The position numbers and the translations under genes were made by a program. From NCBI GenBank assembly GCA_907163375.1, contig CAJQUW010003080.1, positions 310,001 to 374,000 on the forward strand: 64,000 nucleotides of DNA. Reading direction: 5' to 3'. Origin of the DNA: Prostheceraeus crozeri (lineage: Eukaryota > Platyhelminthes > Polycladida > Euryleptidae). The notes under the pieces are model-generated. The model saw nothing but the letters and a program-made list of their open reading frames with translations, was not told the origin of the DNA and did no database searches. Below, one piece after another: positions 1 to 64,000 of this stretch (position 1 is its first letter; every line of letters begins with the position of its first letter).

Positions 1-2
1 AG

Positions 3-116
3 TTTCAAAAGCAAGTAAATAGTAAGCTTATGATCGAACGTCTCGGTGGCACTCCGTCGTCTGATAGACACATTGTTGAACAAGGAGGAGGAGGAATTAG
101 CCAAAATCACTCATGA
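3..116 (+). CDS. Possible C-terminal exon of an unknown gene
   Basis: An open frame enters from the window edge and ends in TGA at 114-116, giving about 37 residues. It reads FQKQVNSKLMIERLGGTPSS, then DRHIVEQ, a run of four glycines and ISQNHS. The first two bases are AG, which would fit a splice acceptor, but the polypyrimidine tract is outside the window. The composition (charged, helix-prone, then a Gly-rich low-complexity tail) looks coding, and it is richer in G+C than the flanks. I recognise no family. It could also be chance, since only 114 nt are visible. No AATAAA poly(A) signal is obvious soon after the stop. Confidence 0.3.
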   Translation, partial: FQKQVNSKLMIERLGGTPSSDRHIVEQGGGGISQNHS

Positions 117-439
117 ATACTTCCTGTTGAGCTTTGAAGCAATATTCTTGATTACTCTAACCTCTGCCAAATGAATGTCGATCGGATTTCGTTGTCTGCC
201 TCCTTACAATATTTTCATATCTTTCGACTGTTAAATCTGTCATTTTAAAATAGCACGATTAGAAGAACGAGGCTATTTTTATTTTGGGAAATGCGAGGTT
301 AAGTTACGAATTTCAATTCGTTGCCATTGAAGAACTATATCAGTCTATCTACAAGGAAGCAATCTGCAAGGAATCTTTTATTCGCAATTGTTTTGTGCTG
401 TCCACAGAATTAGATTGTTTAATCGTATCACTTTCGTAT
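117..439 (+). other. Unassigned AT-rich stretch
   Basis: I see no gene or structured repeat here. The open frame that crosses 284-649 is continuous with the dispersed repeat described next and has no recognisable domain in this part. Confidence 0.4.
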
Positions 440-905
440 GCACTTCGAGAAGTGCAAACTGATTCAAACAGATGGCACATACAGAAACTTAATAAGTGGG
501 CAAAAAGAAATTTTCAATACCTTACAGAGATAGGAAAAATAGTCGTGCGTCGCTTGCGGATTGCTCTGAATTCCTTTAAAATGCTCCGATGGCCACGACT
601 CTTTCAGATTCGAAGAATTCAGATCATTGCACAAAAGTTTTCACGATAATGTTGGGCCCTCCGATCATTTTAAAAAAGTTAGCAGGCCCATGAAAAAACG
701 TTCACAAACTTCTCTGTAGAACTTGACATCGTCTGTGTCTCTTTGCTGTGTGATCCGGTTGATAACATACAGTCACTGAAACATTGCACAATTTGGCGTG
801 TTTAATGTTGAACTGGCTGCTTATTGTTCGATTGTGCCATTTCACCAGCGTTACATGTTCCAATGATTCCTCTCTAGTCAAACAGAAGAAGAGACGACTT
901 GTCTA
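440..905 (+). repeat. Dispersed repeat with a conserved 66-codon open frame, copy 1
   Basis: This region is about 85 percent identical by eye to 47229-47830. The first part of both copies stays open in the same frame for about 66 codons. The shared residues are RWHIQ, KRNFQ, MRRLR or VRRLR, NSFKMLR and FQIRRIQIIAQKFS (LQ in place of FQ in the second copy). The frame ends at the same codon, TAA at 647-649 here and TGA in the other copy. Similarity continues past the stop for about 250 bp. The predicted peptide is very basic and matches no family I know. It may be the tail of a mobile-element ORF or a non-coding repeat that is open by chance. Confidence 0.6.
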
Positions 906-966
906 ATTCTGTGGTGCTGTCACTTCTTTTTGTTTTTGATAATATCTTTTTGACATGCAGCATCAT

Positions 967-1142
967 TGACAACTAAGGTCTGTCGTAGTACATTGGATAT
1001 CTAAAGTGAATGACAAATATTCAGTCAATACAAGACATCAACACCCTTGATTCCCCGACCGCACTCGCCTGACCCAGGAATCGAAGCGAACTCTACGGTG
1101 GAGACGAGATCGCACCTTCTTCACTAGGCCACGCTGACGGTA
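967..1142 (-). repeat. tRNA-derived SINE (family 2), full-length copy
   Basis: Read on the minus strand, this begins with a tRNA-like head. It has an A-box-like TGGCCTAGTG, then a B-box-like region around TTCGCTTCGATTCC. A GC-rich body follows (GGCGAGTGCGGTCGGGGAAT), and then an AT-rich tail ending near TTGTC. The same body and tail recur at 1338-1470 and 17450-17562. The head supports descent from a tRNA, and the body is not one I can name. Confidence 0.6.
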
Positions 1143-1337
1143 CTTAATCGTTGTCATTCTCTTTCGATATTCAATGTACTGCGACAAACCTTTGTTGTCT
1201 ATCTGTTCTGTGACGCAGTCGAATGACATGCTGTCTAGCTACAAGATGAACGCTGGTAGCATTCTGTCAATAATGATAGGACAATAAGCTGTCGATAACA
1301 CTTGGAGATGACTTCTACTTTCACTCGCATTTCTTTT

Positions 1338-1470
1338 GTGCCGTCAGCATGGCCTAGTGAAAAAAGTGCTAGCTCGTCTTCACCGCGAACTTCGGTCGGG
1401 CGAGTGCGGTCGGGGAATCAAGGGTGTTGATGTCTTTTATTGACTGAATAGTTGTCATTCTCTCCAGATA
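1338..1470 (+). repeat. tRNA-derived SINE (family 2), inverted partner copy
   Basis: This is the same element as 967-1142 but on the opposite strand. A short internal deletion removes much of the B-box region, and the 3' tail diverges after 1460. With 967-1142 it forms an inverted repeat with arms of about 52 bp at the outer ends. The 195 bp between them contain a further relic of the same tail at 1148-1203. Confidence 0.6.
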
Positions 1471-4400
1471 CACAGCATCATTACCCATTTTTATGATCAG
1501 AATAATATCATGAATGGTGTGCGAAACCCATCACAGTTTTGCTTCTCAATTGCATCACTTGGCCTTCCCTTCAGTTTAAGTCAGTAGATTTGATCAATAA
1601 CGCATAGACATCCCTTCATGCGACTTACAAGGAAACATTTCTATGATTTCATAGGTATTTTGTGTCACTATTGTTACATTTCGCATGTAAAAATTTCTGC
1701 TACTCCTATAATGAAAAGGCAAATTCCAAATAATGCTAACGATAACAGGCTCAGATATCTCGCAATATCACCCTCCAAATTATGTGCATACCTTCAAATT
1801 GGTAACAAATTTTATAAAGTTCTGGATAGGATAGGTTGGATAGGATTTATTTATCCCTATTCTGCGAATTCAAAGTAAATTGCAGATATACACAGAATAT
1901 CGAAGACTACAGAAATATCTGTCGCTTCATCATCCACATGGAGTGGATGAAATATCATATCTCTTTATTGTTATATAGAAAACTAACCTTTTCTGTGATT
2001 TATCACTAAAATCAACTAGAGTTAAAATCAAGTTAAATTATTGAGTTAAGCTATGAAATTTCACATATAATGAAAAGCAAAGCATGTTTAATGATGATCA
2101 TCAAACATGAAGACTGACACAAGATCATCATATAGAGTACTGGTCATAAATGCTCTCAAACATCACACCGACCAAGTAAAGAAAGGCTAGAGTCCTGGAA
2201 CAAACAGAATGGACTTTGTCTTTCGTCCATCTCGTCTGCAAGATTCATTCATCAAAGCGACAATTTCGAAGACAGTGCATTTCGTCCGAATATTGATGCA
2301 ATGATGTAATATCTTAGAGATTGATGTAAAGCTACTGCCGACACTTGACTCTTTCAGAACAGATATCAGTGACTCTGACTGGGAGCCAAGTTATAAGATG
2401 TTCACATACTCGAACATGAACGAAATCATGCGATATTGCCAGTTTATTTATATACCATAAAACCAGTATCAAAGTTCATAAAAGTCTGGCGGGATGAGAT
2501 TAATTCTTCTCTATTCTCTTTCAACGGAAATTACAGATAATATTGTTTTAATACGCAAAAGATCCAAATTTTTATTGTGTCTGGCGTTTCATTATCGACA
2601 ATGAGCGAATGAAATATCACACCTTTTAGAAAACAAGACTTTTCTGTGCGAAGATTATGATCTATAAGATGTAGTAATGTCTATAACCATGGATTCCTGC
2701 GTAGAGCATGCATTGTGATAAAAATTAAAAATAATTTATTGCGATTACTGTGAAAGCAGACATTCACATTTTAGTATTTCAAATTCTTTGTATTCCTTGC
2801 CATGTTTATCACAAGCATTGCAATACGGAGATAGTAAAAAGCCAAAAGGAGGACTGAATTTTATTGCTGCTCTACATTTTGTGCCATCAAAATAATCATA
2901 ATCTAATTAATAATAAGTAATCAAAGCACTATACTTGCAGAGGCTGGTATTGCGACATTTGTTCCACATGATGCAAAATCCCAAAATCCTTTGTCAACAA
3001 GCTTATCTCTATTTTACGTAGCTGATATTCACCTCTTTCTGTTTTTGTGAACACGTACATGTAGATGGCTTACTAAAAGTAAAAATAAACAGTGATTTCA
3101 AGCTGGATAATGTGCTTCGCCGAATTTTCTCTGAAGATAACAAATCCGCACAGTTGACACATCCTATGTAAAGTAAATAGTGACCAATGGCCATGAATAC
3201 TGCATTCCATTCATCGACGACTCAAATAGCTTAGAGGTGAGTCATCCGGGCTTTGTCAGAGTTTGGAATCACTAGATTGTCTTGATTTCGGTACTTATGG
3301 GTTATCTCTCCCCCAATGTTTTCAAATTTGTCTAAAATCCGCAAAAATGAATCGATCGTCACAAAACTTCAAATACTCGTGCTTGAGGGTATTTTCAATC
3401 CACAAGCAAAATACTATGCAAATCGGACGAGTACTTTTTGAATTAGAGACGATAGATTGAAGTGTAGTCATGTCAGCAGCTCGATCCGACCCCGCCAGTT
3501 CGATGCATTATCATCACTCGTGGGTTCATCGCTCTCTCCGTGATCGTCTCATCAGCTGCTATTTTTAAATCTTCCCACGACTCCTGCCGCACCACACCTT
3601 TTTAAAGTTAAGTATATTAGAGTAAGGGATGTGACCTTGTCATTGTCACTTCACAAGCGAAATAAATTTGTTGACCAATGTGGGAGTCAGTGATGATAAA
3701 GATAATATACATAGCTACAGCCAAACTGTAACTAATCCTGTTCGATGCCTTACTGTTCCGTTGTCTTGTATGCTACATTCATGAGCATGATTGTGCGATT
3801 CCGTGCAATTACCTTCATTGAGAAGTTACCTAAAAAAATGAGTAGTTACTGCAGAATTAAGTTTAAATTGCGATTAATCCGTCAATATATAGGATGCTTC
3901 TGACGAATTACTCTAGTTTATAACAAGAAATAATATTTAAATAATATAAATAATAATCATATAATATTTCATATATACTGCATACATATATATTTCATAT
4001 GCTGTGTTCATGGATATACTGAAACGAAATATGTACAAAATACGATACATATAATTGGATGAAGTTAGTAAGTTATATTTCAGTGTAATATGTATTAGTC
4101 AATAAACTGTTATATGCAAATAGATGCTGTCATAGTTAGCACCCTAGTAAGAGCCCGGGTCTGCTGGCCTTACAACCAAGACCGTTCGGCTGTAGCTACT
4201 GACGTCATTGAATTTTGAATCTGCCTTGTGTTTGTCTTTCTCTGAAAGACCGTTGAATCTTGTCTGCTGAAGACGTGAAGAGTTACATTGTACTTAATAT
4301 GTTCATCCCTAGATAATTAGTAAATAAATGCCATTTTCCTTCTCCAGGTAATGGCTCAGTCATTTTATTTTCATTAGGAGATGTATGTTACTTATCCTGC

Positions 4401-4524
4401 AATTATGTATCTTTTACCCACTTAAAGTTGGCAAGCATCTTGTGTTTCACTTTGGCGTGATGAACATTTTTGCGATGAAAGTACTTTTACAATGAAACGC
4501 TTGACTATTGCATTCATCTTTTAG
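1471..4524. other. AT-rich sequence without a recognised gene
   Basis: I see no confident coding exon here. Positions 3920-4020 are almost pure A/T. Earlier exons of the STPG-type gene whose exons start at 4525 may lie here or upstream, but no PG-type motif with splice sites was visible to me. Confidence 0.4.
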
Positions 4525-4687
4525 GCACATGGCATTTCGATCTCGGACGAAGAGACTGCCATCCAAAGAATTTCTACCTCGAGAAGGACCCGAGCCGGGA
4601 AAATACGAATCCATCGTCCTTCGATCTGCTCCCGCCATCAATTCTAGCTTTCGATCTCGAGCGCCCAGATTTGTGACATCCCACACG
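4525..4687 (+). CDS. STPG-type sperm-tail PG-rich repeat protein, internal exon
   Basis: This exon encodes about 54 residues. HMAFRSRTKRLPSKEFLP comes first, then REGPEPGKYE, then SFRSRAPRF shortly before the end. GPEPGKY is the PGPGxY signature of the sperm-tail PG-rich repeat, and FRSRxxRF is the SSFxSxxxRF element that recurs between repeats in this family. These proteins bind axonemal microtubules in cilia and sperm tails. The acceptor is ..CATCTTTTAG before 4525 and the donor is ACG/GTATGT at 4688. The exon starts with the third base of a codon and ends on a codon boundary, which matches the phase of the next exon at 12505. The closest relatives are probably STPG1 or similar, but two exons cannot separate family members. 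Confidence 0.75.
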
Positions 4688-5075
4688 GTATGTTTCGATT
4701 AATTCGCACAATTATGATTGTATCTAACACGCATTCATTGAGCACGCATTGACACGAAGCTGTACCGAAATATGAGGAATTACATGAGAGAATCGCCCGT
4801 CCATTACCAGTCTTCAAAGTTTGACACATCGCAATTAGCAAACTGGTCTGTAATACGTGTATGCTAATCTGAATATCAAGTGCTTCAGGCGATGTTAGAG
4901 ATTGCTTAGAAATGTGCGAATTTTTAAAAAGAAATCCAACACTGGATTGCGTTGAAGTGCTAAATCGGATATGTGCCGTTGCCACAGGTTGCTATGATAC
5001 CCATTACCTGAAAATGATGGCTTCCAATGGCTTTGATCATTGGTGATTAATTGAATGTTTGAAGCTAACCCTATT

Positions 5076-5800
5076 AGTCCGGGAGCTAGCGTGAAGTTGT
5101 GCAGGGAACGAGGTAGTACATAAAACTTTCACATAGCATAGTACACCTCTAACCTACTGCAAAACTTCGCGTCTGCCGGATCAGATCATTTGCTTTTCAG
5201 AAATAGAGAGGATAGCACAATCCTATGTATTTCAGTGGTAAAATTGTGACATTTAAGGTGTTGACTCCATTTTTTCGTTTTTTGCTCATAAAAGTTACAC
5301 AATTGTTGGCTGTTATTATAGAAATCATCTACAGATCATGATCTTTTCAATCATTCAGTGACAGAGGATGAAGTAAAGTGTACAAACAGACACTTTTCGT
5401 TAAAGTATATCAACAATTTTCCTGAAATTTCTATGTTAAAATTTGCAGTTACACCAACGAAAAGTGTCTGTTTGCTCACTTTACTTCATCCTCTGTCACT
5501 GAATAATAACTCATTTGAAAGATCATGATCTGTAGATGATTTCTATAATAACCATTTCAACAAAATGCCAATTTGTATCATTTCTATGATCAAAACTTGA
5601 AAAAATGGAGTCAACACATTAAATGTCACAATTTTACCACTGGAAATACATAGGATTGTGTTATCCTCTCTATTTCTGAAAAGCAAATGATCTGATCCGG
5701 CAGACGCGAAGTTTTGCAGTAGGTTAGAGGTGTACTATGCTATGTGAAAGTTTTATGTACTACCTCGTTCCCTGCACAACTTCACGCTAGCTCCCGGACT
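5076..5800. mobile_element. 725 bp foldback (long-TIR) DNA element
   Basis: This is an almost complete palindrome. The left arm begins AGTCCGGGAGCTAGCG and the right arm ends CGCTAGCTCCCGGACT. The two arms run inward for over 300 bp, with only a short unpaired centre at about 5400-5460. It lies inside the STPG intron and has no coding capacity. A decayed relative of the right arm is found at 42984-43018 plus 45112-45178. The superfamily is not clear, because flanking bases do not give a convincing target-site duplication. Confidence 0.8.
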
Positions 5801-6328
5801 ATATCCTTACGGGGCTCTATTGGGATCCTCGTCAACAGTCTTGAAACTCAGGGTTGACAAAACTGTCCCATGGGCCATTTCATAAATTCCCAAAATAAAA
5901 TTTAATAAATTCAAAGGATTTTTATGTCAATTGATTAACAAGTTGGTGTATGGCCGCAATTGACTCTACAATGGATTGGCAATTGGACGGCGCTATGTTG
6001 TTATGGTATGCTTGTTTGTAAATGTTTTGTTTCTTGTTATATCGACGACATTCTATACATCTCGAACGTCTACAGGAAAATATTCAACATCTGTTTCCAA
6101 ATATACGGGCACATGCTGCACGCACTGAAATGCATTGAGTGTTTGCGGCCCGGGATCCCGAGATGATCAGTCCTCATCGCAAATACAAATGCTCATCAGA
6201 TTCTCGGCTTTCTGAATGAAATTTGTACTGTGCATCTTTCAATAAACTAATATTTCACAATGGAGTTATGAAATATCTGACATAAATGAACACAGGCTAT
6301 TATCGGATGTTTTGATCACGACCTGGAC
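5801..6328. other. Intronic sequence, nothing recognised
   Basis: This is AT-rich intron of the STPG-type gene. I see no splice-bounded exon or repeat end. Confidence 0.4.
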
Positions 6329-6705
6329 TTGAGTTCTCTTGACTTTCTTAGTGTCTTACTGAAGCCGTTTCATGCATTTAGGAACACGGCCTCCCTCCTA
6401 ATGTTGGACCACAACCTTGGAGTTTGCTCCATCGACTGCCACATCGCTGGTAACTCATCTCTCCGCCGTCTTCTCTGTCTTCCTCGATTTCTTCCTCCCA
6501 CTCGTAACTGCCACTCTGTCACTCTTCCGTCCATCTATTGTTATTTCTTCTTGCGAGATGGCCTGCCCAATTCCATTTCAAACTTTCCGCTTCTTCGGCA
6601 ACATCCTTCGCTTGTGTATTCTTCTAATTTCTTCATTTCGTAGTCTCTCCCTTCTTGTTGCTTCTAACATTCTTCTCTCCATCGATCTTTGCGTCACTTA
6701 AAACT
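6329..6705 (-). pseudogene. LINE reverse transcriptase C-terminal relic
   Basis: The minus strand, read across small frameshifts, gives RRERLRNEEIRRIHK, then DVAEEAESLKWNWAGHLARR, then NNNRWTEE and a stop. The LKWxWAGHxARxxxNRWT string is a well-known hallmark of the region downstream of the RT domain in a large group of non-LTR retrotransposons in aquatic animals (RTE/Jockey-like proteins). Only about 120 codons remain and the frame is broken. The relic is antisense to the host gene in whose intron it sits. Confidence 0.65.
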
Positions 6706-8558
6706 TTTCTTTTTGACCATCCGTCAGGGACCATGTGGGAGAACCATAAGTCATTACCGATGGTATACACGTATCAAACAGTCGCTTCCGGTGTTTCATT
6801 TGGATTTCCTTCGATGTTAAGTAGCTGTTGAGTTTCCAAAATGCTTTCCACGAGTTTTGTATCCGTCTTTCAATCTCTTTTAGCTGTCGTTCTTGGAATG
6901 AAATTAGCTGGTCTTAATATACTCGCACATATTCTGTTACATATTCAATATTGATTCATCTTAAGGCCTTACCTATCTGGTTCAGTTCGTTAGTCATTAC
7001 TTGAAGGTCACCTGCGTTTGTGCTAAAAGGAACAAGATCATCTTACTTAAACATGTTTAAATGATCCGTATCTCCGCATCAATTTTCAGTGCATCAGTTT
7101 TCAGTGCAATGCCTGTTTTCTGTCTTGTATGTAGTGCATGAGCTGAGTGCACGTGTCTGAATAATATTTCGTAACCATGGAAAATATCAACTACTAGGAA
7201 ATGCTTGGCTTTTATCACTGCAGAAGGGAAATGTGCGAGGAATATGGTAGTCAGATTATGGCATCTCGTTATCTTGCATTCTTGTCCTGTGAAAATATGT
7301 ATTCATGAAAATATTTACTTCCAAAAGGTTGCGTCATTTAGACAGTAAATCTCCCTTTCGTAATAATAGTCAATAACTGGAGACCGATATTTTTAACAAA
7401 TTGATAGGCGTTGTAGATGAACTCAACTTTTTCTCAATAATCGTATTCAGTCATTTCTCAGTAAAAAGTTATTATGTCCATAATAGCAAGTTCAGTCGAA
7501 GTATTTAATATACTTAATATTAAATATTTTATATATTAAATGCTTTAATATTTTTGTACGAATTTTCTTCTACCATTGACATGCTTGTCTTTCTTGTTAA
7601 TCTTCTTAAACATTTCAACAGCCTGTTTCTCAAACTGAGTCATGATTGGCGAATTTTCCTAATTATTGCATAATTTGTGTTAGATTTTAGAATATGCCTA
7701 TTGCTTGACAAGACTGTAAAACTTTGTTGTTAAGGAGCATCAAGTGATGTCTCTTGAAAGGTGTTGACTTGTAGATTAATTTTGATCATAACACAGTGCG
7801 GTAAAAGGAAGTTTGAGGTAAAAGGAAAGAAACACTGATCAACAAAAAGGATAATTATTCATAAGATAATAGTATAAGTAAGGAAACTGTGATACTGGAG
7901 AGGGATTTAATTATGAAAATTGTATGACGCAGATAGTATGTGACTGCAAAGCACCAGTAGCACAGTAAATCAGCTCGTAACGTGTTCTCGGCGAATATGA
8001 AAATGTGCTGATGCAAAGAACAGGAGATAAATTATGTCTTTCCTCTTGAAATTATTCATCTAGTACAAATCAGTTTGAGGAGTTGAGTATGTTGATGTCT
8101 ATTTGATAAGCAGATTGCATGAATTATTCTCCTGTTCCATCCACACAGTCAGAAAACATCTGTTCATCTTCAACACATAGTCATCGTCTAATTTCGTTCC
8201 GCAGTGCGAATAGAGCTGAACTGAGATTGATGGTTGACAACTGGTCACACTTGGTGGTTGCTAAATCAAAGCAAATGGCACAAGCATTCGAAAATTTCCA
8301 TAATAAAAGTATAAGGATCAAAATTGAAGGAATAAAATACCCAATCCCTCCACGAACCAATCACTTTAACAACCGAATAAACCGAAAATGAAAGACTTTA
8401 AAAAAACTGAGGCGCTTTCGGTGTTATTAATTTTTTTGGAAATTTGAAACATAACACAACAAATGGTCAATATAAGCTAAATAAACTGTGAAGATCAACT
8501 GGCTGACAAAGCCTATATTTCAAATGCAACAATTTCGAAGATATTTATCTTCTACAAG
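6706..8558. other. Intronic AT-rich sequence
   Basis: I recognise no gene. Positions 7500-7560 are a very AT-rich patch. The open frame at 8119-8391 has no recognisable motif. Confidence 0.35.
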
Positions 8559-10519
8559 CAGGGCTGTGGAGCCGATGCGTTATCTCATCGGCTCCGGCTC
8601 CACGACATTGATGTGAAAGGCTCCGGCTCGGCTCCGGCTCCGACTTCAAATTCAGGTTCTATCTATGCTGGTTATCCTGGATCCGTTGAACGGTTTTTTT
8701 TGGATAACGGTGTGGCCTTTAGAGGCTTGCTACAATCATCAAATTAGTTTTCATTAACAAGTAACGACTTAAGTTAATAATAAAAATGATAATAGCCTAA
8801 TATAATGATAAATAACATACTTGTCATATATTTTTGCATCAATTGACTATCTCTGAAAGATAAAATAAAGTTATAGCCTAGATTGGTTAAATTAGATAAA
8901 GATCTCCCGCACTGGCTAAATATAAATTGACCTAGCTTGCAACCAGTCTACTACGAGGCTACATTAAATACGACCACATGAGTGATGATGATATACCTGA
9001 TTAGCCGTCACAGGGGCCGAATAGTAGTATAAGCTTTTTAACAAAGTACTAATTGTAATTCTATGCAGCATACTTAATAAGTTGAGGCTTAACTTACATT
9101 ATGTTAATTTCGTATTTTTCATTATGGCGTAAAGTTGCACTAAATAATTCATCAATGATTCATGTATATTATTATATTCAATTTATGTATAACACATTAC
9201 CACTATTCCTCTGATGATGGTTAGGCTGATGAAACTGAACTCGGAGTATCACACAGCATGTTGCCGGGTGCAATGCATAGTAAAAATTTGACTGCGAGCA
9301 CCGAGCAGAAATCCCATCTACTTTGCTAGCTTTCGAATGCGCGTGCGGTTTAATGTCATAGACAATAGAAAAGGGAGGTCAAAAGGCGCCTTTATTGAGA
9401 GCGTCTCAGTCTTTTTTTATTGTTTACATATATGTCAGCATGATATCAGCATAAAGTGTTGACAGACGGAAAAAATAATAATGAAAATTCTTGATATCCA
9501 CAGGTCTATGACATTTGGGGAAATATTATTACACAATACGGCTCTTGTGCAGTCCCCCCCCCATTTTTTCTCTGGTCAAAAGATGCAGCACCATTGGATG
9601 TCCGTTTCAGCATCACCGGTTTGAGTGTAGCATTCCGTGCTGTTGTAAAAATCTACATGGGTAATTGCGATGTCATAGTCGCAAACTTCGCCAGCAAGTC
9701 AACATTGTAATTTGCCTTCGGGTTTTTCGCATTGAAATATACCCTTTGAATTTTGAAGTCAAAGGAAATTCATTGTGAATGAGATGCCTCTAGAATAATA
9801 GGGCGCTACTAGAAGTGGCTGGGTCGCTTATTGCTATAACCATGTGAGGACTTGTAGTCAGGTCATTCGTGTGAGTGTGAAGAGTTATCCCTCCAATCAA
9901 AATTGATCAAATTGAATAATCGATTGTTTTGAAAAATGTAGGTGGGGGGACTGCACAAGAGCCTACAATACAATCTAAGGAAATTGGCATTGTCAAAGAT
10001 GCCAGTAGCTTCTGCCAGTAGCCATACCGATAGATGGTAACCTACATAGTAACCGTATTAGATTTAAGACATTGCGCAAGCAATGTAGCTATATTATCTT
10101 TGCTGACTGAACTGGAAATGTGTACATAAATGACTGGCGACTTGTCTCTAGGAATCTACAATCATCTAATTAGCATACATATAACAAGTCTTCAAATTAA
10201 TGGATTTTGGAGAACATGTTGTCACTAAAAGCGATGGATATTAGTCTTACGAAACATATGTAATAAAAAAATATTACACATGTGTGTAAATATAATACAT
10301 ATAATACAAAAGAAGGCGGCAACTGCAAAGAAAGATATCGTGGAGGACAGATCATTGGTATACTTAAAAGACATATCTTTAGATTTCAAATGATTTAATT
10401 TTTTTATGATGCCAATTAATACCTTTCAAAATTCTAGATTTATATCAAAGCTCAAACTATCGGAGCCGGAGCCGGAGCCTTAATGCTAAATCGGCTCCGG
10501 CTCCGGCTCCACAGCCCTG
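8559..10519 (+). mobile_element. hAT-like non-autonomous element, copy 1 (1,961 bp)
   Basis: It starts CAGGGCTGTGGAGCCG and ends with the inverse, CTCCACAGCCCTG. The subterminal regions are packed with GGCTCC/GGAGCC repeats. The flanks are TCTACAAG (8551-8558) and TCTGCAAG (10520-10527), a 7/8 match to an 8 bp target-site duplication, as made by hAT transposases. I see no transposase. It is the inverted sister of 43019-45103 and carries the nested element at 9540-9963. Confidence 0.85.
9540..9963. mobile_element. Nested 424 bp element inside hAT copy 1
   Basis: Its ends are GGCTCTTGTGCAGTCCCCCC and the inverse, GGGGGGACTGCACAAGAGCC. The flanking 8-mers CACAATAC and TACAATAC match 7/8. The same insertion with the same flanking 8-mer is at 43361-43786, so it went in before the outer element multiplied. 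Confidence 0.8.
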
Positions 10520-10743
10520 TCTGCAAGCATACTGCAATGGCCTTGAATTGTTAGGATGAATCACAGAATAGCCTACGTTTCAATGATTGAGCTTATTAAT
10601 ATTTGAAAGACATAAAATGCATAGTAGTAGTGTAATTCAGTCCTTTTAGGGCTTTGCTTTCTTCGCATTGCGATGGTCATGATAGACATCGCCAATTAAT
10701 ACTGTTCAGCAAACATTTGAATAGCGGGCCGTGCCCACCCGGG

Positions 10744-10812
10744 CCCCGAAATTCGAGGCCGGTTCCTACCATAGAGCAGCCGAAATTCGGGGCCGGTTCC
10801 TCCCATAGAGCA
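10744..10812. repeat. 34 bp tandem duplication, GC-rich
   Basis: A unit with CCGAAATTCG, then GGCCGGTTCCT, then CCATAGAGCAG occurs twice in direct order with a few mismatches. It is notably GC-rich against the AT-rich background. Confidence 0.7.
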
Positions 10813-10815
10813 GGT

Positions 10816-11636
10816 ATATTAGGTAGAGTGGTAACCCCGCATTTATTAAATCCCCAATATGTATACACTTTCGAATTTATTAAATGAACTTAAAGGAGAT
10901 ACAGATGGTATTGTCACCAAATGTGAGATACGAAACTTTTTGCAGTTTTGCAGAAATTACAACGGAATTGAGTGATCATGATTGTAATGCAGAAGGAATG
11001 ATGGTATTTCACAGATTCTCTGTGTCATGACAGCCTTCGAAAGGTAATGTTTGTTAAATTAGCAATTCGATGGGCTCCTTGGTTTCGTGCTCAACCTCAA
11101 GAGTATTGTCTTAAGCGTGATCATATTACAGGCAACCTGTCACTGGCAGAGCAAACCCACATAATCAAAGACAATGATTTCAATTAACCTTCAAAGATGC
11201 AAATGGGTCCACATCACTATTCAGATTCTAGAAATTAAACATGAATTCAGTGAATCATAAAATCATGCCGGTGAAAATTGAATTAAAAATCTGAAATTTC
11301 AACCAAGAAAGCACGAATGATATCATGACTTTTTCATGAAAACTTCCATTATAAAGCGGTTCATGAAATTCCCTTGATAACTTGCTTGATTTCCGCTTAG
11401 CTAGGATGCTTATTAGCAGATATTCATGCCTTTTGATATCAAACTTGTTGCATACTACTTATATAGGAGAGTCATTTCGGTGGTATATAAATTGGCAAAT
11501 TTTGACCGTTTTCAAAACTGCTCAAATAATTTTTTGGACCTTGGGAACGTAATCTCCGCAAAAAAACTGAATCTATTCATATAAAAACTCTCACTGTATG
11601 CAGATACTTTTCTGAGTCGACACTCTACCTATACAT
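10816..11636 (+). mobile_element. Dispersed DNA-transposon-like repeat family A, copy 1
   Basis: This is about 0.8 kb bounded by AGGTAGAGTG at the left and the inverse CACTCTACCT at the right. It has landmarks TTAAATCCCCAATATGTATA near the left end and GAGTCGACACTCTA at the right end. Related copies are at 14010-14540, 24815-26495 (split) and 20517-22103 (minus, split). It has no long ORF. The class is unknown. Confidence 0.65.
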
Positions 11637-12504
11637 CCTCCTCTGGTCCATTGAGCTCAGAAGTTCTCAATAAAAACATGAAATGCGTGAAACACCTTCC
11701 TATAAATGGAATCCGAAAAGAATGCACTTCAACATAGACTCATGTCAGATTCACAATTTTGAACTCATTCATTTCCTTCACTTTGCATTATATTCGCCAA
11801 TTTTGATGCAACAGAACCCTTGACCGATTTAAGCATATCAAAATAGGGGGCCTACTTGTTTTGGGACAAAGTTTTGACGCATTCATAAGCAGTTTCGCGA
11901 GTAATTAGACTTAGTTGTCGATTAACCTCAGAACTACCAGATTCCGAAATCAGGGAGGGACTTTCTGATCACCCTGTATACATGTGTTTGCATATGTTTG
12001 CTAAGATGGCTGAACGAAGCTTAAAGTATATCCATCGGTAGCACGCAGTCATCACTATTTCACTTAAAATCAACTTCTAGAATGTTTTAATATCGATTTA
12101 AGCAGGCAAACTAAAACTTTGTGAAAGGGGTATACTGGACAAGGGACACTGGATCTCAGGTCTCAGAGGATGTGAATATGCTGAGATCTCTGGTGTTAAC
12201 GTACACACGCATTGAAATTAGCTACTTAGAAAAGCTAAAATTCAATTTTTCTCAAAAACCTGTTGAAACCGACCGAATTCAAGAATTTGAGAAACGCCGT
12301 GCACTACCGCTGATAAATAAAAAGTTTTTTATGCATTACTAATTTCAGGATTTTTTGGTGAAAGACTGCAGACTTCAGAAAACGAATAGAGAGATATCAG
12401 AGACTTTGTTTTACCCCGGCTGATTAATTTCAATTAAGTAAAGCTTCTGTCGAATCTTATCTTCAAGTCTTTTTAATTAATTCTTTGTGTACTTTCTTTT
12501 ACAG
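11637..12504. other. Intronic sequence with a CTCAGGTCTCAGAGG repeat fragment
   Basis: Bases 12060-12180 are related to 40880-40990, sharing TCGATTTA-GCAGG, then AAACTAA, then CTCAGGTCTCAGAGG. The rest of this piece, up to the acceptor at 12504, shows nothing I recognise. Confidence 0.45.
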
Positions 12505-12618
12505 AGAGTTCCTGGTCCAGGTGCATATGAGAAAGCTTATCAATCACCGATGCCGGCAACCATAGCGAAAATGGGTCGCCAACATGGTCTGTTCTTTTCC
12601 AGCGCTTTCTACACCTGA
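12505..12618 (+). CDS. STPG-type protein, terminal exon
   Basis: This is the last exon, 37 codons plus TGA at 12616-12618. It starts RVPGPGAYEKAYQSPMPATI and then has AKMGRQHGLFFSSAFYT. PGPGAY is a canonical sperm-tail PG repeat core, and an aromatic ..LFFSSAF tail closes the protein. The acceptor is CTTTCTTTTACAG, a good polypyrimidine tract followed by AG. The exon begins in phase 0, exactly as needed after the exon that ends at 4687. The joint reads ..FVTSHT/RVPGPG.. The intron is 7.8 kb and is inflated by transposons. The protein should act in the ciliary or sperm axoneme. Confidence 0.75.
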   Translation, partial: RVPGPGAYEKAYQSPMPATIAKMGRQHGLFFSSAFYT

Positions 12619-13573
12619 ATTATCATTGATTTGCCAGTTTTCAGTGACCTGCTTTTGAATTGTGGTATTGCTAGCGTTTCTAGCGATTGTACAATAATTA
12701 ACAGAGGAATGTGATATTTTGCGAAGATATTTGTAATATTATTGAATTGTAACTCTTTCAGAGATGAAATGATTTTCCAGAAACAAATTGCTAGTTTTGA
12801 AATTATCGTAGAATCAGCAGCGATTCCTAAATATCTGTTATCTGAAACTCCTGGGACAATAATTCAGACAATTTTAGGAAAAATTGATTTTCAGCCTATA
12901 ATTGAAAGTCAGCATTAGATGAAAGTGAATTTCATTCGTTTTCAGCTCGAGATCGCCGTCTAATTATACAAAGCCAGTGTGTAATTTTACTTCACGATAA
13001 CCGAAGTCAACGTGTTTTGATCTTACCTGCTCACTTTGATTTACGGCATTCGCCTCATATTTGAAACTAATTGATACAATTCTGAAGCGTTCATTTGAAC
13101 ATTTTTTCAGCGAGCATTTAAAGAAACATTTTAAATCATTTTCTGTATTCATGGAAAGAGGAATTTTAGGAACATAGAATGTGACTTATGGATAGGACAT
13201 TCTCAATACCGGAGCCTCACACAGTGATTCTGATATTTTATCAAAGGCATGCATGGCCTTTCCAACGTAATTGGTGCGCTCCTACTGGCTGTGTGAAAAG
13301 GAAATTTCGCAACTGAAAAGCTTTTACTATTCTAGAGCACAGCTTAATGGGATGCACGGGAAGACCTCACTGATCAACTTCCTAAGTAAATTTGTGCATA
13401 TTTCCACACTTATTCACTGCTGATTAGGTAGAATTTGCCCCTAATGGTAGATGATGGTGATCTCAACAAAGCCTTTCTATGCGTGCGTTATAAACAGCCG
13501 TAATATCAGTTGAAATTAACAGCTAAAATTAGTTTCACTGTTTTTTCACAGTCTGAACCATAGAGTAAACTCA
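12619..13573. other. 3' flank of the STPG-type gene
   Basis: This is presumably 3' UTR followed by intergenic DNA. I found no perfect AATAAA close to the stop. No other gene is visible. Confidence 0.35.
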
Positions 13574-14006
13574 CACTAGATGACATGCCACGCGTAATTA
13601 CGGAACACCACAAACATCCGTGGTTAAGGACATTCTATTCTTCTACCCGCGTACATACGCGCTGCACTAAGAGTCAGAAATCACGTGATCTGATGCTGTT
13701 AAAACATGGGGAATGTTTGTGAATACGCGCGGGCGAGCGCTTATAGTTTGCGCGTCGTTTACGCTTGTCTGCCTTGCCGCTTGAACCACGGATGAACCGC
13801 TAAGCATGGTCTGTCTTCCCTGAGCATGAAATTGAGGTCCTATCACATTGTTTAGCCTCTGATACATGCAGACACATGAGACGCAAAGTCTTTATAACAG
13901 GACTGCCGACAGATGTTGAGGCAATGCACGCATAGCCACGTATGTTTAGGGTCATGTGCAATTATGCGTAGTTTACGCGTAATTGAGAGTGGCATGTCAC
14001 CTAGTG
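13574..14006. mobile_element. 433 bp MITE with CACTAG-TGACATGCCA ends
   Basis: The left end is CACTAGATGACATGCCAC and the right end is the inverse, GTGGCATGTCACCTAGTG (with an extra mismatch inside). The element is GC-richer than its surroundings, rich in CG dinucleotides, and has no ORF. It interrupts family A copy 2, since AGAGTAAACTCA on the left and ATTGATTAAATCC on the right are contiguous in other copies. Only CA is clearly duplicated at the junctions. Confidence 0.7.
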
Positions 14007-14009
14007 CAG

Positions 14010-14540
14010 TATTGATTAAATCCCCAATGTATACATGTTCACAGTTTCGATTTTATTAAATGAACTCGAGTTGACAATTGATGCCAAATGTGAGCTTTGA
14101 AGAAATTTTACCATGGAATTGACTGATCATGACAGCAATACAGAAGCAATAATAGTATTTTACAGATCCTCAGTGTCATGACAGCTGTGGAGAGGCAATG
14201 TTTGTTAAATTAGCAATTCAATAGGTTGCTATTACCTTCATGCTCAAACTCCGGAGTTTTTCCATAAGCGTGATCATATTACAACCAACCTGCCATTGGC
14301 AGAGCAAATGATCCAATTAACTATGGGTCCACGCTGCTAATCAGATTCAAGAAATTAAACATTAATCATGCCGATGAACATTGAGTTAGAAACTTGAAAT
14401 TTCAGCCAAGATAGCACAATAAGATCTCGACTTTTTCATGAAGACTTGCATTAAAATGCGGTTCATGAAACTTCGTTGATAATCAACTGAATTTTCGCTT
14501 AATTAAGATGTTTGTTAGAAAATATGCAAGTTAAAACAAT
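14010..14540 (+). repeat. Family A repeat, copy 2 (truncated)
   Basis: It shares TTAAATCCCCAATGTATAC, TTATTAAATGAACT, ATGTTTGTTAAATTAGCAAT and TTTTCGCTTAATTAAGATG with the other family A copies. It ends just before the tRNA-hammerhead retroposon at 14561. Confidence 0.65.
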
Positions 14541-14560
14541 GCCTTCCTAGCTAATTGACG

Positions 14561-14705
14561 CTCTCAACAGATGGTCCGGTGGACTTGTGGTTAGAGGGCA
14601 TGCTTGCACGTCCTCTAGCTCCAACATCGCTGGTTCAAACCTACCCACGACTGATGAGGCCCAACAGGCCGAAACATGTCTCGTGGTGGTTGCATCTGCT
14701 GAGAT
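14561..14705 (+). mobile_element. tRNA-hammerhead SINE-like retroposon, copy A
   Basis: This is a 145 bp unit with four parts. (1) A 5' end CTCTCAACAGATG. (2) A tRNA-like segment with A-box-like GTGGTTAGAGGG and B-box GGTTCAAACC, the internal Pol III promoter. (3) A hammerhead motif at 14645-14686. (4) A 3' end GCATCTGCTGAGAT, which is the inverse of part 1. Two more copies lie at 62191-62334 and 62485-62629, and all three share upstream GCTAATT-GACG/CACG. Similar arrangements (a SINE with a hammerhead) are known from schistosome SINEs. I cannot say whether this family is described. Confidence 0.75.
14645..14686 (+). ncRNA. Minimal type I hammerhead ribozyme, intact core
   Basis: All invariant parts are in place. 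Stem I pairs CCACGA (14645-14650) with TCGTGG (14681-14686), 6 perfect pairs. The core box CTGATGA is at 14651-14657. Stem II is GGCC/GGCC (14658-14661 with 14667-14670) with loop CAACA. GAAA is at 14671-14674. A tiny stem III C-AT-G sits inside the self-complementary ACATGT, and the cleavage triplet GTC ends at 14680. Such short-stem-III hammerheads are known in Penelope-like elements and retrozymes, where they tend to act as dimers. Activity is inferred, not shown. Confidence 0.8.
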
Positions 14706-15853
14706 TTGATAAATTTATCAATTATCAGGTTACTTGTCTTAATCTCATTTTGTGTTCAAAAGTGACTTTTATTCAACTATTTTGGTCAAAATTAGGAGGT
14801 GCACACGCACTATATACTGTACATGTATGCTGTACCGCAATTTCATGTGATTCCGAGCAACATTTTAGAAGTCAAGGAGGAGGAGGACTAATTGTCCCCA
14901 GGGATCCCGATGAGATTTGACAGATGGATGGAGAGACTTTGGATAGAGTTAGAGACACATCCTCTGAGAATTCTGTGAACTTCTTTTTCTTGTGCTTGCC
15001 ATATTTTAGATAAGCACATGATTCAAGGGTTATAAAAAAATTGCATTGCAATTATCCGTTTGGCGCCATCGAATAATTGCAATTAATTAATTTAAATTTG
15101 TCAGTCCATAATTGCGACTCATTGTTTGGGAAGGTATTTCATTGATTGCTATACCTGCAATGTCGTCACCTCTCACTTGGACAAGCAGTGCGAATTAACC
15201 ATATATAAGTATGTCTTATTCACAAACTGATAGCTTTCAGGATTCTTATCAGGAACTATATGGTACATAACCAATTTAGCAACTCTATGCATATATTACA
15301 ATGCTTTTATGACAGCTCTGAAACTCTTCTTTTTCTGTCATCTGGGCAGATGTAATTGTTCATTCATTAGCTTCAAAACTGATTATTATTATATGACATT
15401 GATGCATGAGCTAAAATGTCTGTATAATTTGTCAATATCTACATGTTAAATGTTTGCAACTGCACCCATCTTATGCAATGGCTCCACTCAAATCACTATT
15501 CAAATAGATAATATGCCATATGTATATAATAATATGCAATGTGCACAGGTCTCTGTATCCTAATTCGCTAAGTGAAATATCAAAGTAAAATATTCAAAAT
15601 TGATAATTAGTCTATTCAAAAGGTGATGACAAATAATTGCAATTGATTTTATTTTTGTTAACCCCTGATATGATTTAAAACTATTGGTTAGAATGATTTA
15701 CTTCATCAACAACAGTTGCTGGCTTGCAGTTCCTCAAGTCTGAAGGAATCATAGCCAATTTTGGCATCTAAAAGGAATTCATGGCATTCTACAAGCGATA
15801 AAAAGTAAATAAATGTTCCTTGTTTGATCCTGCCAATTGAAACAGTCGCATAA
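14706..15853. other. AT-rich sequence, nothing recognised
   Basis: I see no gene, splice-bounded exon or clear repeat end in this stretch. Confidence 0.4.
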
Positions 15854-15925
15854 GTGGCTCGTAGGTCAATTGGTAGAGCAGAGGTCTATTAACTTTCGTC
15901 GTAGGTTCGAATCCTGCCAGCTGTA
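15854..15925 (+). tRNA. tRNA-like gene or pseudogene, anticodon loop CTATTAA
   Basis: The 72 nt can be folded as a cloverleaf. The D arm is around AGGTCAATTGGTAGAGCA (A-box TGGTAGAGC). The anticodon loop is CTATTAA (anticodon ATT, Asn-like). The T arm is GTAGG-TTCGAAT-CCTGC with a perfect B-box GGTTCGAATCC. The acceptor and anticodon stems contain several G-T wobbles and at least one mismatch each. It may therefore be a pseudogene or the head of a SINE. No CCA is encoded. Confidence 0.5.
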
Positions 15926-16011
15926 CATCTTTTGCGTGGCAATTTGATCTATCGTATATTTCATTTCATTCTGTTGTTAATTGTTTACACTAGGAAGCAC
16001 ATTCGGTGAAA

Positions 16012-16035
16012 CTTATTATTATTAATAATAATAAG
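16012..16035. repeat. 24 bp perfect AT palindrome
   Basis: The sequence is CTTATTATTATT followed by its exact inverse, AATAATAATAAG. It is either a cruciform-capable site or a decayed trinucleotide microsatellite. Confidence 0.9.
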
Positions 16036-16249
16036 CGATGTTTTGCTGTTCAACCGATATATTGAAATACGTATCGTGCTCAGTAAGCAATTTCGGTCTT
16101 TTTCATCGGGTTTGTATTTGACTGTACTTACAGAAAGCAATAAATATATGATATAACAGGGAGATGGCTTACTGTTTTTTTAATAAACATGAACATCGAA
16201 CATTTTAGACAAGCCCAGCTTACAAGCCAAATGGTTGTGTTCATGCATC

Positions 16250-16747
16250 GCTATCATTGAATTCTCGGGATCACAATTCAATCAAGTCTGAAATGGAATG
16301 TGCATATTGATCAAATAGCCATGAAAGCTAGTAGGCCTAGTCGTTTGTGCGTAATCCGCAGACTTCGACAATATCTATCAAAGGCGCAGCTTTCTTCGGT
16401 TTACAATGCATTTATACGCAATGTACTAGAATACAACTCCCCCTTATTTACTAATCTAAATGTACACGGCAACAAACGACTTGAAAAGTACATAAAAGGG
16501 CACACCGAATCATTTGTGGTTCAGAATGTGACAGCGGAGAATTCACACCTTTGCTTATCCGGCGGAACTATAGTGCCATGAAAGGTTTTATGGATATGAT
16601 GAACAGTGACAATGTACTCCACGACCTGATACCGAACTTTCATCGCTTTTCGCGGCATGTTGTCATGCCATCATCGAGCACTGACCGGGGAAACAACTCA
16701 TTTATCCTATTTTGCTCCTCTACGTATAATGCAATGTATGTAAAATG
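16250..16747 (+). pseudogene. CR1/L2-type LINE reverse transcriptase 3' relic
   Basis: Read across one frameshift near 16525, the translation gives WNVHIDQIAMKAS, then VIRRLRQYLSKAQLSSVYNA, then FIRNVLEYNSPLF, then MMNSDNVLHDLIPNFHRFSR and MPSSSTDRGNNSFI. The order (thumb region with VLEY.SPLF, then LHxLIPxFxRxxR and RSxSFIP-like end) is that of the C-terminus of CR1/L2-clade LINE proteins. Everything upstream of the thumb is missing, as expected for a 5'-truncated insertion. Confidence 0.7.
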
Positions 16748-17449
16748 AATGATGACATTCTTTATCATGCAAGTCCATCTCTATGATGGAACTCACCCCA
16801 AATACCTTTTCAAATTGATGTATGCTCTGTTGCAAATATTTGATTTTTATTACCTCTTCAATAAACGCATATCACATCACAGTTGAATCATCTCTCGAAC
16901 TTATCACGTATTCACATATAAATGTTATTCTGACTGTTCAGTACATTCTCTCTTCCATGCGCTTCACAGAACACTTTCAAATGATTTATCCTTAAATACG
17001 TCTATCAAAATTGATGCAATTTTGGTTTGGAATTTTTGGAATGCATTTTCACATATACAAAACAATATTGGACAAATTTCCTGATGAACCTTGCTTACAT
17101 TTTGTTAATCAATTGAAATGCTAGCTGAAATGTTACGCACACATCATGATTTGTCAATGTTAGTTCGACAAACAACGATGCACATTGTACTCTATGACTG
17201 TTACTCAACATCGTCTGGAATCTACTTTGAATGCATATTTCTATAAGTAGAAATAATATTGGGAAATGAATTGGGAGATCGATTTGAAATGTCAGTAAAG
17301 AATAAGGAACTCGAAGTTAATTTAGAACGTGAAAATATTGTTGAAAAGAAATTTAAAAAGATATTAATGTGCAGAAATCAAGAATCTCAGAAATCACGAA
17401 ATAATTTAAGACCGAAACTGGATTTCAAACAAAGCAGATTACAAACAAT

Positions 17450-17562
17450 CAGGCGGGTGCGGTCGGGGAATTAAGGGTGTTGGTGTCATTTATTGACTTA
17501 ATAGTTGTCATTCTCTTTAGATGTTCAATGTACTACGACAGACCTTTGTTGTCAAGAGTTTC
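17450..17562 (+). repeat. SINE family 2, body and tail only
   Basis: It shares GGTGCGGTCGGGGAAT, TTATTGACT-AATAGTTGTC and ATGTACTACGACAGACC with the copies at 967-1142 and 1338-1470. The tRNA-like head is missing. Confidence 0.65.
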
Positions 17563-17639
17563 TTCTAAGTGCAACACGTTTTATTAATTGAATTTGTGTA
17601 TATTTATTGACCTACTAGTATGCTAACTCTGAGTTTCTG

Positions 17640-18341
17640 ATGACTTGTGTCGAGTGTCCTCTGAGATTGAAAATTTCAAGAAATGGTGTGACGAAAATAA
17701 AATGATTGTAAATGATATGAAAAGAAAAGTTTTGAACATTAATTTTTCTGCTCTCCCTGTTCAACCAGTCTCTGATGTCGATAACGTTTTTTTTGTTCAA
17801 AGATTCCTGGTGTTATTTTTAGTAACAGATTGACTTGGTCATCTGTAATTGTGTTCAACTCCATTATTCGCTCTATAATGGAGTACGCTTTGCCGGTCTT
17901 TTTGAACGCTGGACCCACATTAGATTCGAAACTGTTAGTTATGTGCAAGAGAGCTTTCCAAATCTGTTATGGCTACGACGTGCGATTTTGTAATAAATGT
18001 AATCTCCTGGATATGCTTTCCAGAAGAAAACTTTTGTCTCTGCGTCTTTTTCGCATTGCATTACAAATTAGCGACCATGTTCTACATCATCTTATTCCAA
18101 AAGTGTCTGATCGAAGTCACCGTCTGATTTTGCCACATTGAAACTAAATGGGTTCGTGGTTTCATCAGCTGTGTTGTACAATCAGTTGCTTTAACTACAT
18201 TACATGCCTTTTTCATCAGGTACCTTTGATATTGCAACACTTGTATCATAAATGTATTCAAGCCTCCTCGATTCTCATTAAAGGAGGCTGTGACTTGCTC
18301 CTGTTATGAAATAGAGGCTTATTTGATTTGATTTGATTTAA
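17640..18341 (+). pseudogene. LINE 3' fragment with internal deletion and TTTGA tail
   Basis: The translated pieces are EIENFKKWCDENKMIVN, then an internal deletion of the thumb region around 17830, then IIRSIMEYALPVFLNAGP, YGYDVRFCNKCNLLDMLSRR and HVLHHLIPKVSDRSHR. It ends with a 3' UTR hairpin GGAGGC..GCTCC and a tail of TTTGA repeats. This is typical of LINEs that prime on short 3' tandem repeats. It is the same family as 30750-31200. Confidence 0.7.
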
Positions 18342-19834
18342 CTCTATGCTAAAAACCTTTGTTTATTGCCTGCTCCTGTGACCGCAAGGCAATGCTCGTT
18401 GAATGAAAAATTTAGCGGGTTCCATCACTGAACAAGAAATCTTAATAATGAAAGTGAACACTAAGAAATAATTCATGGCAACGAATATCATTAAAGTGAA
18501 AGCTAATCAAAGTTGTAAATAATTAGCTTATTCATTTACACAATATCAATGACTATCCATTTCCAACTCTGTAGAAATTCACAATTTTACAACAGAGAGA
18601 ACGATTTCAAGCACGGTCCAAAATTCTACGGTAAAGAAAGACGGAATTCTATTGTCGGCAGCGTCGCATTCCTTGACTCGCACTGGTTCTAGATTCGTAT
18701 TTACTTGATAAACACTGCGTTGGAACGTCAGTGAAACATATTGAAACTTTTGCTTTCAATGCTTGTTTGAATTTAGTGACACAATGATAGAACTGATGAA
18801 AAATGCTTTCTCATTCGAGCGGACGATGTTTCCATCAAAATATTTTGACATCAAAATACAAAAATCAAAGTTTTTGGATGAGAAATTCCGAAAATTCAAT
18901 GTGTTCATGTTCGTGTAACAGACACTAAATCAACTATTAATCGGTATATTTATTGAACTTATTCAACTGAGTATAGATTGCACATGAATTGATGGACTTG
19001 TTTAGATTCTTTGCTTCCAGTTTCTGGAGGCAGGTGCATATCAATTTTCATCATATTGCAATTTTCATCATATGAAATATGCAATGAAGTAATCAACGTT
19101 GCTGCGAATAAGACAATTTAATAACTTCCTATAATAAGACACACCTTTATGATAAGATGATTACCCCAACAAAGCTCAGTAAACTTCCATAAAATTACTA
19201 AAATATCATGGCTGTAAATGGATGCATCATTTTCAGTATTTTCCAATATTTTGTTTCAAACATTTTCAGAGTAATGTAGTACATGACAAAGCATACTATG
19301 CCATTATCAAAGTATGAAATCTGATTTATATGGTCATCTTTACGTGTAAGTTCATTCTAATTCAATTATGTCAGTCAGATTTAAAAACCTGTTCGATGTT
19401 ATGCTCATATACTGAATAATCTGCATGCTGTAAGGTCTACATGCAATTTAATTCATACCTCCGAGTCTTCAGAGGGCGCTCCAGGAGCCACATCTGATTT
19501 TGATGTGATTTCAATCGTTTTCAAAGTGTCTGTACAAGACACTTGGCGTTTTTTTCTATCCTTTTTTGTCCATTTGCTATTATAAACAGAAATTCAAAAT
19601 TTGAATTTCAGTTTTTTAACAAAGTGATGTCCTAACTAATATTTGCTGGAAATTGATGGCAAATCACCTTGATAGACGATGGACTTTGATCAGCTTTCGC
19701 TAGGCGGCGTTTGACACAGCCAAAATAAACACTTTTGAAAGCATGCAAATTGGCATGAAGAATTGCGTATAGTCTGAAACTCGCCAGAAAAAAGTGCAGA
19801 AAAATACAATAATTGCTCTTCCAAATGAATGAAT
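18342..19834. other. AT-rich sequence, nothing recognised
   Basis: I see no coding exon with splice signals and no recognisable element end. Confidence 0.4.
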
Positions 19835-20300
19835 GCACTACATGTATTGTGAGACATGACAACCTGTCAGTTTTTTACTTTGGATCCACTATTTGTAGTA
19901 TAAAACTGACAGCATTACTTATTACTAGTTTTTAAACAACTAGTAGTAGTTGTCTTAATTAAAAAATTCAATTGATTTAAATTGTTAAAATTATTTTTCA
20001 TATAATACATATGACATAGAGAAAGCAAAATAATATTCTTACTTTATGACATGTAATGACATAAAGGCATTCGTGAATGAAGGAATATGTTTGTCATAGC
20101 TTCACATTTGCTGTGTCAATGGTCTAGCTTAATGAGTCAATTTGAATTGGCTGAGATGCTTTGTAATTTTGCAAGAAGTTGACAAATAATCAGATTTTTG
20201 ATATTTTCAAATCGCCCGAATTTGATAAAATTTGTATTGGTTATCAGGAAAGCGTAGAAACTAAAACAGGGCTCGTATTGGCTGCTTCCCTATGTCAGAC
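19835..20300. repeat. Dispersed repeat family B, copy 1
   Basis: This is alignable by eye to 35780-36150. The anchors are CACTATTTGT, ATTACTTAT, GTCAATTGGTCT-like text and CGTAGAAACTAAA. It has no coding capacity and its class is unknown. Confidence 0.5.
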
Positions 20301-20516
20301 TCGCTAAAAGTAACGATTGAAAAATAGCGCGATGTTTGTCTCAGACACATCGTACGAATAAATTCATTTTACAACTGACAGATAGGTGAACATAAAAATG
20401 TCTATGTCACTGCGAGGTTCCATAAGCGGCTGAAAAGTGGTAGTGGTATCTTTCAAAAATTAATCAGAAAAATGATTTTGGGCGTCAGTCGCGACAATAT
20501 GGAACGTCTGGTTCAT

Positions 20517-22103
20517 AGAGTAAGTATAGTAGGCAGAGCGTCGACTCAAAAGTATCTGCATACAGTGAAAATTTGTATATGAAAATTTTAGTTTTTTAGG
20601 AGATTGCGTTCCTGCGGTCCAAAAGATTATTTGAGCAGTATTTAAAAAGCTAAAGTTTTTCAAATTATTCCTGTTTTCATATACTACCGTGATGAAGCCC
20701 CCTTTTAAGTAGTATGAAACAAGTTGTATATGAAATAGGAATGAACATTTACTAAAAAGCATCTTAATTAAGCGAAAATCAAGCTGACCTGTGGGAGCGT
20801 AGCTCGCTAATATCAAGAGATTATCTGGTGAGTTGGCGATTTTGTGGCTTAATCTATTCTTGCTCAATTTCGCAACAAAATCACCGCTACATGTGAAAGT
20901 CGCTTTTATTTTTAGAAGTTCGTCTAAAATCCAAAAGCGGTAGGTGGCGAGTGAGATGTTTGTGGGCTAATCTAAGCTGATTTTTCCACAGCCGACGAAA
21001 TGATGAACATTGTAGCAACTAATTAGCAGTAAGTAGTGATGTTCGTATATTACCTTCACATGAAAATAAATTGTAGACTCAGTTTGATCTGATAAAAAGG
21101 GATCTTTTTTAATTGACGAAAGCTTAAACCAAAAAGTATTTATCTTCCATAAATGTCGTAGTAAATACTATGATATTATTCAAATATTTGTTATTGTTGC
21201 AAATTATTGAATGTCAAGAGATGTAATGAAAATTTATATAAGCGGATTTTCTATATTCTTATCATTATCAAAAAATGTGATAGTCCGCGTTTATTTCTTA
21301 AATAAATTAGCCATATGTGGGCAATGGGGAGAAGGTGAGGGAGAAAATAGAGTCTCGGGGGTAGAGGCGGATTATTAAAGAAAATAAGAGAGAAAGTCAA
21401 AATTAAAAGGTGGCATATAGAGCGCAAATTGTCGCCGGCGAACTTCGCCAGCGAATATGCCGCAAATATGACTGAACTGTAGCATGATATTCTGTAGCTG
21501 ACATCCGCCAGTTTTTCGCAAGATTCATTCCCACAGGGTGATTATCAAAGGAAATTCGTGGGCTACATTATAATGGAAGTCCTCATAATAAAAACATCGA
21601 TATCTTCTGTGCTTTCTTGGCTGAAATTTTAATTTTGAAGTTTTTAACTCCATTTTCATCAGTATATGATTCACTCAAATCTGAATGGCACTGCGGACCA
21701 ATTTACATCTTTTAAGTTAATTGTGATCATTGTCAGTGGCTATTATATTTTGCTCTTTCAGCGGCAAGTTACGGCCTGTGATATGATTTTCACTCAAGAA
21801 AGTGCTCTTATTGATAAGGCTATGTATTAAAATGATAGGAACCCATCGGACTGCTAATTTAACAAACTGTACCTCTCCACACAGGTTGACATGACATGGA
21901 GAATTTGCAAAATGTAATCATTCCTTCTGTTTTGCTATCACAATCAGTTAAATCAAAAATTTCTCCAAAAGTATAAAAATTTGCATATCTTACATGTGAT
22001 GCTGGATCTCATTCGAGTTCATTTAATGAAATCGAAACTGTATACACAAAGGGGATTTAATTATTGCTGAGCTACCGCTCTACCTAATTTGCTTACTCTA
22101 CGG
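20517..22103 (-). repeat. Family A repeat, copy 4, split by an insertion
   Basis: The two parts, 21542-22103 (left half on the minus strand) and 20517-20789 (right half), together make one family A copy in reverse orientation. The terminal marks are CGCTCTACCTAATTT near 22090 and GCGTCGACTC near 20540. The 750 bp between them are foreign, as described in the next entry. Confidence 0.6.
20790..21541. mobile_element. Insertion of about 750 bp with CCTGTGGGA ends
   Basis: It begins ACCTGTGGGAGCG and ends TCCCACAGGGT, a short inverted repeat. It sits at the point where family A copies read through (CTTGATTTTCGCTTAATTAAG). Only TGA is a possible target duplication. I see no ORF. The internal sequence has an odd GCCGGCGAACTTCGCCAGCG patch near 21440. 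Confidence 0.5.
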
Positions 22104-22998
22104 TCTGGTTAATGATAAAAGATAATTGATACATAATTATTTAACCAAATTTTATTGTTTGATGATATCTACCACTTATTGTGAACTCTCCAATTCAGAA
22201 TTTCTGAGAATTCAAATTCAAAAGTAACTTGAAACTTGAACATTGAGAATACAGACTGATTCACTTTATTTCACGTGCGCAAAAGTTTCAAAGAGCGAAA
22301 CTTCTCGTAAGCACCTCAAAAATAGACTTTCTTCCATCCTTTTGCATGCTGCAGAATATCCTTTTTGTTTATCGGAAATTGATGCAGATATTTTGAACTT
22401 GCAACATTTTCCTGTCTTGCTAATCAGACGTTGAAGGAGCTCATGGGGAGCTACATAGACAATGCATCTAAAAGTAGCAGTTATGTGGGGAGTTTAGTAA
22501 GATGAAAAACAGCGTTGTCATATCACACAGTCGCCTTGGGTTTTCAGTTGCTATCATAACAAGTATTTCATTTTGTGAACTGTTCAAACTTTGAGATATA
22601 TTTAAATCTGTAGTTCATAAACATTGCATAAATATTTGTACCCTAAAGCCCATACAACATCACCTGTCACTACATTGGATTGCAACAAATCTCCCTGGCG
22701 CCGAATATTATCTTTCGACAAATCTTTGGATACTTGACCCTTTCCTGATAGAATGTAATATCTGCTCAGGAGCCTGATTGAGAATTGTAATTTTTAGGAT
22801 AGAGGACATTCCCTGTTATCTTATCCCGGGTTCTGGTATGACATATTTCAACAATTACTTGTCATACGAAAGTGTATAGGCTTAATTTATGTTGTAAAGA
22901 TAATTTATCGATGATGGGATCATAGAACATTGAGTTGCATCCTCAATTGAAATATGGGAACATACCTGAACGTAACTGCCATTTCATTCATTATCGAG
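22104..22998. other. AT-rich sequence, nothing recognised
   Basis: I see no gene or element boundary here apart from the target-site duplication that ends at 22998. Confidence 0.4.
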
Positions 22999-23882
22999 CA
23001 GTGGCGGTCCGAGGGGGTGGGATGCTGGGATGCATCCCTCCCCACCAGCTCAAACTATGTGATAACGATCGAATAAGATCCGCATTCAACTTTTGCTTTC
23101 AAGATTATTGCGCCACTCGCAAGTTTTGAACTTTATGAAGCGCCAAAGTAATTTGAATAGCATTTCAAATTACTTTGGCGCTTCATAAAGCTCAAAACTT
23201 GCGAGTGCCGCAATAATCTTCACAGTTGCTAGCATAGCTGCTAGATATAGTGCAGTGCTGGTCTTTGAGTGGCTTCTGGCAGCAGCTTGACGCTTCAGCA
23301 ATCGCTATTGAGACGGTGGAAATTTTGAAAGCAAGGCCGTCGTTAGGAAGTCCAAGCATCTGTGTAATATCGACTGGACAGTGATAAGTAGGAAGACCCA
23401 GATGTCGTTTTAATTTGAATTTTTGTCCTCCTCTCTACTTCGTTCGGATGACCTGTCTGGGCATAGTGTCAAAAATAGAAACTTTAGTCATGTGATAGCT
23501 ACATGTATGATTAAAAAATGATGCAACCAGAGTTTTAAATGTTACAGCGAAATTCATATTTCGCATTTATACGAATCAAAATTCCACTCGCAACTTAGTC
23601 TACAAACGAGTAAGACTGTCGATACTTTCAGAAATAAAGGTGCAGCCAGCTGTCAATGAATTGCATATACTATGACTTCGATGGCATCTTTAATTTAGCA
23701 TATTTGCATGCTCATTTCCTTGACAGCACCAAAGAGCATACATGCAGATGTTAGGTGGTTGCTTTCTCTGCTACCAGCAAGTTAACAGCGACTTTAAAGT
23801 ACATAAAAATTTCAGGAAATTTCGTCATGGCCTGATCTCACCCAGGATCCCACCCCACCAGAATTTTCTGCGACCGCTCCTG
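22999..23882. mobile_element. hAT-like non-autonomous element (884 bp)
   Basis: It starts CAGTGGCGGTCCGAGGGGGT and ends GCGACCGCTCCTG with CCCACCCC-type subterminal text. The flanking 8-mers are TTATCGAG (22991-22998) and TAATCGAG (23883-23890), 7/8 identical. The CAG..CTG ends and 8 bp duplication indicate hAT. It contains a large internal palindrome at 23099-23221 and no transposase. Confidence 0.75.
23099..23221. repeat. Near-perfect 123 bp hairpin inside the hAT-like element
   Basis: Arms of about 58 bp (AAGATTATTGCGCCACTCGC.. and its inverse ..GCAATAATCTT) flank a 5 nt loop, TAGCA. Only two or three mismatches are visible, far fewer than in the rest of the element. Confidence 0.85.
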
Positions 23883-23890
23883 TAATCGAG

Positions 23891-24814
23891 AATACACAGC
23901 ATCTTATTTAATATGCAGTTATACCCGGAGTAAATTTGAGATGCGGAATTCACGCACAGAGAATTTCCTTGGGTTAAGTGCAGCTTATGATGCACCACTG
24001 ACAGTCGTAAGTTGGTGCACCTGTGATAATAAACAACAATGTTTATGATTAATACAGCGCTATCATTTTCTTTACTATACACAATGTACTACTTACTACA
24101 CTGTGCATCAGTGGCTCTCAAACTTTTAATTTACGGTCCACATTTTCATTTGTTGTTGATTCGCGAGCTGCATTTTCCATTTGCGATTTGCCCCGTCAAG
24201 TGTGTGATGCAACTTGTATAGGATCATCACGCACCGACATTGCATAATAGTCTAAATGATGTTCATAATCAGTCTCTAATAAAATTCACAGGTTGTATCT
24301 TGTTCATCAGGTTGTATCTTTCCCGACCGTCCTTTCATCACAGGCCCACTATCATTAAGCATAAATGCTTAATTATCAACTCCTCTCCTTTCTTATCTGT
24401 TTAATGTTTTCAACAGCATTGACCGTACGCTGTACTGCAATGTATTATTCTATGCACAACATTGTAATTTTGTTTGCCAATGTTTTTTGGAAATAAAAAA
24501 CTTCTGACTTTTGGAATTTTGAGACAGAATGATGTTGCACTTTGAGAGGCCCTTCTTTTGAAGTCTTGCTTTGACTTTCACCCTCATATGAGTGGGCAAT
24601 AGCAAATGTCACCAGGCCCTCTCAGATTTCTCTACGCACCTGAATAAAGTTAAAATATTAAAGTAGAAATCTTGCTAATTCTTTCATCATATTCGAAAGT
24701 TAGGCTCAAGAAAACACGTGAAATTTATAGTGAAAACGAATTTACATATGAATTATTTTCTTCATTAAATTTCTTGACTCTTAACCGGGTACCCTGCTTT
24801 ATCCATACACTAAG
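23891..24814. other. Unassigned, with a possible hAT-type end at 24109
   Basis: CAGTGGCTCTCAAACTTTT at 24109 resembles the 5' end of a widespread hAT-type MITE, followed by CGCGAGCTGCATTTTCC-like text. I could not find the matching right end, so a truncated copy is likely. No gene is seen. Confidence 0.35.
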
Positions 24815-26495
24815 CATAGTAGGTAGATTAGCAACTCAATATAGATCAAATCCCTCAATGTGCATGCAGTTGCTATTTGATTAAATTAATTCGAGTTCAG
24901 ACCAAGAACCAAATGTCAGATCAGCAAATTGTTTGCAGTTTTGGAGAAATTGGCACAGAATTGACTGATTATGATAGTAATACAGAAGGAATAACAGTAT
25001 TTTACTAATCCTCCGCATCATGTCAATCTTGGAGAGGTAATGTTTGTTAAACTAGCAATTCGATGGGCTACTATTACTTCAATCCTCAGCCTTAATAATA
25101 TGAGTATTTTCTTAAGCGTGATCAGATCACAAACTACCTGCCACTGAAGGAGCAAAATGTCATAATCAAAGACAAGGTTCATTATTTAATTTGAAAAGAA
25201 GTGAATGGGTCAACATTGCTATTAAGATTCAAGAAATGAAACAGAAATTTAGTGAATCACGAAATCATGGCGATGAAAATTCAATCAAACGTTTGAAATT
25301 TCAGTCAAGAAGCACAAAGAAATCTCAACTTTTCTATGAAGACTTGCATTATAATTCAGCTCAAGAAATGTTCTTGCTGATCAACTTAATTTCCGCTTGA
25401 CCCTAAAGCGGGTTGCTCTTTTTTCACCTCATCATGGTTGTTAACGTTTTGTAAACAGAAACATTTACCTCATATTGAGCTACTTTTCAAACGGAATGAA
25501 AGTTAAGATGAATGCAGTTATCACTTTATAATCTTCTCCTCAAAACATTGGTAGAAAAGTCAATATATTGTACTGTTTTGATAAAAAAATGTTGACGCAG
25601 TTTGCACCAAAGATATTTGGTATGTACTTTATACTCAAGGGTATTTTTCGCGATTTTTTCTTATTTGACTTCTTTACAATCATTTAACCTTTGCCTGGCT
25701 TGTGTACATGTGATACAGGATGCGGGTAGGCCTAATCATGACATGATATTTGCTATTTCTATTCAAAATATAATAATAAAGAAATTATTATATGATTGGA
25801 TGCGCACAACGACTGCGTGAATCCTAGCTGCATTTGAAGCATCGGCGAGAATCCTTGACTAAAAGAGAACATGAAATTCTTCTATTGCATCATACACTAT
25901 GTAATAGGACAGGAGTGCATAAAACCTCGTCCAATTTCAGAAAAATAATAGTTTTTAATTTATGTAGCCTACGAGCTAAATAAAATTACATGATGATATG
26001 AAAATAACTTATGCACAGCTGTACAACAAACATTGCATTTGTTGTTAACAAAATGTCAACAGCCAACCGGTTGAGGATCCACAGCGACAAGATACAATAT
26101 CTTTGATGTGAAATGAATACAGATTCTTATTGATTTGATGTTGCTATTCATGGACATGATATATAAAACCAACTGAATAATTATTCCAGTAGTTATAGTA
26201 CTTGCAAGTTGAAATGTTAACAAATTTTATACATTCAACCGCTTTAGGGTTAATTAAGTTGCCTGTTAGAAAAGGTTCATTCCTTTTGATATCCAATGAG
26301 TTTCATACTACTTGTACAGTAGAGGTACAAGGTCGCTTAAATATAAACGCAGGAATAATTTCCAATGATTTAGCTTTCTAAAAAGTGATCAAATATTATT
26401 TGGACCGCAGGAATATAATCCTCACAGATAATTGAGATTTATTTGATGAAAATTTTCCCTGTAAGCTGACATTTTTTGAGTCGACACTCTAATTA
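24815..26495 (+). repeat. Family A repeat, copy 3, split by a piggyBac-like element
   Basis: The first part (24815-25400) starts GTAGGTAGATTAGCAACTCA and runs to TTTCCGCTTGA. The second part (26250-26495) continues TTAATTAAG and ends TTGAGTCGACACTCTAAT. The joint sequence matches the uninterrupted copies at 10816 and 14010. Confidence 0.7.
25401..26249. mobile_element. piggyBac-like non-autonomous element (849 bp)
   Basis: It starts CCCTAAAGCGGGTTGC and ends CAACCGCTTTAGGG. The flanks are TTGA (25397-25400) and TTAA (26250-26253). The uninterrupted family A copy has TTAA at this point, so TTGA is a mutated TTAA. A TTAA duplication with CCCT ends is the piggyBac signature. No transposase ORF remains. 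Confidence 0.8.
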
Positions 26496-26511
26496 CTATA
26501 TTTTTGCTGTA

Positions 26512-27325
26512 CACTGTAAATCGCTGGATACGAAAATTACATGCAAACATACACCAAAATTACATACAATTTGAAACTAACATCTGATACGAGATTCTCG
26601 TATGTTCACAGAGATCTAGTATGTTTTTCATACGAAATCTCACTTACTTTCGTATGTGATAGGCATGTAGCGATACGAACGATTCTATCTGTGATTGGCT
26701 GTTTTACGATGAAATACGAGTTGTTGGTATGTTTTATATACGAAACCCGATGAAAATTGGTCTTCATTCGTATGTGTTTAGTATGAGCAGCTTTAAGTCA
26801 CATAGCAAAAAATTTTAAGTATTACATACTACTGTCAAATAATTTTTTTTCATTAATACCAGTCGTGAATATTTCATATATCTCATGCATAACTATTTTT
26901 GCGTTCATGAATTATAATGTGTTTTTATTTCGGATTGATAATATGCTTAGTTCCAAAATTACATAATGCATAATTGTTGATGGTCAAATACTTATTGATT
27001 ATTTATGAAATGCCTCAGACTTACATGTATTAAAATCGAATTCAGTATTGTAAGTTTGACTATTAATTGTCAGTATCTCACTACTTGCAAAACAGTAGTA
27101 ACATTAGTGTGATCTTTATTGACAAAAGGCCTTAAATCAACATATATTACAAATCATTAATGCTTTCTTTTAGCATTGTGCCGGTATGGCTGTGGTATGT
27201 AAAGCATACCACACTTGAAATAACATGTGAAAAGCATACAAATATATATACCAAGATAATACATATATTAATATACCACAAAATAGTATCCTTCGTATGT
27301 GATTGGTATTGAGCGATTTACAGTG
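26512..27325. mobile_element. Element with CACTGTAAATCGCT ends (814 bp)
   Basis: Inverted ends CACTGTAAATCGCT and AGCGATTTACAGTG are seen. The interior is full of CGTATG/CATACG words in both orientations. A clear target-site duplication was not found. The element at 45952-46418 has related CACTGTAAAC ends. Confidence 0.6.
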
Positions 27326-29263
27326 ATGTCTCAAGTCTGAGGTAAAGCCATCTAATGTGCCCTGCATGTCGCAGTTTAATAAAAAGAAAGTTTGATTTAA
27401 TGATCGATTAATCGATCTCTTTGTCAAGTCAATCGATCTTCTTCGAATATTTATCGTGGATATTTATCTGAATTTCAGCATGATAGAATTTCAGATATTT
27501 TCTAAGGACAAATAATTCATTGCGAGATATTCCGTCGTGGAGAAATTTCAACGTTAGGAAATTTCTACCTTCATAAAGGAACTCGACTAAATTTCATTCA
27601 TTTCAAAAGCAGGGAGATTCTAATCTCCCATGACATACAGATGAACACTTTTGGGAACGTAGAATTGGCAATTTCCTGACCACCGTCCCTTTCCGATCGT
27701 TTCCTGTCGTTCCAATCTCTCACTTCCCACTTTAAACTATCGAATTTCTCTTTATTCGATCGAGCGTTGAGTTACATCATTCGATTCAATGCACTGTTTC
27801 CTCTCACACATTGACTTTATTCATTTAAGAATTATTAATAGATCAATGAAAAATCACTTTGAATCTTATTTTTGATTGACTTGAGCCGCCATTATCAAGA
27901 AGTGAATGAGAAATCGTGAAATGACAAGCCAATTCAATCCACAGAAAATGCTCTTGTTGAAGCCGGGCTTTCTGAGGACTCGGAGAAAAGGTGCTGGAAA
28001 GAGTTACTGCCCTCACGAACGGAAAGTTTTCATGAGAACTCATGAAGTTTAATGCGGATTCATGAGATTATCATCAGAAAATATTTTACTCATGATGGTC
28101 ATATGACTGATGAGAACATAATGAGTGGTGCTGAGATCATTCATGAGGATAATATCTCCTTATGCGTTCATGGGAAAGTTATGAGCTTTCATGCGGCTTT
28201 TGTGAAAATAATTATGGTGGGGCCTAATGGCTAGGCCTACTTGCAAATACTATATGAGTAGTAAGACATGCACATTAGTCGTGCTAGGAATAAGTCATAA
28301 GACAACTCATTTAATCGATTAGAACCTCCACGTTTAGTCTATAAAGAATGAAATGTAGAATGCATCATAGCAATCTGCAAGAGCCTTTTCGAAATGATGC
28401 ATAAATAATTTCACTTACCAATGAGCATGACTATAGCAGAGGTTGAAGATCACATTTTGATGCTTTGTCCTGATCAATTATGGTTCAATTATTCATTACC
28501 TAACTTGATATTGTGGTCATGGCGTGGGAAGGCTGTGGGGCAACCCGGCCAGGCTATGAAGATCTCAATAGCAGATAAATAAATTCAAAAGTATGAAAAA
28601 GCAACACTAAATTTTTATTGAGATTGTTGTGAAAAGCTCATGAATTTTGATGAGATATTTCATGTGAAAACGATTGAAATCTGCATCAAATTTCATAAGG
28701 AATTTTCGTAAGAGTGAGGATGGATTTTTCACGGATGGATTCCTGAAGCAAGGATATTTGTTGCTGACATTTAGAAGGGTTCAATGACCTTAGATTTCTC
28801 AACCATGATTTATATGTTTCTGCTCCACAACTTTGCATTTCTCTAATTCTTGTTTTTGTTCTGAATCATCCATTTAAAATAATGATTTCAAATTTTTTTT
28901 AATCATTTGAAGCTTCAAAAGAAGGCGTGTGATAATGAAATGCAAATTTGGAAAACAAAAGAATTCTATATATTTATGAATATCTACAAATGAAACTTAT
29001 TGAGCACCGGCGTGGAGCTTGCTTTTTATCAGTGCATGTAACTTTCACACGCATCGTATTGCTCCATAGAGACAACACCATATGGTTGGGAAAAATCGAT
29101 TAATCGAATATTTAAAAGTCGCATATGCTATGAATGGCATAGCTAGAATTAGACGACTTTTATATTTCATGATATACTAATTGATAGAAGAGAAAATTAT
29201 TACTGGATCAACCTATTTTCCATTGTGATGAGAAGAAGGTGAAACAATATGTTTTAATTATTT
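27326..29263. other. Unassigned, with a patch of repeated TCATGAG words
   Basis: Between 28030 and 28240 the words CATGAG, CTCATGA and TCATGAG recur many times, but without a fixed period. I recognise no gene. Confidence 0.35.
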
Positions 29264-29386
29264 ATGACTTTTATCCGATCAAGAATCCGAAATTCCGACA
29301 TCGAGTGGGATTTCAATGAAATCAAATGGGACCTTAATAGCATTTCCGAATGGGGTATGGCTAATGGTCTGATATACTGGGTACCG
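29264..29386 (+). CDS. Weak candidate exon, Trp-rich and acidic
   Basis: An ATG at 29264 opens MTFIRSRIRNSDIEWDFNEI, then KWDLNSISEWGMANGLIYWV and P. This runs into a consensus donor CCG/GTAAGC at 29387. If the donor is not used, the frame ends at TAG after 12 more codons. The residue pattern looks more coding than its AT-rich surroundings. I recognise no family, and the preceding exon context is absent. It could be a remnant of a mobile element. Confidence 0.2.
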
Positions 29387-29422
29387 GTAAGCATGGAGAA
29401 GCTATCTCAATTTTCGTGGTAG

Positions 29423-30749
29423 CTTCAACTGCTGTGCAATATCGAGCATATCATTCAAACCATCGACTTCTGAGAGTCTGGGATGGAGAAGTCACACTGT
29501 GTTTATTGAACAGAAGTGTGCTCAACGCATGTACATTGTACATTTTAGGCCTGATCAAAACTTTTACTAACATTTATGAATATGCCATTATTTTCTAAGT
29601 GTTGTATTGATGTCCTATGTTTTTGGGAATCGCTTCGACAGACTCAAATATAATAGTCAGAAATGTTATCTGAAGATAAAATCACGTAATCTGAAACTAG
29701 ATGGCATTACTCTTGGAGGATGGCTCCTGGAAGTGAATGCATAGCTTCAAAAGACTTGAAAGGCTAGCGAAGTCATCTTCCAAGAAGGCTTGTCGCACCT
29801 CTTAAGCTTCGTAGACAAACGGCCAGTCTAAAAACTTCTTGACTCATGCAATGTTCTTGCTGCTTGCTTCACTTCTTTCTCGTACCCTGCCACGCTCTAA
29901 AATCTTGCTGAACACTTCAACACTTCACCGTCACTTATCTTTCTTACCTTTTGCATCTCTCTTCCTAATCGATTGTGCTCACATAGTGTTTAGCAACGCT
30001 TTGCGCTTTTTCCTTTTTTTCATAGTCCTTTTTCACTTTTAATGTAATTTCGTGTTTTTTCTATGTATACAGTATGTGAAATCTGGCTGCAGCATGATGA
30101 TAATTACAAAGCTGATTTTCATTATGGCAACTGCTGTCTTTCTGTCATTTCACAGCTTTCTGTTTTACATTGCTGTGCCAAAGCTCCTTTGATCCATGTA
30201 TGTATATCAATTCATCAAGGTTATCGCTGCAAATTAATTTACGTGATTCTTTTGTGGTTGATGTGTGGATTCATTATCGCTAGCACAATCAAGTTGTATA
30301 GTAACGCTTCTGTCTAGAAAGATAACTAGTATGCTGTCAGTGTATATTTGAACATAGTAACTGTCGTCCACTCATGATCAAAAGTCTCCCAGATATTGAA
30401 AATGCGAAGCACTGGGGGACAGTGTAATTTAATACTTCGTATTACATAGTGAGGTATTAATGCACCTGTATTGTGAGTCAGTATATTGAAGTTGATGTTC
30501 TGAACACAATCGTGTTTCAAATTTCATGTCATTCTGATAAAAAGTGTTTCACAATCCATAGATATTTATTGAATTTTCCCATTGGATTCCAATGGGAATC
30601 CTTTGATTGATTGATAAGCGTATATTTGTAAAACACAAAAATCTCCGAAATGGGAATCGTGGAGATTAACTCAGAATTACAGTGAAGAATATAGAATATA
30701 AAAGTGGTCCATCATAAAAGTTCATAGGAACAGCAACATTAAAACATCA
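29423..30749. other. AT-rich sequence, nothing recognised
   Basis: The open frames at 29839-30042 and 30063-30317 have no motif, splice signal or start context that I would trust. Confidence 0.35.
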
Positions 30750-31200
30750 TGGGTCATAGGGAGTCGTTGTGTAGTTCGGAAGTAACGAAAACAAATCCTT
30801 TCGTTCGGCGCTAAGTCTTGACAGGTGGAAGTAAAATAGGACTAATTCTATTAGAGATATTGGGAAGAAGTTCATGAAGAATATGGCATGGATTTTACAA
30901 TGCATTTCTGAAGAGCCGAAGTGCTAGAACTTTTCTGCGCTCAACAACGTTCAATAAATTGCACTTTTCACATGCATTTATATCAAATCCGTGGATGATG
31001 CGAAATGTACATCTACAAATTGCATCAACTTTCAGATTTAAAACAATTCCGGGGTTCAAAAACAGAGGAGATGCATACTCGAATACTGATTTGATAATTG
31101 CATTAAACACTTGAACAAGCTGATCATGAGATAGCCTAGTCCTCAAAACTCGCAAAATATACAGCCGCTTCGAAGCAACGGATAATACATGTTCTATACT
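30750..31200 (-). pseudogene. LINE 3' fragment, same family as 17640-18341
   Basis: The minus strand reads RVLRTRLSHDQLVQVFNAII, then KSVFEYASPLFLNPGI, HGFDINACEKCNLLNVVERR and KVLALRLFRNAL. After a frameshift it gives ILHELLPNISNRISPILLP. VFEYASPLF and CNLLxxxxRRKxLxLRLFRxAL match the LINE fragment on the opposite strand at 17640. It is 5'-truncated and frameshifted. Confidence 0.7.
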
Positions 31201-31630
31201 AATCTTACCTATAACCGAAAGCGACTGGCTGTGACACCTAAGAATTTGATTTTTGTATTCAGCGTTTCAAGATCTACAAATCCATGCTATTAAGCCCTTT
31301 GTGCTCGAATTTAGTAAAAAATTGCTAGCAGCTCCCATCCTAATAGAAGGTGAGTCTATTTCATTTTTATGTCAGCTGATTATCAATAAAACTCTGCTAT
31401 CAACTGAAACACTTTTCAGCTCACTGATTTTCTGATTGATGTTCGGAGAAGAGACTGTAGTGAAATCTCGCCATCCGGACGATAAAAAGAGGGAACGGAA
31501 TTCCTCAATAATCCGAAACGAAAATCAAAGTTGGTCACCAAATGTCAGGTTTTATGCGCATTTCTATTCAATAATCTAACAGGGTTCAAGATAGACTGTT
31601 AGTAAATGTACATTAAGTAAGTCTGTTTAG

Positions 31631-31746
31631 CAGAAGATCATTAACAACGAGGATGACATCATTAACCTGGATGAAAGGGACAAGGCTACTGACGCGGCCG
31701 ATGATGAGATCGATAGCGAAGCCGGCATGAAGGCTCTGCCAAGTAG
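31631..31746 (+). CDS. Candidate internal exon, acidic protein, family unknown
   Basis: This short GC-richer block is bounded by ..GTCTGTTTAG and the strong donor AGTAG/GTAAGC. It is open only between an in-frame TAG at the acceptor and a TAA in the donor, as expected for a true exon. It reads QKIINNEDDIINLDERDKAT, then DAADDEIDSEAGMKALPS. Charge and codon choice (GAC, GCC, GGC) look coding in this frame and on this strand. I do not recognise the protein. No partner exon was found, so the gene is unplaced. It would be nested antisense to, or downstream of, the NCKX gene. Confidence 0.4.
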
Positions 31747-32839
31747 GTAAGCTCCCGCTTAAGTATGCATCTCAGTTAAGTGTGCAGAGGATCTTCAAAA
31801 ATATCAGGTTCAACTTTATGGTTTTAGCACAAGCTTGCGTATGCGGATGACTGCGGTTTATCCACTGTTTATGACGAATGCTCAAACATATCATGAAAAT
31901 TGATTTCCGTCAGGTATTTTATCTTTCTACAGTTAACTTGTAATGTCATTTGTCTCAGTTTCTTCAGAAAAGTGTTGAAAGAGTTCTTTAGGTCATCATA
32001 GCTGCCGCATGTTTCAATTGTCCACAAAAACAATTTAAGCCGTAAACAACAAGTGAGTCTCCTCTGAGCTGAACTAGCTATTTCATGCAGTCCTAGAAAA
32101 TAACTCCAGAAAAGATGCGTCATCCTCTAACAGCATTTTGCATATAATTCTTAATTCTAGCCGTATGCTTCATTTTCTCTTTTTTCAGTGACCTGTAGTC
32201 CACATGCACCATCACTGCATAATATATCGTACAATAGTAGTATTCGCAAAGGCAAGAAGAAAACAACTGCTATCTACAATCACTTTATATTTTTATTTAA
32301 AAATAAAACTTGACAACTGTTGTCATGTTTCTATGATCAATCGGTTAATGTTCATCTTACAGAAATATTACATCGACATAATTATATCATTTGGACAGAA
32401 ATTTACATGTAGGCATTTAACACAGCTGTATAAGGTTTCAGAAAGAAGTGAGAAATATCTGATTTACGAATTATCATTGCGAAAACAAAGGCCATTGATA
32501 GACTTCGTAGCCGTTTCGTTGTCATCATAGAGATCCGATTGATTCTATTAATCCGGAATATATTTCACTTTTCTATGTAAGTATGCAGCGTAAGTATGCA
32601 CTTTTCTATGCGTGCTTTAAGTCGCATCAGTATAAAAAAGAGATGATAAAATGAAAACTATACGCGATCCTCAATGAGAAGAGAAAATCGAGTGACGTTG
32701 CAAAGTAATCAACTTTGATCGGCCGTGAGAGATCTCTCTTCAATTTTTGTCTGCTTTCTGTCACAAAAGATTCTTAGAATATATCACATTTCTCCAAATC
32801 GAGATGGTTAAACTATGTTACTTGGAATACAATATATTC
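31747..32839. other. AT-rich sequence, nothing recognised
   Basis: I see no gene. The open frames here are short and without motifs. Confidence 0.35.
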
Positions 32840-34570
32840 CGAGGTTGGCCGATTTTACCACCCGGTAAAAACCGGTAAAAACCTGGTAAAAACCACCAGC
32901 TTTTGTCACCATTTTTCGGCTAAAACTGGCAAAAACTGGCTAAAACCATTTTTTGTATCATTGCTACTTGAGTTTTTTGGGTACATGCAATACAAAGTAT
33001 CATCGTCACTCCTTGCTGTATTGATGAACGTTAGTCGCAATAAGTTCACTTTACTTTCCCATCATTCGATAAACATTTAGGCCTGTATTTTCACAATTCA
33101 AACCTATCAATATCGTATTTCAATCAAGAATATGTTCCAAGTATAGGTGTAAGAATATGAATTATTATAAAAAATATTGTTATAAAGCTGTTGTGCATTA
33201 TTCTTCTAAGTATGCACGCATTTCGTTGCTTTGCGAATTTCATTCATTGTAAGATGCAACAGACGCCCAGTCTGGAAGGAAATTACTTGGTTCTACCGGT
33301 ATATAAAAGATCGAAAACAGGCATTCCATGAAGAAATGTAGAAATCTGGTCTCGGATTTCTACGATTAACCTCCCTGCTGATCTCATAGAATAGCTTGTC
33401 TTCTAAATCTGTGGCAAATGTTCTATACCCATTGTGATTACACGAATATTACTATGAAATTTATCCTGCACTCCCAGTAGGACTAGATTGAAAATGTTGC
33501 CCCTCAACAATTTTCATGTCATGGTAATTTGCCCTCACATATTTAGAGGATAAGGTTATGCTAAATGAATTTAAAACCGAGAGTAAAGTTTTGATTTGAG
33601 CTCAAAATATAGAAATTTCAAGAGCTTTAAACAAATTTGTATATCACAATAATGTCAAAATTGTTTGTCGCTCTCAGATTCTATCAACAAGATCAATTTT
33701 ACAGCTTACTGGACATGTTCTTTTGTTGAGATTATAACTGAAGCTGTTCAGACATACACTATACCTCACGTTATCAAGATTGCTGGTGCGAACTATGTTA
33801 TTCAATTATTATTTCTTCTTACAAATCATGATTTCCTGCTACAGTCACAAGCATTAGTTCATTTAGTATATTTCTAAAAAAAGTAGAAATACATTCTAAG
33901 TGACTGTTGTATATTGCTTGATTTGGGAGGTTAGATTTTCCGGTGCAGAGACTTTTTGATAGAGTGTTTTCTCTTCGTTCATGAGACCTGGGTTCGAATC
34001 TAGATCTGATGAAACCTAAGCTACTATTAAAATACACTCTGCATTCTTGATTAACACTCAACACAGAAGAGTGACAGTGGGATTATTGAAGCTCGTCCAC
34101 ATGAAGAAAGTGGTTTGCTTAATTTAGTTCTATGAGAATCTATGTATAAGCCAGTTATATTCATATATTTATTTTCATTTTATAATTCACTTGATGATAA
34201 TTCTGCGAGCATCTAACAACTTCTGTTACATGAACCAAAGAGCCAAAATGGTGCTGAAGTCTACATTTGTTCTTAAATCACAAGAAAAGGGCATAGCAAT
34301 CGTATAGAAAGACAACATCGTTTGTCGTTCGTTATAAAAACATATCATGTGGTTTCATCACAGAATGAATGTCATGTTTTGGAAGATAAGAGTTTCAAAC
34401 TGCAAACCCGCATGCACCGTAATACTTAAAACCCAACTTTCTGTCGATCATTTCGTGAAGAAATAGACTGATATTTTGGAATTTTCGTTTTAGCCGGTTT
34501 TTGCCAGTTTTTGCCGGTTTTTACCACTTAGTGGCAAAAACCAGTTTTGGCCGGCAAAAAGCCAACCCTG
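32840..34570. mobile_element. hAT-like non-autonomous element (1,731 bp)
   Basis: It starts CGAGGTTGGCCGATTTTACC and ends GCAAAAAGCCAACCCTG. Subterminal arrays of GGTAAAAACC and GGCAAAAAC(T/C) words occur in both orientations. The flanking 8-mers are identical, ATATATTC at 32832-32839 and 34571-34578. The 8 bp duplication and CAGGGTTGGC-type end indicate hAT. No transposase is present. A B-box-like GGGTTCGAATC at about 33992 is inside. Confidence 0.85.
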
Positions 34571-34854
34571 ATATATTCATGCAGAGGCGCTTATAAAGTA
34601 ATTACAACGTTGTATATATCTGTAGACCAGTAATATAGTTTCAAGTTTCCATGAATAGTTGAATCGTTTCAGAATCTCATTTTTATAAATATTTGGTCGC
34701 CATAACCGATAAGAAATCATTTTTGAAATTGAATGCGTCTTAAAGCTACAGAGTTTGACTGCAAAATTATCCCTACATGTACACTGTAAATCCATTGCTG
34801 TCAAACACGTGCGAACGACGTATTCTTCGTTAGCATGCTGTATGCTATGCTTGC

Positions 34855-34860
34855 TTTATT
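34855..34860 (-). promoter_or_regulatory. Possible poly(A) signal for the NCKX terminal exon B
   Basis: AATAAA on the minus strand, about 217 nt after the stop codon at 35077-35079, is in a suitable place for 3' end formation. Such hexamers are common in AT-rich DNA. Confidence 0.35.
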
Positions 34861-35076
34861 GACCATGCATCTATAAATTAGCATTTCATGGCGAACAGTC
34901 ATTTTCGAGTGGAGCGATACATAAACCATGTAATCCATGCAATAATAATGTAAGATTTATATACATTATGTAATTACATAAGAAATCGTGAACAGATTTC
35001 ATACACAATCAAACGTGTTCTAAGGAGAAACACATTTGATATTGAATGAAATTCGCAAATATCTTCAGATATCACT

Positions 35077-35295
35077 TCAACAGTTAAACTTTCCAGTTTG
35101 ACTACATAAGAATTCTTGGAGAAAAGCATAAACCAAAAAGAGAATGTAAGTAATAAAAAAGGACACTCCGATAACTTTATTCAAGCGATATTTAACGAGG
35201 ATGAATACGACGTTTGCAAATAGCAGAAGACCGAGAAGAATAAAACCGAACTTGGGATGTGGCATCAGCTGCATCGCACCGGTGCAGTAGGCATT
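35077..35295 (-). CDS. NCKX (SLC24-type) exchanger, terminal exon B
   Basis: This exon has 72 codons plus TGA, phase 0, after the acceptor TTTCTCTTTTCAG. It begins NAYCTGAMQLMPHPKFGF. Two hydrophobic spans follow, ILLGLLLFANVVFIL and VIGVSFFITYILFLVYAF, separated by VKYRLNKV. It ends LQEFLCSQTGKFNC. The two helices with a basic RLNK turn match the last two membrane segments of K+-dependent Na+/Ca2+ exchangers (RLDRKLG in vertebrates), which move Ca2+ out against Na+ with K+ co-transport. It has the same length (219 nt) and splice phase as 49725-49943 and about 60-65 percent amino acid identity. It is either an alternative last exon or the end of a second gene copy. Confidence 0.75.
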   Translation of the reverse strand, partial: NAYCTGAMQLMPHPKFGFILLGLLLFANVVFILVKYRLNKVIGVSFFITYILFLVYAFLQEFLCSQTGKFNC

Positions 35296-35779
35296 CTGAA
35301 AAGAGAAACTTTGAACGGTTATGAATGCATATCTAGATTTCTGATTAAATGTATAATCTAGGAAGATTTAGCTCGCATAATTCGAAATATGTCGGCTTGA
35401 AGTTGACAGAGACAGACCTGTGACCAGCTTCATTTCTGAATTGTGTCAACTCGGGAAGGTATTTTGAAGCTGATTTGGGACTTTGGATGAAATTATTTAA
35501 TTCATTGATCATACACGATATTCATTTCTCAAAATTTATACAGTCTATCAAATGTCATTCAATCTATTTAATTTTATCTTTGCGCCATGATTATGAACTG
35601 CAGCACGTGGGTCGAAATTTAAAGTCTTTGCGGTTTCTCGGTTTCGAATGCAAACTTGAAGCTTTCATAAATTGGCATCACAATTCTGAAATCACTGACA
35701 AATCCAAGTTATACTGGATTTACCATAAATATTGTGCGCAGAGATAATACAGTAACTGCACTTCCACATAAACAAATGC
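35296..35779. other. NCKX intron or intergenic sequence
   Basis: I see no exon. The 90-codon open frame at 35475-35747 on + shows no motif. Confidence 0.35.
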
Positions 35780-36150
35780 ATTAAAACTTGCATTGTGAGG
35801 CAAGATAATCTGTCCATTTCTGACTTGGAATTCACTATTTGTGATATGAAAGTGAAAGTATTACTTATAAATCTATTCTGAGTAGTGCTTTCATGACATT
35901 GATCAAATTATTCATAAAGTAATTGATTGCACTATGCATTCCTGGATGAATGAACATGTTAGCTATGACTGATTTGTACTTTGTCAATTGGTCTGTAAAT
36001 AATTTGATTTGATTACGGTGCTTTATTGTGCACAAAATTGACAAAATGACGCGATTTCGAAATAAGGGTCAACATTTTTATGTTTCCTTCGGCCAAATTT
36101 GATGCAATTTGGCATGAATATCAATATGCGTAGAAACTAAATATTACTAG
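35780..36150. repeat. Dispersed repeat family B, copy 2
   Basis: It is related to 19835-20300. The shared anchors include TTCACTATTTGTGATAT, TATTACTTAT, TCAATTGGTCTGTA and GCGTAGAAACTAAA. Confidence 0.5.
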
Positions 36151-39100
36151 AAATCAGAGTCGCTTAACGATTGTAGTTTGGAACAATATCAAGAAATGTA
36201 TGAGGTATAGGCTGGTGCTGGGACGGTGGCCTGCTTTACTGTAGTCTGTTGATGCAACATGTTAGTCAGTCGTGACACTAAATCACTGTCATTTTCCTCC
36301 TCCCCAAATACACTTCGCATTACACCTCTTCTATGATTTAGACTGAAGATGCAACACCTGTAGGCACTTGTGGTTTCTAGAACACTTAATTACGTTGGCA
36401 CTTTAATCCCTGATTGAGTTGAACTGTGAATACGGCATCTCGAAGAAAATATTTGCCTCTTTTTTCCGAGGGGACATGATACGACTGTTTAATGCGAGTA
36501 ATGCTGGTTTTCTAATATACATTTCCGGTCAGTAGTTTAGATAGTGAAAAAAGAAAAATGCAACGAGAAGCGACTAACGACGAGCATAAATGATATCTAG
36601 AAGATGTTTGATCGGCAAATTGACATAATGTCGTAAATTCTGATGTGTTTTTCTAACCGCAGTCTATAACCTTAATAAGTTGATGCTTTAATTCAGTTGT
36701 TAAAGCAATTTTCCCCATCAATGCTTTCTGATTATCAAATTAGCTATTGTTTGTAATAACCATCCTCATTGCGATGATAATAGGCAATTTATGAGACAAT
36801 ATCATCAGAATAAATTATTGAGTTGACATCAAACTCCTGATGCTTCATTTTCTTTATATATTTTGGTTGTCAAGTTGACAGCGTCGCTACGGTAAATTTT
36901 AATTAACGTACATTTATAAATTTTCAGCCATTTCCATCCTTGGAAGATCATCGATTCCATTCAAAATTAAATCATAGGTTTAATATGGTTGCATGTGCAA
37001 TATTCTGTTAATTGTCGACTCTTTTACTTCTATCCTGCAGAATGACATCTTTTCTTTTGAGCAGGAATATTCGATTCATCGGCTCTGTTCTCTATAAAGG
37101 CAACATTGCACTGATTATATTTAAATGATTGTAGCCCAATGCTCACAATGTCCTTAGAAATATATTGTAATCGGAAGTTGTCTTGATCAGAAATTGACTG
37201 AAAGTCACAGCAACAGAGAGGGAACAGATGGTGCAAAAGTGCCCAATGAATATCTTATTGAATTAGACCTGTGACTGACTTCATTCCAATCATGCAGTGC
37301 ATCTAAGTGGAATCGATCATAGAAATATATTGCTTATTAGAGTTGAGTGAAATGGAAATTGACTCCAACACTGCCGGGGGAACTAATTTGGGGTCATAAT
37401 TCGTCAATGACAAAACTGAGTTACACACTTGATTGATTTTAATCCAGTGATGAAGCTGTTGACAAAAGTATCTAAATGAAGACGCCTATGACTTTTGCGC
37501 CACAGTTATGTATTACATGAAGTTGCACCCTCGTTCTAGAGATTTAGTTGCTATCAAGTAGGCCCTACGGCATATGCCATTTCGTTATTTACAAATTGCA
37601 ATAACCATTACTAGAGCTCGGAAAACCTTTTTTATATTTTGGAATTTTTGCGGTATTTTAATTATTTTGACTTCCTCAAAGATTTCTTAAATATTACTGG
37701 GGTTTTCAGACTGTCTCACATACTTCGCACTTCCTGAAAATCCTTGATTTAATCATATGTTCCCGGCAAGATATTGACGATTAGTACACATCGCCATTCA
37801 GCACATTTCAAATTGTATTTTAAATTTCTAAGAAACACTAAATGCATTGTCGCTGAATAACTGTGCTGATATAGAGCAAGATCACGCATTTTTTTGCAAG
37901 AAGAGTGATGCTACCAAAAGGATGAGAATCACAACTTTTACTACAAAAACCTGATATTTAAGTCCTGATCTATTATGTCACTAAAGGGAATGTACATGTT
38001 TTCTTAAATATCTTGATTTCTTGATGTTTCAGAATTTTTGGGATGAATAAATATTTTTGATATTCTGATGCGATGAATTGAATACTTTTCTGGACACTGA
38101 GGAGTCATTGCTAATCTATTATATGATTTAACTTCTACACATTTTAATTATTTTCACGATATTCTTATGTTTTCTAGAGGTTTTGAAATAAATAGATTTT
38201 TAAATATTCTGATATGCCTGACAACATTTTGTGTCGAATCCTACAGTCATTGCACCGTAGTTACTACTTTTTCAACCGAACAGAATATTAATTATAAAAT
38301 TAGAGTTTACTGAGCAAGTTGTCTTAGCGATCGAGTTGATATCTGTGACTCATTTCAACCATGTAATTCGACTGAATACCATTAGTTCAAGCAAAATGCT
38401 CGTTTACTTTTGTTTAAGTGAGTAGGTGATCATTTGTTTGTATTTTCCTCTTTGTGTGCTCTGCGCACAAGTACTAATGCCGTATTGCTCAATTACAAAG
38501 CGCAACTTTATATAGTAAGGCATATTATTCTTCAACAACATGCAAGCTACTTCACTAACATTCGCCGCAAACTAAGATTACTTCAATATGCGCATGCACC
38601 GCATATTTTCCCGTATGTGCGCATTATATCTGGCTTTTCATTGATCAGTTCCTCTCTCATATAAGCAGATGTCGATAAAAAATCTACATTTATGCTCATT
38701 AATTGATATGTTCATAATTTAGTGCCTGGGCATCGTAATTGACGTCAACATTTTGCTCTGGAATCGGGAAAAATTAATGCAAGTCAATGGGCTTGGAGAG
38801 AAACAGCAAATGTGGATAAAACTTATCGAATTGTGAATCAGCAAAGATGCATGACCTCACAAGTAAATTCTTATTAGGCCCTAGACGACAAATAAACGCT
38901 ATCTACTTCTGAGTTATTACAGTGCATTTTGAGTACTTCAAGTGCGTACAGACTTTATCAAACCTTTCATCGTCGGATAGAAATTCGAATGTACTAAGCC
39001 GGAAACAGCTCCAACATTTATACACCGCAAAAGTTCACTTTTGATGTAAAGTGCTTCTCAAAGCACATTTTCCTATTTTCTTTTTGTTCATGCATCTTTA

Positions 39101-39841
39101 CGTTGAAGACCGCGGTAGAATATTCAAACGAATTTGATCATAATCGTAAATCATCAACAGATGAATTTATGGGATGATATTCTCATCGGGGAATTAAACG
39201 TTCATGTCATTGGAAACTGAAGACTCAAAAGTTCGTTCGCCACGACTGGAGTTGAGTGCATAAACCGGTAATTGAGTTTCTTTATCGTTGACAGAAATAT
39301 GATCTGTACAATAAAAGCTTGTTTCCGGACAATCTACTGAATTATGCGAGTTGTTCGAAAACTATGTGATGAATTATGACTTGTATGCAATCAGAACAGT
39401 GATGGAACTCATAGTTATCATAAGGGCAATGTTTAAGGAATTCATACCAAATTTGTTGCAATAAATCATTGTATCAAGAAAGAAGTTGCTGTAAATTGCA
39501 TGATATATCGTCTTTCTCTCAATCGCTCAGTGTTTATTTGATTTCTTATCTTACGCTGCAGACGATTATTAGACGGTGAGTGATTATTATTCGATGATAC
39601 TTGAAGGCAATCGCTAAGATGCTGTCAATATTAGAGACAGGAGATTCATGCAAGTTCATCATATGATATTCCAGGAAAATCGTCCCTTCAAGTATCAACC
39701 AATCAGAGTACGAGCAGCAAGCTTTGGAGAACTTCTATCCCGCATTTTAAAATTCTTTACTTACAAGGTACTTGTACTACATTTATAAGTAATAATGACC
39801 GCAAGTTATAGAAATATGAAAAATGTATCAAAATCAATTTT
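36151..39841. other. AT-rich sequence, nothing recognised
   Basis: I looked for a second alpha-2-type exon (the GDMAVSNxIGSN region) on the minus strand here and down to 49700 and did not find one. No other gene or element boundary is clear. Confidence 0.4.
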
Positions 39842-40060
39842 ACCCTCAGAGAACTGAGGGGGTTGCAGTGGACCCCGGAGCCACATTTTTCCATTTAACT
39901 TTTTGTGCTGAGGATATATCAACCGCTCATGCCCATCCATGCAAAATCATCATTTTTGACGGTGAATCTGCATGTGTTATTTCATTTCAATTGAATCAGT
40001 AGAAGTATGCTAGATAGGCCAAGGGGGTCCACTGGAACCCCCCTCAGGTCTCAGAGGGTG
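39842..40060. mobile_element. Small inverted-repeat element with CCCTCAGAG ends
   Basis: The left arm has ACTGAGGGGGTTGCAGTGGA and the right arm has TCCACTGGAACCCCCCTCAG, about 36 bp each. The word CTCAGGTCTCAGAGG recurs at 40943 and 12153, so this end belongs to a larger dispersed family. Confidence 0.55.
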
Positions 40061-40479
40061 TAGAAATTCCCAACACAGAAGTTTTGCTATCCGATAAAAA
40101 AGGATTTTGGACATGTGCACGATGGTGCATTAAGAGTGAAATTCGGATATTCATTCTTAACATCAGGCTCGTGCATGTGCGTTGTGTTGGAAGGACGCGA
40201 AATGCGAATATTTTGCTTCCATACATGATCGAGCTTGATTGGTCGGCCTATATGAACCTCTCGACATAAATCAGTGTAGACAATGAAAGCTATCATTATA
40301 TTCAAAGTTCAGCACTAGAAACAGACTGTAAGCAAAGTTTTCACTGCAATAATTGATGAGTTTCGGATCTCCAAAGCAATTTTGAGGGTCTAAAATTGCA
40401 GCAATTATGGTTTATTTTAGGCCTATTTCCGAAAGACATGGATAAATTTTGAATAATGGACAAATATAAAGGTTCTGCT

Positions 40480-40846
40480 GCATGGAATAAATCAATTTCA
40501 TTAAAATCAACTATTCGAGATTTTATGGTGACAGCAATCATCGTACAACCGCCTCCTAGTGAAAGTGATACTGTGCTAAATGTGGTTGACTTATAAAAAC
40601 ACCATATCTTTGCATGTGTTTGCTCAGAAGACTGAAAGACACTCAAAGGATTAGTTATATCGGATTATGAAGTAAATCCATTTCATTAAAATGAACTATC
40701 TGAGGTTTTATGGTAATAGCAAACATCGGAAACCGTCTTATAGTACAACTGACAATGTGCTAAATTTCGTTGACTTATAAAAAACAACGCATTTACTCAT
40801 GTGTTTACTGAAAAGGCTGAAAAACACTCAAAGGATTAGTCATATT
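40480..40846 (+). repeat. Tandem duplication of about 185 bp
   Basis: Unit 1 (about 40480-40660) and unit 2 (about 40668-40846) align over their length. Both contain ATTTCATTAAAAT, TTTTATGGT, GTGCTAAAT, GTTGACTTATAAAAA and CACTCAAAGGATTAGT. Identity is about 75-80 percent by eye. Confidence 0.7.
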
Positions 40847-42149
40847 GATCTGCTACACCCTAACATAATTGTTTTACTTAGAGTCAACTTTCCCAATGTT
40901 TTGATGTCGATTTATGCAGGTAAACTAAGAATTTGTAACCCCCTCTCAGGTCTCAGAGGTTGCGAAAAAGCTCAGGTCTCGGGGGATTAATCGATTACAA
41001 CGGATTCATTCACAAGAAGTGAAAAAATTACAAAAATTACATGCACTCATTGCACAATATTGAAATTAGCATTGTAAAGTTATTCCAGAAAGCTACAGTA
41101 TTTTAGCTTTCATATGACTACATTTTGTTAAATTTATGACAAATGAAAGCTCATTGTTTGAATTTGAATATGCTCAAACCTTTACTATAGCAGCTTACTG
41201 CAACAGACGGACGATTATTGATCTATGCATCGGAGGTTGCTGACGAAATAATTGAGACTTTTTAATCTAGCCGCAGAATGCAGTTTCGGTTTCATGTCCG
41301 CCATTTTGAATTTTCGTCATTTTCTCGAAAAGAGCTTGTCGCATGACTTCAAAACCATGATTTTCGAAATTTTCATACAAAAACACATCACAAATCGTCG
41401 AGAAATATAAAAGGAAATTTTCAAAATGAAACCGCCTCTCTGGGCACACCGTATGGCATGTCATTTCTTTAACTGCAACGTTTTAGTTACACTGGCGCAA
41501 TCTGATATACAAATGTTAAATACAACAACAATGTAAATGAAGTAAACGGTGGTGAGTAATGTCAATTTGCTTCAAAACTAGCGTTCATTAAATACTGAAA
41601 ATGAGCAATTTCATTGGAATACTATATTCTTAGTGTATAAGTGTGTGCAATGTCGCTATTTTAACCTATGGCTTTTCTATTACAAAACCAATCAAGTCCA
41701 TTGTCTTAGTGTTTTCCATGGAATGCAAGTCAAAGAGAGAAATCAAATTTCAAACATCTCCTATAATCATTGAGGTTGCAAAGCGCCAGTTTGCCTTGGC
41801 GTAGATTACAAATATGTCCCTAGATTCAGCAGATCCCAAGATTTCAGCACAAAGCTTCCTTGGCAACCGTAGACGCTGCGTCTCGCCTTACAAGGGCTCG
41901 CCAGTGTCTCGAAATAACCCACACTAGTTTAAAATATCTAGAAAGGCTAAACTTGGCTATATCAACCTGTGTCGAAATAGCTTGCTCTTAGCTTTCTGAA
42001 GACAGTGCCTAAGCAGTTGCTAACTTTATATCAAACAGTCACTGAAATATGCAGCAATGCCAACGATGACTGTATATGACTGCTACCACAATACCTTCAG
42101 AAGCAAGTGTTTTATCAGCGTTATGAAACGATGATGAATTGATGATAAG

Positions 42150-42157
42150 TATATAAA
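42150..42157 (+). promoter_or_regulatory. Possible TATA box
   Basis: TATATAAA lies about 82-89 nt upstream of the ATG at 42239, with an ACTCAGATC initiator-like site 20 to 25 nt below it. It is weak on its own in AT-rich DNA. Confidence 0.25.
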
Positions 42158-42238
42158 CGAACACTCAGATCTTGGTGAGATTCCAGCGAAGGATGACTTA
42201 GCTGATCATTTCAGTGAGCAGAGAAAGCAATCAGTAAA

Positions 42239-42269
42239 ATGGCAAAAATATTGGATAACGATGATATCG
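42239..42269 (+). CDS. Weak candidate first exon MAKILDNDDI
   Basis: ATG at 42239 is followed by GCAAAAATATTGGATAACGA and a consensus donor TCG/GTGAGT. It encodes MAKILDNDDI plus one base. If it is not spliced, the frame runs 21 more codons to TGA. Another frame just downstream (EWDNKHSLEAFQGKHPHEIL, then DAYVDGLIDL and stop) also looks protein-like. I recognise no family. It may be a small unknown gene or a decayed one. Confidence 0.2.
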
Positions 42270-42983
42270 GTGAGTCTTATCGAATGGGACAACAAGCATT
42301 CTCTGGAAGCATTTCAAGGCAAGCATCCTCATGAGATACTGGATGCGTATGTTGATGGTCTTATCGATCTTTAGGTGGCACAAACCGATGCCTACCCACG
42401 ACAAAGGAATTGCTTAGATAATGTTAAGCAATTTCAAAGTTCGTTTCTTAGTGTTCTGTATTTGAGTGGATGTTACGAGTTACCGAGGCGTCTCCAACTC
42501 AGTCGACGCATCAAGAGAATCAATTTCTCGACAGGAATTTCGAAACATTAAAACTTATTTCATTTCAACTATAACGATTTCACTGCAAACAACGACTACA
42601 AGTTGTATAAAGTAGGCCGTTGACTGAATTTGCTAATTCAAGGTCTCGACAAATAGGCCTACCTCTGAAATGTGATGGCAATCTCAAATGAAATGTGATC
42701 TCCAAATGTCGGCAAACTTAAGCGTTTGAGGAATTTATCCACATTTAACTCCCTTCTCGCATACATCGCCGATCAGAAATATGATAATAAATAGCACACG
42801 CAAATCATAGGAAAAGTCCTGAAGACATTCCATGGCAAAAAGTTGTGACTCTAACCTCTGTATTTTTAACTTAATATGTGAAAAGATAAAAAATTTCATT
42901 TTACCCAAAAACTGAAATCTGCGCCTCATTGCAATGTGCTTTTCTTTGATCCTGTCTGACAAGAAGAGGAACCAGGTAGAACT

Positions 42984-43018
42984 CGGCAGACGCGCAGATT
43001 TGTAACAAGCATAGGATG
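42984..43018. repeat. Relic of the foldback family, left part
   Basis: CGGCAGACGCGCAGATTTG resembles the right arm of the element at 5076-5800 (CGGCAGACGCGAAGTTTTG). It is interrupted here by the hAT-like element and resumes at 45112. Confidence 0.65.
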
Positions 43019-45103
43019 CAGGGCTGTGGAGCCGGAGCCTTAAGGAGCCGATGGTTTTGGTCGGAGCCGGAGCCGATTTATCATTAAGGCTCCGGCTCCG
43101 ATAGTTCGAGCTTTGATATAAATCTAGAGCTCTGAAGACTTGTTATATGTATGCTAATTAGATGATTGTAGATTCCTAGAGACAAGTCGCCAGTTCCAGT
43201 ACACATTTCCAGTTCAGTCAGCAAAGATGATATAGCTACATTTCTTGCGGAATGTCTTAAATCTAATACGGTTACTATGTAGGTTACCATCTATCGGTAT
43301 GGCTACTGGCAGAAGCTACTGGCATCTGTGACAATGCAAATTTCCTTAGATTGTATTGTAGGCTCTTGTGCAGTCCCCCCACCTACATTTTTCAAAACAA
43401 TCGATTATTCAATTTGATCAATTTTGATTGGAGGGATAACTCTTCACACTCACACGAATGACCTGACTACAAATCCTCGCATGGCTATAGCAATAAGCGA
43501 CCCAGCCACTTCTAGTAGCGCCTTATTATTCTAGAGGTATCTCATTCACAATGAATTTCCTTTGACTTCAAAAGTCAAAGGGCATATTTCAATGCGAAAA
43601 AACCCGAATGCAAATTACAATGTTGACTTGCCGACGCAGTTTGCGACTATGACATCGCAATTACCCACGTAGATTTTTACAACAGCACGGAATGCTTCAC
43701 TCAAACCGGTGATGCTGAAACGGACATCCAATGGTGCTGCATCTTTTGACCAGAGAAAAAATGGGGGGGAGGACTGCACGAGAGACGTATTGTGTAATAA
43801 TATTTCCCCAAATGTCATAGACCTGTGGATATCAAGAATTTTCATTATTATTTTTTCCGTCTGTCAACACTTTATGCCGATATCATGTTGACTTATATGT
43901 AAACAATAAAAAAAGACTGAGACGCTCTCAATAAAGGCGCCTTTTGACCTCCCTTTTCTATTGTCTATGACATTAAACCCCACGCGCATTCGAAAGCTAG
44001 CAAAGTAGATGGGATTTCTGCTCGGTGCTCGCAGTCAAATTTTTATTATGCATTGCACCCGGCAACATGCTGTGTGATATTCCGAGTTCAGTTTCATCAG
44101 CCTAACCATCATCAGAGGAATAGTGGTAATATGTTATACATAAATTGAATATAATAATGTACATGAATCATTGATGAATTATTTAGTGCAACTTTACGCC
44201 ATAATGCAAAATACGAAATTAACATAATATAAGTTAGGCCTCAACTTATTAAGTATGCTGCATAGAATTACAAAACTCGTCCTAAATTAGATATTTTTAA
44301 TTTTTTAAAGTAAAATTTTCAATTGTACATTTCTAGCCTACACTGCAATGAGGCTATCTAAATTACAATTTCTACAGATGATGAGTCGTGGGCTACCCAC
44401 CGATCATATTATTCATGGACCAACAGACTATTGAATAAAGGCAATAACAAATAACAATAACAACCTAAGCTAGCCTATATACACTTTAGTATTCAATAAA
44501 GCAATTGATATCTTTATTGATACGGTATATTTGTCTATATAGCCTATACCCTTTCCATGTTCGAGTAGATACAGGCCCTATAAGCTATTTAGAGGCATAC
44601 GCTATCCAGTTTCATGTTCAAGCTCTGTTAAAAAGCTTATACTACTATTCGGCCCCTGTGACGGCTAATTAGGTATATCATCATCACTCATGTGGTCTTA
44701 TTTAATGCAGCCTCGTAGTAGACTGGTTGCAGGCTAGGCCAATTTATATTTAGCCAATGCGGGAGATCTTTATCTAATTTAACCAATCCTGGCTATAACT
44801 TTATTTTATCTTTCAGAGATAATCAATTCATGCAAAAATATATGACAAGTATGTTATTTATCATTATATTAGGCTATTATCATTTTTATTATTAACTTAA
44901 GTCGTTACTTGTTAATGAAAACTAATTTGATGATTGTAGCAAGCCTCTGAAGGCCACACCGTTATCCAAAAACCCGTTCAACGGATCCAGGATAACCAGC
45001 ATAGATAGAACCTGAATTTGAAGCCGCAGCCGGAGCCTTTCAAATCAGTGTCGTGGAGCTGGAGCCGGAGCCGATGAGGTAACGCATCGGCTCCACAGCC
45101 CTG
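43019..45103 (-). mobile_element. hAT-like non-autonomous element, copy 2 (2,085 bp)
   Basis: It has the same ends as copy 1, CAGGGCTGTGGAGCCGG and CTCCACAGCCCTG, and is in opposite orientation to it. The target-site duplication is perfect, ATAGGATG at 43011-43018 and 45104-45111. It carries the same nested element (43361-43786). It is about 120 bp longer than copy 1, partly from extra sequence around 44280-44640. It has no transposase. It is inserted in the long intron or spacer between the two NCKX terminal exons. Confidence 0.9.
43361..43786. mobile_element. Nested 426 bp element inside hAT copy 2
   Basis: It starts GGCTCTTGTGCAGTCCCCCC and ends GGACTGCACGAGAGAC. It is flanked by GTATTGTA and GTATTGTG. 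It occupies the same site as the nested element of copy 1, seen on the other strand. Confidence 0.8.
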
Positions 45104-45111
45104 ATAGGATG

Positions 45112-45178
45112 TACATCACTCTGTAAAAGTCTCATTTTCGGCCTCATTCCCTGCAGAAACTCGCTAAGCTCCCGGACT
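45112..45178. repeat. Relic of the foldback family, right part
   Basis: CCTCATTCCCTGCAGAAACT and GCTAAGCTCCCGGACT match the right end of 5076-5800 (CCTCGTTCCCTGCACAACTT, GCTAGCTCCCGGACT). Together with 42984-43018 it is one old copy split by the hAT-like insertion. Confidence 0.7.
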
Positions 45179-45951
45179 ATGTGTCCATGTCACCATTTAT
45201 GATTGTACCCAAACGAGTAAGTTCACTGTGAAGTCAATTCCGACTTAACTGCCGGCCTAACAATACTGACTAGAATTTATGAATTTCTTGCTGATATTAT
45301 TGCTAAGGCACTCGCGACACTTTTGACATCTATGAATGAATGTGTTCTTCCTTCAAGATGGCAGTTGGGGCCTTTTCCCAACGCTAATCCTTCGCAAGTC
45401 AATATGCATTTCATATCATCATTTCTGACCCTATCACAAAATCCTGAGGAAGAAGGCTACCCCAAGCTGACATGCTAGTATATGTGCATTGTATTCATTT
45501 TAAGTCCAATGCGACAGCTTTCTTTTTAACAGCCTCATAATAAGCTTGTAATCTTATGCTGAATGTTCGTCAATTCGACCGCTTTTCTAAGAATGTAGAT
45601 GTCAAATGACAATGAAAATGCGATGCTGATTACTCATGGCGCTTGCTCGTCTTGGTAAAGGAGCTGAGATTACCATGCTTTCTCGAGGAAACTTTCTAAC
45701 AGAAACAGTCATTCATTGGTGAACACTGGTGCGACAAATGAAACGCCATCAACTGCATACATGGAATGCATGAACCCATCCATGAGGCCTTTGTTCTTTC
45801 TCCATGAATCTAAGAGACCATCAATAGATTATGCGGCATGCATTCACTTGCAGCTATAGAATTTGCAGAAGGGAAGGAAGGCTGAGATATGGTACACATG
45901 CGTTTTCATCAAGTGCCACACATGCACAACCCTCTTACGTCCGTGTGACTA
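45179..45951. other. Unassigned sequence
   Basis: I see no gene or element end. Confidence 0.35.
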
Positions 45952-46418
45952 CACTGTAAACTGTAGACCGACAATTATTCTACAAAATTACTGACAAAAT
46001 GAACCGACGATTGTCACCTCCAATATCCTGCGATATCCGACGAATTTGTAGGTTCTCTACCGACATCGAAACAGATGCTTTGTATGCAAATTATCTAAAC
46101 AAAACTCTTATTAACTTATTAACTAAACAAAAACTGTTGAATATTGATTGATTTATTCGATTAGTGATTGCTTGACTTTTGGGCAATCTGTATTATTGTG
46201 TGGCAAAACCATGATTTATTTTGACATAATTTAATTAATTACCTACATTTTTGGTAAAATTTAAGCTATAATTCATTGCCATTCATTTTGTCGCCTTTTG
46301 TCAGATCAATATCTGACATGGTGTTCAGTGGCAATCATCCTACAAGAACTAACAATGACCGACAAAATAGATTTTGTATGATAAATGTCTGTCAATTGTC
46401 AGTCAACGGTTTACAGTC
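45952..46418. mobile_element. Element with CACTGTAAAC ends (about 467 bp)
   Basis: The left end CACTGTAAACTGTAGACCGA and the right end GTCAACGGTTTACAGT are imperfect inverses extending to about 25 bp, with ACAATT/AATTGT further in. No clear target-site duplication is seen. It is possibly related to 26512-27325 through the CACTGTAAA terminus. Confidence 0.55.
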
Positions 46419-47228
46419 ACAGAAACATCTGTGGCTTTGACGCGCACGGTTGTTCGATGAATATTTATAGCTGCTTTTGATAATGCGCAGAAGGCCTTGC
46501 AGTCACGGAGACTACACCACTGAATCTGACATAAGGCAACAGCATCCAGAATGTGACGAGCTGTGAGAAATAAACCGCTCTGGGCAGGGCTTTTTGTGAG
46601 CAGAGCTGGGCCGGGCCGGAATATTCTACTCACAACTAGAAAGACATTGCAAAATGAAACATCTTTTGACATTGTGGTAGTCGACTTGAATTCAATTCTT
46701 CAGAATATTCCAAAAGGTGAAGAAACAATCTTTTTTTGTATTTCTTATGTTCATTGGTATCTATGCATCACTCGAAAGCAATCGTCGTATATTTTCATTA
46801 AGTTATTGCTATGTCTAGGTATTGCAGTGATACAGTTCAGATATGTCAACCACGACGTGCTGTTGGGTTGAAGCCTGAGGCCATACAACATACTGCGGTT
46901 CTGAGATCATAATTGCAACATCACTGTATCATCAATAATAGGCACCTTCAAAAATTAACCAATTGGCCTGCACTTGCAGTGTCTCGCATCTTTCGACACA
47001 GTATTCATAACGTCGTCGAACTGCATAAAAATTCTCTATAAAGCCGGCACTGACCGGAAAATTTAGGTCTGCTTGCAAGCCCCAGATTAGATGTGCTGTT
47101 TTTGGCATCAATAATGGCCTATAAAAGGGATTTCTTGTCCACATCAGCAAATAACTGCAATGATAGTTTTGGCGCTAGGTACGTTGGAGTGTTAGAATCA
47201 CAGAATTAGATAGTTTGAACGAGTCACG
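46419..47228. other. Unassigned sequence
   Basis: The open frames at 46563-46871 (+) and 46932-47150 (-) show no motif that I can name. No splice-bounded exon was recognised. Confidence 0.35.
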
Positions 47229-47830
47229 TTGCTAGAAGCTCGAACTGATTCAAAACGATGGCACATCCAGGAACTTACTAAGTGCACAAAAAGAAATTTT
47301 CAATGCCCTAAAGAGATGGGAAAACTAGCCATGCGTCGCTTGCGAGTTGCTTCAAATTCCTTCAAAATGCTCCGATCGCCAAGATTCCTTCAGATTCGAA
47401 GAATTCAGATCATTGCGCAAAAGTTTTCTCAATGATGTTGGCCCCTCCCATCATTATTAAAAAATTAGCAGGCGCACGAAGAAACGTTCACAAACTTCTC
47501 TGCAGAACTTGACATCGTCTGTGTCCCTCTGCTGTGTAATCCGGTCGATAACAGGCAATGAAACTTCGTACTATTTGGCGTGTTTAATGTTGAACTGGCT
47601 GTTCATTGTTCGATTGCTATGGTACTATGTCAGCAGATTGTGTATTTTCATTAGCGTTAAGGCGCATTCACATTAGACCGATAACGATAACAATTCCAAT
47701 GTAAACAGTGGAGCTCAACGATAAAATGAAATATCGTCACGATTTTATCGTTATCGTTATCGCGCTAGTGTGAACGCGATAAGCTTCCTTTCTAGTAAAA
47801 CAAAAGAGGAGACGACCTGTTTAATTCTGT
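47229..47830 (+). repeat. Dispersed repeat with a conserved 66-codon open frame, copy 2
   Basis: This is the second copy of 440-905, in the same orientation. The frame reads RTDSKRWHIQELTKCTKRNF, then GKLAMRRLRVASNSFKMLRS and IQIIAQKFSQ, ending in TGA at 47433-47435. About 15 percent of bases differ over the open part, with no frame-breaking indel. The downstream half is interrupted by the small element at 47654-47784. Confidence 0.6.
47654..47784. mobile_element. 131 bp MITE with CGATAACGATAA arms
   Basis: The left arm has CGCATTCACATTAG followed by CGATAACGATAAC. The right arm has GTTATCGTTATCG followed by CTAGTGTGAACGCG. It is absent from the corresponding place in the first copy of the host repeat (near 850), which is an empty-site comparison. 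Confidence 0.75.
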
Positions 47831-49724
47831 AGTTATGATAGCTTCATAAGTTTCTACTATGGATCATTCATTCATAATCAGTTAGATTTGCTGCCACGCC
47901 GAATGCAAATGAAAACTACAAATCCAGATCAATCAATTTATATTTGATCTCCGGGCTATTCTAGTCACAAAATATTAAGAAGTAATTATATACAGATCGA
48001 CTTAAAATCTGAGAATATGTCAGCCAATTAAGAAAGACACAAAAAGGGGTCAAAAATAAAATCTGAAATATTTTGAAAAATCAACAAATCTCGAACACAC
48101 GTTGATGAATAAATGCTTCTTGCATATCGCAGCTCATGATTCAACATCGACAAATACATGCACATGTACATTATATTTCGACTCTTATACTCACTCATGA
48201 GTAGATGAAAAACAAAATATAATGAGAGTTAATAACATCTTGCACGCAAAGAAGATTATGTTCTCCTGTTATACGGTTTTACTTCTTGTGGTTCCTGATT
48301 CATATTCGCATACTATTATTTTAGATATAAAGAAGATAATTACTTAATTCTTGCTATCAGCTTAGAGCTGTTTTCAATCGGATGTACGACTATAAAACAT
48401 CGTAGTAAAAGATCCACAATCTCAGCCAACTAATACGTCAATTCTAATACTATATTACTCACAGCATGTCTTAGCCTCAATGTCTCCTAGTTTTGTTAAA
48501 TCTAAAGCATTCCACTCTATAATGGAGCATGAGAAAATGCATTCGATTTGTAATTTTGAAGAATGAAGAATCTTATGCAATCTAGAGCTAAAATCTACAT
48601 CAGCTCGTGTTTAAAAAATTCTAATTTCTATTGTTGTTTGTGCTAAAGAAAAAGATGATAGAGAAAATAGTTTTACAACATTACAATTGATTTTTCACAT
48701 GTAAGGTTTTAAAATCGAAAGTTTTAATTCACCTGACATTTGATATATAAACTTGTGTTATCTGTATCAAGCTGGTTTGAAGTCAAAAATTTGGAACTAG
48801 CCTATGATCATACTGAAATAAGTAATTTGAGGTAACCAAGATCAGTCATTGATTTTGAAAAATCATTAGATATGCTCCAAGTAGTTTGCATTAAGAGTCT
48901 TCTGTGGCAGTCCATGCTGTCGTGCGAGTGGAGGTAAGTATAGCGTAAGTCAGTTACATGATAGAGCGAAGTTACTATTTCAATATCATCAAGTCATGTG
49001 AGCAGACAATTAAGTCAAGCGTGAGCAATAAACATCTTGAGTGTGGTATTAATCACCTTCATTTATTGCGGCATCAGCTGTCTGGACTGACCAATTTCTG
49101 AACAGCATTAGGATCTCCGTCAGATTGATCCAAAAACTATTAATCAACAAGTGATATTGATCACGTTTTTCGATGAAAGAAGTCAATCTCCCTTCACACT
49201 CAATAAACTTGCTGCAACGTCAGCATATCAAAGTGGTTTTCATTATTGCATTTCCTTTACCCTTATAGACGCTGCTGTCTTCAGGGGCATTAACTTGACA
49301 AACCGGCACGACAGCCTTGTGATAGAGTGCACACTCTGCATGTAAATGATCTGTATTCGAATTAATTTTCTATTCAAACCTTCAATTACACTTGTTAACT
49401 ACTCATTAATGACTACTCACCGTAACGGGTAGACAGCATAAGCATTTCTTTTCTATCACTTCATAAATTGGTCATCTACGTTAGTATATATCACACTGAT
49501 GCTAATATACAAAGCTGTCAACAAGTTTATGTTCTGCCACAAGGGTTGGTTCATAATTGCTCAAGTTGAGAGGATGCTAGTCGACTTTTTTCTGCTTTGA
49601 TATTAATCTTTACATTAAAGTCAATGAATGGTTTGATGTCTTGGTTAGCTCAAAAATACTTGTTATAAAACATCACTTGCAGCAGTCCTCAACCACATCT
49701 TGACACCCACGTCATTTGGACATT
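47831..49724. other. Unassigned AT-rich sequence (3' side of NCKX exon A)
   Basis: I see no coding exon. It would contain the 3' UTR of the exon A transcript. I saw no perfect AATAAA on the minus strand within the first 300 nt after the stop. Confidence 0.35.
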
Positions 49725-49943
49725 TTAACAATTGTATTTTCCAGTCTTGTTGCATAGGAATTCTTGTACAAAGGCATACGCCAGGAAGCAAACGTACATG
49801 GTAAAAAAACTAATTCCAATTATTTTGTTGAGTCGAAATCGAGCGATGCAGAAAACTGTTAAAGCGAAACTCAAAATACCCAGCAGGATAAAACCAAATT
49901 TGGGATGTGGCAAAAACATCATATTGCCCGTGCAATAAGCATT
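49725..49943 (-). CDS. NCKX (SLC24-type) exchanger, terminal exon A
   Basis: This exon has 72 codons plus TAA (49725-49727), phase 0, after the acceptor TTGTCTTTTTCAG. It begins NAYCTGNMMFLPHPKFGF. Two hydrophobic spans follow, ILLGILSFALTVFCI and IIGISFFTMYVCFLAYAF, around ARFRLNK. It ends VQEFLCNKTGKYNC. It joins in frame to the alpha-2 exon at 53029-53199. These would be the last two membrane helices of the exchanger, with a short C-terminus containing two cysteines. It is homologous along its full length to exon B at 35077-35295. NKT near the end is a possible N-glycosylation sequon, but its side of the membrane is unknown. Confidence 0.8.
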   Translation of the reverse strand, partial: NAYCTGNMMFLPHPKFGFILLGILSFALTVFCIARFRLNKIIGISFFTMYVCFLAYAFVQEFLCNKTGKYNC

Positions 49944-50228
49944 CTGAAAAAGACAATAAAGTAAGTAGAATTCTCCATGAAGCCATCTAACTTTAAATTT
50001 TTCTAAATCAACCATGCAGAGATTACCAAGTAAATACTGCAGATACTATACCAACTACTGAAAAACATGTTTCAAGAAATGTCAAAACACACTTTGAACA
50101 TTAATAACAGAACTTTATCAAATACAATGCAAATTTCAAGCATGTTACTTTAATTAACATCCATGTAGTGAGTAGAGAAGCATGTTGGCATTCAAAGCAA
50201 TTTGTGTATCGGACGCTAACTATTTGTA
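49944..50228. other. NCKX intron
   Basis: This is AT-rich intron between the alpha-2 exon and terminal exon A. Nothing else is recognised. Confidence 0.4.
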
Positions 50229-50342
50229 TTCAAAATAAAAAGGTTAAAATAAACGCACAAGCGTCTGCATCAATCCTTAATCATGTGAAAAGGACGTCTC
50301 CGAAAGCTTGTGCGTTTATTTTAGCATTTTTATTTTGAATAA
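50229..50342. repeat. Short inverted-repeat element (about 114 bp)
   Basis: The left arm is ATTCAAAATAAAAA followed by TAAAATAAACGCACAAGC. The right arm is GCTTGTGCGTTTATTTTA followed by TTTTTATTTTGAAT. The arms are about 35 bp with few mismatches. It is probably a small MITE. Confidence 0.75.
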
Positions 50343-51084
50343 AGATGGAAAACGTTCCCCTATATACAGATTGCTTTGAATCCAACTGCGTCTAGAAGAA
50401 CATTTGCTATTTTCATGCTAGCATTTTTAATAAACCAGCTAAATGCGATGTTCATGTTAATTATGCACAAAAAGAATTCTAAATTTATCACATGCATATC
50501 GTTTGCTTGAACTCTGTAGCTTTAATTTCAAGATTGACTGCAGCATGCATTGTTACGAAACAGCTTTCAGAACATGTAAATTAATCAAACACTCTAATAA
50601 TGCATGAAAATACCAAAAGCATTTATAACACAGGCAGCGAAATTTTCTTAACAATAACACTTCAAACGATTTGAGTCACTCAGTCCTCATAATATCAAAT
50701 AAAGCATCTCTTGCTGATGTCATATCCAATATCACATGAAGTTTGCAAAAATGTAGTGGGGATCTTCACTTTTTCTTTGTTTTCTAATCCCCCTTTTTTT
50801 ACCTTCACATGTATATAGTATGTTTTGAGTTAATGTAGTGTGTTCTTTAAAATACAAAGTTGAGTCATGATCAAGCATGATGTCTCACAAGGTATGAGCA
50901 ATAATTTTGTCGGGAGATTTAGTAACGGCAGGCAGAGAGAGACTAAGTACTACAATATCTAGGATAATTGCCCATGTTTAGTTCGGTACGCACACAATAT
51001 TAAATTATTGTAGGCTTATTCAGTGTGAGATCAAAAATACGTGCCTTAATATCCGTTGTGATACTCAGCTTTAATAAAATAGAG

Positions 51085-51155
51085 CTAATAATATAATAAT
51101 TATTATATATATTATGATATTATATTATATATAATATATATAATAAGCGCATGTT
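51085..51155. repeat. TA-rich microsatellite-like tract
   Basis: This is about 70 bp consisting almost only of A and T (AATATAATAATTATTATATA and so on). It can fold on itself and is likely to vary in length. Confidence 0.85.
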
Positions 51156-51898
51156 ATAATAATCATATTAATTGAATGTTGTAGGACTTCCTCACAATTT
51201 TAGTCAAGATACGAACTTTCCAGAAAAGACCGACGATAGTCTGTATTTCTTTGTGACATGACTTTGAATATTTGAAGATCACTGTATCGAGTTTACCATG
51301 CTGCTTATATCTTCAGGTGGCGATAGCTGAACAGAGTTATTTACTAAAGAGAAATCACTTTTATGAAAATAACGTGACGTTTGTGAGCATTGCTGCGTAC
51401 GATTATGATTTTCAACTATCGGATTAATCGATTATTGATTTACAATGATACTTAAGTTTGTTGACTGACCGCTGAAGTTGCTATGTCGTCAACACGTACC
51501 ATCGTGGCGGGAGGGGAACATCGCCATCACAGTGATTTCTGAATACCTTATCACAAACCGATAGTTTTCTGGGTTTTAGGACACTAGTAGGCATATTTGA
51601 TGCACAACACATTTAGCATCTTACAAAACACATCGTGCCACAATTACTCTAAGAACTCTGCTTTATGTTCTACTGTCATGGGCACGCATGATTCATTCTC
51701 CACTTGCTTCAATGAGCGACCACTAAAATAGTATGCATGAGCTGGAGTCTATCATTAAATTTATCGAGATTCATGTCCGATTACGAATATAGCCACATGA
51801 ATTTCCTGTAATAGATGTACTCACCGGCCAGTTCTCTAGCAACTTATTTGTAACTTATTAAGCTGTTTGTATTCCGAATTTCGGACGGCACTTACGAA

Positions 51899-52003
51899 TA
51901 AAGTATCAAAACTCAATTTTCGTGAGGCACATCTTCAGGCACTGTCTGAATGATCAGAAGAAAGATGCCTCGCGAGAAGTGAGTTTTGATACTTTTCTCG
52001 GTA
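51899..52003. repeat. Inverted repeat of about 105 bp
   Basis: The left arm has AAAGTATCAAAACTCA, then GAGGCACATCTTC. The right arm has GAAGAAAGATGCCTC, then TGAGTTTTGATACTTT. Arms are near 38 bp and the loop about 25 bp. It is likely a small MITE within the NCKX intron. Confidence 0.7.
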
Positions 52004-53028
52004 GTGATGTCCACAGCACTATATACAGATTTATAATGTCCACCTTGAACGAAGAATTATTAAGCCGCATGTAGACTCTCGCGTCGAGGTGGAACATAGA
52101 AATCAAAATCCAATTTCAAGAATTAATTGATTACTACTATCAAATTATCAATGCAAACATATTTCTGGTTGGGAGTGATATATGATTGGAGGATGTTTTC
52201 GGAAATACACCAATTGTTATAGCTGATAATTCTTTCTTTTTATAGAAGTTTCGGTAGCGGACTACACACCTTGATCATTGTCGAATATGGAATGGACGGA
52301 TGCGCAATGTTTATGTGTTTACGTGATTGTCTGACGAGTCATGAGTGAAGCAAACTGCAAAAATTGTGATAAACATCAACTCGGTGAGAGTGAAGGAAAC
52401 TTGAGCAGCAGGATAAGATTTTCCTCTTTAGTATCCCAATATACTCATCTGTGCCACCATGAACCGAAATTCTAAGCATGGTTGCTAAAGAAAATCACTG
52501 GCGTAAGCGAAAAATATAGAACCAATTTTCATGTCTTTGAACAAGGAGGAACAGACTTACAACAGTGGCACTGGTGTTCGTTTTAATGAGATTACCTGAA
52601 GTCACTATTCTCGTTTCTCTGAACAATTTCTTTTTTCTGACTGATTACTGTATATCTGCTTTTTAAGTAATCTGTTATAAGCTGCAATTTTATTTATGTA
52701 TCTATTTTCTATGTGTCGCAACTCCAGTCTTCACTGTGAGTTTTAGTCGTTTGTCCAATTTACAGTACATGTACATTGTGTACCGTTCATTCCGCTTCTG
52801 GCAGTGATCAAGGTTAGCAGCATGCCATCGAACGTCTTCAAAAGAAAGAAAAATTAATCTTAACATTTGGTGTACATCGAAGGCATTCTCTAATTATGTT
52901 ACCAAATAATGGCAATCGATTGATCAATTCTCAACTAAAAAATTGCATAGACAAGTGCATGAGCATCATTAATGCCCCTAATGATAAATACAATATAAAC
53001 AGCAAATATTACTATACTCTGCGCTTAC

Positions 53029-53199
53029 CCTTTCATTTTGACTCAGAATGTCAAACGGTTCTCCAAGAGATGCAATAATTCGAATCAAAAATGGGAGACC
53101 AAGTCCCAAATCAATGTCAAATACGTTAGAGCCGATCGCATTCGACACAGCCATATCTCCGTATCCATCTCTCGCCACAATTATGGAACTCAGCAAATC
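53029..53199 (-). CDS. NCKX (SLC24-type) exchanger, alpha-2 repeat exon
   Basis: This exon has 57 codons, phase 0 at both ends, between the acceptor GCATTATTTGTAG and the donor AGG/GTAAGC. It reads [20 protein letters not shown], then [18 protein letters not shown], and ends FDILSQNER. [26 protein letters not shown] is the core of the alpha-2 repeat that binds Ca2+ and K+ in NCKX exchangers, with the signature Asp in GDM. One oddity is an Asp in [10 protein letters not shown], where the family normally has a hydrophobic residue (FDILxGLG). The preceding exon should end in ..GTSVP, but I could not find it between here and 64000, so the rest of the gene probably lies to the right of the window. 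Confidence 0.88.
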
Positions 53200-54228
53200 C
53201 TACAAATAATGCAAACACATCAGGTAAATATGCAAAGCGCAAGATAATAGTCTATGTTTTTTTAAAAGAGGAGAAAGTTTTTCTGTAAAAAAATGACTGT
53301 AAATTTTCAATACTATTACTGAGATTGTGAAAAATAAGGGAGTAGATCCAAAAGAATCCCACAGGCCTTTGACAGCCAATTATGAAATTTACAGACAATC
53401 ATTGATAATTTTCTTGATATCTTGAAATTTATCAATTACTTTCTTACACGCACATACTCTAACAAGATACTATTTGCACCCTAACCATGCTATTAAAACC
53501 AATTGGTAGCAGCTTGCGATGAGTGGTAGGAAGACGGTTTCAAATGTGTTTGTGATCAATAATTCGAAAGTAAAAGTATTTTTTCGAGGTTATTATATTT
53601 CGAAGTGAAGATATTGATAGAACTAATTCTGTGTGATTTTCAGTTTTCAGTTTTTCTTTGATAAGCAGAAGGCACATGCTTCAATTAAATATTGTTATAC
53701 GAATCAAATCCTCATCAAAAACCACAGTGTTATGGATATAGTGAGGTATACATGTAATTGGATTCAGAGTGAAATAGCGGGTGGAATTGTAAGGATGGTC
53801 AAAAGAATTATCTGCAAACAAATCACAATGACTTCAAGACTTTATCAGGATCATATAGTGAACTAACATGATCAACTTTTCAATAGGTGACATGTCATTC
53901 TTTGAAAAGGGAGGATCTGTGGCAAGCATCACTTCATTGAGGGATCACATGTTTTGATGCTAACCCCTTCACTCTCAAGTTAATTTCAAAACTAAAAGAA
54001 TTTTTTGAAACAAAAATTTCAAATGCAATTTGCGGGCGTTCTAGGTATGGTATGATGTCGGGAGTGGTGCCATTAGAATCATATTGATCTTCTCTTTCAT
54101 TTGATTATAAATTGTGTCGTTATGGGATTAATATGGCTGCGCAGAATGGACACAATATGCATGAAAGGGTTAAGGAAAACGATCTTTATCTGGCTAATGA
54201 CAGCTGATGGGAGGTTATTTAATTTCAT
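53200..54228. other. Upstream NCKX intron
   Basis: I see no exon with NCKX motifs. The open frame at 53633-53866 has none. Confidence 0.35.
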
Positions 54229-54440
54229 AGTGAATTTCACTTCCGTTTCTATCGTCTCCTCAAGAATAGATTAGCTGCTAAAAATCTGTACATTCTATTT
54301 GCTGAAAAATATTTACACATCAGAGCTTGCGCGAGCCGGCTCGCATTCCCGCGGTTAGGCAGGAATGAGGGCACGTTCAGCATATTTTTAGCAGCTAATC
54401 TATTCTCGGGGAGACGACACCAACGGAAGTGAAATTCACT
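54229..54440. mobile_element. 212 bp MITE with 57 bp inverted ends
   Basis: The left end AGTGAATTTCACTTCCG continues to AATAGATTAGCTGCTAAAAA. The right end is TTTTTAGCAGCTAATCTATT and then CGGAAGTGAAATTCACT. The arms are about 90 percent identical. The loop is GC-rich (GCGCGAGCCGGCTCGC). It has no ORF, and no clear target-site duplication was found. Confidence 0.75.
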
Positions 54441-55154
54441 GTGAGATCTTTTTCTGCCGTCGTTTTCGTAAGTCAACGACCAATCATATTCATGCTACAG
54501 TAATGACAATGGGGAATTTAAAGAGACTGAAGTAATTGATTTAGAGCAGACCCTGCATTAGTGCAATGGACCAATCACGTACATAGAAAACTAACACTAT
54601 TTTAAATGTTTACAATCATGCTGAACATAAAAGTAAGTAGTGTGTAGTAAAAAATAATTTTGACGAAGGAAAGCATAAAATCTACATCATAAGTGAAGCA
54701 AAGCATTAAATTAGATCACAACTTCTAAAAATTTACCCAAATCAATTTTAGTATTTCTTACTCCATTTTGTTTCCTGAAAACTCTCCACTTCCACAAGTG
54801 TAAGATGATAACTATGATGTTTGTTCATGGTCGTCGTCAATAGCCACTGTTATTGCATCATTCGGTCACATAATTCGCCTCTAATTCTACACACAAAGCA
54901 CGAGTCTGATACTCAACAACCATTTATATACATCACATGCAATAGCATCAAGAAGAGATTATTCAACACTTGTGATATTAGTAATTAAATGTTATCTACA
55001 TGTGCATGTAAATCTTCAGTTTGAATCGTGTGAAGCAATATTTTCTTGATAAAGAGGGAAATTGAATAAGATGGATGCGAAGAGTCAACTTCCAAATTAC
55101 CAACTCCATTTCTCCCGCAATCCAAGCTATTCCACCGGGAAAAAGAGGGCACAC
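54441..55154. other. Unassigned AT-rich sequence
   Basis: This is probably NCKX intron. I see no gene here. It lies just outside the left arm of the Penelope-associated palindrome. Confidence 0.35.
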
Positions 55155-56239
55155 GCGCCTGAATCAAGTTTTGGATTAAAAAATATACCATGAGCGAAAC
55201 CAATGTTTTCACGATCTATGACCTCTTGGGACAAAATAATCGCAAAAATAAAAATATTTCAATGTACAGATTTTTTACAAATGAGCTTTTTCAAAATGGC
55301 CGCCCTTTTTGCTATGAAATCGTCAAGTTGTACATTAGAATGACTTTTCTGCCTTGTTAACTCACTCCAGCTGCTCAAATATCTCAAAAATTATTATCCA
55401 GAAAATGGCATAGCGTTTAGCTCGTAACGGAATATCTATTTTTCATTCATAAGTAGTATATTATCGACATGATGCTATTTTCATAAAAAGGAAAATATTT
55501 TTTTATTTTTTAATGAAACAAAAAGTCATTCAGTTATTAGCGTTCCATAAAGGCATTAGATCACATGTTGTCATTGAATTGATGGATTTAAAAGGAAAAC
55601 CATGTCTTCAGCTTAAATGTCAACTTAAATTTGACTGCAGGAACATTTATGAAAATAATTATATTAGTATTTATCTCAACTGTAACTTAACTTCATACAT
55701 GACTGTGACGGCGGTTTTTTGATATTCACCCTTGAAACAGTCGTTAATCAACTAATAAGGATATCTTGTTTGAATCATCAAATATTTCTGTGCATTATCA
55801 GTGTGTTACACGTCATTCACAATCAAAAATATCTGGCATGGAAGACACAGGTTTGCAATGTTTTTCCTATATCATGGTCAGTATTTGACTAGCGCCATCA
55901 TGTGATAGTTCGCTTACTATGACTCATACTTGCATTCAGGCATGATTTGAATTTGAACTATGTGGCAGTGATATCTAACGAATTTGAAATTAATCTCACA
56001 TTAATGGTTGGAATTCCAAGCTTCCGGTGGTGATGATCTTGTCTGTGCCGAGAAAAATCATAATGAAAATCGCAAGAAAGTGTGCATGGTATGCCACCGT
56101 AAAGGAAAGCGGGGTATTTCTGAAAGTGACATGAAAAGCATCCAGGAGTTTGTTATTGACGGTTATACGACGGAAGATGCTAATTTTCCAGAGGCATTGT
56201 GCAATGGCTGCCATATGTTGCTTTCTAAGAAACGACGTG
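55155..56239 (+). repeat. Left arm of a 1.08 kb inverted repeat flanking a Penelope-like element
   Basis: It matches 58398-59479 on the opposite strand with only scattered differences (about 99 percent by eye). It starts at GCGCCTGAATCAAG and ends at AAGAAACGACGTG. It includes an open frame of about 69 codons (55513-55722) that is identical in both arms, and the first part of the Cys-rich module. Penelope elements are known to carry long terminal repeats in direct or inverted order, so the arms may be its terminal repeats. Confidence 0.85.
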
Positions 56240-56435
56240 GATATGATGTGACTTTTCCGTTGATTCTGACTACAACCCTAATCGACCGATAATACTTCGA
56301 TCAACCACAATTTGCACCTGTCGTATTTGTTCGGTTGCTCGCGCCGATTTGCAGGAAGCCAATAAGATGAAGAAAAAAGCTGGTCGTCCTCAGCAACATT
56401 TCAGTGCCACATCCGAAACTCCACCTAGTTTTAAG
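56008..56435 (+). pseudogene. Cys-rich module upstream of the Penelope-like RT (frameshifted)
   Basis: The frame reads ENRKKVCMVCHRKGKRGISE, then EFVIDGYTTEDANFPEALCN and GCHMLLSKKRR. A one-base shift follows near 56265, and then DYNPNRPIILRSTTICTCRI, CSVARADLQEANKMKKKAGR and PPSFK, ending in AAG/GTATGT. There are three Cys pairs (CMVC, CNGC, CRIC), likely zinc ligands, and a basic KKKAGRP AT-hook-like segment. There is no in-frame ATG. A TAA lies just upstream, so the start is either a splice acceptor or lost. I do not recognise a named family. It could be a Penelope-associated ORF or a captured host exon. Confidence 0.55.
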
Positions 56436-56464
56436 GTATGTAGCCTTTAATATACCTTTTATAG

Positions 56465-58123
56465 CCCATAAAACTCGTGCCGCTTGACAAAGGTAATGGT
56501 ATCGCAGTGTTAAATACCGATGACTATTACACCAAGCTCAATGCTATCATTGACTCGGACAAATTTGCCAAAGTGACATTTCTAGATGATGAGATGTTGC
56601 TACATCATCTCATTGTTAAGTAGCAGAATAAGTTGAAGTGTTACTTGAACAAACATGTCAAACCGCATGTGGACTGTAAAACGTTCGATTTTATCAATCC
56701 AATAGGCTCCAATTGTGGCAAACTTTACGGCACTGCTAAAGTACATAAACAGGGTACTCCTCTGCGACCTATTGTCGCCAGTCACGGTACCTCTGAGTAT
56801 AACTTAGCGAAATATCTTAATCAGTTCATCACACCTATTATTGATACTGAGTTTTCAGTCCAAAGTAATAGTCAGTTGATTGATGCTATCTCGAAATATC
56901 AATTCTCGCCTGACTCCAAGTTAGTTAGCTTTGATATTGAGAGCTTGTTCACGAATGTCCCTCTGGATGAAACGATTAACATCACTTGTGAGAAGGTCTA
57001 CAATGGTGATGGTCTTAAACCGCCGTTTAGTCAAGATGTGTTTAGGAATCTTCTCAAATTTGCTACTGGTGGCATTTTCAGCTTCAATGATACTTTGTAT
57101 GTTCAGCGTGATGGTCTGGCGATGGGCAGTCCGTTAGCCCCAACCTTAAGTAACCTCTTCGTGGGTTCACGTGAGAGAAAATACTTGAAGCAGAGTTGTC
57201 GGAACGTAAAGTTTTATGCTAGGTACGTGGACGACATTCTTGTGATGTTTGAGGATGATGATCATTCGACTTTCTTGGATTATATCAACTCGTGGCATGA
57301 TAATCTCAAATTCACTGTAAAAATAGGTATGAAGTCCATTCCATTTTTGGATATAAACTTAGACATCGAAAGCAATGTTGCGAACACCACTGTCTACCGT
57401 AAACCCACGTACACGAATCTGGTGTTGAATTACGCTGCCTGCTGCCCCTTACAATGGAAACGAGGCCTGTTACTAACCTTGATCAACCGAGCTTATGTAG
57501 TTTGTAATTCCTGGCTTAATTTCCACAATGAAATTGATAAACTGAGTCACATTTTCAAAGCCAATGGCTACCCGTCTTCATTTATCTTAGATACCACCAA
57601 AAAATTCCTAGATAAAAAATTTTCTAACCCTTCTGTCAAGTCTGATCAATCATACAGCCATGTTGTTAAAATTCCTTTTTTTGGACAGCAGTCTCTGTTC
57701 TTTAAGAAGAGGCTTCAGAGCATTTTTAATCGGATTGATCCTGACAGCAAAGTTAGGTGTGTGTTCACTTGCACAAAGTTGAAAAGCTACTTTTCGAACA
57801 AGGACAGAACTCCTTTAATGTTGAAATCAGGTGTTGTATATTGTTTCACATGTGAGGTTGACCCTCGCTTTACCTACATTGGTAAAACTCTCAGACACCT
57901 AAACATTAGAGTTAAGGAGCATAAGTCCAAAATCTCGGCGATCTTTAATCACCGACTGAATTGTAGTTGCAGATGTAACCCTGAAAATTTCAAAATCCTG
58001 GCATCAGATAGTGATGGATTTGCCCTGAATATCAAAGAAGCTTTTTACATTAAAAAATTGAGTCCTAAACTCAACAAACAAGTAAAATTCGATGGGTTGT
58101 TCTATAATTGTCGTCTTTTTTAA
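56465..58123 (+). pseudogene. Penelope-like element: reverse transcriptase with GIY-YIG endonuclease
   Basis: The frame begins PIKLVPLDKGNGIAVLNTDD, the N-terminal RT motif of Penelope-like elements, but everything before it is missing. TAG at 56621-56623 breaks it. From there a 500-codon frame runs to TAA at 58121-58123. It has YGTAKVHKQGTPLRPIVAS, VSFDIESLFTNVP, GLAMGSPLAPTLSNLFV and the catalytic YARYVDDILV. Then come IPFLDINL and YRKPTYTN (typical of Penelope). The C-terminal GIY-YIG nuclease follows, VVYCFTC..TYIGKTLRHLNIRVKEH, and then a Cys cluster CSCRC. RT and nuclease motifs are intact. The lost N-terminus and the stop make the copy non-functional as it stands. It copies RNA into target DNA nicked by the nuclease. 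Confidence 0.92.
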
Positions 58124-58397
58124 AATTGAAGTTCAGTTGTGTTTGGGTGCTAATGTGATTAGCGTTAGGCCATTAGCAAGTTAATGTGTCTAAACTGTCT
58201 TCCTGCTGGTATTTCTGCACTTTTAGGCTGCTACTAGTAGTTTATGGTTTCACTAGCTGTATTGTTCCATTCATGTTCAGTCCATTGTACATTGAATTTA
58301 TTGATTTGTATCTATATTATGTAGCCTTTGTTTTTCAAAATTATATCCAGGATGTTCCCACTCGAGAGATTCTTGCCGATCAAAGCGCCAAAGAATT
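58124..58397 (+). other. 3' region of the Penelope-like element
   Basis: This lies between the RT stop and the right inverted arm. It has no RNA motif such as a hammerhead that I could find. Confidence 0.5.
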
Positions 58398-59479
58398 CAC
58401 GTCGTTTCTTAGAAAGCAACATATGGCAGCCATTGCACAATGCCTCTGGAAAATTAGCATCTTCCGTCGTATAACCGTCAATAACAAACTCCTGGATGCT
58501 TTTCATGTCACTTTCAGAAATACCCCGCTTTCCTTTACGGTGGCATACCGTGCACACTTTCTTGCGATTTTCATTATGATTTTTCTCGGCACAGACAAGA
58601 TCATCACCACCGGAAGCTTGGAATTCCAACCATTAATGTGAGATTAATTTCAAATTCGTTAGATATCACTGCCACATAGTTCAAATTCAAATCATGCCTG
58701 AATGCAAGTATGAGTCATAGTAAGCGAACTATCACATGATGGCGCTAGTCAAATACTGACCATGATATAGGAAAAACATTGCAAACCTGTGTCTTCCATG
58801 CCAGATATTTTTGATTGTGAATGACGTGTAACACACTGATAATGCACAGAAATATTTGATGATTCAAACAAGATATCCTTATTAGTTGATTAACGACTGT
58901 TTCAAGGGTGAATATCAAAAAACCGCCGTCACAGTCATGTATGAAGTTAAGTTACAGTTGAGATAAATACTAATATAATTATTTTCATAAATGTTCCTGC
59001 AGTCAAATTTAAGTTGACATTTAAGCTGAAGACATGGTTTTCCTTTTAAATCCATCAATTCAATGACAACATGTGATCTAATGCCTTTATGGAACGCTAA
59101 TAACTGAATGACTTTTTGTTTCATTAAAAAATAAAAAAATATTTTCCTTTTTATGAAAATAGCATCATGTCGATAATATACTACTTATGAATGAAAAATA
59201 GATATTCCGTTACGAGCTAAACGCTATGCCATTTTCTGGATAATAATGAGATATTTGAGCAGCTGGAGTGAGTTAACAAGGCAGAAAAGTCATTCTAATG
59301 TACAACTTGACGATTTCATAGCAAAAAGGGCGGCCATTTTGAAAAAGCTCATTTGTAAAAAATCTGTACATTGAAATATTTTTATTTTTGCGATTATTTT
59401 GTCTCAAGAGGTCATAGATCGTGAAAACATTGGTTTCGCTCATGGTATATTTTTTTAATCCAAAACTTGATTCAGGCGC
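58398..59479 (-). repeat. Right arm of the 1.08 kb inverted repeat
   Basis: This is the reverse complement of 55155-56239. On the minus strand it carries the Cys-rich module again (58629 to 58398, VCTVCHRKGKRG.. to LLSKKRR, one Met to Thr change) and the same 69-codon frame (59124-58915). It stops at the point after KKRR, so the second half of the module (CTCRIC part) exists only in the left copy. Confidence 0.85.
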
Positions 59480-59795
59480 ACCGTGGGCAGTGGAGAACAA
59501 GAAGAGTAACACTGGTATCAAAGTCTCTAGAAACCGGTTTTGGTACTCTCGATTGGCTGGCAGAACCGACTCCGAAATAGCAGTGGGATGAAGCCCTAAT
59601 TTCACCTCATAGAATGAATGAACTAAAAGTTAATCTGAGAAGATCATCTGATAGAAAGGTTTTGAAATCATAACAAACCACAGCATGAGTGAAATTTGTC
59701 TTGTAAAATTGCCAATTTTTAGAGTAACGTGATCAACTTTGTAACTCATGTGATACTACGTTGCCGGAACAGAATAAATGAAAGAAAGGCAAAAA
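59480..59795. other. Spacer between Penelope arms and the mariner-type element
   Basis: This is 316 bp with nothing recognised. Confidence 0.4.
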
Positions 59796-61144
59796 CAGGG
59801 TGCGGCAAAAATAGCGCCCAATTGAAAAAAGCGTATTTGAATTATAATATTCTATTTGAAATTTTCGAAATGCCCTCCCTCATGGTCAATGCATTGCAGC
59901 AGGCGATGAGGCACAGAGCGGCACACGCGTTTGCAAAGTTTAGTGTCCAATTATTCAATTTTCTTTGAGATAGTAGTAGTAGTCAGTTCAGTGATGGTGC
60001 ATGGCTTTTCTCGATAAACGAGGTCTTTTAGAAGCCCCCAAAGAAAAAAAGTCTTGTGGGGTTAAATCAGAGGAGCATGCCGGCCACTCAATCGGACCGC
60101 GGCGTCCGATCCATCTTCATGGTAATTTCGCATCCAGCCAGTCACGAACATCTCAAGCGTAATAGGGTGGAGCGCCATCTTGCTGGAAGTAGCAGTTCTG
60201 ATCTTGAACCTTCGACCAAAAAAACTAATCTAACATTTCCAAGTAATTCCGACCAGTTACAGTTCCTTCAAAGAAGAAAGGTCCAATTATCCCAGAAGAC
60301 GATATTGTTGCCCACACTGTCACACCAGGTAAATTGACTTCCTTCTCCGCGGACACTCTTGGGTTCTCCGTAGCCCAGTAGACGCAATTGTGTCTGTTGA
60401 TGTTTCCATTGAGGAGAAATTTTGCTTCATCTGACCACCAGATGTTGTCCAGCATTGAATCTTCTTCACACCAAGTTTTGCCAGAAAATCTTCGCAAAAT
60501 TGCAGGCGGCGATCATCATCTCCATCATGAAGGGCTTGCAGTAGACGCGGAATGTAAGGTTTCCATTTCTTTTCATGGAGGATACGAAGAATGCTTCGCT
60601 GGGTGACATTCAACTCCGCAGATAAACGGCGAGATGACTTTGGCTGACTTCGCTGCAATTTCATGATGGCTTCTTCGCTTACAGCTTCATTTGTAGCCGT
60701 GTTCGGACGCCCGGACTTGCTTCCGTTGGCTACCGATCCCGCTGCTTCGAATTTTTCGACCATTCGTTTGATATTTCTTCCTTGTGGTGGGTTAATATCG
60801 AATTCCTGAGCCAAACATCGCGCTGCCATTGACTGATTTCCATCACATTGGTAGTAATGTTTGATGGCCGCAATGCGTTGACTCAATGATAGATAATTCA
60901 TCACTAAGAGACTTGTCAATCGTCAGTTCAGAGCAGCAGTTCAAATAAGCAGAGAATAAGTTGCAATCAAGTTAATACTCGAAGTATCTGCGTTTTATTA
61001 GCACCGAAGCATAGTCATAGGATAGTCAGAAATCAAATCAAAGTAGCACGTGATGATGCATAGATATCTTATAGTGTCTGTGTAAGAGTGAAAGAGAGAA
61101 GGCAATCGATACAGAGAAGTGGGCGCTATTTTTGCCTCACCCTG
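59796..61144 (-). mobile_element. Tc1/mariner-superfamily element, 1,349 bp, both ends present
   Basis: Terminal inverted repeats of 25 bp are seen. The left end starts CAGGGTGCGGCAAAAATAGC and the right end is its inverse with one change. TA follows the right end. The left flank is AA, so a TA duplication is only half visible. A single broken transposase gene lies on the minus strand. Its length and TIRs are typical of the superfamily. Confidence 0.85.
59980..60901 (-). pseudogene. D,D41D-type mariner-superfamily transposase, broken
   Basis: The start is MNYLSLSQRIAAIKHYYQC at 60901. There are two helix-turn-helix parts, with SGRPNTATNE between them and RRLSAELNVTQRSILRIL after. A frameshift falls near 60450. 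Then come [13 protein letters not shown] (first catalytic D), [20 protein letters not shown], a second frame change near 60225, CYFQQDGAPPYYA (second D), and WPACSSDLTPQDFFSLG (third D). There are 41 residues between the second and third D, counting two in-frame stops as residues, as in rosa-type DD41D elements. Two frameshifts and at least two stops make it inactive. It moves DNA by cut and paste when intact. Confidence 0.8.
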
Positions 61145-62190
61145 TATATACATCCATTTTAATATTTCTTTAGTTGGTTTTCATTGATTATTATCAACGC
61201 TTATTCGGTGTGTTGATTAGCATGACGGTTAAATGCCTTTAGCAACCAGCAAACCACCATCAGCAGCTTAGTCAGTAAATATTTATCTAAAGCTGAAAAG
61301 CAGAAATATTATCTCAGAAAATATTTGATTTGCTCAGATTAGATTTAAGCTTCAGTTAATGTGATTCACACAAATTCGGATAAGTCTATAATCTTTACAA
61401 GATGTAATCAGTATTTTCCATACAGAAGCTGCCATTGTAATTCTTCACTGTACTACAAAAATAAAATACAGGGTTTTGTTTACAACTCCTTATCATTGTG
61501 CATTGGATGAAACAGCTATTAAAGTTTCCATCTACGCTCTTATTGAGAAATTCTTTCGGAATTTCAAAATTTCAAAGCATCATTTAGTATCGAAGAGAAA
61601 AACGCATAGAAATGTGCTGGTTATATTGTTCATTTTCAAATTGATATTGCAGTCCACAAAATTCTTGCCAAATGCCAAAATTAAAGTACAAATTTCATTT
61701 TCACCACTACCAAGCACTTGTAATGAATATGAAGGCCTACTACTATGAACACGTGCCAAGTCATATTTTCATCTATCATCAGTACGACTTTGTAAAATAT
61801 GTCAACTTTTCTACTATTTTTAAAATAATTTAAAATCTATAAAGAATTGCATTTGCAGTTGTATACATTTTCTGTTAATGTATATGAATATCTTGATACT
61901 TGGAATATCATAATGCAGCTTTTCATTCGAAGCTGTCAACAGATAATTGCTGCCCCTGACTATTAACTGTTCACTACCGATTATCAGACTTGTGGTGTAA
62001 TTGAAATCAATGACATTTCAGCCATGTAATTCAGAAGTAATTGCAATTGCTCTACAGTCAGTGCTATATGTGTACCAACTACCGATGCTAACGAAACTTA
62101 TTGTCCAAGTAAAAATTAATAACTGGGAGTTATAATATAGGTGTTATAATCTATTTTCACAAGTAACCTGGTAATTGATAGATATATCAA
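61145..62190. other. Unassigned AT-rich sequence
   Basis: The open frame at 61476-61748 has no motif. I see no gene. Confidence 0.35.
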
Positions 62191-62334
62191 TTCTCAACAG
62201 ATGTAGCCACCATGAGACATGTTTCGGCCTGTTGTTCCTCATCAATTGTGGGTAGGTTCGAACCACCGACGTTATAGCTAGAGGTTCGTCAAGCATGCCC
62301 TCCAACCACAAGGCCACCGAAGCATCTGTTGAGA
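62191..62334 (-). mobile_element. tRNA-hammerhead SINE-like retroposon, copy B
   Basis: On the minus strand it reads CTCTCAACAGATG, a tRNA-like part with B-box GGTTCGAACC, a degenerate hammerhead (62209-62253), then ACATCTGTTGAGAA. In the hammerhead the core CTGATGA has become TTGATGA, and stem II is GGAA/GGCC. CGAAACATGTC is kept. Stem I is mismatched. The ribozyme is probably inactive. Confidence 0.7.
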
Positions 62335-62346
62335 GCGTGAATTAGC

Positions 62347-62384
62347 CAGGCGCTACTCATTTCAACCTGTAATGAGTCGCGCCT
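62347..62384. repeat. 14 bp-stem hairpin between copies B and C
   Basis: AGGCGCTACTCATT and AATGAGTCGCGCCT pair with one mismatch region around TCAACCTGT. It lies midway between two divergently oriented retroposons. Confidence 0.75.
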
Positions 62385-62484
62385 GCGTGAAGCGCCTCAA
62401 TGTCCGATGCGACATTAAGTGATTGCAGAATGTAATCCTCCCTCGTGCTTGCGCTAAAGCAGTGTCTTCCTCGCTAATTTCACG

Positions 62485-62629
62485 CTCTCAACAAATGGTT
62501 AGGTGGCGTTGGGGTTAGAGGGTATGCCTGCATGTCCTCTAGCTCCAACGTCGCTGGTTCGAACCCATCACCAACTGATGAGGCACAACAGGCCGAAGCG
62601 TGTCTCGTGGTTGTTGCATCTGTTGAGAT
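62485..62629 (+). mobile_element. tRNA-hammerhead SINE-like retroposon, copy C
   Basis: It has the same order: CTCTCAACAAATGG, A-box-like GGGGTTAGAGGG, a perfect B-box GGTTCGAACCC, a hammerhead (62570-62610), then GCATCTGTTGAGATT. The hammerhead has CTGATGA intact. Stem II is weakened (GGCA/GGCC). GAAA has become GAAG, and stem I (CACCAA with TCGTGG) has two mismatches. Cleavage triplet GTC is kept. It is probably weak or inactive. Confidence 0.7.
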
Positions 62630-64000
62630 TTCATTTAGAAACAATCTATGTTGCAGATGGGAAAATATAAATCAGAAAACATCTATTACATAATCCCCCT
62701 CGGAAAAGATAGACAAATAAATTATTCTAGAAGCAGAGACATATCAAATTCAAACTTTGAATCAATTCAAATCTTAGCACATGTGTAAATGCAAAAATAA
62801 TAAAGTTTCCTAGAATTCACAATTCTCAAGTATATTATCTTCAGCTTGAATCTTGGCAGATAGAATAAGGAGAAGGTGATAACTTAATATCAATGCTAAA
62901 AGCGCTGTCTGCTTTCCCGAGAGAAAAACGTACTTAACCTTTAGTAAGTGAAGGAAATGGTGGGAAAATGTGCAGTGTAGCACTTGCAATTACGTGATGA
63001 AAAATGGAGTAAGTTGTGGCTGTAATCAATTGCATTTCATGAGTCTGGATTACTTTGGATCAAAAGTTGAAATACATCTATTTCAAGGCATCAGCCTATC
63101 AAATATGCACTTGGTTTTCCACCGCTAAGATGGCTGCTAGTTAATCGTCGTTCAGATTTGTTGAAAAGAAATGGGTAAAACACAAATTGTGCAACTTTGA
63201 ATAGGGAGTTATGTCGATTTTGAGACCTGTAAACTGGACCTGCTGATGATTCCTGATATTGGATGAAATAGCAGCTATTCAGGTCTGTTTCCTCTTTTCA
63301 ACTGAGGATGCAACTCAATATTAACTTATTCTATTTAAATTATGTGTGGAAAATACAGCATTGATTAATTATTACAGAAGCATTTGCCAGTAGTGTGTTT
63401 AAAGTGATGTTTAATGAATGCCCGTCGAAATTGCAAATCACAAAATGTGATTTTGAATTTTCTTTTAAGACCATTCATTTCTTTCAGATGAAAATTATAT
63501 TGAAGACATTAACAGCAATGCATTAATTGCAAGATTGTCACAATTTGAAGACGTTTGCATATATCTTGCGTTTATATTCTCCAATTTGATTAATGCCTTT
63601 CACTTTTTGTAGAACATTTCTGATTTTGTTGAGTAGCTCGGCGGAAGTTTGTAAAAAATGGGATCAAAAACTAATTATCTCTTTACAGTCAAGTGGAAAT
63701 TTACTCATGATGAAATATTTTTTTTTCGGTTTGATGGAATGACATCTTAATGTATAATTGCATTCCTAACGCTTCTTTAACTCTGCAGTAAACAGAACGA
63801 AATGACATTATTGTTTGTTCTAAATATTTTATATCAAATTGTCTCAAACCGAAATGAGCGATTTGTCTTTCCCTAACATGTAATTGTCTTTATAATCAAA
63901 TATTCTCGAAGAGACAGAGAATTGACCTCATTATCTGTCGAAATGAAATTCAAATCATAAGTGGCAGACAAGAAAGTCTGAATAACAGAAAGTTGCGTGA
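62630..64000. other. AT-rich sequence to the window end
   Basis: I see no gene, NCKX exon or element end. Confidence 0.4.

What the first reader, a model, noticed from the sequence alone, without database searches (positions are those of the whole stretch)
14561..14705. A tRNA promoter fused to an intact minimal hammerhead ribozyme in a 145 bp retroposon
Seen: B-box GGTTCAAACC, then only 4 nt later a hammerhead with every invariant base (CTGATGA, GAAA, GTC), 6 bp of stem I and 4 bp of stem II. The whole unit is closed by inverted ends CTCAACAGATG / CATCTGCTGAG. Known: hammerheads occur in schistosome SINEs, Penelope-like elements and retrozymes. Inference: a Pol III transcript that could cut itself near its 3' part. 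Cleavage inside a unit with pairing ends could leave defined or circular RNAs used for copying. The order A-box, B-box, hammerhead, inverted end is compact and may be a distinct family.
Basis: partly seen in the sequence, partly recalled or inferred. Interest (0 to 1): 0.85.

Follow-up and report, generated by a model that had tools for sequence, protein, structure and literature searches.

The report
Ribozyme mini-retrotransposon with Penelope-type ends
A short repeated DNA unit that encodes a self-cutting RNA is scattered through this animal genome, and the way its copies are inserted looks like the work of Penelope-type jumping genes, which would help answer how such elements spread.

Summary
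The hammerhead at 14638-14691 is real: every core base is present, and the exact 30-base core occurs 2017 times in the 2.05-Gb genome (control 0). The 145-bp "retroposon" is not the unit. It is part of a 303-bp unit found in tandem arrays or 5'-truncated copies, and the "inverted ends" are an internal stem. The window copy spans 14530-14742. A/B-box-like motifs are present (13 of 3000 shuffles have such a pair), but no program calls a tRNA.

It is best filed as an animal non-LTR retrozyme. The new evidence is how copies end. Of 114 outer 3' ends in 79 insertions, 104 fall at two sites about 30 nt apart. Of 39 head-to-head pairs with both ends seen, 28 carry one of each (shuffle mean 15.5; 0 of 20,000 reach 28). 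Nine of 59 have 9-14 bp target duplications. Autonomous Penelope-like elements in this genome show the same layout and tail. Penelope-type reverse transcription, from two internal sites and on both cut strands, probably mobilised it. The papers I saw propose this but do not show it.

Cleavage, circles and Pol III transcription are inferred. The HHR's inner stems show no compensatory change, but copies are too alike to test this.

The parts
14530..14742 (+). the window's copy of the retrozyme: a single 5'-truncated arm, u273 through u303/u1 to u182 (u1 = 14561); it ends at site B; no inverted partner and no target duplication found
   Evidence: BLASTN against the natural 303-bp unit of L021, 94% identity; TSD scan gave only a 5-nt match
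14563..14573 (+).
   Evidence: complementary to 14693-14703 with one mismatch; paired in the fold of 14561-14705; element continues beyond it on both sides
14580..14590 (+). A-box-like motif TGGACTTGTGG (TGGCCTTGTGG in the L021 unit, u20-30)
   Evidence: A..B pair with 25-75 nt spacing in the L021 unit, found in 13 of 3000 dinucleotide shuffles; promoter function inferred. The window copy has A at the fourth place, so it departs from the A-box pattern used there
14633..14641 (+). B-box-like motif GTTCAAACC (fits GWTCRANNC)
   Evidence: direct reading
14638..14691 (+). minimal type I hammerhead: outer stem I 14638-14641/14688-14691, inner stem I 14645-14650/14681-14686, CTGATGA 14651-14657, stem II 14658-14661/14667-14670, GAAA 14671-14674, palindromic stem III ACATGT 14674-14679, predicted cut 14680/14681
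   Evidence: Rfam HH9 32.9 bits; fold; 2017 exact cores in the genome
14693..14703 (+). 3' strand of the internal stem
   Evidence: as for 14563-14573
14708..14718 (+). site A (u148-158): one of the two places where copies of the family end at their 3' side; proposed first reverse-transcription start. Read through in this copy
   Evidence: end histogram, deduplicated counts
14739..14748 (+). site B (u179-188): the second end site, about 30 nt further ('tail'); this copy ends here
   Evidence: BLAST end at u182
62154..62634 (.). second, older copy: head-to-head pair, minus arm 62154-62350 ending at site B (u182), plus arm 62354-62634 ending at u150, site A
   Evidence: 84-86% identity to the unit; sequence read
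56624..58123 (+). fragment of an autonomous Penelope-like element (reverse transcriptase; C-terminal part with GIY-YIG-like motif, the latter by eye), same genome, not shown to be the partner
   Evidence: Pfam RVT_1 7.7e-12 (no GIY-YIG family hit); 87 genomic matches

Best explanation
It is a non-autonomous animal retrozyme with a 303-bp unit. A Pol III-type internal promoter (tRNA-like A and B boxes) would make multimeric RNA from arrays. The hammerhead, working through a palindromic stem III between neighbouring units or molecules, would cut it into 303-nt pieces that host ligase closes to circles. The RNA is then taken in trans by the reverse transcriptase/endonuclease of a Penelope-like element (PLE). 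That enzyme cuts both strands of AT-rich target DNA and starts cDNA at two internal sites, A (about u150) and B (about u181). The two cDNAs run 3' to 5' along the RNA, sometimes several times round, stop at random and are joined head to head, giving an insert with one A end, one B end and a short target duplication. Shown here: unit, copy number, intact ribozyme bases, two end sites, head-to-head A+B pairing, multi-unit arms, target duplications, and the same signature in PLEs of the genome. Inferred: transcription, cleavage, circularity, use of a PLE enzyme.
For: Unit: copies 303 bp apart head to tail; 30 of 34 same-strand neighbouring cores within 1.5 kb in the first 100 places are exactly 303 apart. 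Ends: 104 of 114 outer 3' ends of 79 insertions lie in A (u150-165) or B (u178-196), 11.6% expected if ends were uniform. Of 39 head-to-head pairs with both ends in view, 28 are A+B, 6 A+other, 3 B+other, 2 B+B, 0 A+A; label shuffles give mean 15.5, maximum 27 of 20,000. In the sample not selected for B ends 16 of 22 are A+B. Target duplications: 9 of 59 insertions have an exact repeat of 9 nt or more that is not low-complexity, shuffled flanks mean 0.95, maximum 4. Multi-unit templates: 32 of 100 arms exceed 303 nt. Orientation: 16 of 18 opposite-strand neighbouring cores are head to head. PLEs here: 9 of 9 opposite-strand neighbours among 87 matches are head to head. Family 2 copies end at two places 27 nt apart (7 and 8 of 15), family 1 at two places about 29 nt apart (8 and 4 of 12). 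Literature: a purified PLE protein starts reverse transcription at two internal RNA sites, cuts both strands and prefers AT-rich DNA, and the 30-40 bp 'tail' is the stretch between the starts (PMC11167929, parts 1 and 2 of 4 read). Typical PLE inserts have an inverted 5' pLTR, a 31-bp tail on one arm and 8-10 bp duplications, mostly head to head (PMC3846280, passages). Ribozyme: 154 of 174 monomers keep all 12 core/cleavage positions; the dimer hammerhead with 6-bp stem III is computed at -40.0 kcal/mol against -40.8 for the best dimer fold.
Against: No sequence similarity was found between the unit and the ends of the two sampled PLE families, so the partner is unidentified. In PLE family 2 the end sites lie upstream of its hammerhead, in the retrozyme downstream. 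No excess of cDNA ends at the predicted cut. No compensatory changes in the 12 inner stem pairs, 1 in the outer stem. Hammerhead variability is not significantly below the rest of the unit in arrays sampled by a query outside it (P 0.24). The Rfam score is below the curated threshold and no tRNA is called. 10 of 114 ends and 11 of 39 pairs do not fit A+B. Flanking TA repeats blur the ends by several bases. Within-array homogeneity does not separate circle from multimer templates: the most uniform arrays carry no private variants.
Confidence: 0.78

Rival explanations
1. A tRNA-derived SINE moved by a LINE, in which the hammerhead is a passenger; inverted arms come from twin priming.
Against: Twin priming fixes one 3' end; here both outer ends are fixed 3' sites, of two kinds, paired A with B. 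No poly(A) or common LINE tail in the listed flanks. Units are tandem.
Confidence: 0.08
2. A satellite DNA or DNA transposon (MITE- or Helitron-like) spread by recombination or transposase; ends and inverted layout come from palindromes.
For: Long homogeneous arrays, inverted neighbours, a palindrome TTGATAAATTTATCAA at site A.
Against: Two end types offset by 30 nt, 5' ends spread over the whole unit, 9-14 bp target duplications, dispersal over many contigs. A transposase would give one fixed pair of ends.
Confidence: 0.06
3. A PLE-mobilised RNA as in the best explanation, but copied from uncut multimeric transcripts; the hammerhead is inactive or irrelevant to mobility.
For: No cDNA run-off at the cut. 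In the anole PLE, ribozyme mutants did not change insertion in vitro (PMC11167929). Rfam score below threshold, no compensatory changes.
Against: Core kept in 154 of 174 monomers, 2017 exact copies; comparable animal repeats do self-cleave and form circles (PMC7229834).
Confidence: 0.3

Closest known systems
Metazoan non-LTR retrozymes (coral, mussel, axolotl; PMC7229834)
   Same: type I hammerhead in tandem repeats of about 150-450 bp, thousands of copies, TSDs larger than the 4 bp of plant retrozymes, no LTR, PBS or PPT reported there
   Different: here the 3' ends, head-to-head pairs and tail are resolved and match PLEs; expression and cleavage untested; unit 303 bp against 350-390 bp in mussel
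Schistosome Sm-alpha/Sj-alpha SINE-like elements
   Same: hammerhead plus a tRNA part in a repeated element of similar size (335 bp for one Sm-alpha-like element, PMC8490949 passages; tRNA-Gln, PMC4918200 passages)
   Different: no similarity tested here; their end structure was not compared
Penelope-like elements (Poseidon of anole, PMC11167929; Penelope of Adineta vaga, PMC3846280)
   Same: minimal hammerhead with very short stem III, tandem copies, inverted head-to-head arms, about 30-nt tail, short target duplications, AT-rich targets
   Different: no ORF, 303 bp instead of 2.8 kb (the tandem spacing in C7567), no sequence similarity found to two PLE families of this genome
Rfam RF02275 Hammerhead_HH9
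   Same: whole model aligned end to end, all core columns
   Different: stem III loop missing; 32.9 bits, threshold 52; a variant with a stem III hairpin, L042, scores 45.8

Membership tests
hammerhead ribozyme, type I | invariant core CUGANGA...GAAA...NUH with stems I and II | tested here: met
hammerhead ribozyme, type I | score above the curated Rfam threshold | tested here: not met
   32.9 against 52 bits; no stem III loop
hammerhead ribozyme, type I | self-cleavage | not testable with these tools
   needs RNA
hammerhead ribozyme, type I | compensatory changes in stems | tested here: inconclusive
   0 in 12 inner pairs, 1 in the outer stem, 174 monomers of about 2% variability
metazoan retrozyme | tandem repeats of about 150-450 bp carrying the hammerhead | tested here: met
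   303 bp
metazoan retrozyme | retrotransposition marks (dispersed, 5'-truncated, target duplications) | tested here: met
   duplications in 9 of 59, many others lie in TA repeats where none can be seen
metazoan retrozyme | linear and circular unit-length RNA | not testable with these tools
   no RNA data
PLE-mobilised element | two 3' end sites about 30 nt apart (tail) | tested here: met
PLE-mobilised element | head-to-head arms, one with and one without tail | tested here: met
   28 of 39 pairs; 16 of 18 neighbours
PLE-mobilised element | sequence shared with an autonomous PLE of the genome | tested here: not met
   two families, 27 fetched 3' flanks plus one tandem junction and the window fragment, no hit; other PLE families not sampled. 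Lowers the claim of a named partner, not of the mechanism
PLE (autonomous) | RT/GIY-YIG ORF | tested here: not met
   a 303-bp unit holds no such ORF
tRNA-derived SINE | A and B boxes at Pol III spacing | tested here: met
   13 of 3000 shuffles have such a pair; loose A-box pattern, three overlapping matches in the unit
tRNA-derived SINE | recognisable tRNA fold | tested here: not met
tRNA-derived SINE | single 3' end with A-rich or LINE tail | tested here: not met
   two end sites

The most novel reading that the evidence does not exclude
These are the 'SINEs' of Penelope-like elements: a Pol III-type promoter and a self-cutting hammerhead make RNA circles that PLE reverse transcriptase captures in trans by RNA shape rather than by shared sequence. 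It starts at two internal sites on both cut target strands and rolls round the circle to lay down head-to-head arrays in one event. Animal retrozymes in general would then be PLE parasites.
Probability: 0.5. Interest if true: 0.78.

Novelty: new variant of a known kind. Interest (0 to 1): 0.62.

Why it matters
Which machinery moves animal retrozymes is open: the papers seen propose PLEs because both carry type I hammerheads and occur in tandem (PMC7229834 Discussion; PMC7761336 and PMC11722881, passages). A PLE-type end signature on a retrozyme, with the same signature on PLEs of the same genome, makes that proposal directly testable at two predicted bases. It also gives a simple origin for head-to-head satellite arrays.

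Tried and rejected
Rejected: a 145-bp element with inverted termini. Looked for and not found: cDNA run-off at the ribozyme cut (5 of 99 termini in u117-125, 2.9 expected); compensatory changes in the inner stems; lower variability of the hammerhead in arrays sampled without bias to it (0.86% against 1.14%, P 0.24); a PLE sharing sequence with the unit; circle against multimer from array homogeneity (C3130 0.11-0.17% within arms and 0.14% between its arms, 1.99% mean between loci, but C2433 plus arm 4.62%, C1095 minus arm 1.37%, and no private variants). Absence of TTTT in the unit means nothing (1705 of 3000 shuffles lack it). Rfam HH9 in the whole genome found 4 matches, none over cut-off, because scores of the common form are too low for 2 Gb. 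COX1 reads without stops under the invertebrate mitochondrial code, among others; the species was not identified. First duplicate filter (72 insertions) over-collapsed copies in TA repeats; one search replaced it (8 of 87 dropped, 79 kept); the duplication and arm counts are. Loci were not drawn at random: one search selects copies like the window's, young arrays, copies with a B end, another the best HH9 scores. A script failed and was mended; one search covered only 6 regions because of a bad query end and was replaced.

Full report
OBSERVATION. The window is C2550:310001-374000 of an unnamed 2.05-Gb assembly of 14,165 contigs. The COX1 found there reads without stops under the invertebrate mitochondrial code (table 5; tables 4, 9 and 14 also give none, table 2 gives 12), so it is an animal by that reading; the species was not identified. 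The hammerhead described at 14640-14690 is present base for base. Rfam's best match is Hammerhead_HH9, 32.9 bits, E 1.7e-6 in 501 bases, under the gathering score of 52, and a gathering-threshold scan of the window reports nothing. The missing score lies in stem III: ACATGT has no room for a loop. Rare variants in the genome carry a stem III hairpin and score higher: L042 (ACATGTAATGT) gets 45.8 bits, and a gapped pattern found 17 places with longer stem III stretches, most of which can form a hairpin by eye.

THE UNIT. Aligning the first 41 fetched copies and four HH9 matches with flanks showed that similarity continues on both sides of the 145 bp and that neighbouring same-strand copies lie 303 bp apart. 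I number the unit u1-u303 with u1 at window 14561; the predicted cut is u120/121. The window copy covers u273 through u303/u1 to u182, 14530-14742, 94% identical. A second, older copy at 62154-62634 is a head-to-head pair. The exact 30-base core with a free loop has 2017 matches, the exact 33-mer across the end sites 1176, controls 0. The paired 'inverted ends' lie inside the unit.

PROMOTER PART. The unit has an A-box-like and a B-box-like motif at Pol III spacing; 13 of 3000 dinucleotide shuffles have such a pair. The A-box pattern was loose and matched three overlapping places. The window copy itself departs from it by one base. ARAGORN finds no tRNA in the window, and no tRNA family appears in the Rfam search of four loci. 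Transcription by Pol III is therefore an inference.

ENDS. I merged 105 loci into 84 stretches holding 87 insertions, and dropped 8 that share flanks with another. Of 114 outer 3' ends, 53 lie at site A (u150-165), 51 at site B (u178-196), 10 elsewhere; 35 of 303 positions make up A and B. Where both outer ends of a head-to-head insertion are in view (39 cases), 28 have one A and one B, 6 A with another, 3 B with another, 2 B+B and none A+A; shuffling the labels gives a mean of 15.5 and never 28 in 20,000 trials. The sample had biases: one search's query included the B end. In the loci from the other searches 16 of 22 pairs are A+B and 6 A+other;'s, 12 of 17 A+B, 3 B+other, 2 B+B. BLAST ends in TA repeats overrun by a few bases; insertions with clean duplications place the ends near u148-153 and u180-182. 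Exact duplications of 9-14 bp outside low complexity occur in 9 of 59 insertions, with a mean of 0.95 and a maximum of 4 for shuffled flanks. 5' ends are spread over the unit, and 32 of 100 arms are longer than one unit; some arrays have many units in each arm, for example C186 and C274. Among the first 100 places, 16 of 18 opposite-strand neighbours within 1.5 kb are head to head.

PENELOPE COMPARISON. The window holds a PLE reverse transcriptase fragment at 56624-58123. The genome search listed 87 matches to it in at least two families. Their opposite-strand neighbours within 4 kb are head to head in 9 of 9 cases, and one family stands in tandem at 2772 bp. Fifteen 3' flanks of that family end at two places, L106 coordinates 283-295 (7) and 310-316 (8); twelve of the window's family end at 243-259 (8) and 269-278 (4) of L122 (two of the four rest on weak alignment ends). 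The tandem junction L106 carries a minimal hammerhead with palindromic stem III ACGCGT. PMC11167929 (parts 1 and 2 of 4 read) reports that a purified PLE protein cuts both target strands, prefers AT-rich DNA and starts reverse transcription at two internal RNA sites whose interval is the genomic 30-40 bp tail. PMC3846280 (passages) describes the inverted 5' pLTR, a 31-bp tail on one arm, 8-10 bp duplications and mostly head-to-head layout. The retrozyme copies show these features. They share no detectable sequence with the two PLE families sampled, and in the 2772-bp family the end sites precede the hammerhead while in the retrozyme they follow it. The partner may be another family, or recognition may rest on RNA shape.

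RIBOZYME IN THE LIFE CYCLE. 154 of 174 monomers keep all 12 core and cleavage positions. Stems show 0 compensatory changes in the 12 inner pairs and 1 in the outer four; with about 2% variability per site this is no test. In arrays sampled by a query outside the hammerhead, its variability is not significantly lower than the rest (0.86% against 1.14%, P 0.24). A two-molecule hammerhead sharing a 6-bp stem III is computed at -40.0 kcal/mol, near the best dimer fold of -40.8. Had linear cut RNA been a common template, arms would stop at u121; 5 of 99 stop in u117-125 against 2.9 expected. So the templates were mostly circles or uncut multimers, and the data do not separate these. For the anole PLE, ribozyme mutants did not change insertion in vitro (PMC11167929).

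KNOWN OR NEW. Animal hammerhead repeats with circular RNA are known (PMC7229834: outline, passages, Results part 1 of 3, Discussion). A tRNA part in schistosome hammerhead repeats is known (PMC4918200, passages; also PMC2770079 and PMC8490949, passages, for SINE-like Sm-alpha). PLE mobilisation of animal retrozymes is proposed in PMC7229834, PMC7761336 and PMC11722881 (the last two seen as passages). I found no paper reporting the tail or A+B pairing on a retrozyme in my searches, which cover open-licence PubMed Central papers only and were read as listings apart from the papers named. The two main papers on PLE hammerheads were not held. I rate it a new variant of a known kind: the element is ordinary for its class, the integration evidence is not.

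Noticed in passing
window 55155-56242 and 58395-59479: Near-perfect inverted arms of about 1.08 kb (853 nt 100%, 218 nt 98%) flank the PLE fragment; the arms are not similar to the PLE junction L106 and could be a host palindrome or an assembly fold-back.
   Followed up: partly
window 60323-60922, minus strand: Broken mariner-like ORF (Pfam DUF4817 1.2e-11; HTH_Tnp_Tc3_2 0.0017, below cut-off).
   Followed up: no
G000 C234, C716, C815, C1214 and 13 other places; L042:1501-1571: Rare hammerheads with an enlarged stem III, such as ACATGTCACATGTC; a possible route between dimer-type and single-molecule hammerheads.
   Followed up: partly
G000:C46 47576-59868: The same three-core pattern (-,+,+) repeats three times at about 5.83-kb spacing, as if a retrozyme pair rides in a larger tandem repeat.
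   Followed up: no
G000:C7567 44104-59458: Intact-looking tandem PLE copies (817-aa open frame, three of them spaced 2772 bp) on the contig that also holds retrozyme copy L002 at 23829.
   Followed up: partly
flanks of many copies, e.g. L003, L010, L016, L020: Many insertions sit in (TA)n repeats, in line with an AT-rich cutting preference; not counted against background.
   Followed up: no
window 17785-18141 and 30895-31266: Two short ORFs that look by eye like C-terminal pieces of non-LTR reverse transcriptase; the first had no Pfam hit, the second was not tested.
   Followed up: partly
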